NCBI GenBank assembly: GCA_013816585.1 | Contig: JACDEE010000021.1 | Coordinates: forward strand, 1-43,453 | From: Sphingosinicella sp. | Lineage (GTDB): Bacteria > Pseudomonadota > Alphaproteobacteria > Sphingomonadales > Sphingomonadaceae | DNA length: 43,453 bases | Direction of reading: 5' to 3' | Shown: positions 1-43,453 of the stretch, piece by piece | Numbering within the stretch: position 1 is the stretch's first letter | Layout of the letters: each line of letters begins with the position of its first letter | The notes under the pieces: model-generated | The model's input: the letters and a program-made list of their open reading frames with translations, nothing else | Told to the model about the DNA's origin: nothing | The model's database searches: none | Translations under genes and position numbers: made by a program

Positions 1-2
1 GG

Positions 3-116
3 CTGAAGACCCTCCGCGGCCTTACACCCTACGAATATGTCGCCCGCGTCTGGACACAAGACCCGGCTCAATTCAAGATCGCTCCGTATCGCCACACAAC
101 GGGACTAAACACCTAG
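3..116 (+). pseudogene. C-terminal tail of an IS481-family transposase
   Basis: An open frame enters from the window edge and ends at a TAG at 114-116. It encodes 37 residues beginning LKTLRGLTPYEY and ending TTGLNT. This is the typical end of IS481-type DDE transposases, where an LxGLTPYE block and a final GLNT are commonly seen. Only the last part of the gene is in the window, so I cannot tell whether the element is complete to the left. It runs opposite to and overlaps the last 44 bases of the hydrolase on the other strand, so the insertion sits at that gene's 3' end. Confidence 0.75.
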
Positions 117-1035
117 AAACGGTGCCGGCCCCGGCGTTCCCTTGAAAAAATTCGATCAGCATCGGCGCGAGGACCGCCTCATCTACCGCGTGGGTTTGCC
201 CCTTCAGAATATGACGACGCGCCTGCGGCAGGGCCGCGGCGACGGCCGCAGCCGCGTGGCGCAATTTTGGTGGACTGCTTTCCCCGCCCATAACCAGTGC
301 GGGGACGGCGACGTCGCTGATGTCGGCGCTCGGCACGGCCCAATTGCCGAGCAATATCACGTCATAAGCCAAAGTGTGCGCCAACTGCTCCTGCATCGCC
401 CACATTGGCGACTTGGTCATTCGGGCTACGTCCGCCTGTGGGGCGCCCACCACCTTTATCATGAAATATTCTACCGCGTCGCCTCGGCGCCCGGCCGCAA
501 CCATCTCGGTCAGCTTTGTCGCCGCATCCTTCGGGGGCGCAGTTCCGCTGCCATCGTCCACGAAGGGCGGCTCATACAAAGCCAGGTAGGTAATCGGGAG
601 GCCGGCATCCGCCGCCTTCAGCGCGAGAACCGCCCCGGACGACATTCCGAACACCGCCGCTGATCCGCCCATTTTTGCAATCAGTGCGGCGAGGTCCTCA
701 ATCTCCCGGTCCACTGAATAGGGTGGCGTGTCACCGCTATCTCCACGCCCTCGCCGGTCATAGCTTATCACGGTGAAGTGCGGCGCGAGCAGTTGCGCCA
801 GCTTTGCCGACCCATTCCGATCGCTCAGCGCGCCGCCTACCAATATTACAGGCGGCCCGCTTCCGACCCGGTCGTACGCTAATTGCGTGCCGTCTTGTGA
901 GGAGACGTGTTGCATTGCTGCTCCTTTTTTAGCCTCCACATAGTCTTCCGGGTGCGATGGTTCCGACTGCGGGGAGCAGGTCGCCAGGAAGGTCAGTGCA
1001 ACGCAAAAAGAGGTTCGCTTGGATTTGCGTGCCAT
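73..1035 (-). CDS. alpha/beta hydrolase
   Basis: This is an alpha/beta-hydrolase fold protein of unknown substrate. It shows the oxyanion region GGALSDR, the strand motif VISYDRRGRGDSG, a nucleophile elbow in FGMSSGAV (Ser) and a late catalytic His in LKGQTHAVDE. Two starts are possible. The ATG at 1035 has AGGAG a few bases upstream and adds a basic, hydrophobic leader ending LATC, which could be a poor lipobox. The ATG at 915 has a strong AAAGGAG and starts where the conserved fold begins. I list the longer form; the shorter cytoplasmic form is equally likely. The last roughly 15 residues overlap the transposase tail on the other strand, so the native C-terminus has probably been replaced by element sequence. 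It lies 58 bp after the DoxX-like gene and is probably in one transcript with it. Confidence 0.8.
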   Translation of the reverse strand: MARKSKRTSFCVALTFLATCSPQSEPSHPEDYVEAKKGAAMQHVSSQDGTQLAYDRVGSGPPVILVGGALSDRNGSAKLAQLLAPHFTVISYDRRGRGDSGDTPPYSVDREIEDLAALIAKMGGSAAVFGMSSGAVLALKAADAGLPITYLALYEPPFVDDGSGTAPPKDAATKLTEMVAAGRRGDAVEYFMIKVVGAPQADVARMTKSPMWAMQEQLAHTLAYDVILLGNWAVPSADISDVAVPALVMGGESSPPKLRHAAAAVAAALPQARRHILKGQTHAVDEAVLAPMLIEFFQGNAGAGTVSRCLVPLCGDTERS

Positions 1036-1079
1036 GTGATTGCTCCTGTCCCGCCTCCTAAGGCCACTGGCCGGCCACT

Positions 1080-1094
1080 CGCTTGTATTTATTT
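1080..1094. repeat. 15-bp repeat, copy 1
   Basis: CGCTTGTATTTATTT lies directly after the stop of the DoxX-like gene (read on the minus strand) and ahead of the hydrolase. An identical copy lies at 1958-1972, directly after the AraC-type regulator stop. Both copies are in gaps of the same leftward gene group, so a regulator site or RNA signal is possible. Confidence 0.6.
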
Positions 1095-1858
1095 TACCCG
1101 GCGAGATCACCGGCGTGAGGGCCTATCGCGATGGCTTGCTGGCGCGGAACGAAGTTACGAATCAGCCATGCCGCTCCCGCGATGGAAATAGCGATACCCA
1201 GCATCGTCCACTCCATGCGGTTTGTCGGTGCCGCGGCGACACGCGGAACATGCAGAAGAAGCGCGAACAGGCCGCACATCAAGGCAAGCAATGACGCTGC
1301 GATGCGGGCCGCGACGCCGATCAAAATGGCCGCGCCCGCCGCGAAGTGAGCGACGCCCGTGAAATAGGCCCAGAAATATTTTGCGGGCAGCCAATCAGGC
1401 ACCATCGAGGCGGTGATGTCGGCATAGACGAAGTGAGACAGTCCGAAGACCAGGGGGCAAATTCCAAACAGGATTCGGGCCACGCTGCGGATCGGCGGGC
1501 TCCGCGCCCACTCCATGGAGGCCCATCCGGCGGCCGCGAGCGAGAGGATCTCCGCTAGCCCAAGCAAATTGCCCAGATGCGGATTGGCGGCGACCCTTGG
1601 TACATGGAGGGCGAGAACCCAGATCGTATAAGAGAGGGGCAGGAGGGCCCGGCCGAGGCCGGCGCGTAGCCACAATGATGCTAATGCGCCCAGGATGAGA
1701 AGGATGCCGCTCAAAACCGCGATCGGCGCTCGGGCCGAAAACGCCTCGGGCACGGGCTGCCATTGGAAGGCAAAGTCCCGTGCGGCGATGGTGATGAGCC
1801 CGAGCAGGATGGCGCCGGCAGCATAAGGCAACGCGTCCAGGAAGAGCCGATCGCGCAT
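1094..1858 (-). CDS. DoxX-like integral membrane protein
   Basis: The product is 254 residues with about seven hydrophobic segments and two similar halves, each carrying the phrase LHVPRVAA (around residues 85-92 and 202-209). Such internally repeated small membrane proteins with HFxYA and ARI/AAS blocks are usually labelled DoxX-like; the molecular role is not established. The ATG at 1858 has AAGGGG upstream. An in-frame ATG at 1882 has no visible ribosome site. The gene stands between an AraC-type regulator and an alpha/beta hydrolase, all leftward, so it is probably part of an inducible operon. No catalytic residues are apparent. Confidence 0.7.
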   Translation of the reverse strand: MRDRLFLDALPYAAGAILLGLITIAARDFAFQWQPVPEAFSARAPIAVLSGILLILGALASLWLRAGLGRALLPLSYTIWVLALHVPRVAANPHLGNLLGLAEILSLAAAGWASMEWARSPPIRSVARILFGICPLVFGLSHFVYADITASMVPDWLPAKYFWAYFTGVAHFAAGAAILIGVAARIAASLLALMCGLFALLLHVPRVAAAPTNRMEWTMLGIAISIAGAAWLIRNFVPRQQAIAIGPHAGDLAG

Positions 1859-1957
1859 TCTTATCCCCTTGGCGTGATACATTGAAACGTCCCGCGAGCG
1901 CCGCACGAGGCATCTCGGTCGCTGGCGCGCTCTCGTCCTAGTTCCGTCAGCGGACAG

Positions 1958-1972
1958 CGCTTGTATTTATTT
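1958..1972. repeat. 15-bp repeat, copy 2
   Basis: A second exact copy of CGCTTGTATTTATTT, overlapping the regulator's TAA and opening the 112-bp gap ahead of the DoxX-like gene. See the copy at 1080-1094. Confidence 0.6.
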
Positions 1973-2810
1973 AACCTTGCGGGAGCAGCCGGAAATGCTT
2001 TGCGTGGTCCGGGTTGGCGGTCTGCGCCTGTCGGCGCCGTTCGACATACCGAGCGGGAGTATGGCCAGTAGCGCGCTTGAAGTCCTTGTTGAAATGCGCC
2101 TGATCGTAATAATCAAAATCTTGTGCGAACTCTGTCCATAAGCGCGGTTCGCCGGTCTCAATGGCGCCGAGTAGATGTTGGACCCGGTACAGCAGCGCAA
2201 GCCGTTTCGGCGGAATGCCGACAATGCGGTTGAACAAGGTCACAAGGTGCTTCTTGCTGACGTCGGAAGCGGCCGCCAGATCGGCAATCCGGACCATCCC
2301 GTGATGACGGTTCAGAATTTCCAGGGCCGGAGCAATCCGGTCCACGCGGCGAGCATGGGGCAAACGTGCCGCGAGCATGTTCTCGAGCAAAGCGAACCGT
2401 GCCTGTACATTGGGAGCTTCCGCCAGCCGCTCCCGAAGCTCCAGGGCGAACGGGCCCAGTAGGGCATCAACCGCAACAGTCTCGTTGCCGAGTTCATGGG
2501 CGTCGATTCCGAACAGCGCGAAAAAGCCCCCCGGGCGGAACGAAACGCCGATATAGTCCACATCGGCAGGCCAGCAGACCGAATGATATTCGTCCCACAG
2601 GCCCATGCACCAACCCTGGCCCGACTGGGGCTCCCAACGGTTGGCACCCGCGCGTCGTGCGCTGACCGTCCCGCCGAAATTGAACTTCAGATCCATCCTC
2701 GGCCCAGGCATGACATATTCACGGCGGTACGGCATTGGCGCCGCGGGGCTGTAAAGACGCTCAATGACACCATTGAGTGGCGCCGCTGGATGATGGACGA
2801 GGAAGGTCAT
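1971..2810 (-). CDS. AraC-family transcriptional regulator
   Basis: The product is 279 residues. The N-terminal ~150 residues look like the ligand-sensing domain of the DUF6597 type (motifs YVMPGPRMDLKFNFGG and GVSFRPGGFFALFG). The C-terminal ~100 residues form the double helix-turn-helix of AraC proteins, with IADLAAASDVSKKHLVTLF as the first helix pair and DQAHFNKDFKRATGHTP as the conserved second one. It probably controls the DoxX-like and hydrolase genes directly downstream on the same strand. The ligand is unknown. Confidence 0.85.
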   Translation of the reverse strand: MTFLVHHPAAPLNGVIERLYSPAAPMPYRREYVMPGPRMDLKFNFGGTVSARRAGANRWEPQSGQGWCMGLWDEYHSVCWPADVDYIGVSFRPGGFFALFGIDAHELGNETVAVDALLGPFALELRERLAEAPNVQARFALLENMLAARLPHARRVDRIAPALEILNRHHGMVRIADLAAASDVSKKHLVTLFNRIVGIPPKRLALLYRVQHLLGAIETGEPRLWTEFAQDFDYYDQAHFNKDFKRATGHTPARYVERRRQAQTANPDHAKHFRLLPQG

Positions 2811-2933
2811 GCTCGTTCAGGCTACACCCGAAAGTGCAGGACGCACAGCCGTCGGATCCCTCACCCAAAGACAATTGCTTACGGCCTTCTGGCAGCCGCT
2901 CGGCGGCCCGTCTGGGCCGGCCTTATTCCCGGC

Positions 2934-3794
2934 TTACAAGCATTTGGCGTCCTGCCGCGCCTTCGGAAGGCGCTGTTTCACCCAGTCGCGCATGCCGTCC
3001 CCATAGACCGATTGAAGCTCGTCATAGACCTTGCAGGCATTTGTGGGCTTTTTCAGCGCGATCAGGGCCTGGCCCAGGAAATAGAGGCTGTCGGCAGCTC
3101 GTTCGCCCTTGGCGTCGGCCTGATAGTTGGACAGCAGGATCTTGGCCGCGGTCGCCGGCTGGCCCGCGTCCAGATAGGCGCGGCCGGCAAGGTTCAGCGC
3201 GTAGCTGGCACGGCGATGCCTGGGATATTTCTTCGCCATCGTCTCCAGCGACTTTTGCGCGGCGGCAAATTGTCCGGCCTCCCACTGGCGGAAACCGACC
3301 AGATAGGCGTCCTCGGCCGGATCCCCGGTCGAGGCAGGTTCGGATGCGGCCGGCACATTCTGGCCGGTCGAACTGGATTCGTTCGACGAGGCGCCGGCCG
3401 GTTCGAGCCGGGCCGGCTGCGCCGCCACGGGGCCCAGATCCTGAAGGCGTCGATCGACCGAAAGCCGATAGTCGCTGAGTGCGCCTTCGAGCTGGCGAGT
3501 ACGATTGGCATTTTCTTCCGACGCGCCGGTCAGCCGAGCGAGCTGCGCTTCCAGCGAATCCAGCCGCGCGGTGAGATCGGCCGTAGCGTCGCTGGCGGGG
3601 ATGCCTCCGGAAGAAACCTGCGCAGTCGAGGGGGCGATTTCCGGCTGAATATACGTACCCGACGAGCGGCGTTGCACCGCGGCCAGGTCGCGTTCGAGCT
3701 TTTCGACGCGCCGTTCGATGCGGTCGCTGCTCTGGGCCAGCGCCGGCGCTGCCGTCCCGGCGAGCAGAATCAGCCCAAGAAGATGAAAACGCAT
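2934..3794 (-). CDS. ybgF: Tol-Pal system protein YbgF/CpoB-like
   Basis: A periplasmic protein of 286 residues from the ATG at 3794, which has GGGGAT upstream. An N-terminal signal peptide (MRFHLLGLILLAGTAAPALAQ) is followed by a coiled-coil stretch (IERRVEKLERDLAAVQR), then a second coiled coil around LDSLEAQLARL, a low-complexity linker, and C-terminal TPR repeats (EDAYLVGFRQWEAGQFAAAQ onward, ending KQRLPKARQDAKCL). This is the architecture of CpoB/YbgF, which links the Tol-Pal complex with peptidoglycan synthesis during division. No tol or pal gene is adjacent; the neighbour is the RodZ-like gene, with a short gap between. Confidence 0.85.
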   Translation of the reverse strand: MRFHLLGLILLAGTAAPALAQSSDRIERRVEKLERDLAAVQRRSSGTYIQPEIAPSTAQVSSGGIPASDATADLTARLDSLEAQLARLTGASEENANRTRQLEGALSDYRLSVDRRLQDLGPVAAQPARLEPAGASSNESSSTGQNVPAASEPASTGDPAEDAYLVGFRQWEAGQFAAAQKSLETMAKKYPRHRRASYALNLAGRAYLDAGQPATAAKILLSNYQADAKGERAADSLYFLGQALIALKKPTNACKVYDELQSVYGDGMRDWVKQRLPKARQDAKCL

Positions 3795-3865
3795 GACATA
3801 TCCCCGCAAATAGCCCTCAATTCCCCCTAGCATCAGCCAAGGGGCCTGTCGCCAGGATTAAGCGT

Positions 3866-4696
3866 TCATTCGGCCGGCGGAGGAGGTGGAACGGCCAAAG
3901 GCTGCGCGGCAACGCCCGGCTGCGCCGCACCGCCGCTTTGCGTCCTCGCGGCAAGATCGGCGGGCTTCAGGCTGACATTGTCGATCGTCTGTTCCGGCTG
4001 GCCCAGAGGGGGGATTTCCGCGCCGCCGACGGTGATGCGCAACGCCTGCGGCCGGCCCGTGCGGATTTGCGGCGCCTGGGCGGTCGCCGGTATTTCGAAC
4101 CGGTCGCCGGCTTTCATGATGCCTTCGAATAATTGGGTGCCGGCGCCCCCGTCATAGATGCGCAGCCAGACTTCATCGGTGGCGGTGATCACCACCGCGC
4201 CGGTCGCGGGAATCGCGGCGGCAGCCGCGGGCTGCTGGGCAGCAAGTGGCGCTTCGGCGACCGCGACTTCCACAGGATCGACATCCGATCCACCAACCGA
4301 CAAGGTCCGCCACAAGATATAGCCCACGACCAGCAGCAGGGTGATCGCGCCGGCCACCATGGCGAGCGACTTTGGCGGAACGCGCGCCGGATCGGCGGGC
4401 TCGTAATAGGATTGTGGGGTTTCATAGGTTGGCCGGGTTCTGCCGATCTGTTCGCGCAATTCGGCCGCGACTTCATTGCCGTTGAGGCCGATCGCATTGG
4501 CGTAGGCGCGGGTGAAACCGATACTGTAGGTGGGGGCGGGAAGCTGGTCCCATTCCCCATGCTCGATATGCTGCAGATGCCGGATCGGAATGCGCGTCTT
4601 GCTCGCAATTTCGTCAAGGCTGAGCTTCTTGGCCTCGCGCGCCGCCTTCAGCCTGTCCCCGATCGTGGGAACGCTGCCCGGATCAAATTCACTCAT
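3866..4696 (-). CDS. RodZ-like helix-turn-helix membrane protein
   Basis: A 276-residue protein with an N-terminal XRE/RodZ-type HTH (residues ~10-75, including GDRLKAAREAKKLSLDEIA and HIEHGEWDQLP), a single transmembrane helix near residues 110-129, and a C-terminal periplasmic beta domain of the DUF4115 type (EVWLRIYDGGAGTQLFEG). The tail is Pro/Ala rich. RodZ proteins join the MreB cytoskeleton to the membrane; this one is shorter than the E. coli protein but has the same order of domains. It is flanked by ybgF and ptsP on the same strand. Confidence 0.8.
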   Translation of the reverse strand: MSEFDPGSVPTIGDRLKAAREAKKLSLDEIASKTRIPIRHLQHIEHGEWDQLPAPTYSIGFTRAYANAIGLNGNEVAAELREQIGRTRPTYETPQSYYEPADPARVPPKSLAMVAGAITLLLVVGYILWRTLSVGGSDVDPVEVAVAEAPLAAQQPAAAAAIPATGAVVITATDEVWLRIYDGGAGTQLFEGIMKAGDRFEIPATAQAPQIRTGRPQALRITVGGAEIPPLGQPEQTIDNVSLKPADLAARTQSGGAAQPGVAAQPLAVPPPPPAE

Positions 4697-4800
4697 TCAA
4701 CGACCCCTGACGCGCTTTTCTTGATTTGGCTCATGACATAGCAGCCAGCCGCCAATGTCAACGCACCAGCCGCAATATCATCGTTAAAATCGGCGCTTTT

Positions 4801-7074
4801 TCAGCCGATCGCCACCTGATGCTTGCGCGCCCAGCGGGTCAGCGCCGCGCGCATGTCCTCGGGAGGCTTGTTCAGCAGGTCTTCGACAAAGGGCATCAGC
4901 TTCGACCGGTCGAGCGAACGGACCATTCCCTTGATCGGCCCGACCGCCGCAGGCGTGATCGAAAGCCGGCGGATGCCCAGGCCGATCAGCGCCATCGCCT
5001 CCAGCGGGCGGCCGCCCATTTCGCCGCAGACCGCGACCGGGACCTTGTGCTGCTGCGCTTCGCGGACGACCCGGCGCAGGAAACGGAGGATGGCGGGCGA
5101 AAGCCAGTCATAGCGCTCAGCAAGCTTGGGATGGGCGCGATCGGCCGCGAACAGGAATTGGGTGAGGTCGTTGGTGCCGATCGACAGGAAATCCACCTTG
5201 GGCAGCAATATGTCCAGTGTTTCGGCCAACGCGGGAACTTCCAGCATCGCGCCATAATTGATTTTGGCGGGAAGCTGCTTTTTCCGACTTTGCAGCCAGT
5301 GTTTCTGTTCCTCCACCAGCGCCTTGGCGTCGTCGAATTCCCACGGCTCGGACACCATCGGGAACATGATGTGGATTTCGCGGCCCGCGCCGGCCTCCAG
5401 CAGGGCCCGGGCTTGAGCCTTCATCAAGGCGCTCCGGTCGAGCGACAGGCGAAGGGCCCGCCAGCCCATCGCTGGATTTTCTTCCTCCTGCTCCTCGGCG
5501 TGCAGATAGGGCAGGGCCTTGTCGCCGCCGATATCGAGCGTCCGGAATACGACCAGTTTGCCGGCCGCCGCATCCAGTACCGCTTTGTACAATTTCTGCT
5601 GCATTTCGCGGCGCGGCAGGGTGGCGGAAACGAGGAACTGGAATTCGGTGCGGAACAGCCCGATGGCATCGGCCCCGGTGACCTTCAGCGCCTCGACATC
5701 GTCCTGCAGGCCGGCATTGATCGCGACGGTAAGCCGCACCCCGTCCAGGGTGATCGAGGGCAGCGATTTGTAGGCCGCGAATTCAGCGCGCTGTTTCTGC
5801 TTCACCAGCAATTTGGACTCGAAGGCACGGTGGACCGCGGAAGTTGGCCGGACATGGACTACACCCTCGTCGCCATCGACCAGCAATTCGTCGCCTTCGC
5901 CGATGATCCGGCGAACGTCGCGGGCTCGGCCTATCACCGGTATGCCCATCGCCCGCGCGACGATCGTCACATGGGCGGTGAGCGAACCTTCCTCCAGCAC
6001 CACGCCCTTCAGCCGGCGGCGGTCATATTCCAGTAATTCGGCGGGGCCGAGGTTGCGAGCGACCAGGATGGCGTCGGCGCGCAGGCCGGTCTGGGCGGCG
6101 CTGCCGAGCTGGCCCGAGACGATCCGGAGCAGGCGGTTCGAAAGGTCGTCCAGATCATGCATCCGTTCGGCCAGCAGCGGATCGTCGATCTGGCGCATCC
6201 TCGTCTGGGTTCGCTGGCGGACGCGTTCGATCGCCGCTTCGGCGGTGAGGCCGCTGTCGATCGCCTCGTTGATCCGCCGGGACCAGCCTTCGTCATAGGC
6301 GAACATCTTGTAGGTCTCGAGTATCTCCTGATGCTCGCCCGCCGTTCCGAATTCGGCCTGGGCGGTCATCCCGTCAATCTGCTCGCGCATCTTGCGGAAG
6401 GCGGAATAGACGCGCTGGCGCTCGGCCTCCACATCCTCGGCGACGGTATGCTCGATCAGGATGCGCGGCTGATGATAGACGGCGATGCCCTTGGCCATTC
6501 CGGTGACCAGCTTGAACCCCTGCAACCGGGCCATCGCCATGTCGCGGCGGGCATCGGCGGCAGCGGTCGTCTTGTCGACCAATTTGGCCCCGGCGATCAG
6601 TTCGGACAGCACCATGGCGACTGTCTGCAACGCCTCGATCTCGACATCGTCATAGGGACGGGGATCGGCATGTTGCACGCAAAGGACTCCGATCGCGCGC
6701 TCGTTGCGGACGATCGGGACTCCGGCAAAGCTGTGATAAAGCTCCTCGCCCGTTTCGGGGCGATAGGCGAATTCAGGATGATGGCTGGCTTCATCGAGGT
6801 TCAGCAATTCGACTTCTTCGGCGATCGTTCCGACCAGCCCTTCGCCCAGGGCCAGTTTGGTGACGTGCACCGCGCTCTGGTTGAGGCCGATCGTGGCGAA
6901 CAATTCCAGTGCTCCGTCGCGCAGCAGATAGATGGAGCAGACCTCGCTCGACATCGCCTCGGCGATGATCTTGACGACGCGGTTGAGCTTCGCCTGCGCG
7001 CCGGTCCGCGATGCCATCACGTCGTGAAGTCCGGTCAATATCTCGCGGGCGGAGGTGGCGGAGCGTTCAGGCAT
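4801..7074 (-). CDS. ptsP: phosphoenolpyruvate-protein phosphotransferase PtsP (EI-Ntr)
   Basis: A 757-residue enzyme I of the nitrogen PTS. An N-terminal GAF domain spans residues ~15-165. It is followed by the EI N-terminal domain, with the phospho-accepting His in the swivelling segment GSLTAHVTIVARAMGIPVIG (His368). The PEP-binding barrel follows (FRTLDIGGDKALPY, GTNDLTQFLFAADR, and the active-site Cys in VAVCGEMGG). It takes phosphate from PEP and passes it to NPr, a signalling relay rather than sugar transport. The GAF domain is the mark of PtsP compared with PtsI. No ribosome site is clear ahead of the chosen ATG. Confidence 0.93.
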   Translation of the reverse strand: MPERSATSAREILTGLHDVMASRTGAQAKLNRVVKIIAEAMSSEVCSIYLLRDGALELFATIGLNQSAVHVTKLALGEGLVGTIAEEVELLNLDEASHHPEFAYRPETGEELYHSFAGVPIVRNERAIGVLCVQHADPRPYDDVEIEALQTVAMVLSELIAGAKLVDKTTAAADARRDMAMARLQGFKLVTGMAKGIAVYHQPRILIEHTVAEDVEAERQRVYSAFRKMREQIDGMTAQAEFGTAGEHQEILETYKMFAYDEGWSRRINEAIDSGLTAEAAIERVRQRTQTRMRQIDDPLLAERMHDLDDLSNRLLRIVSGQLGSAAQTGLRADAILVARNLGPAELLEYDRRRLKGVVLEEGSLTAHVTIVARAMGIPVIGRARDVRRIIGEGDELLVDGDEGVVHVRPTSAVHRAFESKLLVKQKQRAEFAAYKSLPSITLDGVRLTVAINAGLQDDVEALKVTGADAIGLFRTEFQFLVSATLPRREMQQKLYKAVLDAAAGKLVVFRTLDIGGDKALPYLHAEEQEEENPAMGWRALRLSLDRSALMKAQARALLEAGAGREIHIMFPMVSEPWEFDDAKALVEEQKHWLQSRKKQLPAKINYGAMLEVPALAETLDILLPKVDFLSIGTNDLTQFLFAADRAHPKLAERYDWLSPAILRFLRRVVREAQQHKVPVAVCGEMGGRPLEAMALIGLGIRRLSITPAAVGPIKGMVRSLDRSKLMPFVEDLLNKPPEDMRAALTRWARKHQVAIG

Positions 7075-7250
7075 GCCGGCGAGCTAACAGAAAGATAGAC
7101 CGGTTCCAATGGCGGCATCCTCCATTCCTCGCGCCAGCCTCTCGCCGCGGCCGCCCTTCGAAATCTGAATTCGAAAGCAATAAACGGAGCGAAGATGTGA
7201 TCGCGTTGGCCAATGGGAGTCCTTGTTTTTTTGGACAGGGGGGATTTTCA

Positions 7251-9203
7251 ATGCGTTCACGTTTTTTGTCGGCCACTACGCTAGCGGCTCTCAACGTCTT
7301 TTGCTTGGCAGGTGCCGGAGCTCAGGCGAGTTCGAACGCCGTCACCGGCGCAGAAGACGCCTTCGGTTTCACCAGCGGCGAAGAATCAATCGGCATTTAC
7401 GATCAGAGCTCGGTCCGAGGCTTCAATCTGGAGGCCGCGGGAAATTACCGGGTGAACGGGACCTATTTCGTCAAGAATTCCGGAGTCAGCAGCACCTTCC
7501 TGGAATCTACCGCCGTGAAGATAGGCTATGCCACGCTCGCGGCTTCACTTCCGGGGCCGTCGGGCGTGGTGGATTTCAAGCTGCGCGATCCGGCGCATGG
7601 GGAGCCGAGCCTGGTGACCCTCGGGCTAGGCGAATTCAACGAAACCTATATGGATATCCTCTACAAGCATCGGGCGAGCGACAACCGCCTGTCGCTGGCG
7701 CTGGGCGCGAACTTTGTGTTCGACAAAAGCGACCTGCAGGGTGGGGGCGGAAGCTCGTGGCTGGTGGGCGGCACCAGCCGGATTTCCATCGGCAGCCAAT
7801 CGGTCCTGAGGGTCTTCGGTGGCGAATATGATTATCGGCGGGATTCGCAGTTCCGGATCGTGAACGTCGGCGATGAATTGCCCCATCGCATCGAGCGCCG
7901 CCGATTTCTCGGACAGGAATGGGCGCGGGAGCGGGGACAGCGGCGGATTGCCGGCGCCTTGTTCGACAGCACTCCGGCGGGCCGGTGGTCGGTCGGCGGC
8001 ACATTGGTCTTTTCGCAGGAAGATCCGACCCGCGCCTACCGGCAATTATTCGTCGTCGATGGCGACTCCGAAATGGCCACGAGCCGGATAGTGGCGGCGC
8101 CTCAGCAGCGCCAAACCAGCTGGTCGGGCGAAATTCGGGGGCGCTGGTCCGCAGAAACCGCTTCGCTGCGTCATTCGGTGGAACTCAGCCTCCGCGGGCG
8201 CCGCTCGCGCAATTTATTCGGCGGCGATCGGGTGCTGGGGATCGGCGAAGTGCTGCTGGGTGCCAAGCCGGCGCAGATGGCCGCGCCCGATACTTCCGAT
8301 GCGCGGGCGGATCTTCGCACCGCGGTCGATCAATGGGGCGCGGGCGCCGCCTATCGGCTGGCCTGGCGCGATCGGTTCCTGCTGAATGCAGGGCTTTTGA
8401 AGAGCCGCTACATAAAGCGGTTCACGCCCGCTGGCGGCGTTTCGGAACGCGGGCGATCGGCCCCCTGGCTCTACAATCTGGGCGGTGCAGCGCGCGCGGG
8501 CGGCGGCATCGAGCTTTACGCAAGTTATAGCCGCGGGCTGGAGGAGTCGGGCATCGCGCCGGCCTCGGCCGCCAACCGAAACGCAGTGCTCGACGCGATC
8601 ATCGTCACCCAGCGCGAAATAGGATTGAAATACGATCTGGCGCCCGGTTTGAAAGCGGTGATCGCGGGGTTCGACACCCGGAAGCCCTATGCTGGGATCG
8701 ATTCCCAGACCAACATCTATCGCTTCCTGGGGGATGTGCGTCACCGGGGCATCGAGGCGTCGCTTTCCGGAAGGCCCATAAAGGGCACGTCGATCGTCGC
8801 TGGAGGAGTTTTTCTTCAGCCGAGGTTGAGCGGGGCGCAAGTCGATGCCGGCATAATCGGCGATCGGCCTGTCGGCGTTCCCCAATGGCGCCTGATCGGC
8901 AGCATCGATCAGGACATTGCGGCGGTTGAGGGCCTTAGCCTCGATCTGGCGGGTGAATATGTCGGGAGGCAGGCCGCAAGGACCCGGATAGCTTTACCCG
9001 AAGGCAAGCAGATGGAGATCGCGCCGAGCGTCACTTTTGACCTCGGCGCTCGCTATCGGTTCCGCGCGCTGGACAATGGCTTCACCGTTCGGCTGCAGGC
9101 GCTCAATATTTTCAATGATTATGCCTGGACGGTCGATCCTTCGGAGGCCCTGGGATATTCACCGTCCCGTCGCTTCCGCCTGGTCCTGACCGCCGAATTG
9201 TAA
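7251..9203 (+). CDS. TonB-dependent receptor with reduced plug
   Basis: A 650-residue outer-membrane protein starting at an ATG preceded by GGGGGGA. A signal peptide (ending GAGAQA) is followed by only ~90 residues before beta-barrel strands begin. Fragments of a plug are visible (SSVRGFNLEAAGNYRVNG, then ESTAVKIG and SGVVDFKLRDP), but the usual TonB box and first plug strands are short or absent. The barrel ends in a typical RFRLVLTAEL with terminal hydrophobic residues, and LQALNIFNDYAW is the usual last-strand signature. The substrate is unknown; iron-complex receptors are the nearest type. It stands between ptsP and the monooxygenase genes in a place where core genes usually adjoin, so it may be an insertion. 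Confidence 0.8.
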   Translation: MRSRFLSATTLAALNVFCLAGAGAQASSNAVTGAEDAFGFTSGEESIGIYDQSSVRGFNLEAAGNYRVNGTYFVKNSGVSSTFLESTAVKIGYATLAASLPGPSGVVDFKLRDPAHGEPSLVTLGLGEFNETYMDILYKHRASDNRLSLALGANFVFDKSDLQGGGGSSWLVGGTSRISIGSQSVLRVFGGEYDYRRDSQFRIVNVGDELPHRIERRRFLGQEWARERGQRRIAGALFDSTPAGRWSVGGTLVFSQEDPTRAYRQLFVVDGDSEMATSRIVAAPQQRQTSWSGEIRGRWSAETASLRHSVELSLRGRRSRNLFGGDRVLGIGEVLLGAKPAQMAAPDTSDARADLRTAVDQWGAGAAYRLAWRDRFLLNAGLLKSRYIKRFTPAGGVSERGRSAPWLYNLGGAARAGGGIELYASYSRGLEESGIAPASAANRNAVLDAIIVTQREIGLKYDLAPGLKAVIAGFDTRKPYAGIDSQTNIYRFLGDVRHRGIEASLSGRPIKGTSIVAGGVFLQPRLSGAQVDAGIIGDRPVGVPQWRLIGSIDQDIAAVEGLSLDLAGEYVGRQAARTRIALPEGKQMEIAPSVTFDLGARYRFRALDNGFTVRLQALNIFNDYAWTVDPSEALGYSPSRRFRLVLTAEL

Positions 9204-9214
9204 GCCGTTCCGCG

Positions 9215-9631
9215 TCAGGCCCTGAGCCCGACGCCTCCTACCGGTGTAATGACACGGCTTTCGCCGAAACCGGCAATGATCGGACGCGCTTTCTCGATCG
9301 CTTCGCGGACCGCTGGAAGAGTAAGCGATGCCTTGTGACTGGCTTCGCTGTCCCAGGCCTCGGTGATCCATATCCCGTCGGCATCATTGGGATCGATCGC
9401 GACGATATAACTGAGGCAGCCAGGCATGTTGCTCGCACCGTCCAGCAGCAGATAAATCAATCTGTCCCTCTTGCCCGGGACGGCGCTCATTTGGCCGATG
9501 AGCCCGTAAAAGGGCGCGTCGCTCAAAGGCAACAAATTGGGCGCGGGTTTCGCCACTGGAGCGCAACCCGCGGCCGCGGCAAAGGCTGCGCCCGCGATCA
9601 GTTCGCGGCGGCCGATGGGAAAATCACTCAC
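9215..9631 (-). CDS. antibiotic biosynthesis monooxygenase-like (putative quinol monooxygenase), exported
   Basis: A 138-residue protein. The leader carries a twin-arginine-like pattern (IGRRELIAGAAFAAAAGC), and the Cys at its end could also be a lipobox residue. The mature part is an ABM-type small alpha/beta barrel (KRDRLIYLLLDGASNMPGCLSYIVA, then DADGIWITEAWDSEASHKAS). ABM proteins oxidise quinol or polycyclic substrates without cofactor. It overlaps the end of the nitronate monooxygenase gene by 4 bases, so the two are probably translated together. Confidence 0.75.
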   Translation of the reverse strand: MSDFPIGRRELIAGAAFAAAAGCAPVAKPAPNLLPLSDAPFYGLIGQMSAVPGKRDRLIYLLLDGASNMPGCLSYIVAIDPNDADGIWITEAWDSEASHKASLTLPAVREAIEKARPIIAGFGESRVITPVGGVGLRA

Positions 9632-10668
9632 AGCTGGTTCGACCGGCGTTCGAGCGCCGACGCCGCCTGATCCATCAGGCTTTTCAGAATTTCCCCCACC
9701 GATTGTTCCTCCTTCACCATTCCCACCGACTGGCCTGCCATGACTGAACCGCTTTCGACGTCGCCGTCAATCACCGCGCGGCGAAGCGCGCCTGCCCAAT
9801 AATGTTCGATCTGCAGCTGCGCTTCGGCCATTTCGACCTGGCCCTCATCCAGCAATTTGGCGACCTCGATCTGCTTGGCCGAGAAATTCTCCATCTCGCG
9901 ATTCTTGAGCGCGCGGACGGGAATGACCGGCAGCCGCGGATCGATCTGAACCGACGGTATGGCATCGCGCGCCGATGCGCGGATGAAGGCCTTCTTGAAA
10001 TTGGGATGCGCGATACATTCATGGGCGCAGACGAAACGCGTGCCGAGCTGAACGCCCGAAGCGCCCATTTCCAGATAACCGGCGATCAGCCCGCCATGGC
10101 CGATGCCGCCCGCGACGAAGATCGGAATGTCGGCGGCGAGCGGCGGCAATATTTCCTGCGCCAGCACCGAAGTGGATACAGGCCCGATATGGCCGCCGGC
10201 TTCCATGCCTTCGATCACCAGGGCATCGACCCCTGACCGGATCAGCTTTTTCGCCAGCGCCAGGGCCGGCGCGAAGCAGATCAACTTGGCCCCGCCCTCC
10301 TTGACCCGGTCGATCGAACCGGCCGGCGGCAGGCCGCCGGCGAAGACGACATGGGTGACCGCATGTTTCTTGCAGGTTTCGATCAGGTCGATCAGCATCG
10401 GGTGCATGGTGATCAGGTTGACGCCGAACGGTTTGTCGGCGCGCTTTTTCGTCTCGGCAATCTCGATGTCGAGCAAATCGGGTGTCATCGCGCCGCAGGC
10501 GATCACTCCGAACCCGCCGGCATTGGAAATGGCGGAAACCAGGTTGCGTTCCGAAATCCAGCTCATCGCGCCGCCCAGCACCGCCACCTCGCAACCGAGG
10601 AAATCGGTGCCGCGCTTCATCAGACGGCGGAGGCGGTCATGGCCGACCGCGCTTGCGTCTTCAGTCAT
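9628..10668 (-). CDS. nitronate monooxygenase family flavoprotein
   Basis: A 346-residue FMN enzyme of the NMO/2-nitropropane dioxygenase group. Motifs include GGAMSWISERNLVSAISNAGGFG at the N-terminus, VIEGMEAGGHIGP, and FVAGGIGHGGLIAGYLEMGASGVQLGTRF for phosphate binding of FMN. It oxidises nitronates to carbonyl compounds. The ATG at 10668 is chosen because GAGGA precedes it; a longer frame runs into lysC. It begins 10 bp after lysC and ends 4 bp inside the ABM gene, giving a lysC-NMO-ABM order on one strand. Confidence 0.88.
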   Translation of the reverse strand: MTEDASAVGHDRLRRLMKRGTDFLGCEVAVLGGAMSWISERNLVSAISNAGGFGVIACGAMTPDLLDIEIAETKKRADKPFGVNLITMHPMLIDLIETCKKHAVTHVVFAGGLPPAGSIDRVKEGGAKLICFAPALALAKKLIRSGVDALVIEGMEAGGHIGPVSTSVLAQEILPPLAADIPIFVAGGIGHGGLIAGYLEMGASGVQLGTRFVCAHECIAHPNFKKAFIRASARDAIPSVQIDPRLPVIPVRALKNREMENFSAKQIEVAKLLDEGQVEMAEAQLQIEHYWAGALRRAVIDGDVESGSVMAGQSVGMVKEEQSVGEILKSLMDQAASALERRSNQL

Positions 10669-10678
10669 TGAAAAATCC

Positions 10679-11920
10679 TCATTCGGGCGTTTCCGCGTCG
10701 AGGCCATAGGCCGTGTGCAGGACGCGCACGGCCAATTCGGTATATTCTTCCGGGATCAGCACCGACACCTTGATCTCCGACGTGGTGATGGCGAGGATAT
10801 TGATGCCGCGCCCGGCCAGCGCCTGGAACATCTGGGCGGCGATGCCGGCATTGGAACGCATGCCGACGCCGACGGCGCTCACTTTCACCACTTCGGTGTC
10901 GGTCAGAATTTCCTCGAACCCGATCTCCTCCTTCAGCTTTTCCAGGACGTCGCTGGTCTGGACGAGGGACTCGGTCGGCACGGTGAAGGTCAGGTCGCTC
11001 TTCTGGCCGGCCCTGGGCACGCTTTGCACGATCATGTCGACATTGATGCTGGCTTCAGCCAGCGGCGCGAAGATCGCCGCGACCGCGCCGGGGCGGTCGG
11101 GAAGCCCGGTCAGGGTCACCCGCGCCTCGTTCTTGTCATAGGCGATGCCGGTGATCAGCTGCCGTTCCATGGCGGAATCCTCAATAAGTTCGTCGGCCAC
11201 GACCATCGTGCCCGGTTTGTCCTCGAAAGACGAAAGCACCTGCAGGGGGATATTCTCGCGCATGGCGAGGCCGACCGATCGAGTCTGCAAAACCTTGGCG
11301 CCGACGCTGGCAAGCTCCAGCATCTCTTCATACGTAATGATCGGGATCTTGCGCGCGCGGGGCACGATCCTGGGGTCGGTCGTGTAGACTCCGTCGACGT
11401 CGGTATAGATGTCGCAGCGGTCGGCCCTGGCGGCGGCGGCGATCGCGACGGCCGAAGTGTCGGAACCGCCACGCCCGAGCGTCGCGACGCTTCCATCCTC
11501 CGCTACGCCCTGGAAACCCGGTATGACCGCGATCCCGTCATCGTCGAACACGCGTTCCAACACGTCCACGTCGATCCCGTCGATCAGGGCGGAGGCATGC
11601 GCCTGCGTCGTTCGGATCGGCAACTGCCAGCCCATATAGGACCGCGCGTTGAGGCCCATTCCCTGCAAGGTGATCGCCAGCAGCCCACTGGTCACCTGTT
11701 CGCCCGAGGCGACCACCACATCATATTCGCGGGTGTCGTAGCGGGAGGCGGCTTCGCGGCAAAGGTGGATCAGCCGGTCGGTTTCGCCGGCCATGGCCGA
11801 TACGACCACGATGACCTGATTGCCCCGTTCCGCTTCGCGCTTCACCAGATTGGCGACATGGCGAATGCGTTCGATGCCAGCCATCGAAGTGCCGCCGAAT
11901 TTCATGACGATACGGGCCAT
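10679..11920 (-). CDS. lysC: aspartate kinase
   Basis: A 413-residue aspartokinase catalysing the first step from aspartate to lysine, methionine and threonine. It starts MARIVMKFGGTSMAG, the kinase signature. The substrate loop GRGGSDTSAVAIAAA lies near residue 170, and two ACT domains fill the C-terminal third (ARVTLTGLPDRPGAVAAIF and KVSAVGVGMRSNAGIAAQMF), indicating feedback control by amino acids. It is divergent from ubiG with a 113-bp gap. Confidence 0.95.
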   Translation of the reverse strand: MARIVMKFGGTSMAGIERIRHVANLVKREAERGNQVIVVVSAMAGETDRLIHLCREAASRYDTREYDVVVASGEQVTSGLLAITLQGMGLNARSYMGWQLPIRTTQAHASALIDGIDVDVLERVFDDDGIAVIPGFQGVAEDGSVATLGRGGSDTSAVAIAAAARADRCDIYTDVDGVYTTDPRIVPRARKIPIITYEEMLELASVGAKVLQTRSVGLAMRENIPLQVLSSFEDKPGTMVVADELIEDSAMERQLITGIAYDKNEARVTLTGLPDRPGAVAAIFAPLAEASINVDMIVQSVPRAGQKSDLTFTVPTESLVQTSDVLEKLKEEIGFEEILTDTEVVKVSAVGVGMRSNAGIAAQMFQALAGRGINILAITTSEIKVSVLIPEEYTELAVRVLHTAYGLDAETPE

Positions 11921-12033
11921 TCGGCTTATTCTTCTCCGGGAACCTTGCTGCCCGCCTTTTCCTTTCTGGCGAACAAGTGCAAGGGAGATTCCAGCATTAG
12001 GGGCAACGAAGGCTCAAATGACGGGAAGCTCAA

Positions 12034-12759
12034 ATGAGTGAATCGGCCAGCATCGATCCGCGCGAAGCCGCCCATTTCGGGCGGTTGGCCGCCGATTGGT
12101 GGGATCCGCGCGGCTCTTCCGCCATGCTGCACAAGCTCAATCCGGTCCGGCTCGGCTATATCCGCGACCAGATCGACCGCCATTGGAGCGCGGACGAGAC
12201 GGACCGGCGCCCGCTCACGGGCAGGAAGGCCGCCGATGTCGGCTGCGGCGCGGGATTGCTGGCCGAGCCCTTGGCCCGGCTGGGCGCCGACGTGACGGGA
12301 ATCGATGCCGCGCCCGAAAATATCGCCGCCGCGCGGCTTCATGCCGAAGGGCAGGGACTGGAAATCGATTATCGCACCGGCGGCGTCGAGACGCTCGTCG
12401 GTACTTATGGTCTCGTGACGTCGCTGGAAGTGATCGAACATGTCCGCGACCCGCGTGGGTTCGTGCTTGGGCTTGCGCAAGCGATGGAGCCGAACGGATT
12501 GCTGATCCTCTCCACGCCCAATCGCACCTCGATGTCGCGCCTGCTGATGATCACTCTCGCCGAAGGGCTGGGCCGAATTCCGAAGGGGACACATGACTGG
12601 CAGAAGTTCCTCACTCCGGAGGAGCTGTGCGCCTTGCTGAAGGACGCGGGCCTCGAAATCGTCGATTGCAGCGGCCTGGCTTTCAGCGTGACCAGCGGGT
12701 TCGCTTTGTCCGACAACAAGTCGCTCGATTATTTCGTGACAGCGAAGCGCCCGGATTGA
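12034..12759 (+). CDS. ubiG: bifunctional ubiquinone O-methyltransferase UbiG
   Basis: A 241-residue SAM-dependent methyltransferase for the two O-methylation steps of ubiquinone synthesis. The N-terminal FGRLAADWWDPRGSSAMLH block is specific for UbiG. The SAM motif is ADVGCGAGLLAEPLARLGADVTGID, and later LGRIPKGTHDWQKFLTPEEL is the usual UbiG C-terminal block. The ATG has GGGAAG upstream. It is convergent with the LysE-type gene. Confidence 0.95.
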   Translation: MSESASIDPREAAHFGRLAADWWDPRGSSAMLHKLNPVRLGYIRDQIDRHWSADETDRRPLTGRKAADVGCGAGLLAEPLARLGADVTGIDAAPENIAAARLHAEGQGLEIDYRTGGVETLVGTYGLVTSLEVIEHVRDPRGFVLGLAQAMEPNGLLILSTPNRTSMSRLLMITLAEGLGRIPKGTHDWQKFLTPEELCALLKDAGLEIVDCSGLAFSVTSGFALSDNKSLDYFVTAKRPD

Positions 12760-12779
12760 TCAGGCTCGCCTGAATCCGG
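12751..12779. terminator. hairpin between convergent genes
   Basis: CCGGAT (12751) pairs with ATCCGG (12774), and TCAGGC pairs with GCCTGA around a two-base loop. The ubiG stop codon lies inside. There is no clear T-run, so this is at best a bidirectional terminator candidate. Confidence 0.4.
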
Positions 12780-12787
12780 CGCCATCG

Positions 12788-13420
12788 CTATCGCCGTGTG
12801 TCGGTAGCGAGCCTTACCGCCAATCCGGCCAGCACCGTTCCCATCACCCAACGCTGCACCACCAGCCAGGTGGGCCGGCTGGCGAGGAACCCCGCCATCG
12901 AACCAGCGATCAGGATGACGATGGCGTTGACGCTGAGGCTGATCGAAATCTGCGTCAGCCCCAGGGTCACCGACTGGCCGAAGATGCTCCCATTTTCGGG
13001 GTGGATGAACTGCGGCAGCAGCGAGAGGTAGAAGACCGCGGCCTTGGGGTTCAGGAAAGATGTGATGAAGCCCATGGTGAACAGGCGCGACGGGGCTTCG
13101 CGGCGCAATTTCTGCACTTCGAACGGCGATTTGGCGCCGGGGCGGACCGCCTGCCAGGCAAGGTAGAGAAGGTAAGCTGCTCCGCCGAAGCGCAAGGCGT
13201 CATGGGCGTAGGGAACAGCGAGCAGCAAGGCGGTGATTCCGAAGCTTGCGAACAGCATGTAGAACAGGAAAGCCAAGGCGACGCCGCCCAGCGACGTCAT
13301 CCCGGCCAAACGCCCCTGGGTGATCGACCGCGACAGCAGATAGATCATGTTGGGCCCAGGGGTCAGGGCCATGCCGAGTGCGAGGAGGCTGAAGGCGATC
13401 AAATCGTTGCTGCCGTGCAT
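12788..13420 (-). CDS. LysE/RhtB family amino-acid exporter
   Basis: A 210-residue membrane protein with about six helices. The N-terminal LGMALTPGPNMIYLLSRSITQG is the family signature, and GFITSFLNPKAAVFYLSLLPQF is the second conserved block. These proteins export amino acids or related metabolites. The exact cargo cannot be read from the sequence. It is convergent with ubiG. Confidence 0.9.
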   Translation of the reverse strand: MHGSNDLIAFSLLALGMALTPGPNMIYLLSRSITQGRLAGMTSLGGVALAFLFYMLFASFGITALLLAVPYAHDALRFGGAAYLLYLAWQAVRPGAKSPFEVQKLRREAPSRLFTMGFITSFLNPKAAVFYLSLLPQFIHPENGSIFGQSVTLGLTQISISLSVNAIVILIAGSMAGFLASRPTWLVVQRWVMGTVLAGLAVRLATDTRR

Positions 13421-13480
13421 CTCAATCTATCTCCCCAAAAGTTGGCGCCTGCTTCGGCCTCTGTTCGGGCTGCCACCCGA

Positions 13481-14155
13481 TCAGTTGAAATCGACCTTGT
13501 CATAATGAGCGGGCGGCGCGATCACCTCCATCCGTTCGGTCAGGAAGGGACGGAAGCTCGGCCTCGACTTCATCACCGAATACCAGTCGGTGGTCTGCTT
13601 GTGCCCCCGCCAGTCGATCCCGCCCAGATAATCCGCGACCGAAAGATGCGCGGCGGCGGTAAGGTCCGCGAGGCTCAGCACCGGGCCGGCGAGCCAGCGG
13701 CGATGGTCGAGCAGATAATCCATATAATCGAGATGCGCGTTGGCCGACGTCATGGCTACCCGAAGTGTCTTGGTGTCCGGCGCGTCGCGGCTGATCAACC
13801 GCTTGCGCATCCTCTCGTTCATCAGGGGATTCACCACTTCGCGGTGCAGGCCCTCGTCGAACCAGGCGGCGAGTCGGCGGACCTCCGCCCGATTGGACGC
13901 GGTGCCCGGGATCATCGGCGATTTTTCGATCGTTTCCTCGAAATATTCGCAAATGGCATCGGAATCGATCAGCACGATGCCGCGCGATTCCTCGACCAAC
14001 ACCGGCGTCTGCCCGGCCGGGTTCAGATCCATGAATTCGTCACGGCTGGTCCAGGGGGATTCGCGCACCAGTTCATGCGCGATACCCTTTTCGGCCAGCA
14101 TCAGCCGGACCTTGCGGGAAAAGGGACAAAGGGGAAATTGATAGAGCTGCCACAT
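13481..14155 (-). CDS. glutathione S-transferase family protein
   Basis: A 224-residue protein. The thioredoxin-like N-terminal half has CPFSRKVRLMLAEKG (a Cys-type active region), the cis-Pro block NPAGQTPVLV, and the glutathione-binding DSDAICEYFEE. The alpha-helical C-terminal half has LSLADLTAAAHLSVADYLG. The substrate is unknown; a Cys at the active position is more often found in thiol-transfer or reductive forms than in conjugating forms. Confidence 0.85.
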   Translation of the reverse strand: MWQLYQFPLCPFSRKVRLMLAEKGIAHELVRESPWTSRDEFMDLNPAGQTPVLVEESRGIVLIDSDAICEYFEETIEKSPMIPGTASNRAEVRRLAAWFDEGLHREVVNPLMNERMRKRLISRDAPDTKTLRVAMTSANAHLDYMDYLLDHRRWLAGPVLSLADLTAAAHLSVADYLGGIDWRGHKQTTDWYSVMKSRPSFRPFLTERMEVIAPPAHYDKVDFN

Positions 14156-14226
14156 GGGCGCGCAGCATTAGCGTCGGCTGAGCCCACGTCCACCGCCCAA
14201 AAGGGGCAAATCGATCTTTTTAGAAC

Positions 14227-14901
14227 TTAGTCGCGGTTGGGATCGTCGCGCCGGTCATATTCGCGGGGAGGGACGCCGCGAGCGGCATCCTCGACGCGGC
14301 GTTCGACATCTTCCAGCGTTCGGCGAAGCACCGGGGCCATCACCGCCATCTGTTCGGCGAGCGCCCCTACCGCGACGCTGGCGACGCCGATCTGGTCGCG
14401 CATCCGTTCGCGGAAATAAGGATCGTCCTTCGACGCGCGGTCGCCCAACGTCTCCTGGCGCTCGCGGCGGCTGAGCTTGCGGCCTTCGATCGCTTCGCGC
14501 AGCGGGCCAACTGGTGTGTCGAGAATGGCATCGGCTGCGCGCGCGGCGACGCCGGTCATATCCTCGATCTCGCGGCGGTCGGGCATGGAGCGCACGATGG
14601 CTTCGTCGCGTGGGTCCATCCTCGGCCGCCTGGTATCCCTCAGTCCCTCTTCATTGGCGTCCTCGCTCTCGGTCCGCGCATTTTCGGCCTGATTATCCAG
14701 CGGCGAATATTCCTCATCCGCCGATCTATCGGCGGCGGGCACGTTGACGGAGGCCGCCGCGGAGGCAGGAAGATCCACCGGTTGGATGGGCCTGGAAGCG
14801 GCTTGCTGCGGGGCTTGGGGCTGCTGCGCCAAAGCAGGCGCCGAAAGGGCAGGCACCGAAAGGGCAGCTAATGCGGCCGTGGCCATCGAAATCTTACGCA
14901 A
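14227..14901 (-). CDS. secreted hypothetical protein, charged C-terminal half
   Basis: I do not recognise a family. The 224-residue product has a clear signal peptide (MRKISMATAALAALSVPALS, ending APALAQ), then a Gln/Pro/Ala-rich linker, then a strongly charged helical region (EGLRDTRRPRMDPRDEAIVR) with arginine and aspartate in alternation to the end (REYDRRDDPNRD). It is probably periplasmic. It stands alone on its strand with gaps on both sides. Confidence 0.7.
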   Translation of the reverse strand: MRKISMATAALAALSVPALSAPALAQQPQAPQQAASRPIQPVDLPASAAASVNVPAADRSADEEYSPLDNQAENARTESEDANEEGLRDTRRPRMDPRDEAIVRSMPDRREIEDMTGVAARAADAILDTPVGPLREAIEGRKLSRRERQETLGDRASKDDPYFRERMRDQIGVASVAVGALAEQMAVMAPVLRRTLEDVERRVEDAARGVPPREYDRRDDPNRD

Positions 14902-15050
14902 ACTTGCCTCCTGTCAAACACTTGGCGGCACTAAAACGCGGGTACACGCGACTCGGTTGCTCACCTTGTCCCGCCCAGCATGAGCCTCGCCTGAATGTAA
15001 AACCAGTATTTGTAGCGTTTTAGGCCAATGATTGCCGCGCTTTAAGGCGT

Positions 15051-15854
15051 TTAGCGAGCGAGCAGCCAGACCAATGCGATGGAACCCGCGGCGATCCGAT
15101 ACCAGGCGAAGGGCGCAAATCCGTAGCGGGAGACGATTCCGACGAACCAGCGGATCACCACCAGCGCCACCACGAAGGAGACGACGAAACCGACCGCGAT
15201 GGTGATCCACGCGCTGCTGTCGAGCCCCCCGCCATTCTTGTAGAGATCGTAGCCCGAAGCGGCGAGCATGGTCGGGACCGCCAGGAAAAAGCTGTATTCG
15301 GCGGCGGTCTTGCGTTCGACGCCGAGGCTGAGCGCACCCATGATGGTCGCGCCGGAACGGCTGACCCCGGGGATCATCGACAGGCATTGGACCATGCCGA
15401 CGCCCAGCGCCGTCTTCCATCCCATCGCCTCGACGCTTTCCACATGCGGGGTCTTCACCATCCGCTCGATTACCAGGATCGCGATGCCGCCGACGATCAA
15501 AGCGACCGCCACGAGGATCGGCGCGTCCAGCATCGCCTTCACCAGATCATAGACGAAGAAACCGATCACCATCGACGGAAGGAAGCCCAGAATGATGTTG
15601 CGGGTGAAGGCGATCGCGCCGGTATCACGCCGGCTAAGCCCGACCATGACATCGGTGAAGCGGCGATGATAAGCGACGATCACGGCCAGGATCGCGCCCA
15701 GCTGGATCACAATTTCAAACGTGCCTGCGGCCTCGCTGTTGAAACCGAGCAATTCGCCCGCCAGGATCAGATGCCCGGTCGAGGAGACGGGGATGAATTC
15801 GGTCAGCCCTTCGACGATGCCGAGCAGGATGATGACGAGGAGGGAGGCGTCCAT
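15051..15854 (-). CDS. uppP: undecaprenyl-diphosphate phosphatase UppP/BacA
   Basis: A 267-residue membrane phosphatase that recycles the lipid carrier of cell-wall synthesis. Both active-site blocks are present: GLTEFIPVSSTGHLILAG near the N-terminus and MIPGVSRSGATIMGALSLG near residue 165, followed by EYSFFLAVPTM. It starts just downstream of the NDUFA9-like gene on the same strand. Confidence 0.95.
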   Translation of the reverse strand: MDASLLVIILLGIVEGLTEFIPVSSTGHLILAGELLGFNSEAAGTFEIVIQLGAILAVIVAYHRRFTDVMVGLSRRDTGAIAFTRNIILGFLPSMVIGFFVYDLVKAMLDAPILVAVALIVGGIAILVIERMVKTPHVESVEAMGWKTALGVGMVQCLSMIPGVSRSGATIMGALSLGVERKTAAEYSFFLAVPTMLAASGYDLYKNGGGLDSSAWITIAVGFVVSFVVALVVIRWFVGIVSRYGFAPFAWYRIAAGSIALVWLLAR

Positions 15855-15890
15855 AATCTCTTTCTAATTTCGGCCAAGCAGAGGCCCCAA

Positions 15891-16826
15891 TCAATAGGCC
15901 TGTTTGCCGGCAAAGCGGCCATGGTCGCGATAGCGGGTCAGCCAGCCTTCCGAAACGGCCGCCAATGGCGTCGGCGTGACCCCCAGATCCTTGAGGCCGG
16001 GCGCGTTGGCAGAGGTGACATTGTCGGCCTGCAGCATCAGCCATTGATCCTGCGTGATGGGCGCTCCGGGCAGCCATCCGGTGAATTTGGCGGCGAGCGC
16101 TCCAATCGTGTCCGGCACGTCCACTATGCTCCGCTCGTGGCGGGTCGCGTCGCAGACATATTCGTAAATCTCGCGCATGGTCATGACCTGCGGCCCGCCA
16201 AGCTCATAGGTCTTGCCGGCGCATTTTTCGGGATCGGTCACCGCGGCCGAGACCGCGCGTCCGAAATCGGCGGCATAAAGCGGCTGGAACTTGGCCTGAC
16301 CCCGCAGCACCGGCAGGATTGGCAGCATTCGGGCCATTCCGGCGAAACGGTTGATGAACGCATCCTCCCGGCCGAACAAGATCGATGGGCGGATAATGGT
16401 TGCGTGGGGGAAGGCGGCCCGGACCGCTTCTTCGCCAAGGCCCTTGCTGCGGCCATAGGCGCTCGGGCTCTCGGTATCGGCGCCCAGCGCCGAAATATGC
16501 GCCAGCGACTGGACGCTGGCGGCCGCAGCCGCCTCGGCTATCCTACGCGCCCCCTCGACATGCACCTGGCGGAAATTGCCCTTCAGGATGCCGACCAGAT
16601 TGACCGCGCCCCATGATCCCTTGAGCGCGGCGGCTACCTGATCCTCGTCGCGAATGTCGCAGCGGACGAACTGGGTCTGGCCCAGCGCGCCCAAGGGCTT
16701 GAGGAAAAAGGCCTGGCGGGGATCGCGCTGCGCGATGCGCACGCGGACGCCGGCCTTGTACAGCGCCTGCGCCACATAGCGGCCGGCAAAGCCGCCGCCG
16801 CCGAACAAAGTGACCACTCGGTCCAT
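15891..16826 (-). CDS. NAD(P)-binding, complex I NDUFA9-like protein
   Basis: A 311-residue atypical short-chain reductase. It starts with a Rossmann motif (VTLFGGGGFAGRYVAQAL) and contains the usual DIRDEDQVAAALKG and ISALGADTESPSAYGRSKGLGE, with Tyr and Lys in YGRSKG positions. Bacterial members of this type resemble mitochondrial NDUFA9 and are often found near uppP in sphingomonads. The ATG at 16826 is preceded by a purine-rich GTGGGA; the frame is open further upstream but without support. Confidence 0.85.
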   Translation of the reverse strand: MDRVVTLFGGGGFAGRYVAQALYKAGVRVRIAQRDPRQAFFLKPLGALGQTQFVRCDIRDEDQVAAALKGSWGAVNLVGILKGNFRQVHVEGARRIAEAAAAASVQSLAHISALGADTESPSAYGRSKGLGEEAVRAAFPHATIIRPSILFGREDAFINRFAGMARMLPILPVLRGQAKFQPLYAADFGRAVSAAVTDPEKCAGKTYELGGPQVMTMREIYEYVCDATRHERSIVDVPDTIGALAAKFTGWLPGAPITQDQWLMLQADNVTSANAPGLKDLGVTPTPLAAVSEGWLTRYRDHGRFAGKQAY

Positions 16827-16883
16827 TTCACGTCCCACCAGGAATGAATATTCGTGGCGCCCCATTGCCCGCTCGCATGTTCG

Positions 16884-16912
16884 TTGACAAGCGCTGGCGC
16901 GCCCCCTAACTC
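16884..16912 (+). promoter_or_regulatory. promoter candidate for tRNA-Leu
   Basis: TTGACA at 16884-16889 and TAACTC at 16907-16912 are 17 bp apart. A start near 16919 would give a short leader to the tRNA at 16929. Confidence 0.5.
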
Positions 16913-16928
16913 GCGCCCCCTACCCCGT

Positions 16929-17015
16929 GCCCAGATGGCGGAATTGGTAGACGCACCAGCTTCAGGTGCTGGCGCTCGCAAGGGCGTGGAGGTTCGAGTC
17001 CTCTTCTGGGCACCA
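16929..17015 (+). tRNA. tRNA-Leu(CAG)
   Basis: An 87-nt gene with the CCA end encoded at 17013-17015. The acceptor arms GCCCAGA and TCTGGGC pair exactly. The anticodon stem CCAGC/GCTGG encloses a loop with CAG at 16963-16965. A long variable arm and the GGTTCGAGTCC T-arm fit a class II leucine tRNA. No integrase is adjacent. Confidence 0.97.
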
Positions 17016-17039
17016 TTTTCTCAGATCCGCAGAAAACAG

Positions 17040-17071
17040 CCTGTCCCGCCCTCGCGATGGGACGGGACAGG
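17040..17071. terminator. hairpin between tRNA-Leu and AraC gene
   Basis: CCTGTCCCG pairs with CGGGACAGG, extended by two further pairs after one mismatch, around an eight-base loop. On the minus strand CTGTTTT follows, so it is best as a terminator for the AraC/GyrI gene. On the plus strand it may end the tRNA transcript. Confidence 0.6.
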
Positions 17072-17088
17072 CCGCGGTCCCCAAAGCT

Positions 17089-17973
17089 TTATTTCAGCGG
17101 CAGAAACAGTTCCACGGCGACTTCATGTGCCCCCACCCCCGGGATCAGGGAGAGGTGGCGTCGGCAATAGATCGGGAAGTCGCCGAGTTCTTCGCCGCTG
17201 GCGGGAAGCCACTCGCGATAAAGGTAGAGCGCAGCGGGCTCCAGATTACTGGTATTGCCGGGGTAGCGCAGCACCGCGCAGCGTCCGCCCGGAATAATCC
17301 CGGCTTTCATCTGCTCGTCATCCGCATCGATCGGCTGGTCGGTCCCGACGCACACGTCCATCGCGTAATCGGCCGGGTTCGCGGGCGTCCTTTCGGAACG
17401 GAAGATTGTGAAGGTGGGGCTCGTTTCGGGCGACAGGCCGGCCGCCTTGCGCCAGGCGCGGAACCGGTTAAGTGTCTCCTCCAGCCCGGCCCGATCGCCG
17501 CGATGCTCCATGATCGCCACCGGGGTCGGCGCCACATCGCGGATCGTCACGTCATCTTCGCTAAAGATAATCTCCATCAGCTTGCTCCTCGCATTGTTGT
17601 AAGGCCCGAAGGCCGCAAGCCACGGATCCCAGTCCGGAGACTTCCGGAATGAAGAAGGCGATTGCCCCAACCGTTGCCGAAAGGCGCGGGCAAAGGCATC
17701 CGGCGCATAGTAACCGGCATCCATCGCTATTTCAGTGACACTTTGGGCGTCACTGGAGGCCAGCCGGTTCGACGCACGTTTCATACGGGCAAGCTGGACA
17801 TAGCGATGCACGGACAGACCGAAGGTCGCCGTGAATTGCCGGTGGAAATGATATTTGGAAAATGCCGCGATGCTGCTCAACGCGTCCAGGTCCAGATTGC
17901 CGTCCAGATGCCGGTCGATATGATCCAGCACCCTTTGCATCCGGCCATGATAATTTTGCAGCGCCGCCTTCAT
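17089..17973 (-). CDS. AraC-family regulator with GyrI-like effector domain
   Basis: A 294-residue protein. The AraC-type double HTH is N-terminal (LDALSSIAAFSKYHFHRQF, then DAGYYAPDAFARAFRQRLGQ, residues ~12-110). The C-terminal ~150 residues are a GyrI/SbmC-like small-molecule binding domain (VAPTPVAIMEHRGDRAGLEE, then GGRCAVLRYPG, then DFPIYCRRHLSLIPG). This is the order of Rob- and BmrR-like multidrug-sensing regulators. The target is not evident from the neighbours. Confidence 0.88.
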   Translation of the reverse strand: MKAALQNYHGRMQRVLDHIDRHLDGNLDLDALSSIAAFSKYHFHRQFTATFGLSVHRYVQLARMKRASNRLASSDAQSVTEIAMDAGYYAPDAFARAFRQRLGQSPSSFRKSPDWDPWLAAFGPYNNARSKLMEIIFSEDDVTIRDVAPTPVAIMEHRGDRAGLEETLNRFRAWRKAAGLSPETSPTFTIFRSERTPANPADYAMDVCVGTDQPIDADDEQMKAGIIPGGRCAVLRYPGNTSNLEPAALYLYREWLPASGEELGDFPIYCRRHLSLIPGVGAHEVAVELFLPLK

Positions 17974-18262
17974 TCTTCATTCCTCCGTGGCGGACCAACT
18001 AGGCGTTCGCTGCCTTCGCACGCTCGACCGATCTTGCGGTTTGGAATTGCCGCGCACAATGCAGCCCAGCCTCCGGCAGGCGCCCAGCTGGCTCGGCGAG
18101 ACAAAGCGGCATGACCGATCCGCGCTAGAAGCATCTTTGCAAAATGTCCCCCCAACCCTTTAGAATGCGCGTTGGCCCGTGCTGCACTGGCCAAAGCCAC
18201 TGAAGCGTGGGAAGCTGACCTGGCGCGGGACTGCTTCGGCCGTGCGCTTGAGGAGGAAGCGA

Positions 18263-19339
18263 TTGTTCGTCCCTCGTTTCATTCTGGCATTGGCGCTGAC
18301 GGGGTCGGCGGCGGCCGCCGGTGTCGGGATGGCGCAGCAAGCACCGAAGATCGGCAAGCCGAGGCCGGCGCCGTCCGCGCCCTCGACCATGGCTCCGCTT
18401 CCGCCTGCAATCATCGACAATAAACTCGCGGTCGAGGGCGAGGAGATCAAGGCTCGCGAGGTGGAGACGCGGCTGAGTGTCGAAGTTCGAGTCAACGGCC
18501 GCGGTCCCTATCAATTCCTGGTCGATAGCGGCGCCGACACTTCGGTGGTGGGTCTTCGCCTGGCGCGCGAGCTTCAATTGCCGCTGGGGACGCCCGTGCT
18601 TTTGAACAACATGACCGACCGCAACATCGTGGACCGGGTCTTGGTCGACGAGCTGAGCCTGGGTTCAAGCAAGATCCGGTATCTGGAGCTTCCGGCGCTG
18701 CGCGACCAGGATATTGGCGGGGCGGGCCTGATCGGGATCGACGCGCTCGCCAGCCAGCGCCTGATGATGGATTTCGAAAAGCGCGTGATCAAGGTCGAAG
18801 ACGCCTCCATTCCCGTCAAGACGCTCCACGGCGAGATCGTGGTGACGGCGCGGCGGCGGCGGGGCCAGTTGATCCTCACCCAGGTCAGCGCCGGCAGGCT
18901 TTCGCTGGAAGCGGTGATCGATACCGGGTCCCAGATCACGATCGGCAATCTGGCCCTTCGCGACAAACTCGTCCGCCGCAACCGCGCCAAAATGCAGACG
19001 GTCGCCGCTACCGGCGTCACGGGAAAAGAAGTGGAACTGCAATTCACGCAGATACCGGAGCTTCGGCTTGGGCCGATCACCTTTCACAATGTGCCGATGG
19101 CGTTCGCGGATGTGCCGCCGTTCGAAGTGTTCGGACTTTCGGATCAGCCCGCCCTGCTCCTCGGGACCGATTTGCTGGAAACCTTTCGCCGTGTGTCGCT
19201 CGATTTCAAATCGCGCAAGGTCCGGTTTCAGCTGCGCCGCTGCAGGCAATCGGTGACGATCAGCACGGCGCAAATGTCGCTTTCCACGCCGCTGACGCGG
19301 CTGTCCACGACGGGGGGCGCCGAAGTCTGCGGAAGGTGA
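18263..19339 (+). CDS. retropepsin-like aspartyl protease with two catalytic domains
   Basis: A 358-residue exported protein. I choose the TTG at 18263 because GAGGAGG lies 8 bases ahead and the product then begins directly with a signal peptide (FVPRFILALALTGSAAAAG). Two retropepsin-like domains follow in tandem: FLVDSGADTSVVG with Asp88, and AVIDTGSQITIG with Asp220. Each is followed by a flap-like region and a LLGTDLLE or IGIDAL motif. Retropepsins act as homodimers; here the two halves are on one chain, so it may work as a pseudo-dimer in the periplasm. The substrate is unknown. An upstream ATG at 18179 would add an unlikely basic leader. Confidence 0.8.
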   Translation: MFVPRFILALALTGSAAAAGVGMAQQAPKIGKPRPAPSAPSTMAPLPPAIIDNKLAVEGEEIKAREVETRLSVEVRVNGRGPYQFLVDSGADTSVVGLRLARELQLPLGTPVLLNNMTDRNIVDRVLVDELSLGSSKIRYLELPALRDQDIGGAGLIGIDALASQRLMMDFEKRVIKVEDASIPVKTLHGEIVVTARRRRGQLILTQVSAGRLSLEAVIDTGSQITIGNLALRDKLVRRNRAKMQTVAATGVTGKEVELQFTQIPELRLGPITFHNVPMAFADVPPFEVFGLSDQPALLLGTDLLETFRRVSLDFKSRKVRFQLRRCRQSVTISTAQMSLSTPLTRLSTTGGAEVCGR

Positions 19340-19368
19340 ACGCGCCTTCCGGACTTCGGCTTAAGCGG

Positions 19369-19735
19369 TCAGGGCTGCTCGCCAGGAAACAGCAGCAGCC
19401 AGTCCGCTTCGGCCTGGATGCGCGCAAGGAAGCTCCAGCTATCTACCGCGATCGAACGCTGCAGCCAGGGCTTCGCCTTTTTCGCCCTCGCCCCTCAGGA
19501 TATGATAATCGGCCAGGCTGTAGGCGGTCGAAGCGGCGACGCCGTCCGCGGTGGCAAAAGCGCGGCCGCTATCTTCGGCGCTGAAAAAGGATTTGGCGGA
19601 GCGGTTGCCTTTGAACAATTGCAGGCCATCGAAATAAGTATCCGATCCGCCGTCCGGATGCACTTCGAACAGGCTCAGCTGATAGCCATCGAGCACCTTC
19701 TGCGCCTCGCGCATATGTCCGCCCCTGGGCCAGGT
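19369..19735 (-). pseudogene. TPR-type protein fragment, C-terminal part, frameshifted
   Basis: The frame from near 19714 reads MREAQKVLDGYQLSLFEVHP and on to AYSLADYHILRGEGEKG, then loses its sense. One base shift at the T5 run (19478-19482, A5 on the coding strand) restores LQRSIAVDSWSFLARIQAE and ends with a TGA at 19369-19371. Four A residues instead of five would give a continuous reading frame. The sequence has helix-pair repeats of the TPR type. No start or N-terminal half is present: at about 19725-19740 it meets a similar fragment in the opposite direction. Confidence 0.6.
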
Positions 19736-20124
19736 CGCTGGCGATTTCGCCCGATTTCGCCCGCGACGACATGCGGGTGCCGACGGCCTATTGGACTTAC
19801 CTCGCCTATCGCAAGCTCGGCGAACATGAAAAGGCGCGGGCGACCATCGATGCGATTGAGCCCGACCTGAAATTGATCGAAAACGACATCTACTATCAGG
19901 CGGTCCAGGTCATGCAGGGGCGCCTGAAGCCCGCGGATGCTGGTGCGACCAAGGACAGCACGATCAAGTTCGCGATTGCGATGGAGCGCCGCTTCGCCGG
20001 CGACGAACCCGGAGCCAAAGCCCTGCTGACCGAGATCGTCCGCGAAAACGCGCAAGGCCATTGGCCGGCCGAAGCCGAACTTGCCGCGCCCGGCCGGCGG
20101 GCCGCCGGATCGTCCTTGGGTTAA
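19730..20124 (+). pseudogene. TPR-type protein fragment, C-terminal part
   Basis: The open frame gives ARSLAISPDFARDDMRVPTA, then YWTYLAYRKLGEHEKARATI and on to STIKFAIAMERRFAGDE and IVRENAQGHWPAEAELA. It is TPR-like and resembles the opposed fragment on the left (compare ENDIYYQAVQVMQG with SDTYFDGLQLFKG, and STIKFAIAMERRFAGD with STAYSLADYHILRG). There is no signal peptide or ribosome site at a suitable place, so the 5' half is missing. The last 10 residues, after AEAELA, look unlike protein sequence. Confidence 0.6.
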
Positions 20125-20310
20125 ACCGCGGATAGACCGAGGTTGAGCGTCCAGGCGGGCGACGAATTGCCAGGTCCGGTCCACGTTACGAATGTTGCAA
20201 GTGACGGAAACCTGACGTTATTTGCCGCAATCCCGGAATAGACGCGAAAGCATTTTACGGATAAACCCGCCGATCATGTTTCGCCGCTGGATTGAGAAGG
20301 AGGCAGATTC

Positions 20311-21440
20311 TTGAGAGCTTCCGTCGCAAACATCATACCAGTGGATGAACCGGAGCGTATGGCGGCGGTACGGCGTTACGACATTCTCGATACGCCGCCC
20401 GACGGGTTCTTCGACCGTATTACCGCTATTGCGGCGCGCCGGTTCAAGGTTCCGATCGCGATCGTCAGCATCGTCGATCATGACCGCATCTGGTTCAAAT
20501 CGCATCATGGATTGGCGGTCGATCAAATTGGCCGCGATCCGGGCTTATGCGCGTCTGCTATTTTGTCGAACGAGCCCCACATCCTGACCGACGCGAAGAA
20601 GGATGTTCGTTCGCTTGCAAACCCGCTCGTCGCCGGTGATTTCGGGCTTCGATTTTATGCCGGCGTGCCGCTTACGACCAGCGATGGCTATAATCTCGGC
20701 ACTTTGTGCGTCATCGACAAGGAGCCGCGACCCGTCGATCAGGATCAGATCGACGATCTCAAGGATCTGGCGTCAGTGGTCATGGATCAGATGGAATTGC
20801 GACTATCGGCACGCCGCGCCGTCTCGCACGCCCAGCTCATGGCCCGCGAAATCGACCACCGCGTCATGAACAGCCTCCAATTCGTTTCGGGCCTGCTTAC
20901 GATGCAAAGTCGCGAGCCGGATTCGGCCGATGCCGCCGCTCAGCTGATGATGGCGGCGAACCGGGTTGCGGCGGTCGCGCAGGTGCATCGCAATTTTTAC
21001 TCGAATGAAGCGGACGAGGTTTCCTGCATCGCCTTTCTCCGCCGGCTTTGTGCGGACCTGTCGCGCATTGTCGGGAAGCGGTCGAGGTGAGTGGCGACGA
21101 GGGCGACGTTCCAACGACCTGGATCCAGCCGATCGGCCTCATCGTCAACGAACTGGTGACCAATGCGTCTAAGCACGGCTCCGGCAAAAGCATCGTTTCA
21201 TATCGGGTAAAGGGCAGCTTGCACGAGCTCAGCGTTTGCGACGAAGGCGATGGCCTGCCCGCCGGCTTCGATCCGGCCAATAGCAAGGGCCTTGGAATGA
21301 AAGTGGTTACGTCTCTTGCGAAGCAACTCGGGGGAAGCATGACCACAGGCCCTAATCCGGCCGGCAAGGGGTCATGTTTGAAAGTGGACTTTTCTCAGGT
21401 CGCGCGCACCCCGGCAACTTTACCTGATCCGGCGCGGTAG
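20311..21440 (+). pseudogene. GAF-domain histidine kinase of the HisKA_2/HWE type, frameshifted
   Basis: The TTG at 20311 is preceded by AAGGAGG. A GAF domain (residues ~25-165: DRIWFKSHHGLAVDQIGRDP, YAGVPLTTSDGYNLGTLCVI) is followed by the H-box AREIDHRVMNSLQFVSGLL and dimer helices. The frame then ends at 21090 with IVGKRSR. One frame away the protein continues EAVEVSGDEGDVP, with the N-box GLIVNELVTNASKHG and the G-box KGLGMKVVTSLAKQLGG, ending at 21440. One extra G in the GGG run near 21083 would restore IVGEAVEV and one chain of about 376 residues. It is a soluble sensor kinase of the general-stress/light-response kind. It is either a decayed gene or a sequencing error. Confidence 0.8.
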
Positions 21441-21500
21441 CTCTGTTGCCCGATAGTCCCACAGAGACTGCCGAATGAGCTGGCCATGTCGGCTTAAACC

Positions 21501-21911
21501 TCAAAGATTCCGCGTGTCGTTCGGCGGATTCATCCAATTGTTGTTGCGTCCGTCCGAATAGCGGACAGGCCCAGCCACTTGCTCGTCGATCGAGGCGTCA
21601 TCGAGGCTTGCCACATGGATGCAGACATAGTCGCCCCCGAGCTGCTCCAGATGTCCGCGTTCGTAGGTTCGAACGCCGCAATGCCGACAGAAACTATGTT
21701 CGCTGGGCGTCTGAGAATGGGCGCGGTAGCCTTGCAATGCATCCTCGCCGCTCAACACGCGAAGCGCATCGGGCTTGACGAAAGCCGTCCAGGACCGGGG
21801 CTTGGTGCAAAACGAACAATTGCACTTGCCGGTCCCGGCGCGAAGGTCGATCTCCGCCTCGAATTTAACCGCGCCGCAATGGCAGCTGCCAGCATAGGTC
21901 TTGGCACTCAT
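21501..21911 (-). CDS. GFA family protein (glutathione-dependent formaldehyde-activating-like)
   Basis: A 136-residue zinc-binding protein. Cysteine pairs are visible in SCHCGAVKFEAE, CNCSFCTK and FCRHCGVRTYERG, the layout of the GFA/CENP-V fold. These proteins are often labelled formaldehyde-activating enzymes, although for most the reaction is not shown. It is unrelated in position to the second GFA gene at 29650. Confidence 0.85.
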   Translation of the reverse strand: MSAKTYAGSCHCGAVKFEAEIDLRAGTGKCNCSFCTKPRSWTAFVKPDALRVLSGEDALQGYRAHSQTPSEHSFCRHCGVRTYERGHLEQLGGDYVCIHVASLDDASIDEQVAGPVRYSDGRNNNWMNPPNDTRNL

Positions 21912-21993
21912 CGGATCATCCTCCCGGCTTTGATTACGATGTCAGGTCGAAGCGACAAGCACGGATGAATTCCAACCTAGCGGGTTTCCGCCC

Positions 21994-22263
21994 TCAATCA
22001 TCGCCGCCTTCGTCAGGCTCGGCAGTCGAATCCTGGAAATAGGGTTCGACCGCGCCCGATAGCTTCACGGTCATCGGCTGGCCGAAGCGGTCGAGGCTCT
22101 TGCCGGCGGCAACGCGGATCCAGCCCTCGCTGACACTATATTCCTCAACATTGGTCCGCTCCTGGCCCTTGAAGCGGATGCCGACGCCGCGCTGCAGCAG
22201 ATCGGCATTGAAATGGGGACTGCGGGGGTTGAGCGAGAGGCGATCGGGAGGGGTGTCGGTCAC
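21994..22263 (-). CDS. DUF3297 family protein
   Basis: An 89-residue protein with LSLNPRSPHFNADLLQRGVG and IRFKGQERTNVEEYSVSEGW, the conserved layout of DUF3297. It is small, acidic at the end (EPDEGGDD), with no membrane segment. The function is unknown. It is the last of a leftward group with two very small genes and the DUF885 gene. Confidence 0.8.
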   Translation of the reverse strand: MTDTPPDRLSLNPRSPHFNADLLQRGVGIRFKGQERTNVEEYSVSEGWIRVAAGKSLDRFGQPMTVKLSGAVEPYFQDSTAEPDEGGDD

Positions 22264-22299
22264 GTACAGGCTTTCATCATGAATGGTCGAGCCGCGCCC

Positions 22300-22479
22300 T
22301 TAGCGCAGCTTGGCGATCTTTACACCGTCAATCCGGGCACGATCCTGCACCGATTCCTCGCTACGGGTGAGGGCCTTGGCGATCGCCTTCAGGCCCATGC
22401 CCTTGCCGGCAAGGATCTTCAGCTTGGCGACTTCCTCGCTCTTCCACGGCTGGCGGTGACGGACGAAATGCTCGGCCAT
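22300..22479 (-). CDS. small HTH-like protein
   Basis: A 59-residue protein (MAEHFVRHRQPWKSEEVAKL, then AGKGMGLKAIAKALTRSEES). The pattern W-x2-EEV-x-KLK followed by GMGLKAIAKALTRS is like a SANT/Myb- or SpoIIID-like helix-turn-helix, so DNA binding is possible. Its ATG shares one base with the stop of the 36-residue gene before it (TGATG), which indicates translational coupling. Confidence 0.7.
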   Translation of the reverse strand: MAEHFVRHRQPWKSEEVAKLKILAGKGMGLKAIAKALTRSEESVQDRARIDGVKIAKLR

Positions 22480-22589
22480 CAATCCTTGACCAGGGTGCCC
22501 TTGGTGGACGGATTGGCGGCAATCGTCTTCTTCACTTCCTTCTTGGGTTTGCGGGCTTCCTTGCTGCTTTTTTTCTGACTCTTGGCCAT
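22479..22589 (-). CDS. lysine-rich 36-residue protein
   Basis: A very short gene starting MAKSQKKSSKEARKPKKEVK and ending STKGTLVKD, with about a third of residues Lys. The ATG is preceded by AAGGAG at good spacing, and the stop overlaps the start of the next gene. It follows the DUF885 gene by 11 bp. The basic composition suggests nucleic-acid or ribosome contact, but I cannot assign a role. Confidence 0.65.
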   Translation of the reverse strand: MAKSQKKSSKEARKPKKEVKKTIAANPSTKGTLVKD

Positions 22590-22600
22590 CTGGGCTCTCC

Positions 22601-24439
22601 TTAGTTTCCTGCGCGTTTGATATAAGCGTCGACTTGTTCTTCCAATATGTCGAGCGGCAATCCGCCATTCTCCAATATGGTGGCATGGAAATCGCGAATG
22701 TCGAAGCGGTCCCCTAGCGCCCTCTGGGCCTTGGCCCGAAGCTCCAATATCCTGAGCTGGCCGACCTTGTAGCTGGTCGCCTGGCCCGGCCAGACCAGGA
22801 AGCGTTCCACCTCCTTCACCACGTCGCGGTCCGACAGCAGCGAATTCTGCTTGAAATAGGCGATCGCTTGTTCGCGGCTCCAGCGCTTGGAATGCATGCC
22901 GCTGTCCAGCACCAGGCGGACGGCGCGCCAAAGCTCGGTCGAAAGCCGGCCGAAGTTCGAATAGGGATCCTGGTAGAATCCGAATTCCTCGCCCAATTTC
23001 TCGGCATAAAGGCCCCAGCCTTCGGCATAGGCGCCGTAATTGCCGAACTTGCGGAATTTGGGCAGGCCCGCCAGCTCCTGGGCCAGCGCAATCTGGAAAT
23101 GATGGCCGGGCGCGCCTTCATGGTAGGAAATGCCCTCGATCTGAGGCTTCAGCACCTGCCGCATGTCGGACAGGTTCACATAATAGATGCCCGGCCGGGA
23201 CCCATCGGGTGCGGGCTGGTTGTAGAAGGCGATCGGCGCGGTGGCCTCCCGCCAGGTTTCGACCGCCCGTACCTCGAGCGGCGCTTTGGGAAGCTGGCGG
23301 AAATATTTGGGCGCCACCGCCATCACCTGATCGACGAACTGGGTGGCGTCCTTCAGATAAGCGGCTCGTCCGGCGGCATCGTTCGAATATTGATATTTGG
23401 GATTGGTCTTCAGCTCCGCAAAGAATTGCTGGAGCGTCCCTTTGAAACCGACCTGATTCATGACCGCCTGCATCTCCTTGTGGATGCGGGCGACTTCGGA
23501 AAGGCCGATCTGGTGGATCTGGTCACCGGTGAGGTCGGTAGTCGTCTGAACCCCAAGCATGGCGCTGTAATAAGCCGCGCCATTGGGAAGGCTCCAGACG
23601 CCGTCATTGCCCTTGGCCATGGGTTCGACCTGGTCGAGCGCGGCGAGGATCGTTCGGTAGCCGCTGAGGAACGGGCCTTTCAGCGCCGCGGACGCGTCGG
23701 CCACCAGCCGGGTCTTGGTCCCGGCCGGAGCGTCCAGTTTCCCGACCTTGGTTTTGAAATCGGCAAGCAGATTGTGATCGGCACCGCCGTCGAACGGCGC
23801 TCCCGAAATCACCCTCCGGGCGTCGGCGCGGACGGGGCCGAAGATAAATTTTGGCGGCACCACGCCCGCCTTGGCGCGATCGACGAAGCGGGCCGAAACC
23901 TCCTCCAAAACGCGTTTGGTTTCGCTGATGCGGGCAATATAGGCCTCGGCATCGGCGACGCTGTCGATCCGGTGCTGGTTGGCAAGGAAGGTCGGGACCG
24001 ATCCGACGATGCTGAAATTATTGGTGACGACATAGGCGTTGCTGCGCCATTTCTGCCCGACGCGTCCCTGTCGGACATTATATTCGAACAATCGATACGA
24101 GACTTGCGACGCGGGACTGAGGGAGGCGAAATCGAACTCCTGCTTCAGCCGCTGCAATTGCGCTTCGGCCAGCGCCTGATTGCCGGCCGCGCCCGCATCG
24201 GTATAATCGTCGAGCTTGTTGTAATTGGTCTTCAGCCCCAAAGCGGTCTGCGTTTCCGGGCTGCGGGCGACCGCCTCGTCAAAGGCGGCATCCAGGAAGG
24301 CGGTGAGGCGGGCATCCTCTTCGGCGGCCGAAGCGGCTGCGGCTGCGGCGGCCGGAGGGGGAGGGGCCATTTCCGGTTGCACCGTCGTGCAGGCGGTGGT
24401 GGCGAGCAGCAGGACGGCGAGCGAAAAAATTGGCTTCAC
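22601..24439 (-). CDS. DUF885 family putative lipoprotein metallopeptidase
   Basis: A 612-residue protein. The leader (MKPIFSLAVLLLATTACTTV) has a hydrophobic stretch ending in Cys, suggesting a lipoprotein. The conserved DUF885 block SYHEGAPGHHFQIALAQEL near residue 440 has the HExxxHH-like residues expected for zinc, and EGWGLYAEKLGEEFGFYQDP follows, as in related metallopeptidases. The substrate is unknown. The gene starts 15 bp after the LysR-type gene on the same strand and precedes two tiny genes. Confidence 0.88.
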   Translation of the reverse strand: MKPIFSLAVLLLATTACTTVQPEMAPPPPAAAAAAASAAEEDARLTAFLDAAFDEAVARSPETQTALGLKTNYNKLDDYTDAGAAGNQALAEAQLQRLKQEFDFASLSPASQVSYRLFEYNVRQGRVGQKWRSNAYVVTNNFSIVGSVPTFLANQHRIDSVADAEAYIARISETKRVLEEVSARFVDRAKAGVVPPKFIFGPVRADARRVISGAPFDGGADHNLLADFKTKVGKLDAPAGTKTRLVADASAALKGPFLSGYRTILAALDQVEPMAKGNDGVWSLPNGAAYYSAMLGVQTTTDLTGDQIHQIGLSEVARIHKEMQAVMNQVGFKGTLQQFFAELKTNPKYQYSNDAAGRAAYLKDATQFVDQVMAVAPKYFRQLPKAPLEVRAVETWREATAPIAFYNQPAPDGSRPGIYYVNLSDMRQVLKPQIEGISYHEGAPGHHFQIALAQELAGLPKFRKFGNYGAYAEGWGLYAEKLGEEFGFYQDPYSNFGRLSTELWRAVRLVLDSGMHSKRWSREQAIAYFKQNSLLSDRDVVKEVERFLVWPGQATSYKVGQLRILELRAKAQRALGDRFDIRDFHATILENGGLPLDILEEQVDAYIKRAGN

Positions 24440-24454
24440 TTATTCCCCCATGGA

Positions 24455-25429
24455 TCAGGATGATTTTGCGGTTCTTGTAGCGCGTCCCGCGGGGCCGTCC
24501 ACTCCCCAGCGCTTCTCCTCTTCCCAACAGGGGTCCCAGGCAGGATCGGGCCCGAAGCGCGCAGCCAGAAACTCGACCAGGGCCCGTACCCTGGCCGTGG
24601 TGGATCGACCCGGCGGCATCACGGCATAGAGGCCGCTTTCTTCGAGTGGATAATCGAGCAGGATCGGCTCCAGGATGCCCGACCCGATATTCGGCGCGGC
24701 GATGAAGTTGGGGAGAATGCAGATGCCGAGGCCCGCCAATGCCGCCTCCCGCAGCATTTCGCCGTTATTGGCGCGAAGCAACGGCCGCCCGCGAACATAC
24801 TCCCATTTATCGCCGACCCTGAAGCGCCATTGCTCGCCCGAATAAAGTAGAATGTCGTGGTGGACGAGGTCGCGTGGGTGATCGGGCCGCCCGTGCTGAT
24901 CGAGATAGGCGGGAGTGGCGAGCGCCACCTTGCTCACCGGCGCAATTCTGCGCGCGACGAGGGCGGAATCCGCCAAGGTTCCGATGCGAACGGCCAGGTC
25001 ATAGCCGCCCCCGACAAGGTCCACGGTCCGGTCTTCGAATGAGATATCCAGTTCTACCTTGGGATACGCCTTGGCGAATTCCGCCAGAGCCGGTGCCAGA
25101 TATTGCGTCCCGAAACTCAACGGGGCGGTGAGCCGGATCGGACCCGCGACCTGGGTCGCCTGTTCGGCGACGATCTCCTGCGCGGCGTCCAGCTCCACCA
25201 ATATGTTGGACGCGCGCTCGAAATACGCCTGGCCGATGTCGGTAGGGGAGGCGCCCTGGGCCGTGCGCATCAGCAATTTGGCGCCAAGCTGTTCCTCCAG
25301 CCTCGCGACACGGCGGCTGAGGATCGATTTGGAAATGCCCATTCGTTCGGCCGCCCGCGTAAAGGCGCCCGTTTCCACCACCCGCACGAAGGCGAGCACA
25401 TCCACCAGATCGACCGAAGAGCGTTCCAT
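24455..25429 (-). CDS. LysR-family transcriptional regulator
   Basis: A 324-residue protein. The N-terminal winged HTH is clear (LAFVRVVETGAFTRAAERMG, SILSRRVARLEEQLGAKLL), followed by a LysR substrate domain (AGPIRLTAPLSFGTQYLAPA, ... FAAPNIGSGILEP). The ATG at 25429 is chosen from the family start; the open frame extends upstream but overlaps the azoreductase gene. It is divergent from azoR with an 88-bp gap, the standard arrangement of a LysR regulator and its target. Confidence 0.9.
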   Translation of the reverse strand: MERSSVDLVDVLAFVRVVETGAFTRAAERMGISKSILSRRVARLEEQLGAKLLMRTAQGASPTDIGQAYFERASNILVELDAAQEIVAEQATQVAGPIRLTAPLSFGTQYLAPALAEFAKAYPKVELDISFEDRTVDLVGGGYDLAVRIGTLADSALVARRIAPVSKVALATPAYLDQHGRPDHPRDLVHHDILLYSGEQWRFRVGDKWEYVRGRPLLRANNGEMLREAALAGLGICILPNFIAAPNIGSGILEPILLDYPLEESGLYAVMPPGRSTTARVRALVEFLAARFGPDPAWDPCWEEEKRWGVDGPAGRATRTAKSS

Positions 25430-25450
25430 ATTCAGCAACACTATAATGCT

Positions 25451-25504
25451 AATTCGCTGACTACAAGCAACGATGCGACGGGTCCACATATGCTTTGGCG
25501 AATT
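25451..25504. promoter_or_regulatory. inverted repeat in the LysR-azoR gap
   Basis: AATTCGC (25451-25457) is repeated as GCGAATT (25498-25504) with 40 bp between. A perfect TATAAT is at 25442-25447. This divergent gap is where a LysR operator is expected. The wide spacing makes a chance repeat possible. Confidence 0.35.
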
Positions 25505-25517
25505 CATGGAGGCATCA

Positions 25518-26147
25518 ATGACCAACGCACTCATCATTAACAGCAGCGTCCAGGCGGACGCATCGGTCTCCAGCAAGCTCACTCGCCAGCTTGCGGATCG
25601 GCTCAAGGCCGCGGACCCCAATCTGGAAATCAATATCCGCGATATCGGCGCCAATCCGCTTCCCCATCTCACTCCCGAAACGGTCGGCGCGATCCGTGGC
25701 GCCGATCCGGAGACCAACGCCGCCCGCGCTTCGCTGGCGCTTTCCGACACTTTGGTCGACGAACTACGCCGGGCGGATCTGCTCGTGATCGGATCGCCCA
25801 TGTACAATTTCGGAATGGCATCGACGCTGAAGGCCTGGTTCGACCATGTGCTTCGGGCCGGTTTCACCTTCCGTTATAATGAGGACGGTCCCGAAGGCCT
25901 GATGAAAGGGAAGAAGGCGGTCGTGGTCGTAAGCCGCGCCGGCTTCTACAGCGAGGGGGCCGGAAGCGCGCAGGACAGCCAGGAGCCGCATCTTTGGACC
26001 CTGCTGGCCTTCATGGGAATTACCGACGTCATTTTCGTCCGGGTGGAGAAGCTCGCATTCGGTCCCGATGCCGCTGCGGCCGCGATCGAGGCTGCGGCGC
26101 AACAGCTCGCAGCGCTGACAGAAACCGAACTGGCGCTGGCAGCCTGA
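25518..26147 (+). CDS. azoR: FMN-dependent NADH-azoreductase
   Basis: A 209-residue flavodoxin-fold reductase. Motifs: INSSVQADASVSSKL for FMN phosphate, GSPMYNFGMASTLKAWFDHV, and VVVVSRAGFYSEGAG. It reduces azo bonds and quinones with NAD(P)H. The ATG at 25518 follows GGAGG with 6 bases spacing. It is the first gene of a rightward cluster with a GST and a pirin protein, suggesting a response to electrophiles under the divergent LysR regulator. Confidence 0.92.
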   Translation: MTNALIINSSVQADASVSSKLTRQLADRLKAADPNLEINIRDIGANPLPHLTPETVGAIRGADPETNAARASLALSDTLVDELRRADLLVIGSPMYNFGMASTLKAWFDHVLRAGFTFRYNEDGPEGLMKGKKAVVVVSRAGFYSEGAGSAQDSQEPHLWTLLAFMGITDVIFVRVEKLAFGPDAAAAAIEAAAQQLAALTETELALAA

Positions 26148-26178
26148 GCCCGCATTCCCCGCTGACGGAGACACCGAA

Positions 26179-26862
26179 ATGCCAGAATATCAGCTGATCA
26201 GCCACAGGCTCTGCCCCTATGTGCAGCGCGCCGCCATCGTCTTTGCGGAAAAATGCGTGGAGTTCGAACGGGTGGACATCGACCTTTCGAACAAGCCCGA
26301 CTGGTTCCTCCGCCTATCCCCTCTCGGCAAAGTCCCTGTGCTGGTGGTAGAAGAGCAAGGCCGCAGGGAGATATTGTTCGAATCCGCAGTGATCGCGGAG
26401 TATCTGGACGAGGTTCTCATGCCTCGACTCCATCCCGCCGATCCGCTCGCCAAAGCCCGCCATCGCGCCTGGATCGAATTCGCATCGTCGATCCTCGCCG
26501 ATATTTACGGTTACTATACGGCGCCCGACGAGCAGGCTTTCGCCCGGAAGGTCGAAGCGATCGAGGCAAAATTTGCCTTGCTGGAAGATCAGCTTGGTGA
26601 TGGCCCCTTCTTTGCGGGCGCCGGATTCGGTCTGGTCGATGCGGCCTTCGCTCCGGTCTTTCGCTATTTCGATCTGTTCGACCGGATCACCCAAAGCGAT
26701 TTGACCGAAGGCAAACCCAAATTGCGGGCCTGGCGGCGGGCGCTTGCGTCGCGGCCGAGCGTGCAGGGAGCGGTAGCGGAGACTTATTCGGAGGAACTTC
26801 GACTGTTCGTAAGAGCGAAGCAATCATGGCTCGCCTTGCTGGACGTCGCCAAGGCCGCTTGA
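26179..26862 (+). CDS. glutathione S-transferase family protein
   Basis: A 227-residue protein. SHRLCPYVQRAAIVFAEK is the thioredoxin-like start with CPYVQR at the active region, followed by LSPLGKVPVLVVEE and ESAVIAEYLDE. The C-terminal helical domain has FAGAGFGLVDAAFAPVFRYF. The active Cys places it with omega/lambda-like or dehalogenating forms rather than Ser/Tyr forms. It lies 31 bp after azoR. Confidence 0.88.
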   Translation: MPEYQLISHRLCPYVQRAAIVFAEKCVEFERVDIDLSNKPDWFLRLSPLGKVPVLVVEEQGRREILFESAVIAEYLDEVLMPRLHPADPLAKARHRAWIEFASSILADIYGYYTAPDEQAFARKVEAIEAKFALLEDQLGDGPFFAGAGFGLVDAAFAPVFRYFDLFDRITQSDLTEGKPKLRAWRRALASRPSVQGAVAETYSEELRLFVRAKQSWLALLDVAKAA

Positions 26863-26940
26863 ATCCTCGTTACCCGAGCCCCCATTTTCAAACAAAGCGC
26901 GAGCCGGGTTCTTCCCGGCCGCATCTTTTTACGGAGAAAT

Positions 26941-27642
26941 ATGATGATCGATATCCGTCCTTTCGCCTCGCTTGGCCATGCCGACCATGGCTGGTTGAAC
27001 GCGCGCCATCACTTTTCCTTCGCCGATTATCATGATCCCTCCCGCATGGGCTGGGGCGCGATCCGCGTCTGGAACGATGACGAAATTGCCGGAAAATCGG
27101 GTTTCCCGCCGCACCCGCATTCGGACATGGAGATCATCACCTATGTCCGGACCGGAGCGATCACCCATCAGGATTCGATTGGTAATCAGGGCCGGACCGG
27201 CACCGGCGACGTCCAGGTGATGTCGGCCGGCACCGGCGTCCGACATTCCGAATTCAATCTGGAGGATGAAAAGACGACCCTGTTCCAAATCTGGATATCG
27301 ACCGACAAACCCGGCGCGACGCCCAGCTGGGGCGCCATGCAATTCCCCAAGGATGAGCGGGCGGGAAGCTTCGTCAACCTCGCCAGCGGGTATGAGGAAG
27401 GTAGCGACGCGCTGAAGATCAATTCCGCCGCCCGGGTCATGGGCGCGACGCTGAAGACCGGCGAGGAGGCCGAGCTTCAGCTCGATCCTTCCCGGCACGT
27501 CTATCTGGTCGCGTTGAAGGGCGCCATCGAAGTGAATGGCGTTCGCGCCGAGCCTCGCGATGGTGTCGCCATTACGGGCGAAAATGCCCTGACGGTCCGG
27601 GCCTTGGAAGAGGCGGAGATCGTGCTGGTCGAGGCGCGCTAG
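26941..27642 (+). CDS. pirin family protein
   Basis: A 233-residue bicupin. The N-terminal cupin holds the metal site in GFPPHPHSDMEIITYVRTG and GDVQVMSAGTGVRHSEFNL; the C-terminal half resembles a second cupin (HVYLVALKGAIEVNGV). Some pirins have quercetinase activity, others regulate. GGAG lies 4 bases ahead of the ATG at 26941 and 7 ahead of a second ATG at 26944. It closes the azoR-GST cluster and overlaps the end of the next, opposite gene by 4 bp. Confidence 0.92.
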   Translation: MMIDIRPFASLGHADHGWLNARHHFSFADYHDPSRMGWGAIRVWNDDEIAGKSGFPPHPHSDMEIITYVRTGAITHQDSIGNQGRTGTGDVQVMSAGTGVRHSEFNLEDEKTTLFQIWISTDKPGATPSWGAMQFPKDERAGSFVNLASGYEEGSDALKINSAARVMGATLKTGEEAELQLDPSRHVYLVALKGAIEVNGVRAEPRDGVAITGENALTVRALEEAEIVLVEAR

Positions 27643-28127
27643 AGTACAGGTCCGCCGGGCGGTGGTGTATCGCGCACCACCGTCGGCGTGGGCGTCCGGT
27701 CATGCGTCTGCGTCCTGGTCACGATTGTAGGCGCGGGCTCGACATAGACCAGCCGCTCACGACGCCGGAGGCCGAACAGGCCGAACAATCCCAACAGGCC
27801 GAGCAGCCCCCAATCGTCGAAACCGCGATCCTCCTCCGTTTCCAGCGGAAGCAATTCGTTATAGCTGTTGGCATAGGGATTATCGAGCGGGTCTTCGAGC
27901 GGCGGAACCGTGACCGGCGCGGGCGTCGTGGTCACGACCGTCTCGCTGGTGGTCGGGGCGGGAGTCGGGGCAGGCGGGGGCAGCGCGACATCGGTGGTCG
28001 TAGGTCCGGCCGGCTCGGCCGGATCGACCACAGCAGTCTCGCTCACGTTGTTCTGTGCGATCGCGGGCGATGCCAGGGCAATGACAGCCGCGACAACCGT
28101 GATTTTCAGTTTTGCTTTCAGTTTCAT
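27639..28127 (-). CDS. WGxxGxxG-motif small exported protein
   Basis: A 162-residue protein. A signal peptide (MKLKAKLKITVVAAVIALAS) is followed by a long Pro/Thr/Val-rich stretch. The conserved core is DDWGLLGLLGLFGLFGLRRRE near residue 107, as in proteins named for the WGxxGxxG motif. A glycine/leucine helix followed by arginines suggests a membrane anchor with a positive cytoplasmic tail. The Pro-rich tail ends PPPGGPVL. The function is unknown. Confidence 0.7.
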   Translation of the reverse strand: MKLKAKLKITVVAAVIALASPAIAQNNVSETAVVDPAEPAGPTTTDVALPPPAPTPAPTTSETVVTTTPAPVTVPPLEDPLDNPYANSYNELLPLETEEDRGFDDWGLLGLLGLFGLFGLRRRERLVYVEPAPTIVTRTQTHDRTPTPTVVRDTPPPGGPVL

Positions 28128-28229
28128 GAGACTGTCTCCTGTTCCCTAGCGCGCCAAACGGCCTGCGCTTGGAAAGCGTTCCGCGCAGCTTTCAAGGAGC
28201 CCTTTGGCTTCCCCGAGCGTAGAAGCGGG

Positions 28230-29480
28230 ATGAGCGAGAAAGCCGGCATCTTTCCAACCTTCTTCCTGTCCGGTTTCGAATGTTCGACCTTCTGGTGGAA
28301 GGATGTCGGACGCCGCGACCTTTGCGATGAGACCCGCCATCGGCAGCATGCCGACGAGGATTATGCGATGCTCCGGCCGCTCGGAATCGCGGTCGCGCGC
28401 GAAGGCATTCCCTGGCCGATGGTCGACAAGGGCGGCGTGTATGATTTCTCTTCTATCGATCCTTTCCTGGCCGCTCAGCGCCGGCACCAGATCCTCCCCA
28501 TCTGGGATTTGTGCCATTATGGCTATCCCGAGGATCTCGATCCGTTCGGGCCGGAATTCGCCCCCCGCTTCGCCGCTTATGCCAAAGCCGCCGCCGAATA
28601 TGTTGAGGAACGTCAGCCGCACGGGCCCTATTTCTTCACACCGATGAACGAGATCACCTTTTTCGGATATATGGCGGGCGAATGGGCCTGGGCCGCGCCG
28701 TTCGGCAAGGATCGCGAGACTCGCCGCCGCTTCACCCTGGCGCTCGCTACGGCAGACATAGCGGGCGTGAGGGCCATCAGGGAGGCGATCCCCGAGTCGC
28801 GGATGATCCATATCGATCCCCTGATCCATGTGGTGCCGCCGAGGGACCGGCCCGATCTCGCCGAAGCGGCGCGGCGCGAAGCTTGCGACGATGCTTTCTT
28901 CGCCTTCGATGTGATTGGCGGCCTTCGCCATCCCGAAGCGGGCGGTTCCCCGGAGATTCTCGATATAGTCGGATTCAACAATTATAGTTTCGGGCAGATG
29001 GAATATCGCGAGGAGGGGCCGCATGCAGCGCTGGGGCCGGACGACCCGCGCGTTCGGCCTTTATGCGACCTGATCGAGGAAGGCTGGAGGCGCTACGGGC
29101 GCCCGGTCATTGTCGCCGAGACTTCAGGGCTACATGGCGGCCGCCCCGATTGGCTCAACGATGTCGTCGCCGAATCCCTGGCCGCCGTGAATCGAGGTGT
29201 CGATCTGCATGGAATCTGCCTGTTTCCCGCAGTGGACATGCCCGACTGGCATACCGGCCAATGGGTGCATAACGGCATTGCCGACGTGGTCGAGCTTCCC
29301 GGCGGCGCGCTGATGCGGCAGCCCTTCGTGCCCTATGTCGAGGCCCTGCACGACTGGCAGCGCCGTTTGAACCGAGTGACCGAACTGGACGAGGATCCGT
29401 TCAACACCGCGGTCAATCTGGAAGACATTATAAAGGCCGCGAAGGAATTAGCGCCGGAGGCCGACGCCAACTGGCATTGA
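28230..29480 (+). CDS. GH1-like glycosidase (beta-glucosidase family)
   Basis: A 416-residue soluble protein. The start MSEKAGIFPTFFLSGFECST is typical of a short form of GH1. A probable acid/base Glu is in FTPMNEITFFGYMAGEWAWA and a probable nucleophile Glu in PVIVAETSGLHGG, on late barrel strands. The frame is open further upstream, but that part overlaps the opposite gene and has no protein character. Only a weak AGCGGG precedes the chosen ATG. The sugar specificity is unknown. Confidence 0.75.
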   Translation: MSEKAGIFPTFFLSGFECSTFWWKDVGRRDLCDETRHRQHADEDYAMLRPLGIAVAREGIPWPMVDKGGVYDFSSIDPFLAAQRRHQILPIWDLCHYGYPEDLDPFGPEFAPRFAAYAKAAAEYVEERQPHGPYFFTPMNEITFFGYMAGEWAWAAPFGKDRETRRRFTLALATADIAGVRAIREAIPESRMIHIDPLIHVVPPRDRPDLAEAARREACDDAFFAFDVIGGLRHPEAGGSPEILDIVGFNNYSFGQMEYREEGPHAALGPDDPRVRPLCDLIEEGWRRYGRPVIVAETSGLHGGRPDWLNDVVAESLAAVNRGVDLHGICLFPAVDMPDWHTGQWVHNGIADVVELPGGALMRQPFVPYVEALHDWQRRLNRVTELDEDPFNTAVNLEDIIKAAKELAPEADANWH

Positions 29481-29649
29481 TGCCGATGCCCGTGCCACAG
29501 GGATGTTCTATCGCGGCTAATACGCTTAAGTGCGCGGCGGCAAATGTGGAGGGCATTCCCATGGAAAAGGTGTGCATGATCGACAGCCGGGAGCCGCCTG
29601 TCCAACTTCAGCGAGCCCGGATATTCCATAGGGAGGGATTGGCGGACCC

Positions 29650-30045
29650 ATGACCAGCTTTGACGGAGCATGCCATTGCGGAGCTGTGAAGTTTCGAGTC
29701 TCGTGGGACTTTGAGGAACTGACCACTTGCGACTGCTCGCTCTGCGTCGCGCGCAATGCGCTCATGGTCAAAGTACCCGAGGGCGCACTGAAGCTGCTGA
29801 CGGGGGAGGATGTGCTCACCCTATATCAATGGAATACGCAGCGGGCGAAGCACTATTTCTGCAGCAGATGCGGCATCTACGTCTTCCACCGGAAGCGCGC
29901 CGCGCCCGATCATTTCGGGGTGAATGCCTTCATTCTTGCGGGCCTCGATTTGGCTAGCCTGCCTCGCCGCGCCACGGAGGGCGAAAACATGACGATAGAG
30001 GACCCGCAGGGTCGACCAGAATGGCCCGGACCTCGAAAATTCTAG
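29650..30045 (+). CDS. GFA family protein
   Basis: A 131-residue zinc-binding protein with GACHCGAVKFRVSWD, CDCSLC and HYFCSRCGIYVFHRKR. The cysteine pattern is that of GFA/CENP-V. It is a distant paralogue of the gene at 21501. No catalytic function can be shown from the sequence. Confidence 0.85.
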   Translation: MTSFDGACHCGAVKFRVSWDFEELTTCDCSLCVARNALMVKVPEGALKLLTGEDVLTLYQWNTQRAKHYFCSRCGIYVFHRKRAAPDHFGVNAFILAGLDLASLPRRATEGENMTIEDPQGRPEWPGPRKF

Positions 30046-30200
30046 CGGGGCAGCGGCTAAGAAGGCGCTCCGAGAGCGGAACTTGCGCGCGCTGAAGTAA
30101 TCAGGCAGTTTGGATTGCCGGCACCGAGTATTCGTGTCGCGCGCGTGCAACTCGGGGGGACGGGGATGCAGCCACACAATACGGCGCGCCAGGCGAGCCG

Positions 30201-31619
30201 ATGATTTTCAATTCGCTGACGTTTGTCGTCTTCTTCGCGCTTGTGCTCGCCCTGCACAATGCGCCGTTCAGTTGGCGCCAGAAGAAGATCAACCTGCTGG
30301 TCGCGTCCTATTTGTTCTACGCGGCCTGGAATCCGCCGTTCGTCATCCTGCTATGGATTTCCACTGTGGTCGACTGGTGGGCCGCGCAGGCGATGGTCCG
30401 TTCCGAACGCCAGAGCATTCGGCGAACGTGGATGATCCTTTCGGTTGTCGTGAACCTCGGCATGCTCGCTTATTTCAAATATGGCGAGTTCCTGCTTGAG
30501 AATTTCGTGACCCTGGCTGCCTCCGCCGGCGTGACTTATCGGCCTCCCGAGTGGAATATCGTCCTTCCGGTAGGCATCAGTTTCTACACCTTTGCCACGC
30601 TTTCCTACACACTCGACGTCTATCTCCGGCGGGCGAAGCCAGCGAAAAGCTTCCTTGATTACGCCTTGTTCGTGACATTTTTCCCGCATTTGGTGGCCGG
30701 GCCGATCATGCGCCCGACCGAGCTTGTGCCGCAGTTCGCGGAGCCGCGCCGGGCGACGCTCCACCAGCTTTATTTTGGCCTTGCTTTGATCATCCTCGGG
30801 CTGTTCCAGAAAGTGGTGCTCGCCGACGGCTTTCTCGGTCCGGTGGTGGAGCGGGTTTACGACGCCCGTGAAGGCGTGCCGACCATGATCGATGCCTGGG
30901 TCGCGACATTGGCCTTCAGCGGACAGATTTTCTGCGACTTCGCCGGCTATTCGACGACCGCCATCGGCGTCGCTCTGTGCCTTGGATTTGCGATGCCGGA
31001 CAATTTTCGCTTCCCCTATGCGGCGGTGGGCTTTTCGGATTTTTGGCGACGCTGGCACATCACTCTTTCGAGCTGGCTCCGCGATTATCTCTACATCCCG
31101 CTAGGTGGAAACAGGCATGGGCCGGTACGCACCTACATGGCGCTGATGGGCACGATGCTGCTGGGCGGATTGTGGCACGGTGCGGCCTGGACGTTCGTTG
31201 TCTGGGGCGGGCTTCACGGCCTTTATCTGTCCGTCGAGCGGCTGCTTCGAAATCGATTTTCGAATTGGAAACCGGGCCGCGCGTCGATCGTCGTGCTCGG
31301 CCTGCTGACCTATTTGCTGATCAACATCACCTGGGTATTCTTTCGCGCCAAGGACTTTGGCGTGGCATCGACCGTGCTGATTTCGATGGCCGGCGGCGCG
31401 TCGAAGCCGGTGCCGATGATTGCCCTGCTGCCGATGATCTACGCGCTGGTCATCGTGGCCGGCATCGTCGGCACCCACTGGGCGATGCGTGACAAGACGG
31501 TCGAGATCGCGGTCGAGCGCGCGCCCGCCTGGCTGGTCGGCGCATTGCTCGGGATCATGGGCGTAGCCATCGTTGCGGAACAGGGGAAAGGCAGTGCCTT
31601 CATCTACTTCCAGTTCTGA
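30201..31619 (+). CDS. MBOAT family O-acyltransferase, AlgI-like
   Basis: A 472-residue membrane protein with many hydrophobic helices. MBOAT blocks: LPVGISFYTFATLSYTLDVY, FVTFFPHLVAGPIMRP, and DFWRRWHITLSSWLRDYLYI with the conserved His, followed by GGLWHGAAWTFVVWGGLHG carrying the second His. AlgI passes acetyl groups across the inner membrane for polysaccharide O-acetylation. No alginate genes are nearby, so the polymer here is unknown. The next gene overlaps its end and is the likely periplasmic partner. Confidence 0.93.
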   Translation: MIFNSLTFVVFFALVLALHNAPFSWRQKKINLLVASYLFYAAWNPPFVILLWISTVVDWWAAQAMVRSERQSIRRTWMILSVVVNLGMLAYFKYGEFLLENFVTLAASAGVTYRPPEWNIVLPVGISFYTFATLSYTLDVYLRRAKPAKSFLDYALFVTFFPHLVAGPIMRPTELVPQFAEPRRATLHQLYFGLALIILGLFQKVVLADGFLGPVVERVYDAREGVPTMIDAWVATLAFSGQIFCDFAGYSTTAIGVALCLGFAMPDNFRFPYAAVGFSDFWRRWHITLSSWLRDYLYIPLGGNRHGPVRTYMALMGTMLLGGLWHGAAWTFVVWGGLHGLYLSVERLLRNRFSNWKPGRASIVVLGLLTYLLINITWVFFRAKDFGVASTVLISMAGGASKPVPMIALLPMIYALVIVAGIVGTHWAMRDKTVEIAVERAPAWLVGALLGIMGVAIVAEQGKGSAFIYFQF

Positions 31620-32766
31620 ACCGCCGCGCGGAATCGTGCAGCGCGAAGGGGCGCTTCCGGCCGGGCTTCGCCTGACCGCATCCGACCGGCCAGGAGAGGC
31701 GCAACCCGTGCCGACCAGGGACATTCCCGCGCAGCCCTGGGGCCGCATCATGATCGGCGTCCTGCTGGCCTTGCTGATCGGGGTAATTGCCCTCGAACTC
31801 AACGCCCGCCGGCTTGGCCTGCGCGCGGGTGATCTCGACAATAGCGAGGTGGCCTGGGTCGAGGAGCGGGTGCGTTCGGATACGGCGGAGGTGGCGATCG
31901 TCGGCGATTCCCGAATATTGTTCGACACCGACCTCGACCGGTTCGAGACGCTAGTCGGCGTTCGTCCGGTCCAGCTCGCGATCCACGGCACCAGCGCGCT
32001 TACCTTGCTGGAGGATGCAGCCAGTAATGACGCGTTCCGTGGGCTGCTGATCGTGGGACTTGCCGACACGATGTTTTTCCAGCCCTTCGATGGCTATGGC
32101 GGATATGTCAGGCGCCGCAACGACTTCACTTCGCCTTCGGGACGCGCCGGGATCGAGATCGATCACGCGCTTCAGCGGCGCCTTGCCTTCCTTGATTCAA
32201 GCTATCGCCTAAGCGTCCTTGCTCATCGGCTGGATCCGGATTTCCGCCCAGGCGTCGAAGGCCCGAAGCACGATATATGGAAACTCGCCGAAGTCGGCGA
32301 GGAGCGTCAGACCTATATGTGGCCGCGGATCGAAACCGACGAGCGCCTGCGGGAACATGCCCGCTGGGCCTGGAAGGGTTTCAAGGAGAAATTTCCATTC
32401 AGCCCGGGGCTTGTGGCGAAGGGGCATAGCCGCGCGAAACTCGCAGTCGACAAGATCCGGGCGCGCGGCGGCGAAGTCGTCTTTGTGCGCCCGCCGTCGA
32501 GCGCGGAGCTCCGGGTGAACGAAGAAGCGCAGATACCAAAGGCGATTGGCTGGGACGTTCTGCTTCGGAATACGCGAAGCGCCGGCATCCACTTTGACGA
32601 CCTGCCGGAAGCGCGGGGACTGAATCTCCCCGAATGGTCCCACCTTTCACGCCGGTGCGCGACCGTGTTCACCGATGCCTATGTGCGCCGGCTGGTCCAG
32701 CTCACGCCGCGCTTAAAACTGCGTGCCGACGCTCCATCGGTGCTGAACCGGGATCACTGCGTCTAG
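31594..32766 (+). CDS. AlgJ/SGNH-like putative O-acetyltransferase partner
   Basis: A 390-residue protein starting from a GTG at 31594 with AGGGGAAAGG upstream and overlapping the AlgI-like gene by 26 bp. One membrane helix (IMIGVLLALLIGVIALEL) lies near residue 55, followed by a periplasmic domain with a GDS-like VAIVGDSRILFD, the block-I serine of SGNH hydrolases. Later blocks are HGTSALTLLEDAA and EWSHLSRRCATVF, where a Ser-His pair occurs near the C-terminus. By position and fold it is the second component of the acetylation pair. Similarity to AlgJ itself is weak by eye. Confidence 0.7.
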   Translation: MPSSTSSSEPPRGIVQREGALPAGLRLTASDRPGEAQPVPTRDIPAQPWGRIMIGVLLALLIGVIALELNARRLGLRAGDLDNSEVAWVEERVRSDTAEVAIVGDSRILFDTDLDRFETLVGVRPVQLAIHGTSALTLLEDAASNDAFRGLLIVGLADTMFFQPFDGYGGYVRRRNDFTSPSGRAGIEIDHALQRRLAFLDSSYRLSVLAHRLDPDFRPGVEGPKHDIWKLAEVGEERQTYMWPRIETDERLREHARWAWKGFKEKFPFSPGLVAKGHSRAKLAVDKIRARGGEVVFVRPPSSAELRVNEEAQIPKAIGWDVLLRNTRSAGIHFDDLPEARGLNLPEWSHLSRRCATVFTDAYVRRLVQLTPRLKLRADAPSVLNRDHCV

Positions 32767-32803
32767 TCCTGCCTCGGATGGACCATTTCGGTGATCAGCT
32801 TCG

Positions 32804-33421
32804 CTACAGCACCGCAGTCTTGTAATGATGCCAGGTGAAGATCGCCGCCGCGCCGCGATAAGGGCGCCAGGCTTCGGCGAGTTCGCGCACATGTTTTTCG
32901 CTCGGCCGGTCGGGCAAGCCGATGATGCGGCCGACTTCGATCTGTACCGCAAGGTCTCCCGCCGGCCAGATGTCGGCACGCCCTTCAGCGAACAGCAGAT
33001 ATACTTCCGCCGACCAGCGGCCGATGCCTTTGACGAGCGTCAGGCGCGCAATCGCTTCCTCATCATCCAACGGCAGGTTTGCAAGGTCGAGTTCGCCCGA
33101 AAGGACCAGCCCGGCCAGGCTTCGCGCGTAGCCCGATTTCTGGCGGGACATTCCGGCGCCGCGCAGCGCCTCGTCGCCTGCCGCGACCATGTTCTTCGGA
33201 TCGCCGGCGCCGCCGATCGCCGTGTCCAGCCGGTCCCATACGGCGCGAGCAGCGTGGACGCTGACCTGCTGGCCGACAATTGTGCGGAGCAGGGTGGCGT
33301 AACCGCGCTCGCTGATACGCGGCTCCGGATAGCCGGCACGCTCTAGGGCCTTGGCGAAAGCGGGTTCGCGGGCCGCCAGTTCATCCAGCCCCTGTCGTAG
33401 CGCCTCGGCCGAAATCCCCAA
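32804..33421 (-). CDS. DNA-3-methyladenine glycosylase, AlkA-like
   Basis: A 205-residue HhH-GPD glycosylase for alkylated bases. I choose the TTG at 33421 because AGGAG precedes it and the product begins LGISAEALRQGLDELAARE like related short forms; an ATG at 33511 would overlap the start of the ferredoxin gene on the other strand. The helix-hairpin-helix is LTLVKGIGRWSAEVYLLF, and the catalytic Asp is in IWPAGDLAVQ. Confidence 0.88.
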   Translation of the reverse strand: MGISAEALRQGLDELAAREPAFAKALERAGYPEPRISERGYATLLRTIVGQQVSVHAARAVWDRLDTAIGGAGDPKNMVAAGDEALRGAGMSRQKSGYARSLAGLVLSGELDLANLPLDDEEAIARLTLVKGIGRWSAEVYLLFAEGRADIWPAGDLAVQIEVGRIIGLPDRPSEKHVRELAEAWRPYRGAAAIFTWHHYKTAVL

Positions 33422-33509
33422 TTGATCGCTCCTTCGCTTGATTGCCGGACGGCGCCTAGCATAAGCCCGGCTTACGCGCTCTCCCGTTTCCTCGTTTGAA
33501 AGTCCAGCC

Positions 33510-33824
33510 ATGTCGCAGCTGATCGTCGTCAAGCGCGACGGCGTTGAGAGAAGGCTCGAAGGCCGCCCGGGCTTGAGCGTGATGGAGCTGATCCGAGAGG
33601 GCGGCATCGACGAATTGCTGGCCTTGTGCGGGGGCTGCTGCTCCTGCGCCACCTGTCATGTCGAGGTCGATGAGGGATGGATCGATCGCCTTCCGCCGGT
33701 CAGCGCCGAGGAAGATCTTATGCTGGGCTTTGCCGACTTCCGTACGGCCGGCAGCCGCCTTTCCTGCCAGGTTGGGTTTAGCGAAGCCCTGGACGGTCTC
33801 AGATTGCGGATCGCTCCGGATTAA
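33510..33824 (+). CDS. 2Fe-2S ferredoxin
   Basis: A 104-residue plant/adrenodoxin-type ferredoxin. The cluster ligands are in CGGCCSCATCHVEV, with a final Cys in RLSCQVGF. It is cytoplasmic with electron-transfer function; the partner cannot be seen, but P450 systems often use such proteins in this group. It is convergent with rlmB. Confidence 0.93.
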   Translation: MSQLIVVKRDGVERRLEGRPGLSVMELIREGGIDELLALCGGCCSCATCHVEVDEGWIDRLPPVSAEEDLMLGFADFRTAGSRLSCQVGFSEALDGLRLRIAPD

Positions 33825-33848
33825 AGTCCGGTTGCGCGCCGCTGGACC

Positions 33849-34586
33849 TCAGTTGGTAACGGCCGCGTACAAGGCGATCGCGGCGGCATTGGAAACATTG
33901 AGGCTCTCGATCCGGTCGCTGATCGGCAGGCGGGCGAGCGCGTCGCAATGCGCTTCGGTATTCTGCCGCATCCCTTCGCCTTCCGCCCCCAGTACCAGAG
34001 CGATGCGCGGCGGGCCCATCGCTTCCGCCAGGGTTATTTCGGCCTCGCCCGTCAGCCCGACCCGCCAGAATCCGGCCTCGGCTATTTCGTCGAGCGCGCG
34101 GGAAAGATTGACGACGCGGATCCAAGGGACTGTCTCCAGCGCCCCGCTGGCGGCCTTGGCCAGCGCTCCGGATTCGGCGGGCGCGTGACGGTCCTGCGTG
34201 ACGATGCCAAGCGCGTTGAATGCGGCAGCCGACCGCAGGATCGCGCCCACATTGTGCGGATCGGTCACCTGGTCGAGCACCAGAAGGGGGCGCTTGTCTT
34301 CGGCCTGGTCGAGCAGGTCGCCGAGCCAGATATCGGGAAGCTTTTCGATTTCGATCACGATCCCCTGATGCGGCGCGTCCCCGGGGACGAGCCGGCCGAG
34401 GTCGGCGACATCTGCAAAGGAGAGGGCGATCGACGGGTCGAATTCGAAATCGAGCGCGGCGTCGCGGGTCACCCAGATACGCTTCACCACGCGTTCGGGA
34501 TTGTCGAGCGCGGCCGAAACCGCATGGCGGCCCCAGAAACGGGGGCGGTTTTCGGGCTTCACGGCCTGGCGGGCTTTACGGCGCAT
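33849..34586 (-). CDS. rlmB: 23S rRNA (guanosine-2'-O)-methyltransferase RlmB
   Basis: A 245-residue SpoU-type methyltransferase of 23S rRNA G2251. It starts at the ATG at 34586 with a basic tail (MRRKARQAVKPENRPRFWGR). Knot motifs: LVLDQVTDPHNVGAILRSAA, LVLGAEGEGM and PISDRIESLNVSNAAAIALY. Its promoter region faces that of tRNA-Tyr. Confidence 0.92.
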   Translation of the reverse strand: MRRKARQAVKPENRPRFWGRHAVSAALDNPERVVKRIWVTRDAALDFEFDPSIALSFADVADLGRLVPGDAPHQGIVIEIEKLPDIWLGDLLDQAEDKRPLLVLDQVTDPHNVGAILRSAAAFNALGIVTQDRHAPAESGALAKAASGALETVPWIRVVNLSRALDEIAEAGFWRVGLTGEAEITLAEAMGPPRIALVLGAEGEGMRQNTEAHCDALARLPISDRIESLNVSNAAAIALYAAVTN

Positions 34587-34673
34587 GGGCGCGTGAATGA
34601 CGCCTCCCGCGCCCTGTTGCAAGCCGGCTAGCTTAACTTGTGGTGATCGGGCGCGTTCGTTCCTTCCAACGCG

Positions 34674-34702
34674 TTGACAGAAGTGCACCCTTTCGCCATT
34701 GA
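34674..34702 (+). promoter_or_regulatory. promoter candidate for tRNA-Tyr
   Basis: TTGACA at 34674-34679 matches the -35 consensus. The -10 at 34697-34702 (CATTGA) is poor. The distance to the tRNA at 34743 is suitable. Confidence 0.35.
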
Positions 34703-34742
34703 GCCGCCTTCCTATCGGTAGGCGCCCAAGGCGCTTTCCTGG

Positions 34743-34829
34743 GGACAGGTGGCCGAGTGGTTAAAGGCAGCAGACTGTAAATCTGCCCGGGTTTCCCGTA
34801 CGCTGGTTCGAATCCAGCCCTGTCCACCA
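34743..34829 (+). tRNA. tRNA-Tyr(GTA)
   Basis: An 87-nt gene with the CCA end encoded at 34827-34829. The acceptor arms GGACAGG and CCTGTCC pair. The anticodon stem GCAGA/TCTGC encloses CTGTAAA with GTA as the anticodon. A long variable arm and GGTTCGAATCC T-arm are present. A tyrosine integrase starts 174 bp downstream, so the 3' part of the gene is the probable attachment site of the island. Confidence 0.97.
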
Positions 34830-34892
34830 TAATTCGAAATTTCCCAACAGGGCGAGCGACTTACGATTTTCGCTTCCTGTCTCCCATCTCTT

Positions 34893-34915
34893 TTGGTACA
34901 CACTCTTGGTACACA
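34893..34915. repeat. tandem TTGGTACACA pair upstream of the integrase
   Basis: TTGGTACACA occurs at 34893-34902 and 34906-34915, a 13-bp period. It lies between the tRNA end and the integrase gene. It may be an arm-type binding site of the integrase. Confidence 0.5.
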
Positions 34916-35003
34916 TTGCCTCCGGGCGGTGCCCGTGCAACCGAGGGATTATATCGGTTGAGCCGGCCCAAAATTGGTGGGGCCGCGACTGGGGTGCGCC
35001 GCC

Positions 35004-36737
35004 ATGAGCGGAAGCCGTGTCCCGCACCTTCAACGTCGTAACGGTATCTACCACCTGCGAATGCGGGTTCCGCACGACGTTCGGCTGCGGGTCGGATTGC
35101 GCGAGGTGCGACGGTCACTTGGGACCTACGCCACCCGTGAAGCGCAAACTCTCGCTGCCGTTTTTGTGGCGCGGCTGAGAGGAGCCTTCGAGGTGATTAA
35201 GCACGAAGACCTAGGGAAAGAAGAGACACGGCAGCTCGTGGCCGCCTGTTTTCATGAGCTTGTTGAGGAAGTCGAAGCGGGCCACGGGTTCACCCCGCTT
35301 ACAAGCGAGCCAGATTTGGAACACGCTGAGCAGCGTGAGATGACGAAGGAGCGGATCACGGAGCTTAGTTCGCAGATTATCCGTTGCGACTTCGAAGGAA
35401 GCATTAAGAACCGTGCCGAAGCAGCACTCGCGGCTCACGGGAAGAACGCTTCATTGTTGCCTCATGGCCGCCGCGTCGACCTGTTCGAAGGTGTTACGCG
35501 AGCCATGATCGAGCAGCAGCGTCTCTTCCTCCTTCGGCTAGATGACCGGTTGAAGGAGTTCGAGCCGGCCGACCCGCTTTTCTCTAAGCGGCTGCTGGCA
35601 CCTTTCACGCCAGCTCAAGGCGTTCCGGTGGTGGCCACGCCGCAAGTCCAGGGTCCGACCGTTGGTCATGCCCTCCAGGCCTATCTCGACCGGCACGAAA
35701 AGCTGTGGGTGAGGAAAACTCATGCCGCTCGCGTTTGGCAGCTTCGCTATCTGGGAGAATTTCTGGGAGCAGATCGTGCACTGAGCACGGTCACATCGCA
35801 CGATGTGCGGGCGTACCGTGACGCCATCCTCTGCCTTCGCAAAAACCACGGGCGTTCGCCGTCCCAATCCTTTCTTCAGAAGCAGACGACCAATTCCACC
35901 AGCAGGATAGCAGACAAGACCGCCAGCCTCATTTTTGAACCCTGCAAGGCTTTCTTCCGCTGGGCGAAGTCGTCCGAGGGGATGATTTCGATGAACCCGG
36001 CTGAGGACGTCAAGATCACTGCGCAGTTGAAGCCGAAGGGGCAGAAAACCCGCAGGTCGTTCGAGGCGGAGGAGCTCAAGCAACTCTTCACCGCGCCGAT
36101 CTTCACCGGATGCAAATCGCTCCATCGCCGGTACGAACCTGGTCCGAAGGTGATCCCGGATGCCAAATACTGGATACCGATCTTGGGATATTATACCGGT
36201 TGCCGCATGGGGGAGCTGGCTCAGCTTCACTTTGCTGACGTTCGGCTCGAAGGGCCTATCCCGCACTTGAGCATCAATGAGGACAATCAAGGCGTCAGCG
36301 GGTCTGCTCCAAAGAAGCACGTCAAATCCTCAGCCGGCATTCGGCTGGTGCCCCTCCACCCCGACGTGATGGAGCTTGGCTTTGCCAGTTTCGTAGCAAG
36401 GCGGCGGAAGGCAAAGAAGATGACAGACCGGCTGTTCCCCGAATTTCCGTATGGCTCCGACGGTCAAGCATCGACAGTGATGTCGAAGTGGTTTGCTAGG
36501 TTCATGGATACCGTCGGGCTGACAGACCCCGCGCTGGTGTTCCATAGCTTTCGCCACTCAGCGGAAGACGCGTTTCGTGACGCGCTCCAGCCGCAGTACG
36601 TCATCGACACGATCATCGGGCACAGCGACGGAGCTACGAGCGCCGGCTACGGTGACGGAATATCGTTGGAAACCGCGTATGGGGCCGTGGCGGCAATGAA
36701 GCTGAAGGCTCGGTTGCCGAAACTCTGGAGCCCCTAG
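35004..36737 (+). CDS. tyrosine-type site-specific integrase
   Basis: A 577-residue integrase. The N-terminal part (YHLRMRVPHDVRLRVGLREV, then RRSLGTYATREAQ) is of the DUF6538 type often found in tRNA-targeting integrases. A core-binding domain lies at ~225-330 (GHALQAYLDRHEKLWVRK). The catalytic domain has Arg401 (GCRMGEL), His514 and Arg517 (HSFRHS), His540 (IIGHSD) and Tyr549 (SAGYGD), so all visible active-site residues are present. It adjoins tRNA-Tyr and probably inserted the island there. A start at TTG 34974 is also possible. Confidence 0.93.
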   Translation: MSGSRVPHLQRRNGIYHLRMRVPHDVRLRVGLREVRRSLGTYATREAQTLAAVFVARLRGAFEVIKHEDLGKEETRQLVAACFHELVEEVEAGHGFTPLTSEPDLEHAEQREMTKERITELSSQIIRCDFEGSIKNRAEAALAAHGKNASLLPHGRRVDLFEGVTRAMIEQQRLFLLRLDDRLKEFEPADPLFSKRLLAPFTPAQGVPVVATPQVQGPTVGHALQAYLDRHEKLWVRKTHAARVWQLRYLGEFLGADRALSTVTSHDVRAYRDAILCLRKNHGRSPSQSFLQKQTTNSTSRIADKTASLIFEPCKAFFRWAKSSEGMISMNPAEDVKITAQLKPKGQKTRRSFEAEELKQLFTAPIFTGCKSLHRRYEPGPKVIPDAKYWIPILGYYTGCRMGELAQLHFADVRLEGPIPHLSINEDNQGVSGSAPKKHVKSSAGIRLVPLHPDVMELGFASFVARRRKAKKMTDRLFPEFPYGSDGQASTVMSKWFARFMDTVGLTDPALVFHSFRHSAEDAFRDALQPQYVIDTIIGHSDGATSAGYGDGISLETAYGAVAAMKLKARLPKLWSP

Positions 36738-36829
36738 GCGGGGGCTTGCCGTCAATCGGGTAAAGGGCGAAGCTGTCAAACAGAGCCGTGGGATCGGCGG
36801 CTGATCCCTCAATAGCGGTGCTGTCGATT

Positions 36830-37993
36830 ATGGGGTGTCATGTGGCGGTGAAGTTAACTTCAGGAGGTAAGCCGCTCTTCCCTCTAACAAGCCCGCCACC
36901 CAAGCCGATACCAGCACCAGAGCCTAAGCTCATAGCCAAGGTGGTCTCCTATGAGGATAGAGAGATCATTGTAACCGTACCGTTCCCTGACAGCATAGAG
37001 TTGGTGGCGGGTGTCACAAACGACATCCTGCTGGTCCCCGATATCTCCGGCAAGTCGGCGAAACAGCTGTACACAGAGCTAGATCAGGAAATCCAAGACG
37101 CGCTTGTCGAGATAGCGATGAACTTACCGCCATACATTTCAGGTAAGGTGAACCCGAATAACCCGACCCGAGGCGAGTTCTACATAGCCTACGATGACGC
37201 TCAGCCATTGAGTAAAGCACGCGTCACCCTCTCCCGGACCAAAGGCGCTGACTACGCCTCCTGGCGCATCCGCTGCGAGTTCAGTCCTTCGAAAGCCGGC
37301 CAGACGGGGCTCGTGAAGTTAACTGCAGGGCTTGAAGCCGTCCTGCCGTTTGTCAGCATCCCAAAGCTCATCCACGCATTTGAGGTGGCGAGGATCGACA
37401 GTGCAATTGATTGCATAGGAGCCACCCCGCTGGACCTGATCGCGCACGTACCGAAGCCGGGAAAGCGAGTGGTTTACGTAGGGGCTCACGGAAAGCCAGA
37501 GAGCGTATATTTCTATGAGCTGAAGAAGCCGCTCAAAACACCTCCTACGAGACTAAGTGTGCTGACTAGGGGGCCGCATCGGCTGACATTGTATGAACGC
37601 CGAGACTACCACCTGCAGCTTTCGCTCCAGCCGCCGTACGGGCCTTGCCCAGTGACCCGAGCGGAAGTCATAAAGCGATGGACGAAGAAGCGACCTCTGC
37701 TGGCGGGGGTGACATCGCTCGACAATCTCTTTGCCGGCCGCAGGGTTGCTTACGCGGCGGCCGTACCCGCCGGCGGTTCGAAAGCGTGGAGGCAATTCTG
37801 CCTTGCTGCCTTTGGTGGCGGTATTGATAAATCCCTGTTTAGCTGGCTGCCCGGACCGGGTGCCACATTCGCGAAGGCGTACACAGCCTGTACCGGCGAC
37901 CTAATTGATCCTCATTGCTGGGACCGATGGGAGGATGGGATCAAAGCCACTGGCCTGGGCAAATGGGCTGAATTAGCCCAGTCGGGACAATAG
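36830..37993 (+). CDS. putative rolling-circle replication initiator-like protein
   Basis: A 387-residue protein from the ATG at 36830; the start is uncertain, with no clear ribosome site. I do not recognise it fully. The middle part (RIDSAIDCIGATPLDLIAHV, VVYVGAHGKPESVYFYELKK, GPHRLTLYERRDYHLQL) resembles the core of Rep_trans-type initiators, where an R-x-D-x-A-x-D strand is followed by a G-x-P/T-x-Y strand and an R-x-T-x-Y/D strand. No catalytic Tyr can be fixed. Base use is unlike the core. It holds three copies of the island's 16-bp motif. Confidence 0.55.
   Translation: MGCHVAVKLTSGGKPLFPLTSPPPKPIPAPEPKLIAKVVSYEDREIIVTVPFPDSIELVAGVTNDILLVPDISGKSAKQLYTELDQEIQDALVEIAMNLPPYISGKVNPNNPTRGEFYIAYDDAQPLSKARVTLSRTKGADYASWRIRCEFSPSKAGQTGLVKLTAGLEAVLPFVSIPKLIHAFEVARIDSAIDCIGATPLDLIAHVPKPGKRVVYVGAHGKPESVYFYELKKPLKTPPTRLSVLTRGPHRLTLYERRDYHLQLSLQPPYGPCPVTRAEVIKRWTKKRPLLAGVTSLDNLFAGRRVAYAAAVPAGGSKAWRQFCLAAFGGGIDKSLFSWLPGPGATFAKAYTACTGDLIDPHCWDRWEDGIKATGLGKWAELAQSGQ
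36848..36863. repeat. 16-bp island motif, site 1
   Basis: GTGAAGTTAACTTCAG, near the start of the Rep-like gene. It is a near-perfect palindrome around GTTAAC. Confidence 0.5.
37313..37328. repeat. 16-bp island motif, site 2
   Basis: GTGAAGTTAACTGCAG inside the Rep-like gene. It differs from site 1 at one base. Confidence 0.5.
37401..37416. repeat. 16-bp island motif, site 3
   Basis: GTGCAATTGATTGCAT inside the Rep-like gene, in the codons for its AIDCI segment. Confidence 0.45.
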
Positions 37994-38081
37994 GGAGGCA
38001 CGGGAAGGCACTTATCGAATTAGAAAAGAAAAAGAGAAGATGAACCTGGTGGGTCGTCCGGCCACCGGCGGCGGACAATGC

Positions 38082-38612
38082 TCAAAATTTCGTGTCGCGA
38101 TACTCTTTATGGAAGAGAGCATGTGCCCGCTTTACGACCATGACGAGCGTCAATAGGAAGTGCGTATAGAGCAGTACCATCACTGCGGGTGCGAGACCTC
38201 GCTCCCATTCTTCTGTATAAAATATGAGAGAAGCGAAAAGGGCCGTGCAAGACACAAGAATTAGGTAGGAAATGTTCGCATTCAATTCTGTAAGTAGGAC
38301 CCTGCGATCCTCCAATGTCCCCCGTTGAATTTTCTCCAGGCGCGGGTCGGTCGAAATATCCCACTCCCTCTGAAAAATAGCAAACATGCCGACTTGTATA
38401 TTCAAGAGAAGAGCGATGAAAATACCGAAGACGGTAATAGATGCACCGTAGGCGTCGGCTCTTTCTTCGAACCCAAGCAACATCGAAGCGCCACTTGCCA
38501 ACGCGGGGAGGACGTAGAATAAAAGTATGTCACCCGTTGACGCCCGTTTTGCGTCAGCGTCGCGTAATGTCGCGAGGTGATCGCTTATTATGGACGAGAC
38601 GTTGATCTTCAT
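38082..38612 (-). CDS. four-helix membrane protein, candidate defence effector
   Basis: A 176-residue protein I cannot name. Four membrane helices are predicted by eye at ~28-48, 57-80, 113-132 and 140-161, with a cytoplasmic loop of ~30 charged residues between helices 2 and 3 (REWDISTDPRLEKIQRGTLE). Its start overlaps the stop of the upstream gene by ATGA, so it is translationally coupled. Small multi-helix membrane proteins coupled to a soluble sensor are a common plan of abortive-infection systems; this role is inferred. Confidence 0.65.
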   Translation of the reverse strand: MKINVSSIISDHLATLRDADAKRASTGDILLFYVLPALASGASMLLGFEERADAYGASITVFGIFIALLLNIQVGMFAIFQREWDISTDPRLEKIQRGTLEDRRVLLTELNANISYLILVSCTALFASLIFYTEEWERGLAPAVMVLLYTHFLLTLVMVVKRAHALFHKEYRDTKF

Positions 38613-39531
38613 GTCTTCTTGCTCGCTAGCACCGTATGGAAATCCGTTAAAATCTCGTCTGCCTGCTCTCGCAGAGACTTGAAGGTCGGATGCCCGTTCC
38701 TGCCCTTTTTCACAGCGCCGGTCACATCTATGACGCCCGCTTCCGCGTCGCTGCCGAACACTCCGACGCTGCGATACCGGCCGCCTATCTGCACCTCGGC
38801 AACGGCTTCATTGAACGCAATCCCATCGTGCAGAACGACGCCCGCAGCGTTCTTTGTGAGGGACTTTGTTAGATCGCCGAAACTGCCGAGCGTCTTGTTC
38901 CGCCGCGCACTCAAGCGCACCTCGAAATTGACGCTTTCTGGTGCCTCTTTCCCGAGGTAACGATCCGTGATGTCTTTGGAAGCATTCCGCTTCACTAGTC
39001 TTAACTTTTTAACGGGCGCGGAGCTGTATAATCCTCCCTTTGAGTTAGTCGGGAGAAGTTTCTTAACAGCCATTGAGTATCCTGGATTTGCCTTGGCAAC
39101 GCTTCCTGGAGTTGGCTGATCACGAGGTTGATGCAGGACTTCCCGGCGAACGACTGGAACATCACGAATGCGTGGTTCGCTTTTTCTGGCAGCCAGAACT
39201 CATAGAACAAAGGAATTTCTTCGACGTCATCAACCTGCCGTTCGTAGTTAGTCGCCTTTGTCTTGTGGTTCTTAATCTTGCTTGCATACCCAAATGTTCC
39301 GTAGTGGATATAGCCCGCGCTGTTTCCGAAGCCGTCACGGTCTTTCTCCTCAAAATACCAACTTCGCTCCGCCTCGGCATTACGTGTGGGGTTCAAGTGG
39401 CTTTTGAAAAAAGCGGGCAAGAATTTCGCTGGAGGCTTGGAAAACACCTTCGAAGGAAACGGCAACAACGATCTATCGCCCTTTTCGTGAACGGTGATCA
39501 AATACCCTCGAAATCCAATAGCACTCGGCAT
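38609..39531 (-). pseudogene. soluble hypothetical protein of candidate defence pair, frameshifted
   Basis: Two overlapping frames on the minus strand read as one protein. The first (39531 to about 39100) gives ITVHEKGDRSLLPFPSKVFS and EIPLFYEFWLPEKANHAFVM through CINLVISQLQEA. The second, one frame away, continues AKANPGYSMAVKKLLPT and SAPVKKLRLVKRNASKDITD to the stop at 38609. One more A in AA (39098-39099; T on the coding strand) would give QLQEAFAKANPGYS and one chain of about 307 residues. Motifs such as IPLFYEFWLP...FQSFAGKSC occur in bacterial proteins of unknown function; a DUF6731-like label is possible but unproved. If the break is real, the product is cut at about residue 176. Confidence 0.6.
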
Positions 39532-39918
39532 CCTGCTCTAGCTCCCCGTTGCCCGAGCAGTGTCGCCGAAACCTTAGCAGATCGCAACGACCGTAATCGC
39601 GGCGAAAAAAATCGTGTTTTCCAGTGCGCATCGCACCACCCCTCGTGCGACTACAGCGGCCTGCTTCTATCCAGCGTCACGGCCTGGCGCGGCGTGTCGG
39701 GACGTGGCCGTCACCGTCTGCGGCGTCCGTATCGCCGATCTCGTGTCACGCGCTCCTCCTCGTTAGTGACACCAGGCAGATGGGCATGGCTGAAGGCATG
39801 TTCAGAATGCTTCCACAGCATAATTATCACTTAAACCACCATTTATCTGTCTAATCTGTTCTCGCTGAAGCACGTGACGCAATTCACTTGTTCTAGCTGA
39901 TACTACTTATATCGTATT
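39532..39918. other. 387-bp gap between divergent island genes
   Basis: I see no coding sequence. It holds an inverted repeat GTGTCAC (39743-39749) / GTGACAC (39766-39772) and, near the right end, the first of two 14-bp palindromes. It must carry the promoters of both the leftward defence pair and the rightward RarA-like gene. Confidence 0.5.
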
Positions 39919-39932
39919 GTGAAGAAATTCAC
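39874..39932. promoter_or_regulatory. two related 14-bp palindromes at a gene start
   Basis: GTGACGCAATTCAC (39874-39887) and GTGAAGAAATTCAC (39919-39932) agree at 12 of 14 bases and are 45 bp apart. The second covers the probable GTG start of the RarA-like gene. This looks like an autoregulatory operator pair. Confidence 0.5.
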
Positions 39933-41160
39933 GGTACATCTAATGCAAGACGATCTTTGGGATTATTTAGGAAAACGCCTTTCAGGCTCAATACAGCGTG
40001 CTCTCGTGAGCCCCGTACCTAGCGTAATCTCTGGCACGCTTCTGAAGATCGGCGGTTCTGCTAGCATCAGCTCCGATACGGAGATGCGGCAGTTCCTCGA
40101 CGCGGTCCTTGAGAACGTCATCAGAGACTACTGTCCGGACTTCCGGACGTTAGCTGGGCCTGTGGGTCACAACTACAAGTGGCGGTACAGCTCGGCCTAT
40201 CAAAAAGCTGTGCGGCGCAATGATCCCTCGGTCACGGCCGTGGCGGTTGCGCTGAACAACTGCGATCCCGCCTATATCTGGCGCAGGGCTCCGACCATTG
40301 CGCTGGAGGACGTGGGGCTCGGCGACCCTTGGGTTTGTGCTCTCGTCCTGCACGCCTGTAGGTTCTCAAAACTTAGAGCACGGCACGGGCTGGATAAGCT
40401 CGGAGCCTTCCTGGGCGAATTGATGGGCAGCGCCGTGAAGGACCGGCTGTCTTGCGACAGCTACTGCCTCCCCTATTTTCACCCCGAGCTCGCCGAGGTG
40501 CGGGCGGCGGTCGACGACATGTCGGCAGACGAAAGAGCGGATTTGTACAGGTCCGATCACACTCCGTTCGGGTCGAGGGTGGCAGCAGGTATCTCCCTGG
40601 CCGGTCCCCGCTATGGCGGCGACGTTTTCTCCGGATCGGGCGGGTCTCCCGATCAGCTAGCGGAGGCAGTGGAGGGGCTGGTGCCCTATCCCATCCAGTG
40701 GCTGAGCCGGCAGTATGCCAAAATGGCTCGCGACGGCATGTTCGTGTCCCTGCCACTCGTATGGCGGCAGCTAATTTCAGAGGGGCAGACCCAGCTTGTT
40801 CAGGGAGATGTTCCCAAACGAAGCCTGATCGAGGGTGTGTTGGCGGCAACTTTCGATGGCCACACCCAGGAGGGACGGAGGGCTCTCGCATATTTTGGCA
40901 AGGCCTGCGCCCCGATCCGGAAAGTCATCGGTGATGTTGCTAACCAGAACAAGCTGATCGCTTTGGCCGTATTCACAGTCGATAGCACCCTCCTTGACAG
41001 GTATCTGAGCAGCCCCTGGGCGACCGAGCTGTACAAGGAGAACTTGCGGGGCGAGGTACTGGCCGCCGGATTTTCCATGGGACAGTTTTATGATCTGGCG
41101 GAGGCGGTGGCCCATAACCGGGATGACCTGCATCATGCCCGCATGCGGGTGATGCGGTGA
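39919..41160 (+). CDS. RarA/MgsA C-terminal-like protein without AAA domain
   Basis: A 413-residue protein. Residues ~91-140 (SAYQKAVRRNDP, then DPAYIWRRAPTIALEDVGLG) match the pattern of the region after the ATPase in RarA/MgsA, where S-A-x-x-K-S-x-R-x-x-D-P and DPLYIARR...ASEDIGLADP are conserved. No Walker A or B motif is present. The remainder is unknown. GTG at 39919 or ATG at 39943 may be the start; neither has a ribosome site, so leaderless translation is possible. It overlaps the serine recombinase start and is likely one operon with it. Confidence 0.6.
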   Translation: MKKFTVHLMQDDLWDYLGKRLSGSIQRALVSPVPSVISGTLLKIGGSASISSDTEMRQFLDAVLENVIRDYCPDFRTLAGPVGHNYKWRYSSAYQKAVRRNDPSVTAVAVALNNCDPAYIWRRAPTIALEDVGLGDPWVCALVLHACRFSKLRARHGLDKLGAFLGELMGSAVKDRLSCDSYCLPYFHPELAEVRAAVDDMSADERADLYRSDHTPFGSRVAAGISLAGPRYGGDVFSGSGGSPDQLAEAVEGLVPYPIQWLSRQYAKMARDGMFVSLPLVWRQLISEGQTQLVQGDVPKRSLIEGVLAATFDGHTQEGRRALAYFGKACAPIRKVIGDVANQNKLIALAVFTVDSTLLDRYLSSPWATELYKENLRGEVLAAGFSMGQFYDLAEAVAHNRDDLHHARMRVMR

Positions 41161-41852
41161 TGGTCCCTCGGCGCAGACCGACGGGTGCGGTGTATGTCTC
41201 CTATCTGAGAGTATCCACTCAGCGGCAGGGACAATCCGGACTGGGCATCGAGGCCCAAAGGACGGCAGTAGATCAATACCTCGGCACCATCGGCGGCACA
41301 CTTTTAGAAGAGCATATTGAAGTCGAGAGCGGCTCCAACCGGCACCGGCCGATCCTGCTGAAATCAATTGCACAGGCCAAGAAGGCCGGGGCTACTCTCG
41401 TGATAGCTAAGCTCGACCGCCTGGCCAGGAACGTCGCGTTCGTTTCAGCTCTCATGGAAGCCGGTGTGGAGTTCGTCGCGGTCGATTTCCCAGCCGCGAA
41501 CAAGTTACTCATTCACATCATGGCGGCCGTGGCTGAGCATGAGCGAATGCTGATCTCCGAACGGACAAAAGCTGCTCTGGCAGTGGCAAAATCGCGGGGA
41601 GTGCGTCTTGGAGTGAACGGCCAGCGTCTTGCGGAGCAGCACAAGGCCGCGGCTATGGAGTTCGCGCAGACGCTGCGTGAGCCGGTTTTGGACGCAGTGC
41701 GGGAGGGGGCTCGGACCCTGCAGAATGTAGCGGACCAGCTGAACCGCGGCGGTCAGCTCACTCGTGAGGGAGCTCTCTGGTCACCGATGGGCGTGCGGCG
41801 GTTGATGCACCGCCTGGACCTTCGTACGGCAGCGAGATTGGACGTCGCTTGA
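41160..41852 (+). CDS. serine recombinase (resolvase/invertase family)
   Basis: A 230-residue enzyme. The catalytic Ser19 is in YLRVSTQRQGQSGLGIEAQ, and AKLDRLARN and AVAEHERMLISERTKAAL are the usual family blocks. The C-terminal part (LQNVADQLNRGGQLTREGAL, then W-x-P-x-x-V-x-R-L-M) is a DNA-binding recombinase tail. The start ATG shares one base with the stop of the RarA-like gene (GTG 41157 is an alternative). Its 3' end is part of a direct repeat found again after the small regulator gene. It contains one copy of the 16-bp motif. Confidence 0.92.
   Translation: MVPRRRPTGAVYVSYLRVSTQRQGQSGLGIEAQRTAVDQYLGTIGGTLLEEHIEVESGSNRHRPILLKSIAQAKKAGATLVIAKLDRLARNVAFVSALMEAGVEFVAVDFPAANKLLIHIMAAVAEHERMLISERTKAALAVAKSRGVRLGVNGQRLAEQHKAAAMEFAQTLREPVLDAVREGARTLQNVADQLNRGGQLTREGALWSPMGVRRLMHRLDLRTAARLDVA
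41358..41373. repeat. 16-bp island motif, site 4
   Basis: CTGAAATCAATTGCAC inside the serine recombinase gene. With the bases after it, it matches site 9 (42820) over TGAAATC[A/G]ATTGCACAGGC. Confidence 0.5.
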
Positions 41853-42103
41853 CCAAGGTGGGACCGCTGCTGCCTTTTTGAAGAAAAAGAGACAATTTCA
41901 TAACTGACGCAGTATGTTACGGCCGCCGAAGAGTAAGCCAGTTGGCTCTCGAAGCGCAAGTTTCCGACGGGGTGAGATGAGCCAGCGGGAGTGCAATTAA
42001 CTGCACCGATTTAGCATTTCAGGCACTCCAGGCAGCCATGCAGGTCCCATGCCCGCCTATAAAGTCGTCCATGCTCACCCGCCACTTGTGAAATCAATTG
42101 CAC
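41797..42103. repeat. direct repeat A, after the serine recombinase
   Basis: The unit begins in the 3' end of the recombinase gene (GCGGTTGATGCAC, then ACGGCAGC), continues with CTTGACCAA...GGGACCGCTGCT, GGCTCTC and GTTT(T)CGA elements, and ends with a 113-bp block bounded by 16-bp motif sites 5 (GTGCAATTAACTGCAC, 41991-42006) and 6 (GTGAAATCAATTGCAC, 42088-42103), which are inverted to each other. Between them GCAT...ATGCC can pair. TCCATGCTCACCCGCC is identical in copy B. This fills the 326-bp stretch without a gene after the recombinase. Confidence 0.65.
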
Positions 42104-42178
42104 GGCTTTTTGGTCAACCTCGCGCCTCAGGGTTCTAGCCAACTTGCTTTCAGCACCCGTCCAATGCGATCAGTATTT

Positions 42179-42496
42179 ATGCTTTTGACACCAGAGATGT
42201 GCCGCGCTGCCCGGGCTTTGCTCAACTGGAAGGCGCACGAACTCGCCAGTGCAGCAGGCCTGGGCATCACCACCGTCAGACGCTTCGAAGCTGGCGGTAT
42301 GGTTCGGCTGGCGTCTGTGGAGGCAATGCTGCAGGCTCTTGAGGGTGCAGGCCTTGAGTTCATCGCGGCCGGCGGGCAGTCACTGGACGGCGGGCCGGGG
42401 CTGCGCACGGTACCGATGGCGGAACCGGAGGTCGCCGCGGCCGAAGAGGCTGTCGAGCTGCACCAGCAGACGCTAAGCGCCGCTGACGAGTTTTAG
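42179..42496 (+). CDS. small XRE-type transcriptional regulator
   Basis: A 105-residue protein from the ATG at 42179; other starts at 42164 or 42098 are possible and no ribosome site decides. The HTH is near the N-terminus (LTPEMCRAARALLNWKAHEL, ASAAGLGITTVRRFEAGG), then SVEAMLQALEGAGLEFIAAG, the usual end of this XRE type. The tail is acidic. It stands between direct repeats A and B and is the best candidate for binding the 16-bp motif. Confidence 0.75.
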   Translation: MLLTPEMCRAARALLNWKAHELASAAGLGITTVRRFEAGGMVRLASVEAMLQALEGAGLEFIAAGGQSLDGGPGLRTVPMAEPEVAAAEEAVELHQQTLSAADEF

Positions 42497-42521
42497 CTCT
42501 CTCTTTGGCTTGAATTTTTGT

Positions 42522-42835
42522 CTGCGGTTAACTGCACAATCACACGGCAGCAATCACGCTTGACCAACAAGGGACCGCTGCTCGCTTTTGGCTAGAAAAG
42601 CCGAAAATTCCTCGTCTTTTCAACGTGAACTGACTATCGAAGTCAAAGCTGACTGGCTCTCCACGAGAAAGTTTTCGAAGAGGCTTGGAGAGAGCTGATA
42701 AACCGTGTTCGGCGGATCGGTGCAATCAACTGCACAAATTTGGGCATATCGGGCTCTGGTGGCAGGCACGCAGCGGGCTCGCATGCCCAATCAAGTCATT
42801 CCATGCTCACCCGCCGACTGTGAAATCGATTGCAC
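42522..42835. repeat. direct repeat B, after the regulator gene
   Basis: A diverged copy of unit A. It starts with 16-bp motif site 7 (CTGCGGTTAACTGCAC, 42522-42537), then ACGGCAGC, CTTGACCAA and GGGACCGCTGCT, and ends with a 116-bp block bounded by sites 8 (GTGCAATCAACTGCAC, 42720-42735) and 9 (GTGAAATCGATTGCAC, 42820-42835). GGGCAT...ATGCCC can pair inside. The start can be read as a decayed recombinase C-terminus ending with the same ...GCTTGA stop. It occupies most of the 466 bp between the regulator and the HUH gene; no gene is seen here. Confidence 0.65.
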
Positions 42836-42962
42836 AGGCGTGGGCAATCAGCGTCCCAGCGCCGCTAAAATGCCGTAGGAAGGTTGTTTGAGCTGTTAGC
42901 TTGATTAAGGTCTTGCCGAGCGAGCGCATCTTCGGGGATTGTCTGCTTTCGACCCATGGCGG

Positions 42963-43327
42963 TCATTCGGCGGACTGCGGCTGGAGTGCTGATTTTGGCC
43001 GATAGCCCAATGAAGCCAGCACTCTTTGTTCGTTTGCTTCCCCCAGCCCTTTCACAACGTAGTGAGCGGCTCCGTAGGGCGTGTTGTCGCGGGCAAGCTT
43101 AATCATTGTAAAGCCTCTTCCCCAGCTGTCATCCAGTTGACGCTTGGTTATTCGTTCATTGGGGTCTGCCTCATGGAGCAAGAAGTGGGCATGAGGCTTG
43201 CCGTTCCGACCGCTTTCCACAGTCGCAAGATACCTGAAGCTCGATCCTGCTTTTCGCAGTCGTTTCCAGTAACGTTGAAGTTCCTCAACTGCTTCATGGA
43301 CGATGAGCTCTCGCCGCTCGGCTTGCT
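42963..43327 (-). pseudogene. HUH-type Rep protein, 5' end cut by IS5-family element
   Basis: The minus-strand frame is open to the IS border and gives ELIVHEAVEELQRYWKRLRK, FRYLATVESGRNGKPHAHFL and AAHYVVKGLGEANEQRV. PHAHFLL is the His-x-His metal motif, and Tyr in HYVVKGLG fits the catalytic Tyr-x-x-Lys of rolling-circle replication proteins of the ORF2/G2P kind. No ATG exists between the IS5 tail and this block, so the start was lost. A shorter GTG start at 43220 would lose the conserved strand before HUH. Confidence 0.65.
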
Positions 43328-43453
43328 CTAGGCCATAGACTCATAAGCGCGCAACCACAGGCGCATTGAGGCGAGCTTGACCATGGCGAGGAAGTTGTCG
43401 GCGAGCTTGTCGTAGCGCGTGGAGATCCGGCGGAAGTGCTTCAATTTGCTGAA
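43328..43453 (-). mobile_element. IS5-family transposase, C-terminal end
   Basis: The minus strand enters from the window edge and reads FSKLKHFRRISTRYDKLADN and FLAMVKLASMRLWLRAYESM, ending at TAG (43330-43328). ATRYDKLAxNFLAxVxLA is the usual end of IS5-type DDE transposases. Only the tail is in the window. It abuts the HUH Rep fragment, whose 5' end it has replaced. Confidence 0.85.

Follow-up and report, generated by a model that had tools for sequence, protein, structure and literature searches.

A 16-bp palindrome is repeated nine times in an island that begins at a tRNA-Tyr gene within the window (the whole 43,453-nucleotide stretch of Sphingosinicella sp. DNA analyzed here), and it occurs both in other tRNA-integrated elements and, dispersed over whole genomes, in large phages. 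The presence of the same palindrome in phages and islands suggests a common control system, and the reading that we favor, at a probability of roughly 0.45, is a stoperator-like operator network of large phages, common to satellite-like islands, to which a regulator of the P185 type (the uncharacterized family phrog_17202) would bind and thereby silence or tune the element.

Results

The window island and its nine sites

The island carries the following features.

34743-34829, + strand, tRNA-Tyr at the island start (ARAGORN)
35007-36737, + strand, tyrosine integrase with DUF6538 (Pfam PF20172 and PF00589)
36788-37993, + strand, pT181-type (Rep_trans-like) initiator-like gene (profile A3 against 4cwe, E=1.1e-7)
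39919-41160, + strand, MGS, a RarA/MgsA C-terminal-domain protein (profile A4 against 2r9g, E=6.8e-12)
41157-41852, + strand, small serine recombinase (PF00239)
41846-42103, + strand, repeat unit A; its two sites are 97 bp apart
42179-42496, + strand, XRE-type regulator between units A and B (PF01381, as ORF 42098-42496)
42557-42835, + strand, repeat unit B, a diverged direct copy of unit A; its two sites are 100 bp apart

A predicted model of the initiator-like protein matches 4cwc (E=4e-10), and alignment with relatives places the start codon of this Rep-like gene probably near GTG 36842. The MGS gene and the recombinase start overlap by 4 bp; PF12002 is above the cut-off in two MGS relatives and below it in the window MGS. 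Of 15 further loci scanned, 12 resemble the window in having a tRNA on the integrase side, and a relative with a related integrase (L045) is likewise situated at tRNA-Tyr. An attachment repeat was found in one of 12 loci searched, most of which may stop short of the right end (L117, 18 bp, in an 8.1-kb element), and none was found in the window. PHROG structural matches were absent among the nine window proteins scanned, and with the window proteins as queries tblastn returned no match for Rep in plasmid or phage records and none for MGS in plasmid records; the repeat region of the window also had no match in plasmids. A literature search for DUF6538 found nothing.

The sites themselves, for which an earlier note had given the consensus pattern STGMARTYRAYTKCAS, are listed below.

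36848-36863, + strand, site 1, GTGAAGTTAACTTCAG, overlapping the start region of the Rep-like gene
37313-37328, + strand, site 2, GTGAAGTTAACTGCAG, within the Rep-like gene
37401-37416, + strand, site 3, GTGCAATTGATTGCAT, within the Rep-like gene, one mismatch to STGMARTYRAYTKCAS
41358-41373, + strand, site 4, CTGAAATCAATTGCAC, within the serine recombinase gene
41991-42006, + strand, site 5, GTGCAATTAACTGCAC, in unit A
42088-42103, + strand, site 6, GTGAAATCAATTGCAC, in unit A, with the XRE ATG (42179) 75 bp further on
42522-42537, + strand, site 7, CTGCGGTTAACTGCAC, between the XRE stop and unit B, one mismatch to STGMARTYRAYTKCAS
42720-42735, + strand, site 8, GTGCAATCAACTGCAC, in unit B
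42820-42835, + strand, site 9, GTGAAATCGATTGCAC, in unit B

Seven of the nine match the pattern exactly (36848, 37313, 41358, 41991, 42088, 42720 and 42820), where the shuffled window gives a chance expectation of 0.01 on average; a single base deviates in each of the other two, 37401 (position 16 is T) and 42522 (position 5 is G), so that the claim that all nine fit was slightly overstated. The gene placement given in the note is borne out: the Rep-like ORF holds three sites, the serine recombinase one, and units A and B four, while 42522 falls between the XRE stop and unit B. With a matrix built from the nine sites, each scores 19.5-24.9, and the runner-up reaches 10.4 within the island; in the core, where no copy had been noticed, the maximum is 8.4. 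In leave-one-out matrices every one of the nine is top-ranked in the window, at own scores of 17.0-24.2, with all others at or below 11.2. Zero matches scoring at least 15 were obtained in 60 shuffles of the island, and a scan of the genome (2,824,289 bases in 62 contigs) gave one extra exact match, C60:46926, which is explicable by chance, as the shuffle rate scaled to the genome is about 0.65. The proposed comparison with the rest of the genome and with shuffled sequence returned no density equal to that of the island, and chance as the origin of the nine sites was rejected on the basis of the window and island shuffles and the genome scan.

Among aligned palindrome sites the information content is confined to 16 bp, with none outside. 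The centre is a pyrimidine-purine step in 78 of 78 sites chosen by the matrix and in 28 of 28 chosen by half-sites alone, and the suggestion that the pairs in units A and B co-evolve, although literally true, concerns two pairs only and reduces to this step. Half-sites number 8 at the right spacing in the window island, versus 0 at wrong spacings. An RNA hairpin was rejected, as units A and B fold no better than shuffles and the halves are mismatched in several sites; neither sigma-70 promoters nor terminators were found in 41800-43000.

Recurrence in other integrated elements

GTGCAATTAATTGCAC and its close variants are found again in alphaproteobacterial elements integrated at tRNA genes, which combine varying sets of tyrosine integrase, replication initiator, MGS, and serine or tyrosine recombinase. 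No gene family common to all palindrome-bearing elements was found, and their proteins are often only 20-35% identical, the palindrome being nonetheless conserved. Loci fetched by the MGS protein alone contain it in 20 of 27 cases (58 sites versus 0 in reversed sequence), five of the 20 being genomes already in the earlier set, and among 12 genomes scanned 27 of the 31 strict 14-mers fall inside element loci. Islands hold from one to about nine sites, and small islands as few as one to three. Gene 5' ends are enriched, with 47/93 sites versus 21% expected, and 40/81 after thinning of close relatives. Some islands of this family carry restriction-modification and other defence-like genes. The literature searched yielded no description of the palindrome or of the element family, and papers in which palindrome 12-mers occur concern unrelated topics, as judged by their titles and the starts of their abstracts.

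The palindrome in large phages

Four IMG/VR phage records contain 53, 54, 35, and 30 copies of the palindrome, dispersed over the whole genomes, and the 96.5-kb Stenotrophomonas phage DLP5 (Delepquintavirus) contains 34. Half-sites in DLP5 number 31 at the right spacing versus 3 at four wrong spacings together. Its sites are enriched at gene 5' ends, and 25 of the 34 lie within CDS, many palindrome sites being situated deep in genes. They are also evenly spaced, with a CV of 0.44 versus 0.96 for random placement (as even in 0/5000 simulations); the CV in RcZahn, a phage of Rhodobacter capsulatus, is 0.35 over 40 kb, and even spacing in G501 is not significant. Orientation relative to transcription, judged by the centre only, is 30 to 3 in G513, the sole significant bias, 22 to 11 in DLP5 (p=0.08), and 6 to 1 in RcZahn (p=0.125). 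DLP5 further possesses an MGS-like gene (profile E=6e-21), the match being strongest in the RarA-like part that is also present in host RarA. The terms "palindrom", "inverted repeat", and "stoperator" are absent from the main-text portions consulted of the RcZahn (PMC8601537) and DLP3 (PMC7326821) papers.

Candidate binding proteins

P185, or a functional equivalent, is our preferred candidate for a protein binding the palindrome. A site lies shortly upstream of 17 of the 21 P185 genes checked, at 54-73 bp in 3/3 of RcZahn, RHph_Y1_11, and DLP5, the RcZahn gene being gp66. Within -10 to 150 bp upstream, a range picked after the distances had been seen, a site is present for 14/18 P185 genes versus 59/249 other ORFs (p=2e-6), the P185 gene of L186, whose upstream DNA lies beyond the sequence covered, being excluded from this count; widening the range to -10 to 250 bp leaves the P185 genes at 14/18 and brings the other ORFs to 71/249. 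The upstream site is missing in four of the 18, L233 among them. P185 matches no Pfam family above cut-off, and none of its relatives has a solved structure, so that its putative DNA binding is suggested by the look of the protein, and it had no match in plasmids. Searches of the window island, of L091/L092, and of 98 of the 101 kb of the palindrome-rich record G513 detected no P185 gene.

The serine recombinase, MGS, and the tyrosine recombinase were rejected as binders. Relatives of the serine recombinase occupy loci (L048-L053, no MGS detected) without a site above 9, except L049, which has one site at 14.5 with the centre GG. MGS is excluded by G052 and G249, which carry the palindrome but only a RarA-type match, and the tyrosine recombinase by serine-type elements, which have the palindrome without such an enzyme. 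A site is present at the gene 5' end in the tyrosine recombinase query locus and in all three relatives of at least 70% identity; the 26 remoter loci all stay below 13 apart from L137, whose site reaches 14.6.

Discussion

We propose that the nine sites would serve as dispersed 16-bp binding sites for a protein that binds DNA as a dimer, each site having a flexible centre flanked by half-sites near GTGCAA. The same kind of site marks whole phage genomes of ~50-100 kb and occurs in tRNA-integrated satellite-like islands. A regulator of phage type, for which P185 (or a protein equivalent in function) is the likeliest candidate, could occupy these sites and silence or tune transcription element-wide, by analogy with the cluster A mycobacteriophage repressors acting at their stoperators, and P185 may control its own gene via the site just upstream. 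Islands without a P185 gene, including the window island, would be governed by a protein that a relative, either co-resident or infecting, supplies, or else by an unrecognized regulator. A more tentative extension is that the palindrome is an address, whereby islands would carry the genome-wide regulatory sites of a helper phage, and a phage protein would switch the islands and their defence-like cargo on or off upon phage arrival or residence. If true, this regulatory code would be common to unrelated integrases, replication initiators, and recombinase types, and a widespread family of tRNA islands would be linked by one short sequence to the large phages that infect Alphaproteobacteria and Stenotrophomonas. 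Such islands could then be identified by a simple test of their sequence, phrog_17202 would be at hand as a candidate regulator, and the possible status of the islands as satellites of these phages could be addressed.

The sites could alternatively organize or partition DNA, as spaced anchors or centromere-like sites for compacting, segregating, or marking phage-plasmid and island DNA, with transcription control secondary. The even spread over phage genomes, also inside genes (CV 0.44 in DLP5 and 0.35 in RcZahn), is consistent with such a role, as are the ParB-domain genes of DLP5 and the phagemid state described as possible for this phage in the portions consulted (PMC5834331, PMC7326821). 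However, the enrichment at gene 5' ends and upstream of P185 genes, and the presence of only one to three sites in small islands, make it rather unlikely. It is similarly doubtful that these are ordinary operators of an element repressor that varies while its DNA specificity is kept, with the window XRE or an XRE2-type protein as binder. The window XRE is surrounded by five sites, the XRE2 genes in L108, L110, and L097 have a site at their 5' end, and two XRE2-like matches occur in the palindrome-rich phages G499 and G501. However, a strong site was found near 0/11 relatives of the window XRE in other genomes (best score 12.2), no such relative was detected in the palindrome-bearing loci compared, and XRE2 was rejected because it has no match in 3 of 11 palindrome-bearing or related genomes (G120, G382, and G077). 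Among the three functions raised in the earlier note, whose interpretation is partly supported, an operator remains the best, although not one of the window XRE.

Sites of a conserved host protein, exploited by the elements, would accord with a palindrome that is conserved among elements whose proteins are so divergent and in which no universal gene family was found. This is nevertheless improbable, as the strict match is absent from 194/199 family genomes, 386/396 order genomes, and all three same-genus genomes, as a Stenotrophomonas phage carries the palindrome too, and as an A4/T13 variant is found in 10/18 sites of serine-recombinase elements versus 2/54 of tyrosine-type elements (Fisher 4e-6, the sites not being independent). 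A role as recombination sites, also proposed in the note, or as sites of cassette exchange, in either case for the small recombinase, is very improbable. Many tyrosine recombinase genes do have a site in their first part, and site-bearing repeat units bracket genes in the window and L093, but conservation is limited to 16 bp, the palindrome accompanies serine and tyrosine enzymes alike, and phages carry tens of copies. Further, four Erythrobacter elements are alignable across the sites and diverge at or just after the recombinase stop, so that a cargo boundary at the palindrome was rejected. The remaining proposal, an iteron set, is not supported, as the initiator gene differs or is not found between elements while the palindrome persists, and as the phage copies are genome-wide.

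The preferred reading, an operator network bound by a P185-type regulator, may be compared with several known systems. Cluster A mycobacteriophages such as L5 and Bxb1 are described, in the portions consulted, as having up to ~30 short repressor sites genome-wide, mostly in one orientation relative to transcription, with a conserved one preceding the repressor gene (PMC6550527); their stoperators are 13-14 bp without dyad symmetry, and the repressor is monomeric (PMC6550527, PMC9283540). The present sites are alike in their tens of dispersed copies (30-54 in the four phage records and 34 in DLP5, with only 9 in the window island). A site lies upstream of 17/21 genes of P185, here a putative repressor. 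They differ in being a 16-bp palindrome, in other hosts, with another candidate protein, and in being common to integrated islands. Phage satellites are described in the parts consulted as having no structural genes but an integrase together with functions in regulation and replication (PMC13376191), and PICMIs as having reduced gene content and no capsid-remodelling genes (PMC10803314). The islands resemble such few-gene satellites as small integrative elements, their dependence on a phage being putative here. The initiator of the PLE satellite is described, in the part consulted, as a member of the RepA_N family and not of Rep_trans. DLP5 resembles the islands in its 34 sites, its single MGS-like gene, and its single P185 relative, which has a site a short distance upstream; it differs in being a whole 96.5-kb phage and in its site centres, where TCAA or TTGA predominate over TTAA. 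We know of no satellite with an MGS-recombinase pair or this shared palindrome. The res sites of serine resolvases are about 28 bp with conserved outer arms, unlike the present sites, which hold no information beyond 16 bp; unlike an iteron origin, the copies are dispersed rather than clustered, and the initiator varies or was not found. The dispersed operators of the KorB/KorA type in IncP plasmids, although presumably different in sequence, likewise consist of a single palindromic operator found repeatedly along a mobile element.

Motif in the window and its genome

The 16-bp palindrome-like motif of the tRNA-Tyr island lies at positions 36848, 37313, 37401, 41358, 41991, 42088, 42522, 42720 and 42820. 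The earlier note had all nine fitting one pattern; seven do so exactly and the other two with one mismatch each. Seven exact matches compare with 0.01 expected from shuffled sequence, and allowing up to two mismatches yields ten matches in the window, namely the nine sites and one at 40765 with two mismatches. A matrix made from the nine scores them at 19.5-24.9; anything else reaches at most 10.4 within the island and 8.4 within the core outside it. Because both pattern and matrix were derived from the sites themselves, a leave-one-out test was added, in which each site still outscored everything else in the window (17.0-24.2 for the sites, 11.2 at most elsewhere). No score of 15 or more occurred in a matrix scan of 60 shuffled islands, and an exact-pattern search of the whole genome added a single match, at G000:C60:46926 (L055:6927), which can be explained by chance. 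A weak second site (score 9.7) lies 205 bp from the C60 match, and by eye a large methyltransferase-like gene adjoins.

The window is the entire contig C5, whose end falls inside the island. The island starts at tRNA-Tyr and carries:

DUF6538 tyrosine integrase
Rep-like gene
genes of unknown kind
MGS, a protein with a RarA/MgsA C-terminal domain
small serine recombinase
XRE gene, with a copy of a diverged direct repeat on either side

The Rep-like protein is akin to pT181-type initiators by profile (4cwe, E=1.1e-7), and its predicted model (mean pLDDT 71) matches 4cwc (E=4e-10). MGS matches the RarA C-terminal fragment 2r9g by profile (E=6.8e-12) and weakly by fold comparison (best E 0.08). 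The first site overlaps the probable start of the Rep gene, and two sites precede the XRE start, at 75 and 172 bp. Two further stretches were seen near the contig end:

42963-43220 (-), fragment with a sub-threshold match to PF23343 (REP_ORF2/G2P replication proteins)
43340-43453, IS5-type transposase-like sequence at the contig end (by eye)

Related elements in other genomes

A strict pattern was matched in 5 of 199 family genomes and a second strict pattern in 10 of 396 order genomes, with no match to the reversed pattern in either set. Five of these ten order genomes (G000, G120, G249, G377 and G382) held two to four exact matches each, nearly all clustered within about 12 kb, and the remaining five held one each. 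The single matches in G055, adjoined by a gene that is LacI-like by eye, and in G206, inside a gene that is reductase-like by eye, appear unrelated. One gene order recurs in the neighbourhoods: an integrase by a tRNA, in some a small HTH_17 protein, in many a replication initiator, then MGS or DUF488, a recombinase of the serine or tyrosine type, and finally cargo. The integrase has a neighbouring tRNA for Tyr, Ser, Leu, Glu or Gln in 12 of 15 loci scanned. The varied cargo includes restriction-modification genes, an ATPase/UvrD-like pair and, by weak matches, reverse-transcriptase-like genes. An attachment repeat was found in one of 12 loci searched:

L117, 5937-14062, 8.1-kb element of Roseobacter sp. 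CCS2, flanked by an 18-bp repeat of tRNA-Ser

In locus L093, the sites at 6741, 7074 and 15717 sit within direct repeats roughly 155-227 bp long that flank, by eye, a TonB-receptor/FecR/sigma-factor-like set, much as the two repeat units bracket the XRE gene of the window.

Independent retrieval, with MGS proteins alone as query against 84,980 species genomes, returned 27 loci, 20 of which (five from genomes found earlier) hold at least one site scoring above 14. These sites number 58, and reversing the sequences leaves none. Among the hosts are Erythrobacter, Sphingopyxis, Asticcacaulis, Methylobacterium, Pseudochrobactrum, Aurantimonas and Roseobacter. Three of the seven loci with no site lie outside Alphaproteobacteria; the Paenochrobactrum locus L106 has no site and its close relative L108 has three. 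In 12 chosen genomes, a strict 14-mer occurred at 31 places, 27 of them within element loci; the other four are G052:C1:1713030, 2049783 and 2102494, and G120:C2:917125.

Anatomy and placement of the site

In the 78 sites with scores above 17, position 3 is always G and position 14 always C, and the flanks carry no information. A pyrimidine-purine step stands at the centre of all 78, a step that the matrix itself favours, and likewise in 28 of 28 sites chosen only by the half-sites GTGCAA and TTGCAC. Looser half-sites occur 78 times at the right spacing in the element loci, against 48 at four wrong spacings combined; the corresponding counts are 8 and 0 in the window island, and 0 and 1 in the core. 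Five sites have A at position 4 opposite G at position 13. Such imperfect pairing between the two halves fits a dimeric protein bound to double-stranded DNA better than a hairpin.

With ORFs called mechanically, 47 of 93 sites scoring above 14 lie within the first 150 nt of an ORF or up to 200 bp upstream, where 21% would be expected; with close relatives removed, the count is 40 of 81. Sites also lie at the 5' end of the small tyrosine recombinase (L091:8392, 8434; L092:10142, 10196; L041:10904; L042:7316; L108:10107, 10146), where they translate in frame as AINC peptides and thus place operator-like DNA within coding sequence.

The motif in phages and a candidate binder

An exact scan of IMG/VR with GTGCAATTAATTGCAC found 77 stretches, many holding one site. 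Twenty of these records, chosen mainly for several matches, each contain 1 to 28 copies of the 14-mer, against none in the reversed control. In four phage records read in pieces, the sites with scores above 14 number 53, 54, 35 and 30 (reversed control 0, 0, 1 and 0). Among named relatives retrieved by protein search, Stenotrophomonas phage DLP5 has 34 sites over 96.5 kb, Rhodobacter capsulatus phage RcZahn 10 in 40 kb read, and RHph_Y1_11 7 in 40 kb read; in the last, the half-sites stand at the usual spacing around different centres (11 cases, where four wrong spacings yield 0). DLP5 carries an MGS-like gene (profile E=6e-21), matching most strongly in the RarA-like part. A site is present in 6 of 54 viral MGS-like loci (control 2), and of four whose match extends past residue 200, three hold sites (L238 12, L243 6, L280 4).

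The candidate binder is P185 (phrog_17202, function unknown), present in six element loci (L042, L096, L103, L107, L111 and L160), three of the four phage records that were read in pieces, further IMG/VR loci and all three named phages. Of 18 P185 genes (a count that includes L233 and excludes L186), 14 have a site in the interval from -10 to 150 bp upstream, against 59 of 249 other ORFs in the same loci; all three named phages have one 54-73 bp upstream. This is the arrangement expected of an autoregulated DNA-binding protein. P185 went undetected in the window island, L091/L092 and the 98 of 101 kb read of the motif-rich record G513, and is thus not the whole answer.

Interpretation

Taken as a whole, the motif is predicted to form an operator network acting like stoperators, the dispersed repressor sites of cluster A mycobacteriophages. 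This reading is suggested by the tens of sites per phage genome, their bias toward gene 5' ends, a partial bias in orientation, significant only in G513, and the site before a presumed regulator gene. The main rival is an organising or partition role, to which the many sites inside genes and their even spacing point: spacing is evener than random in six of seven site sets (p<0.04), G501 being the set where it is not. A satellite-like dependence of the island on such phages is plausible, because both have sites and an MGS-type gene. The palindromic motif does not belong to the mycobacteriophage stoperators themselves, which have no symmetry.
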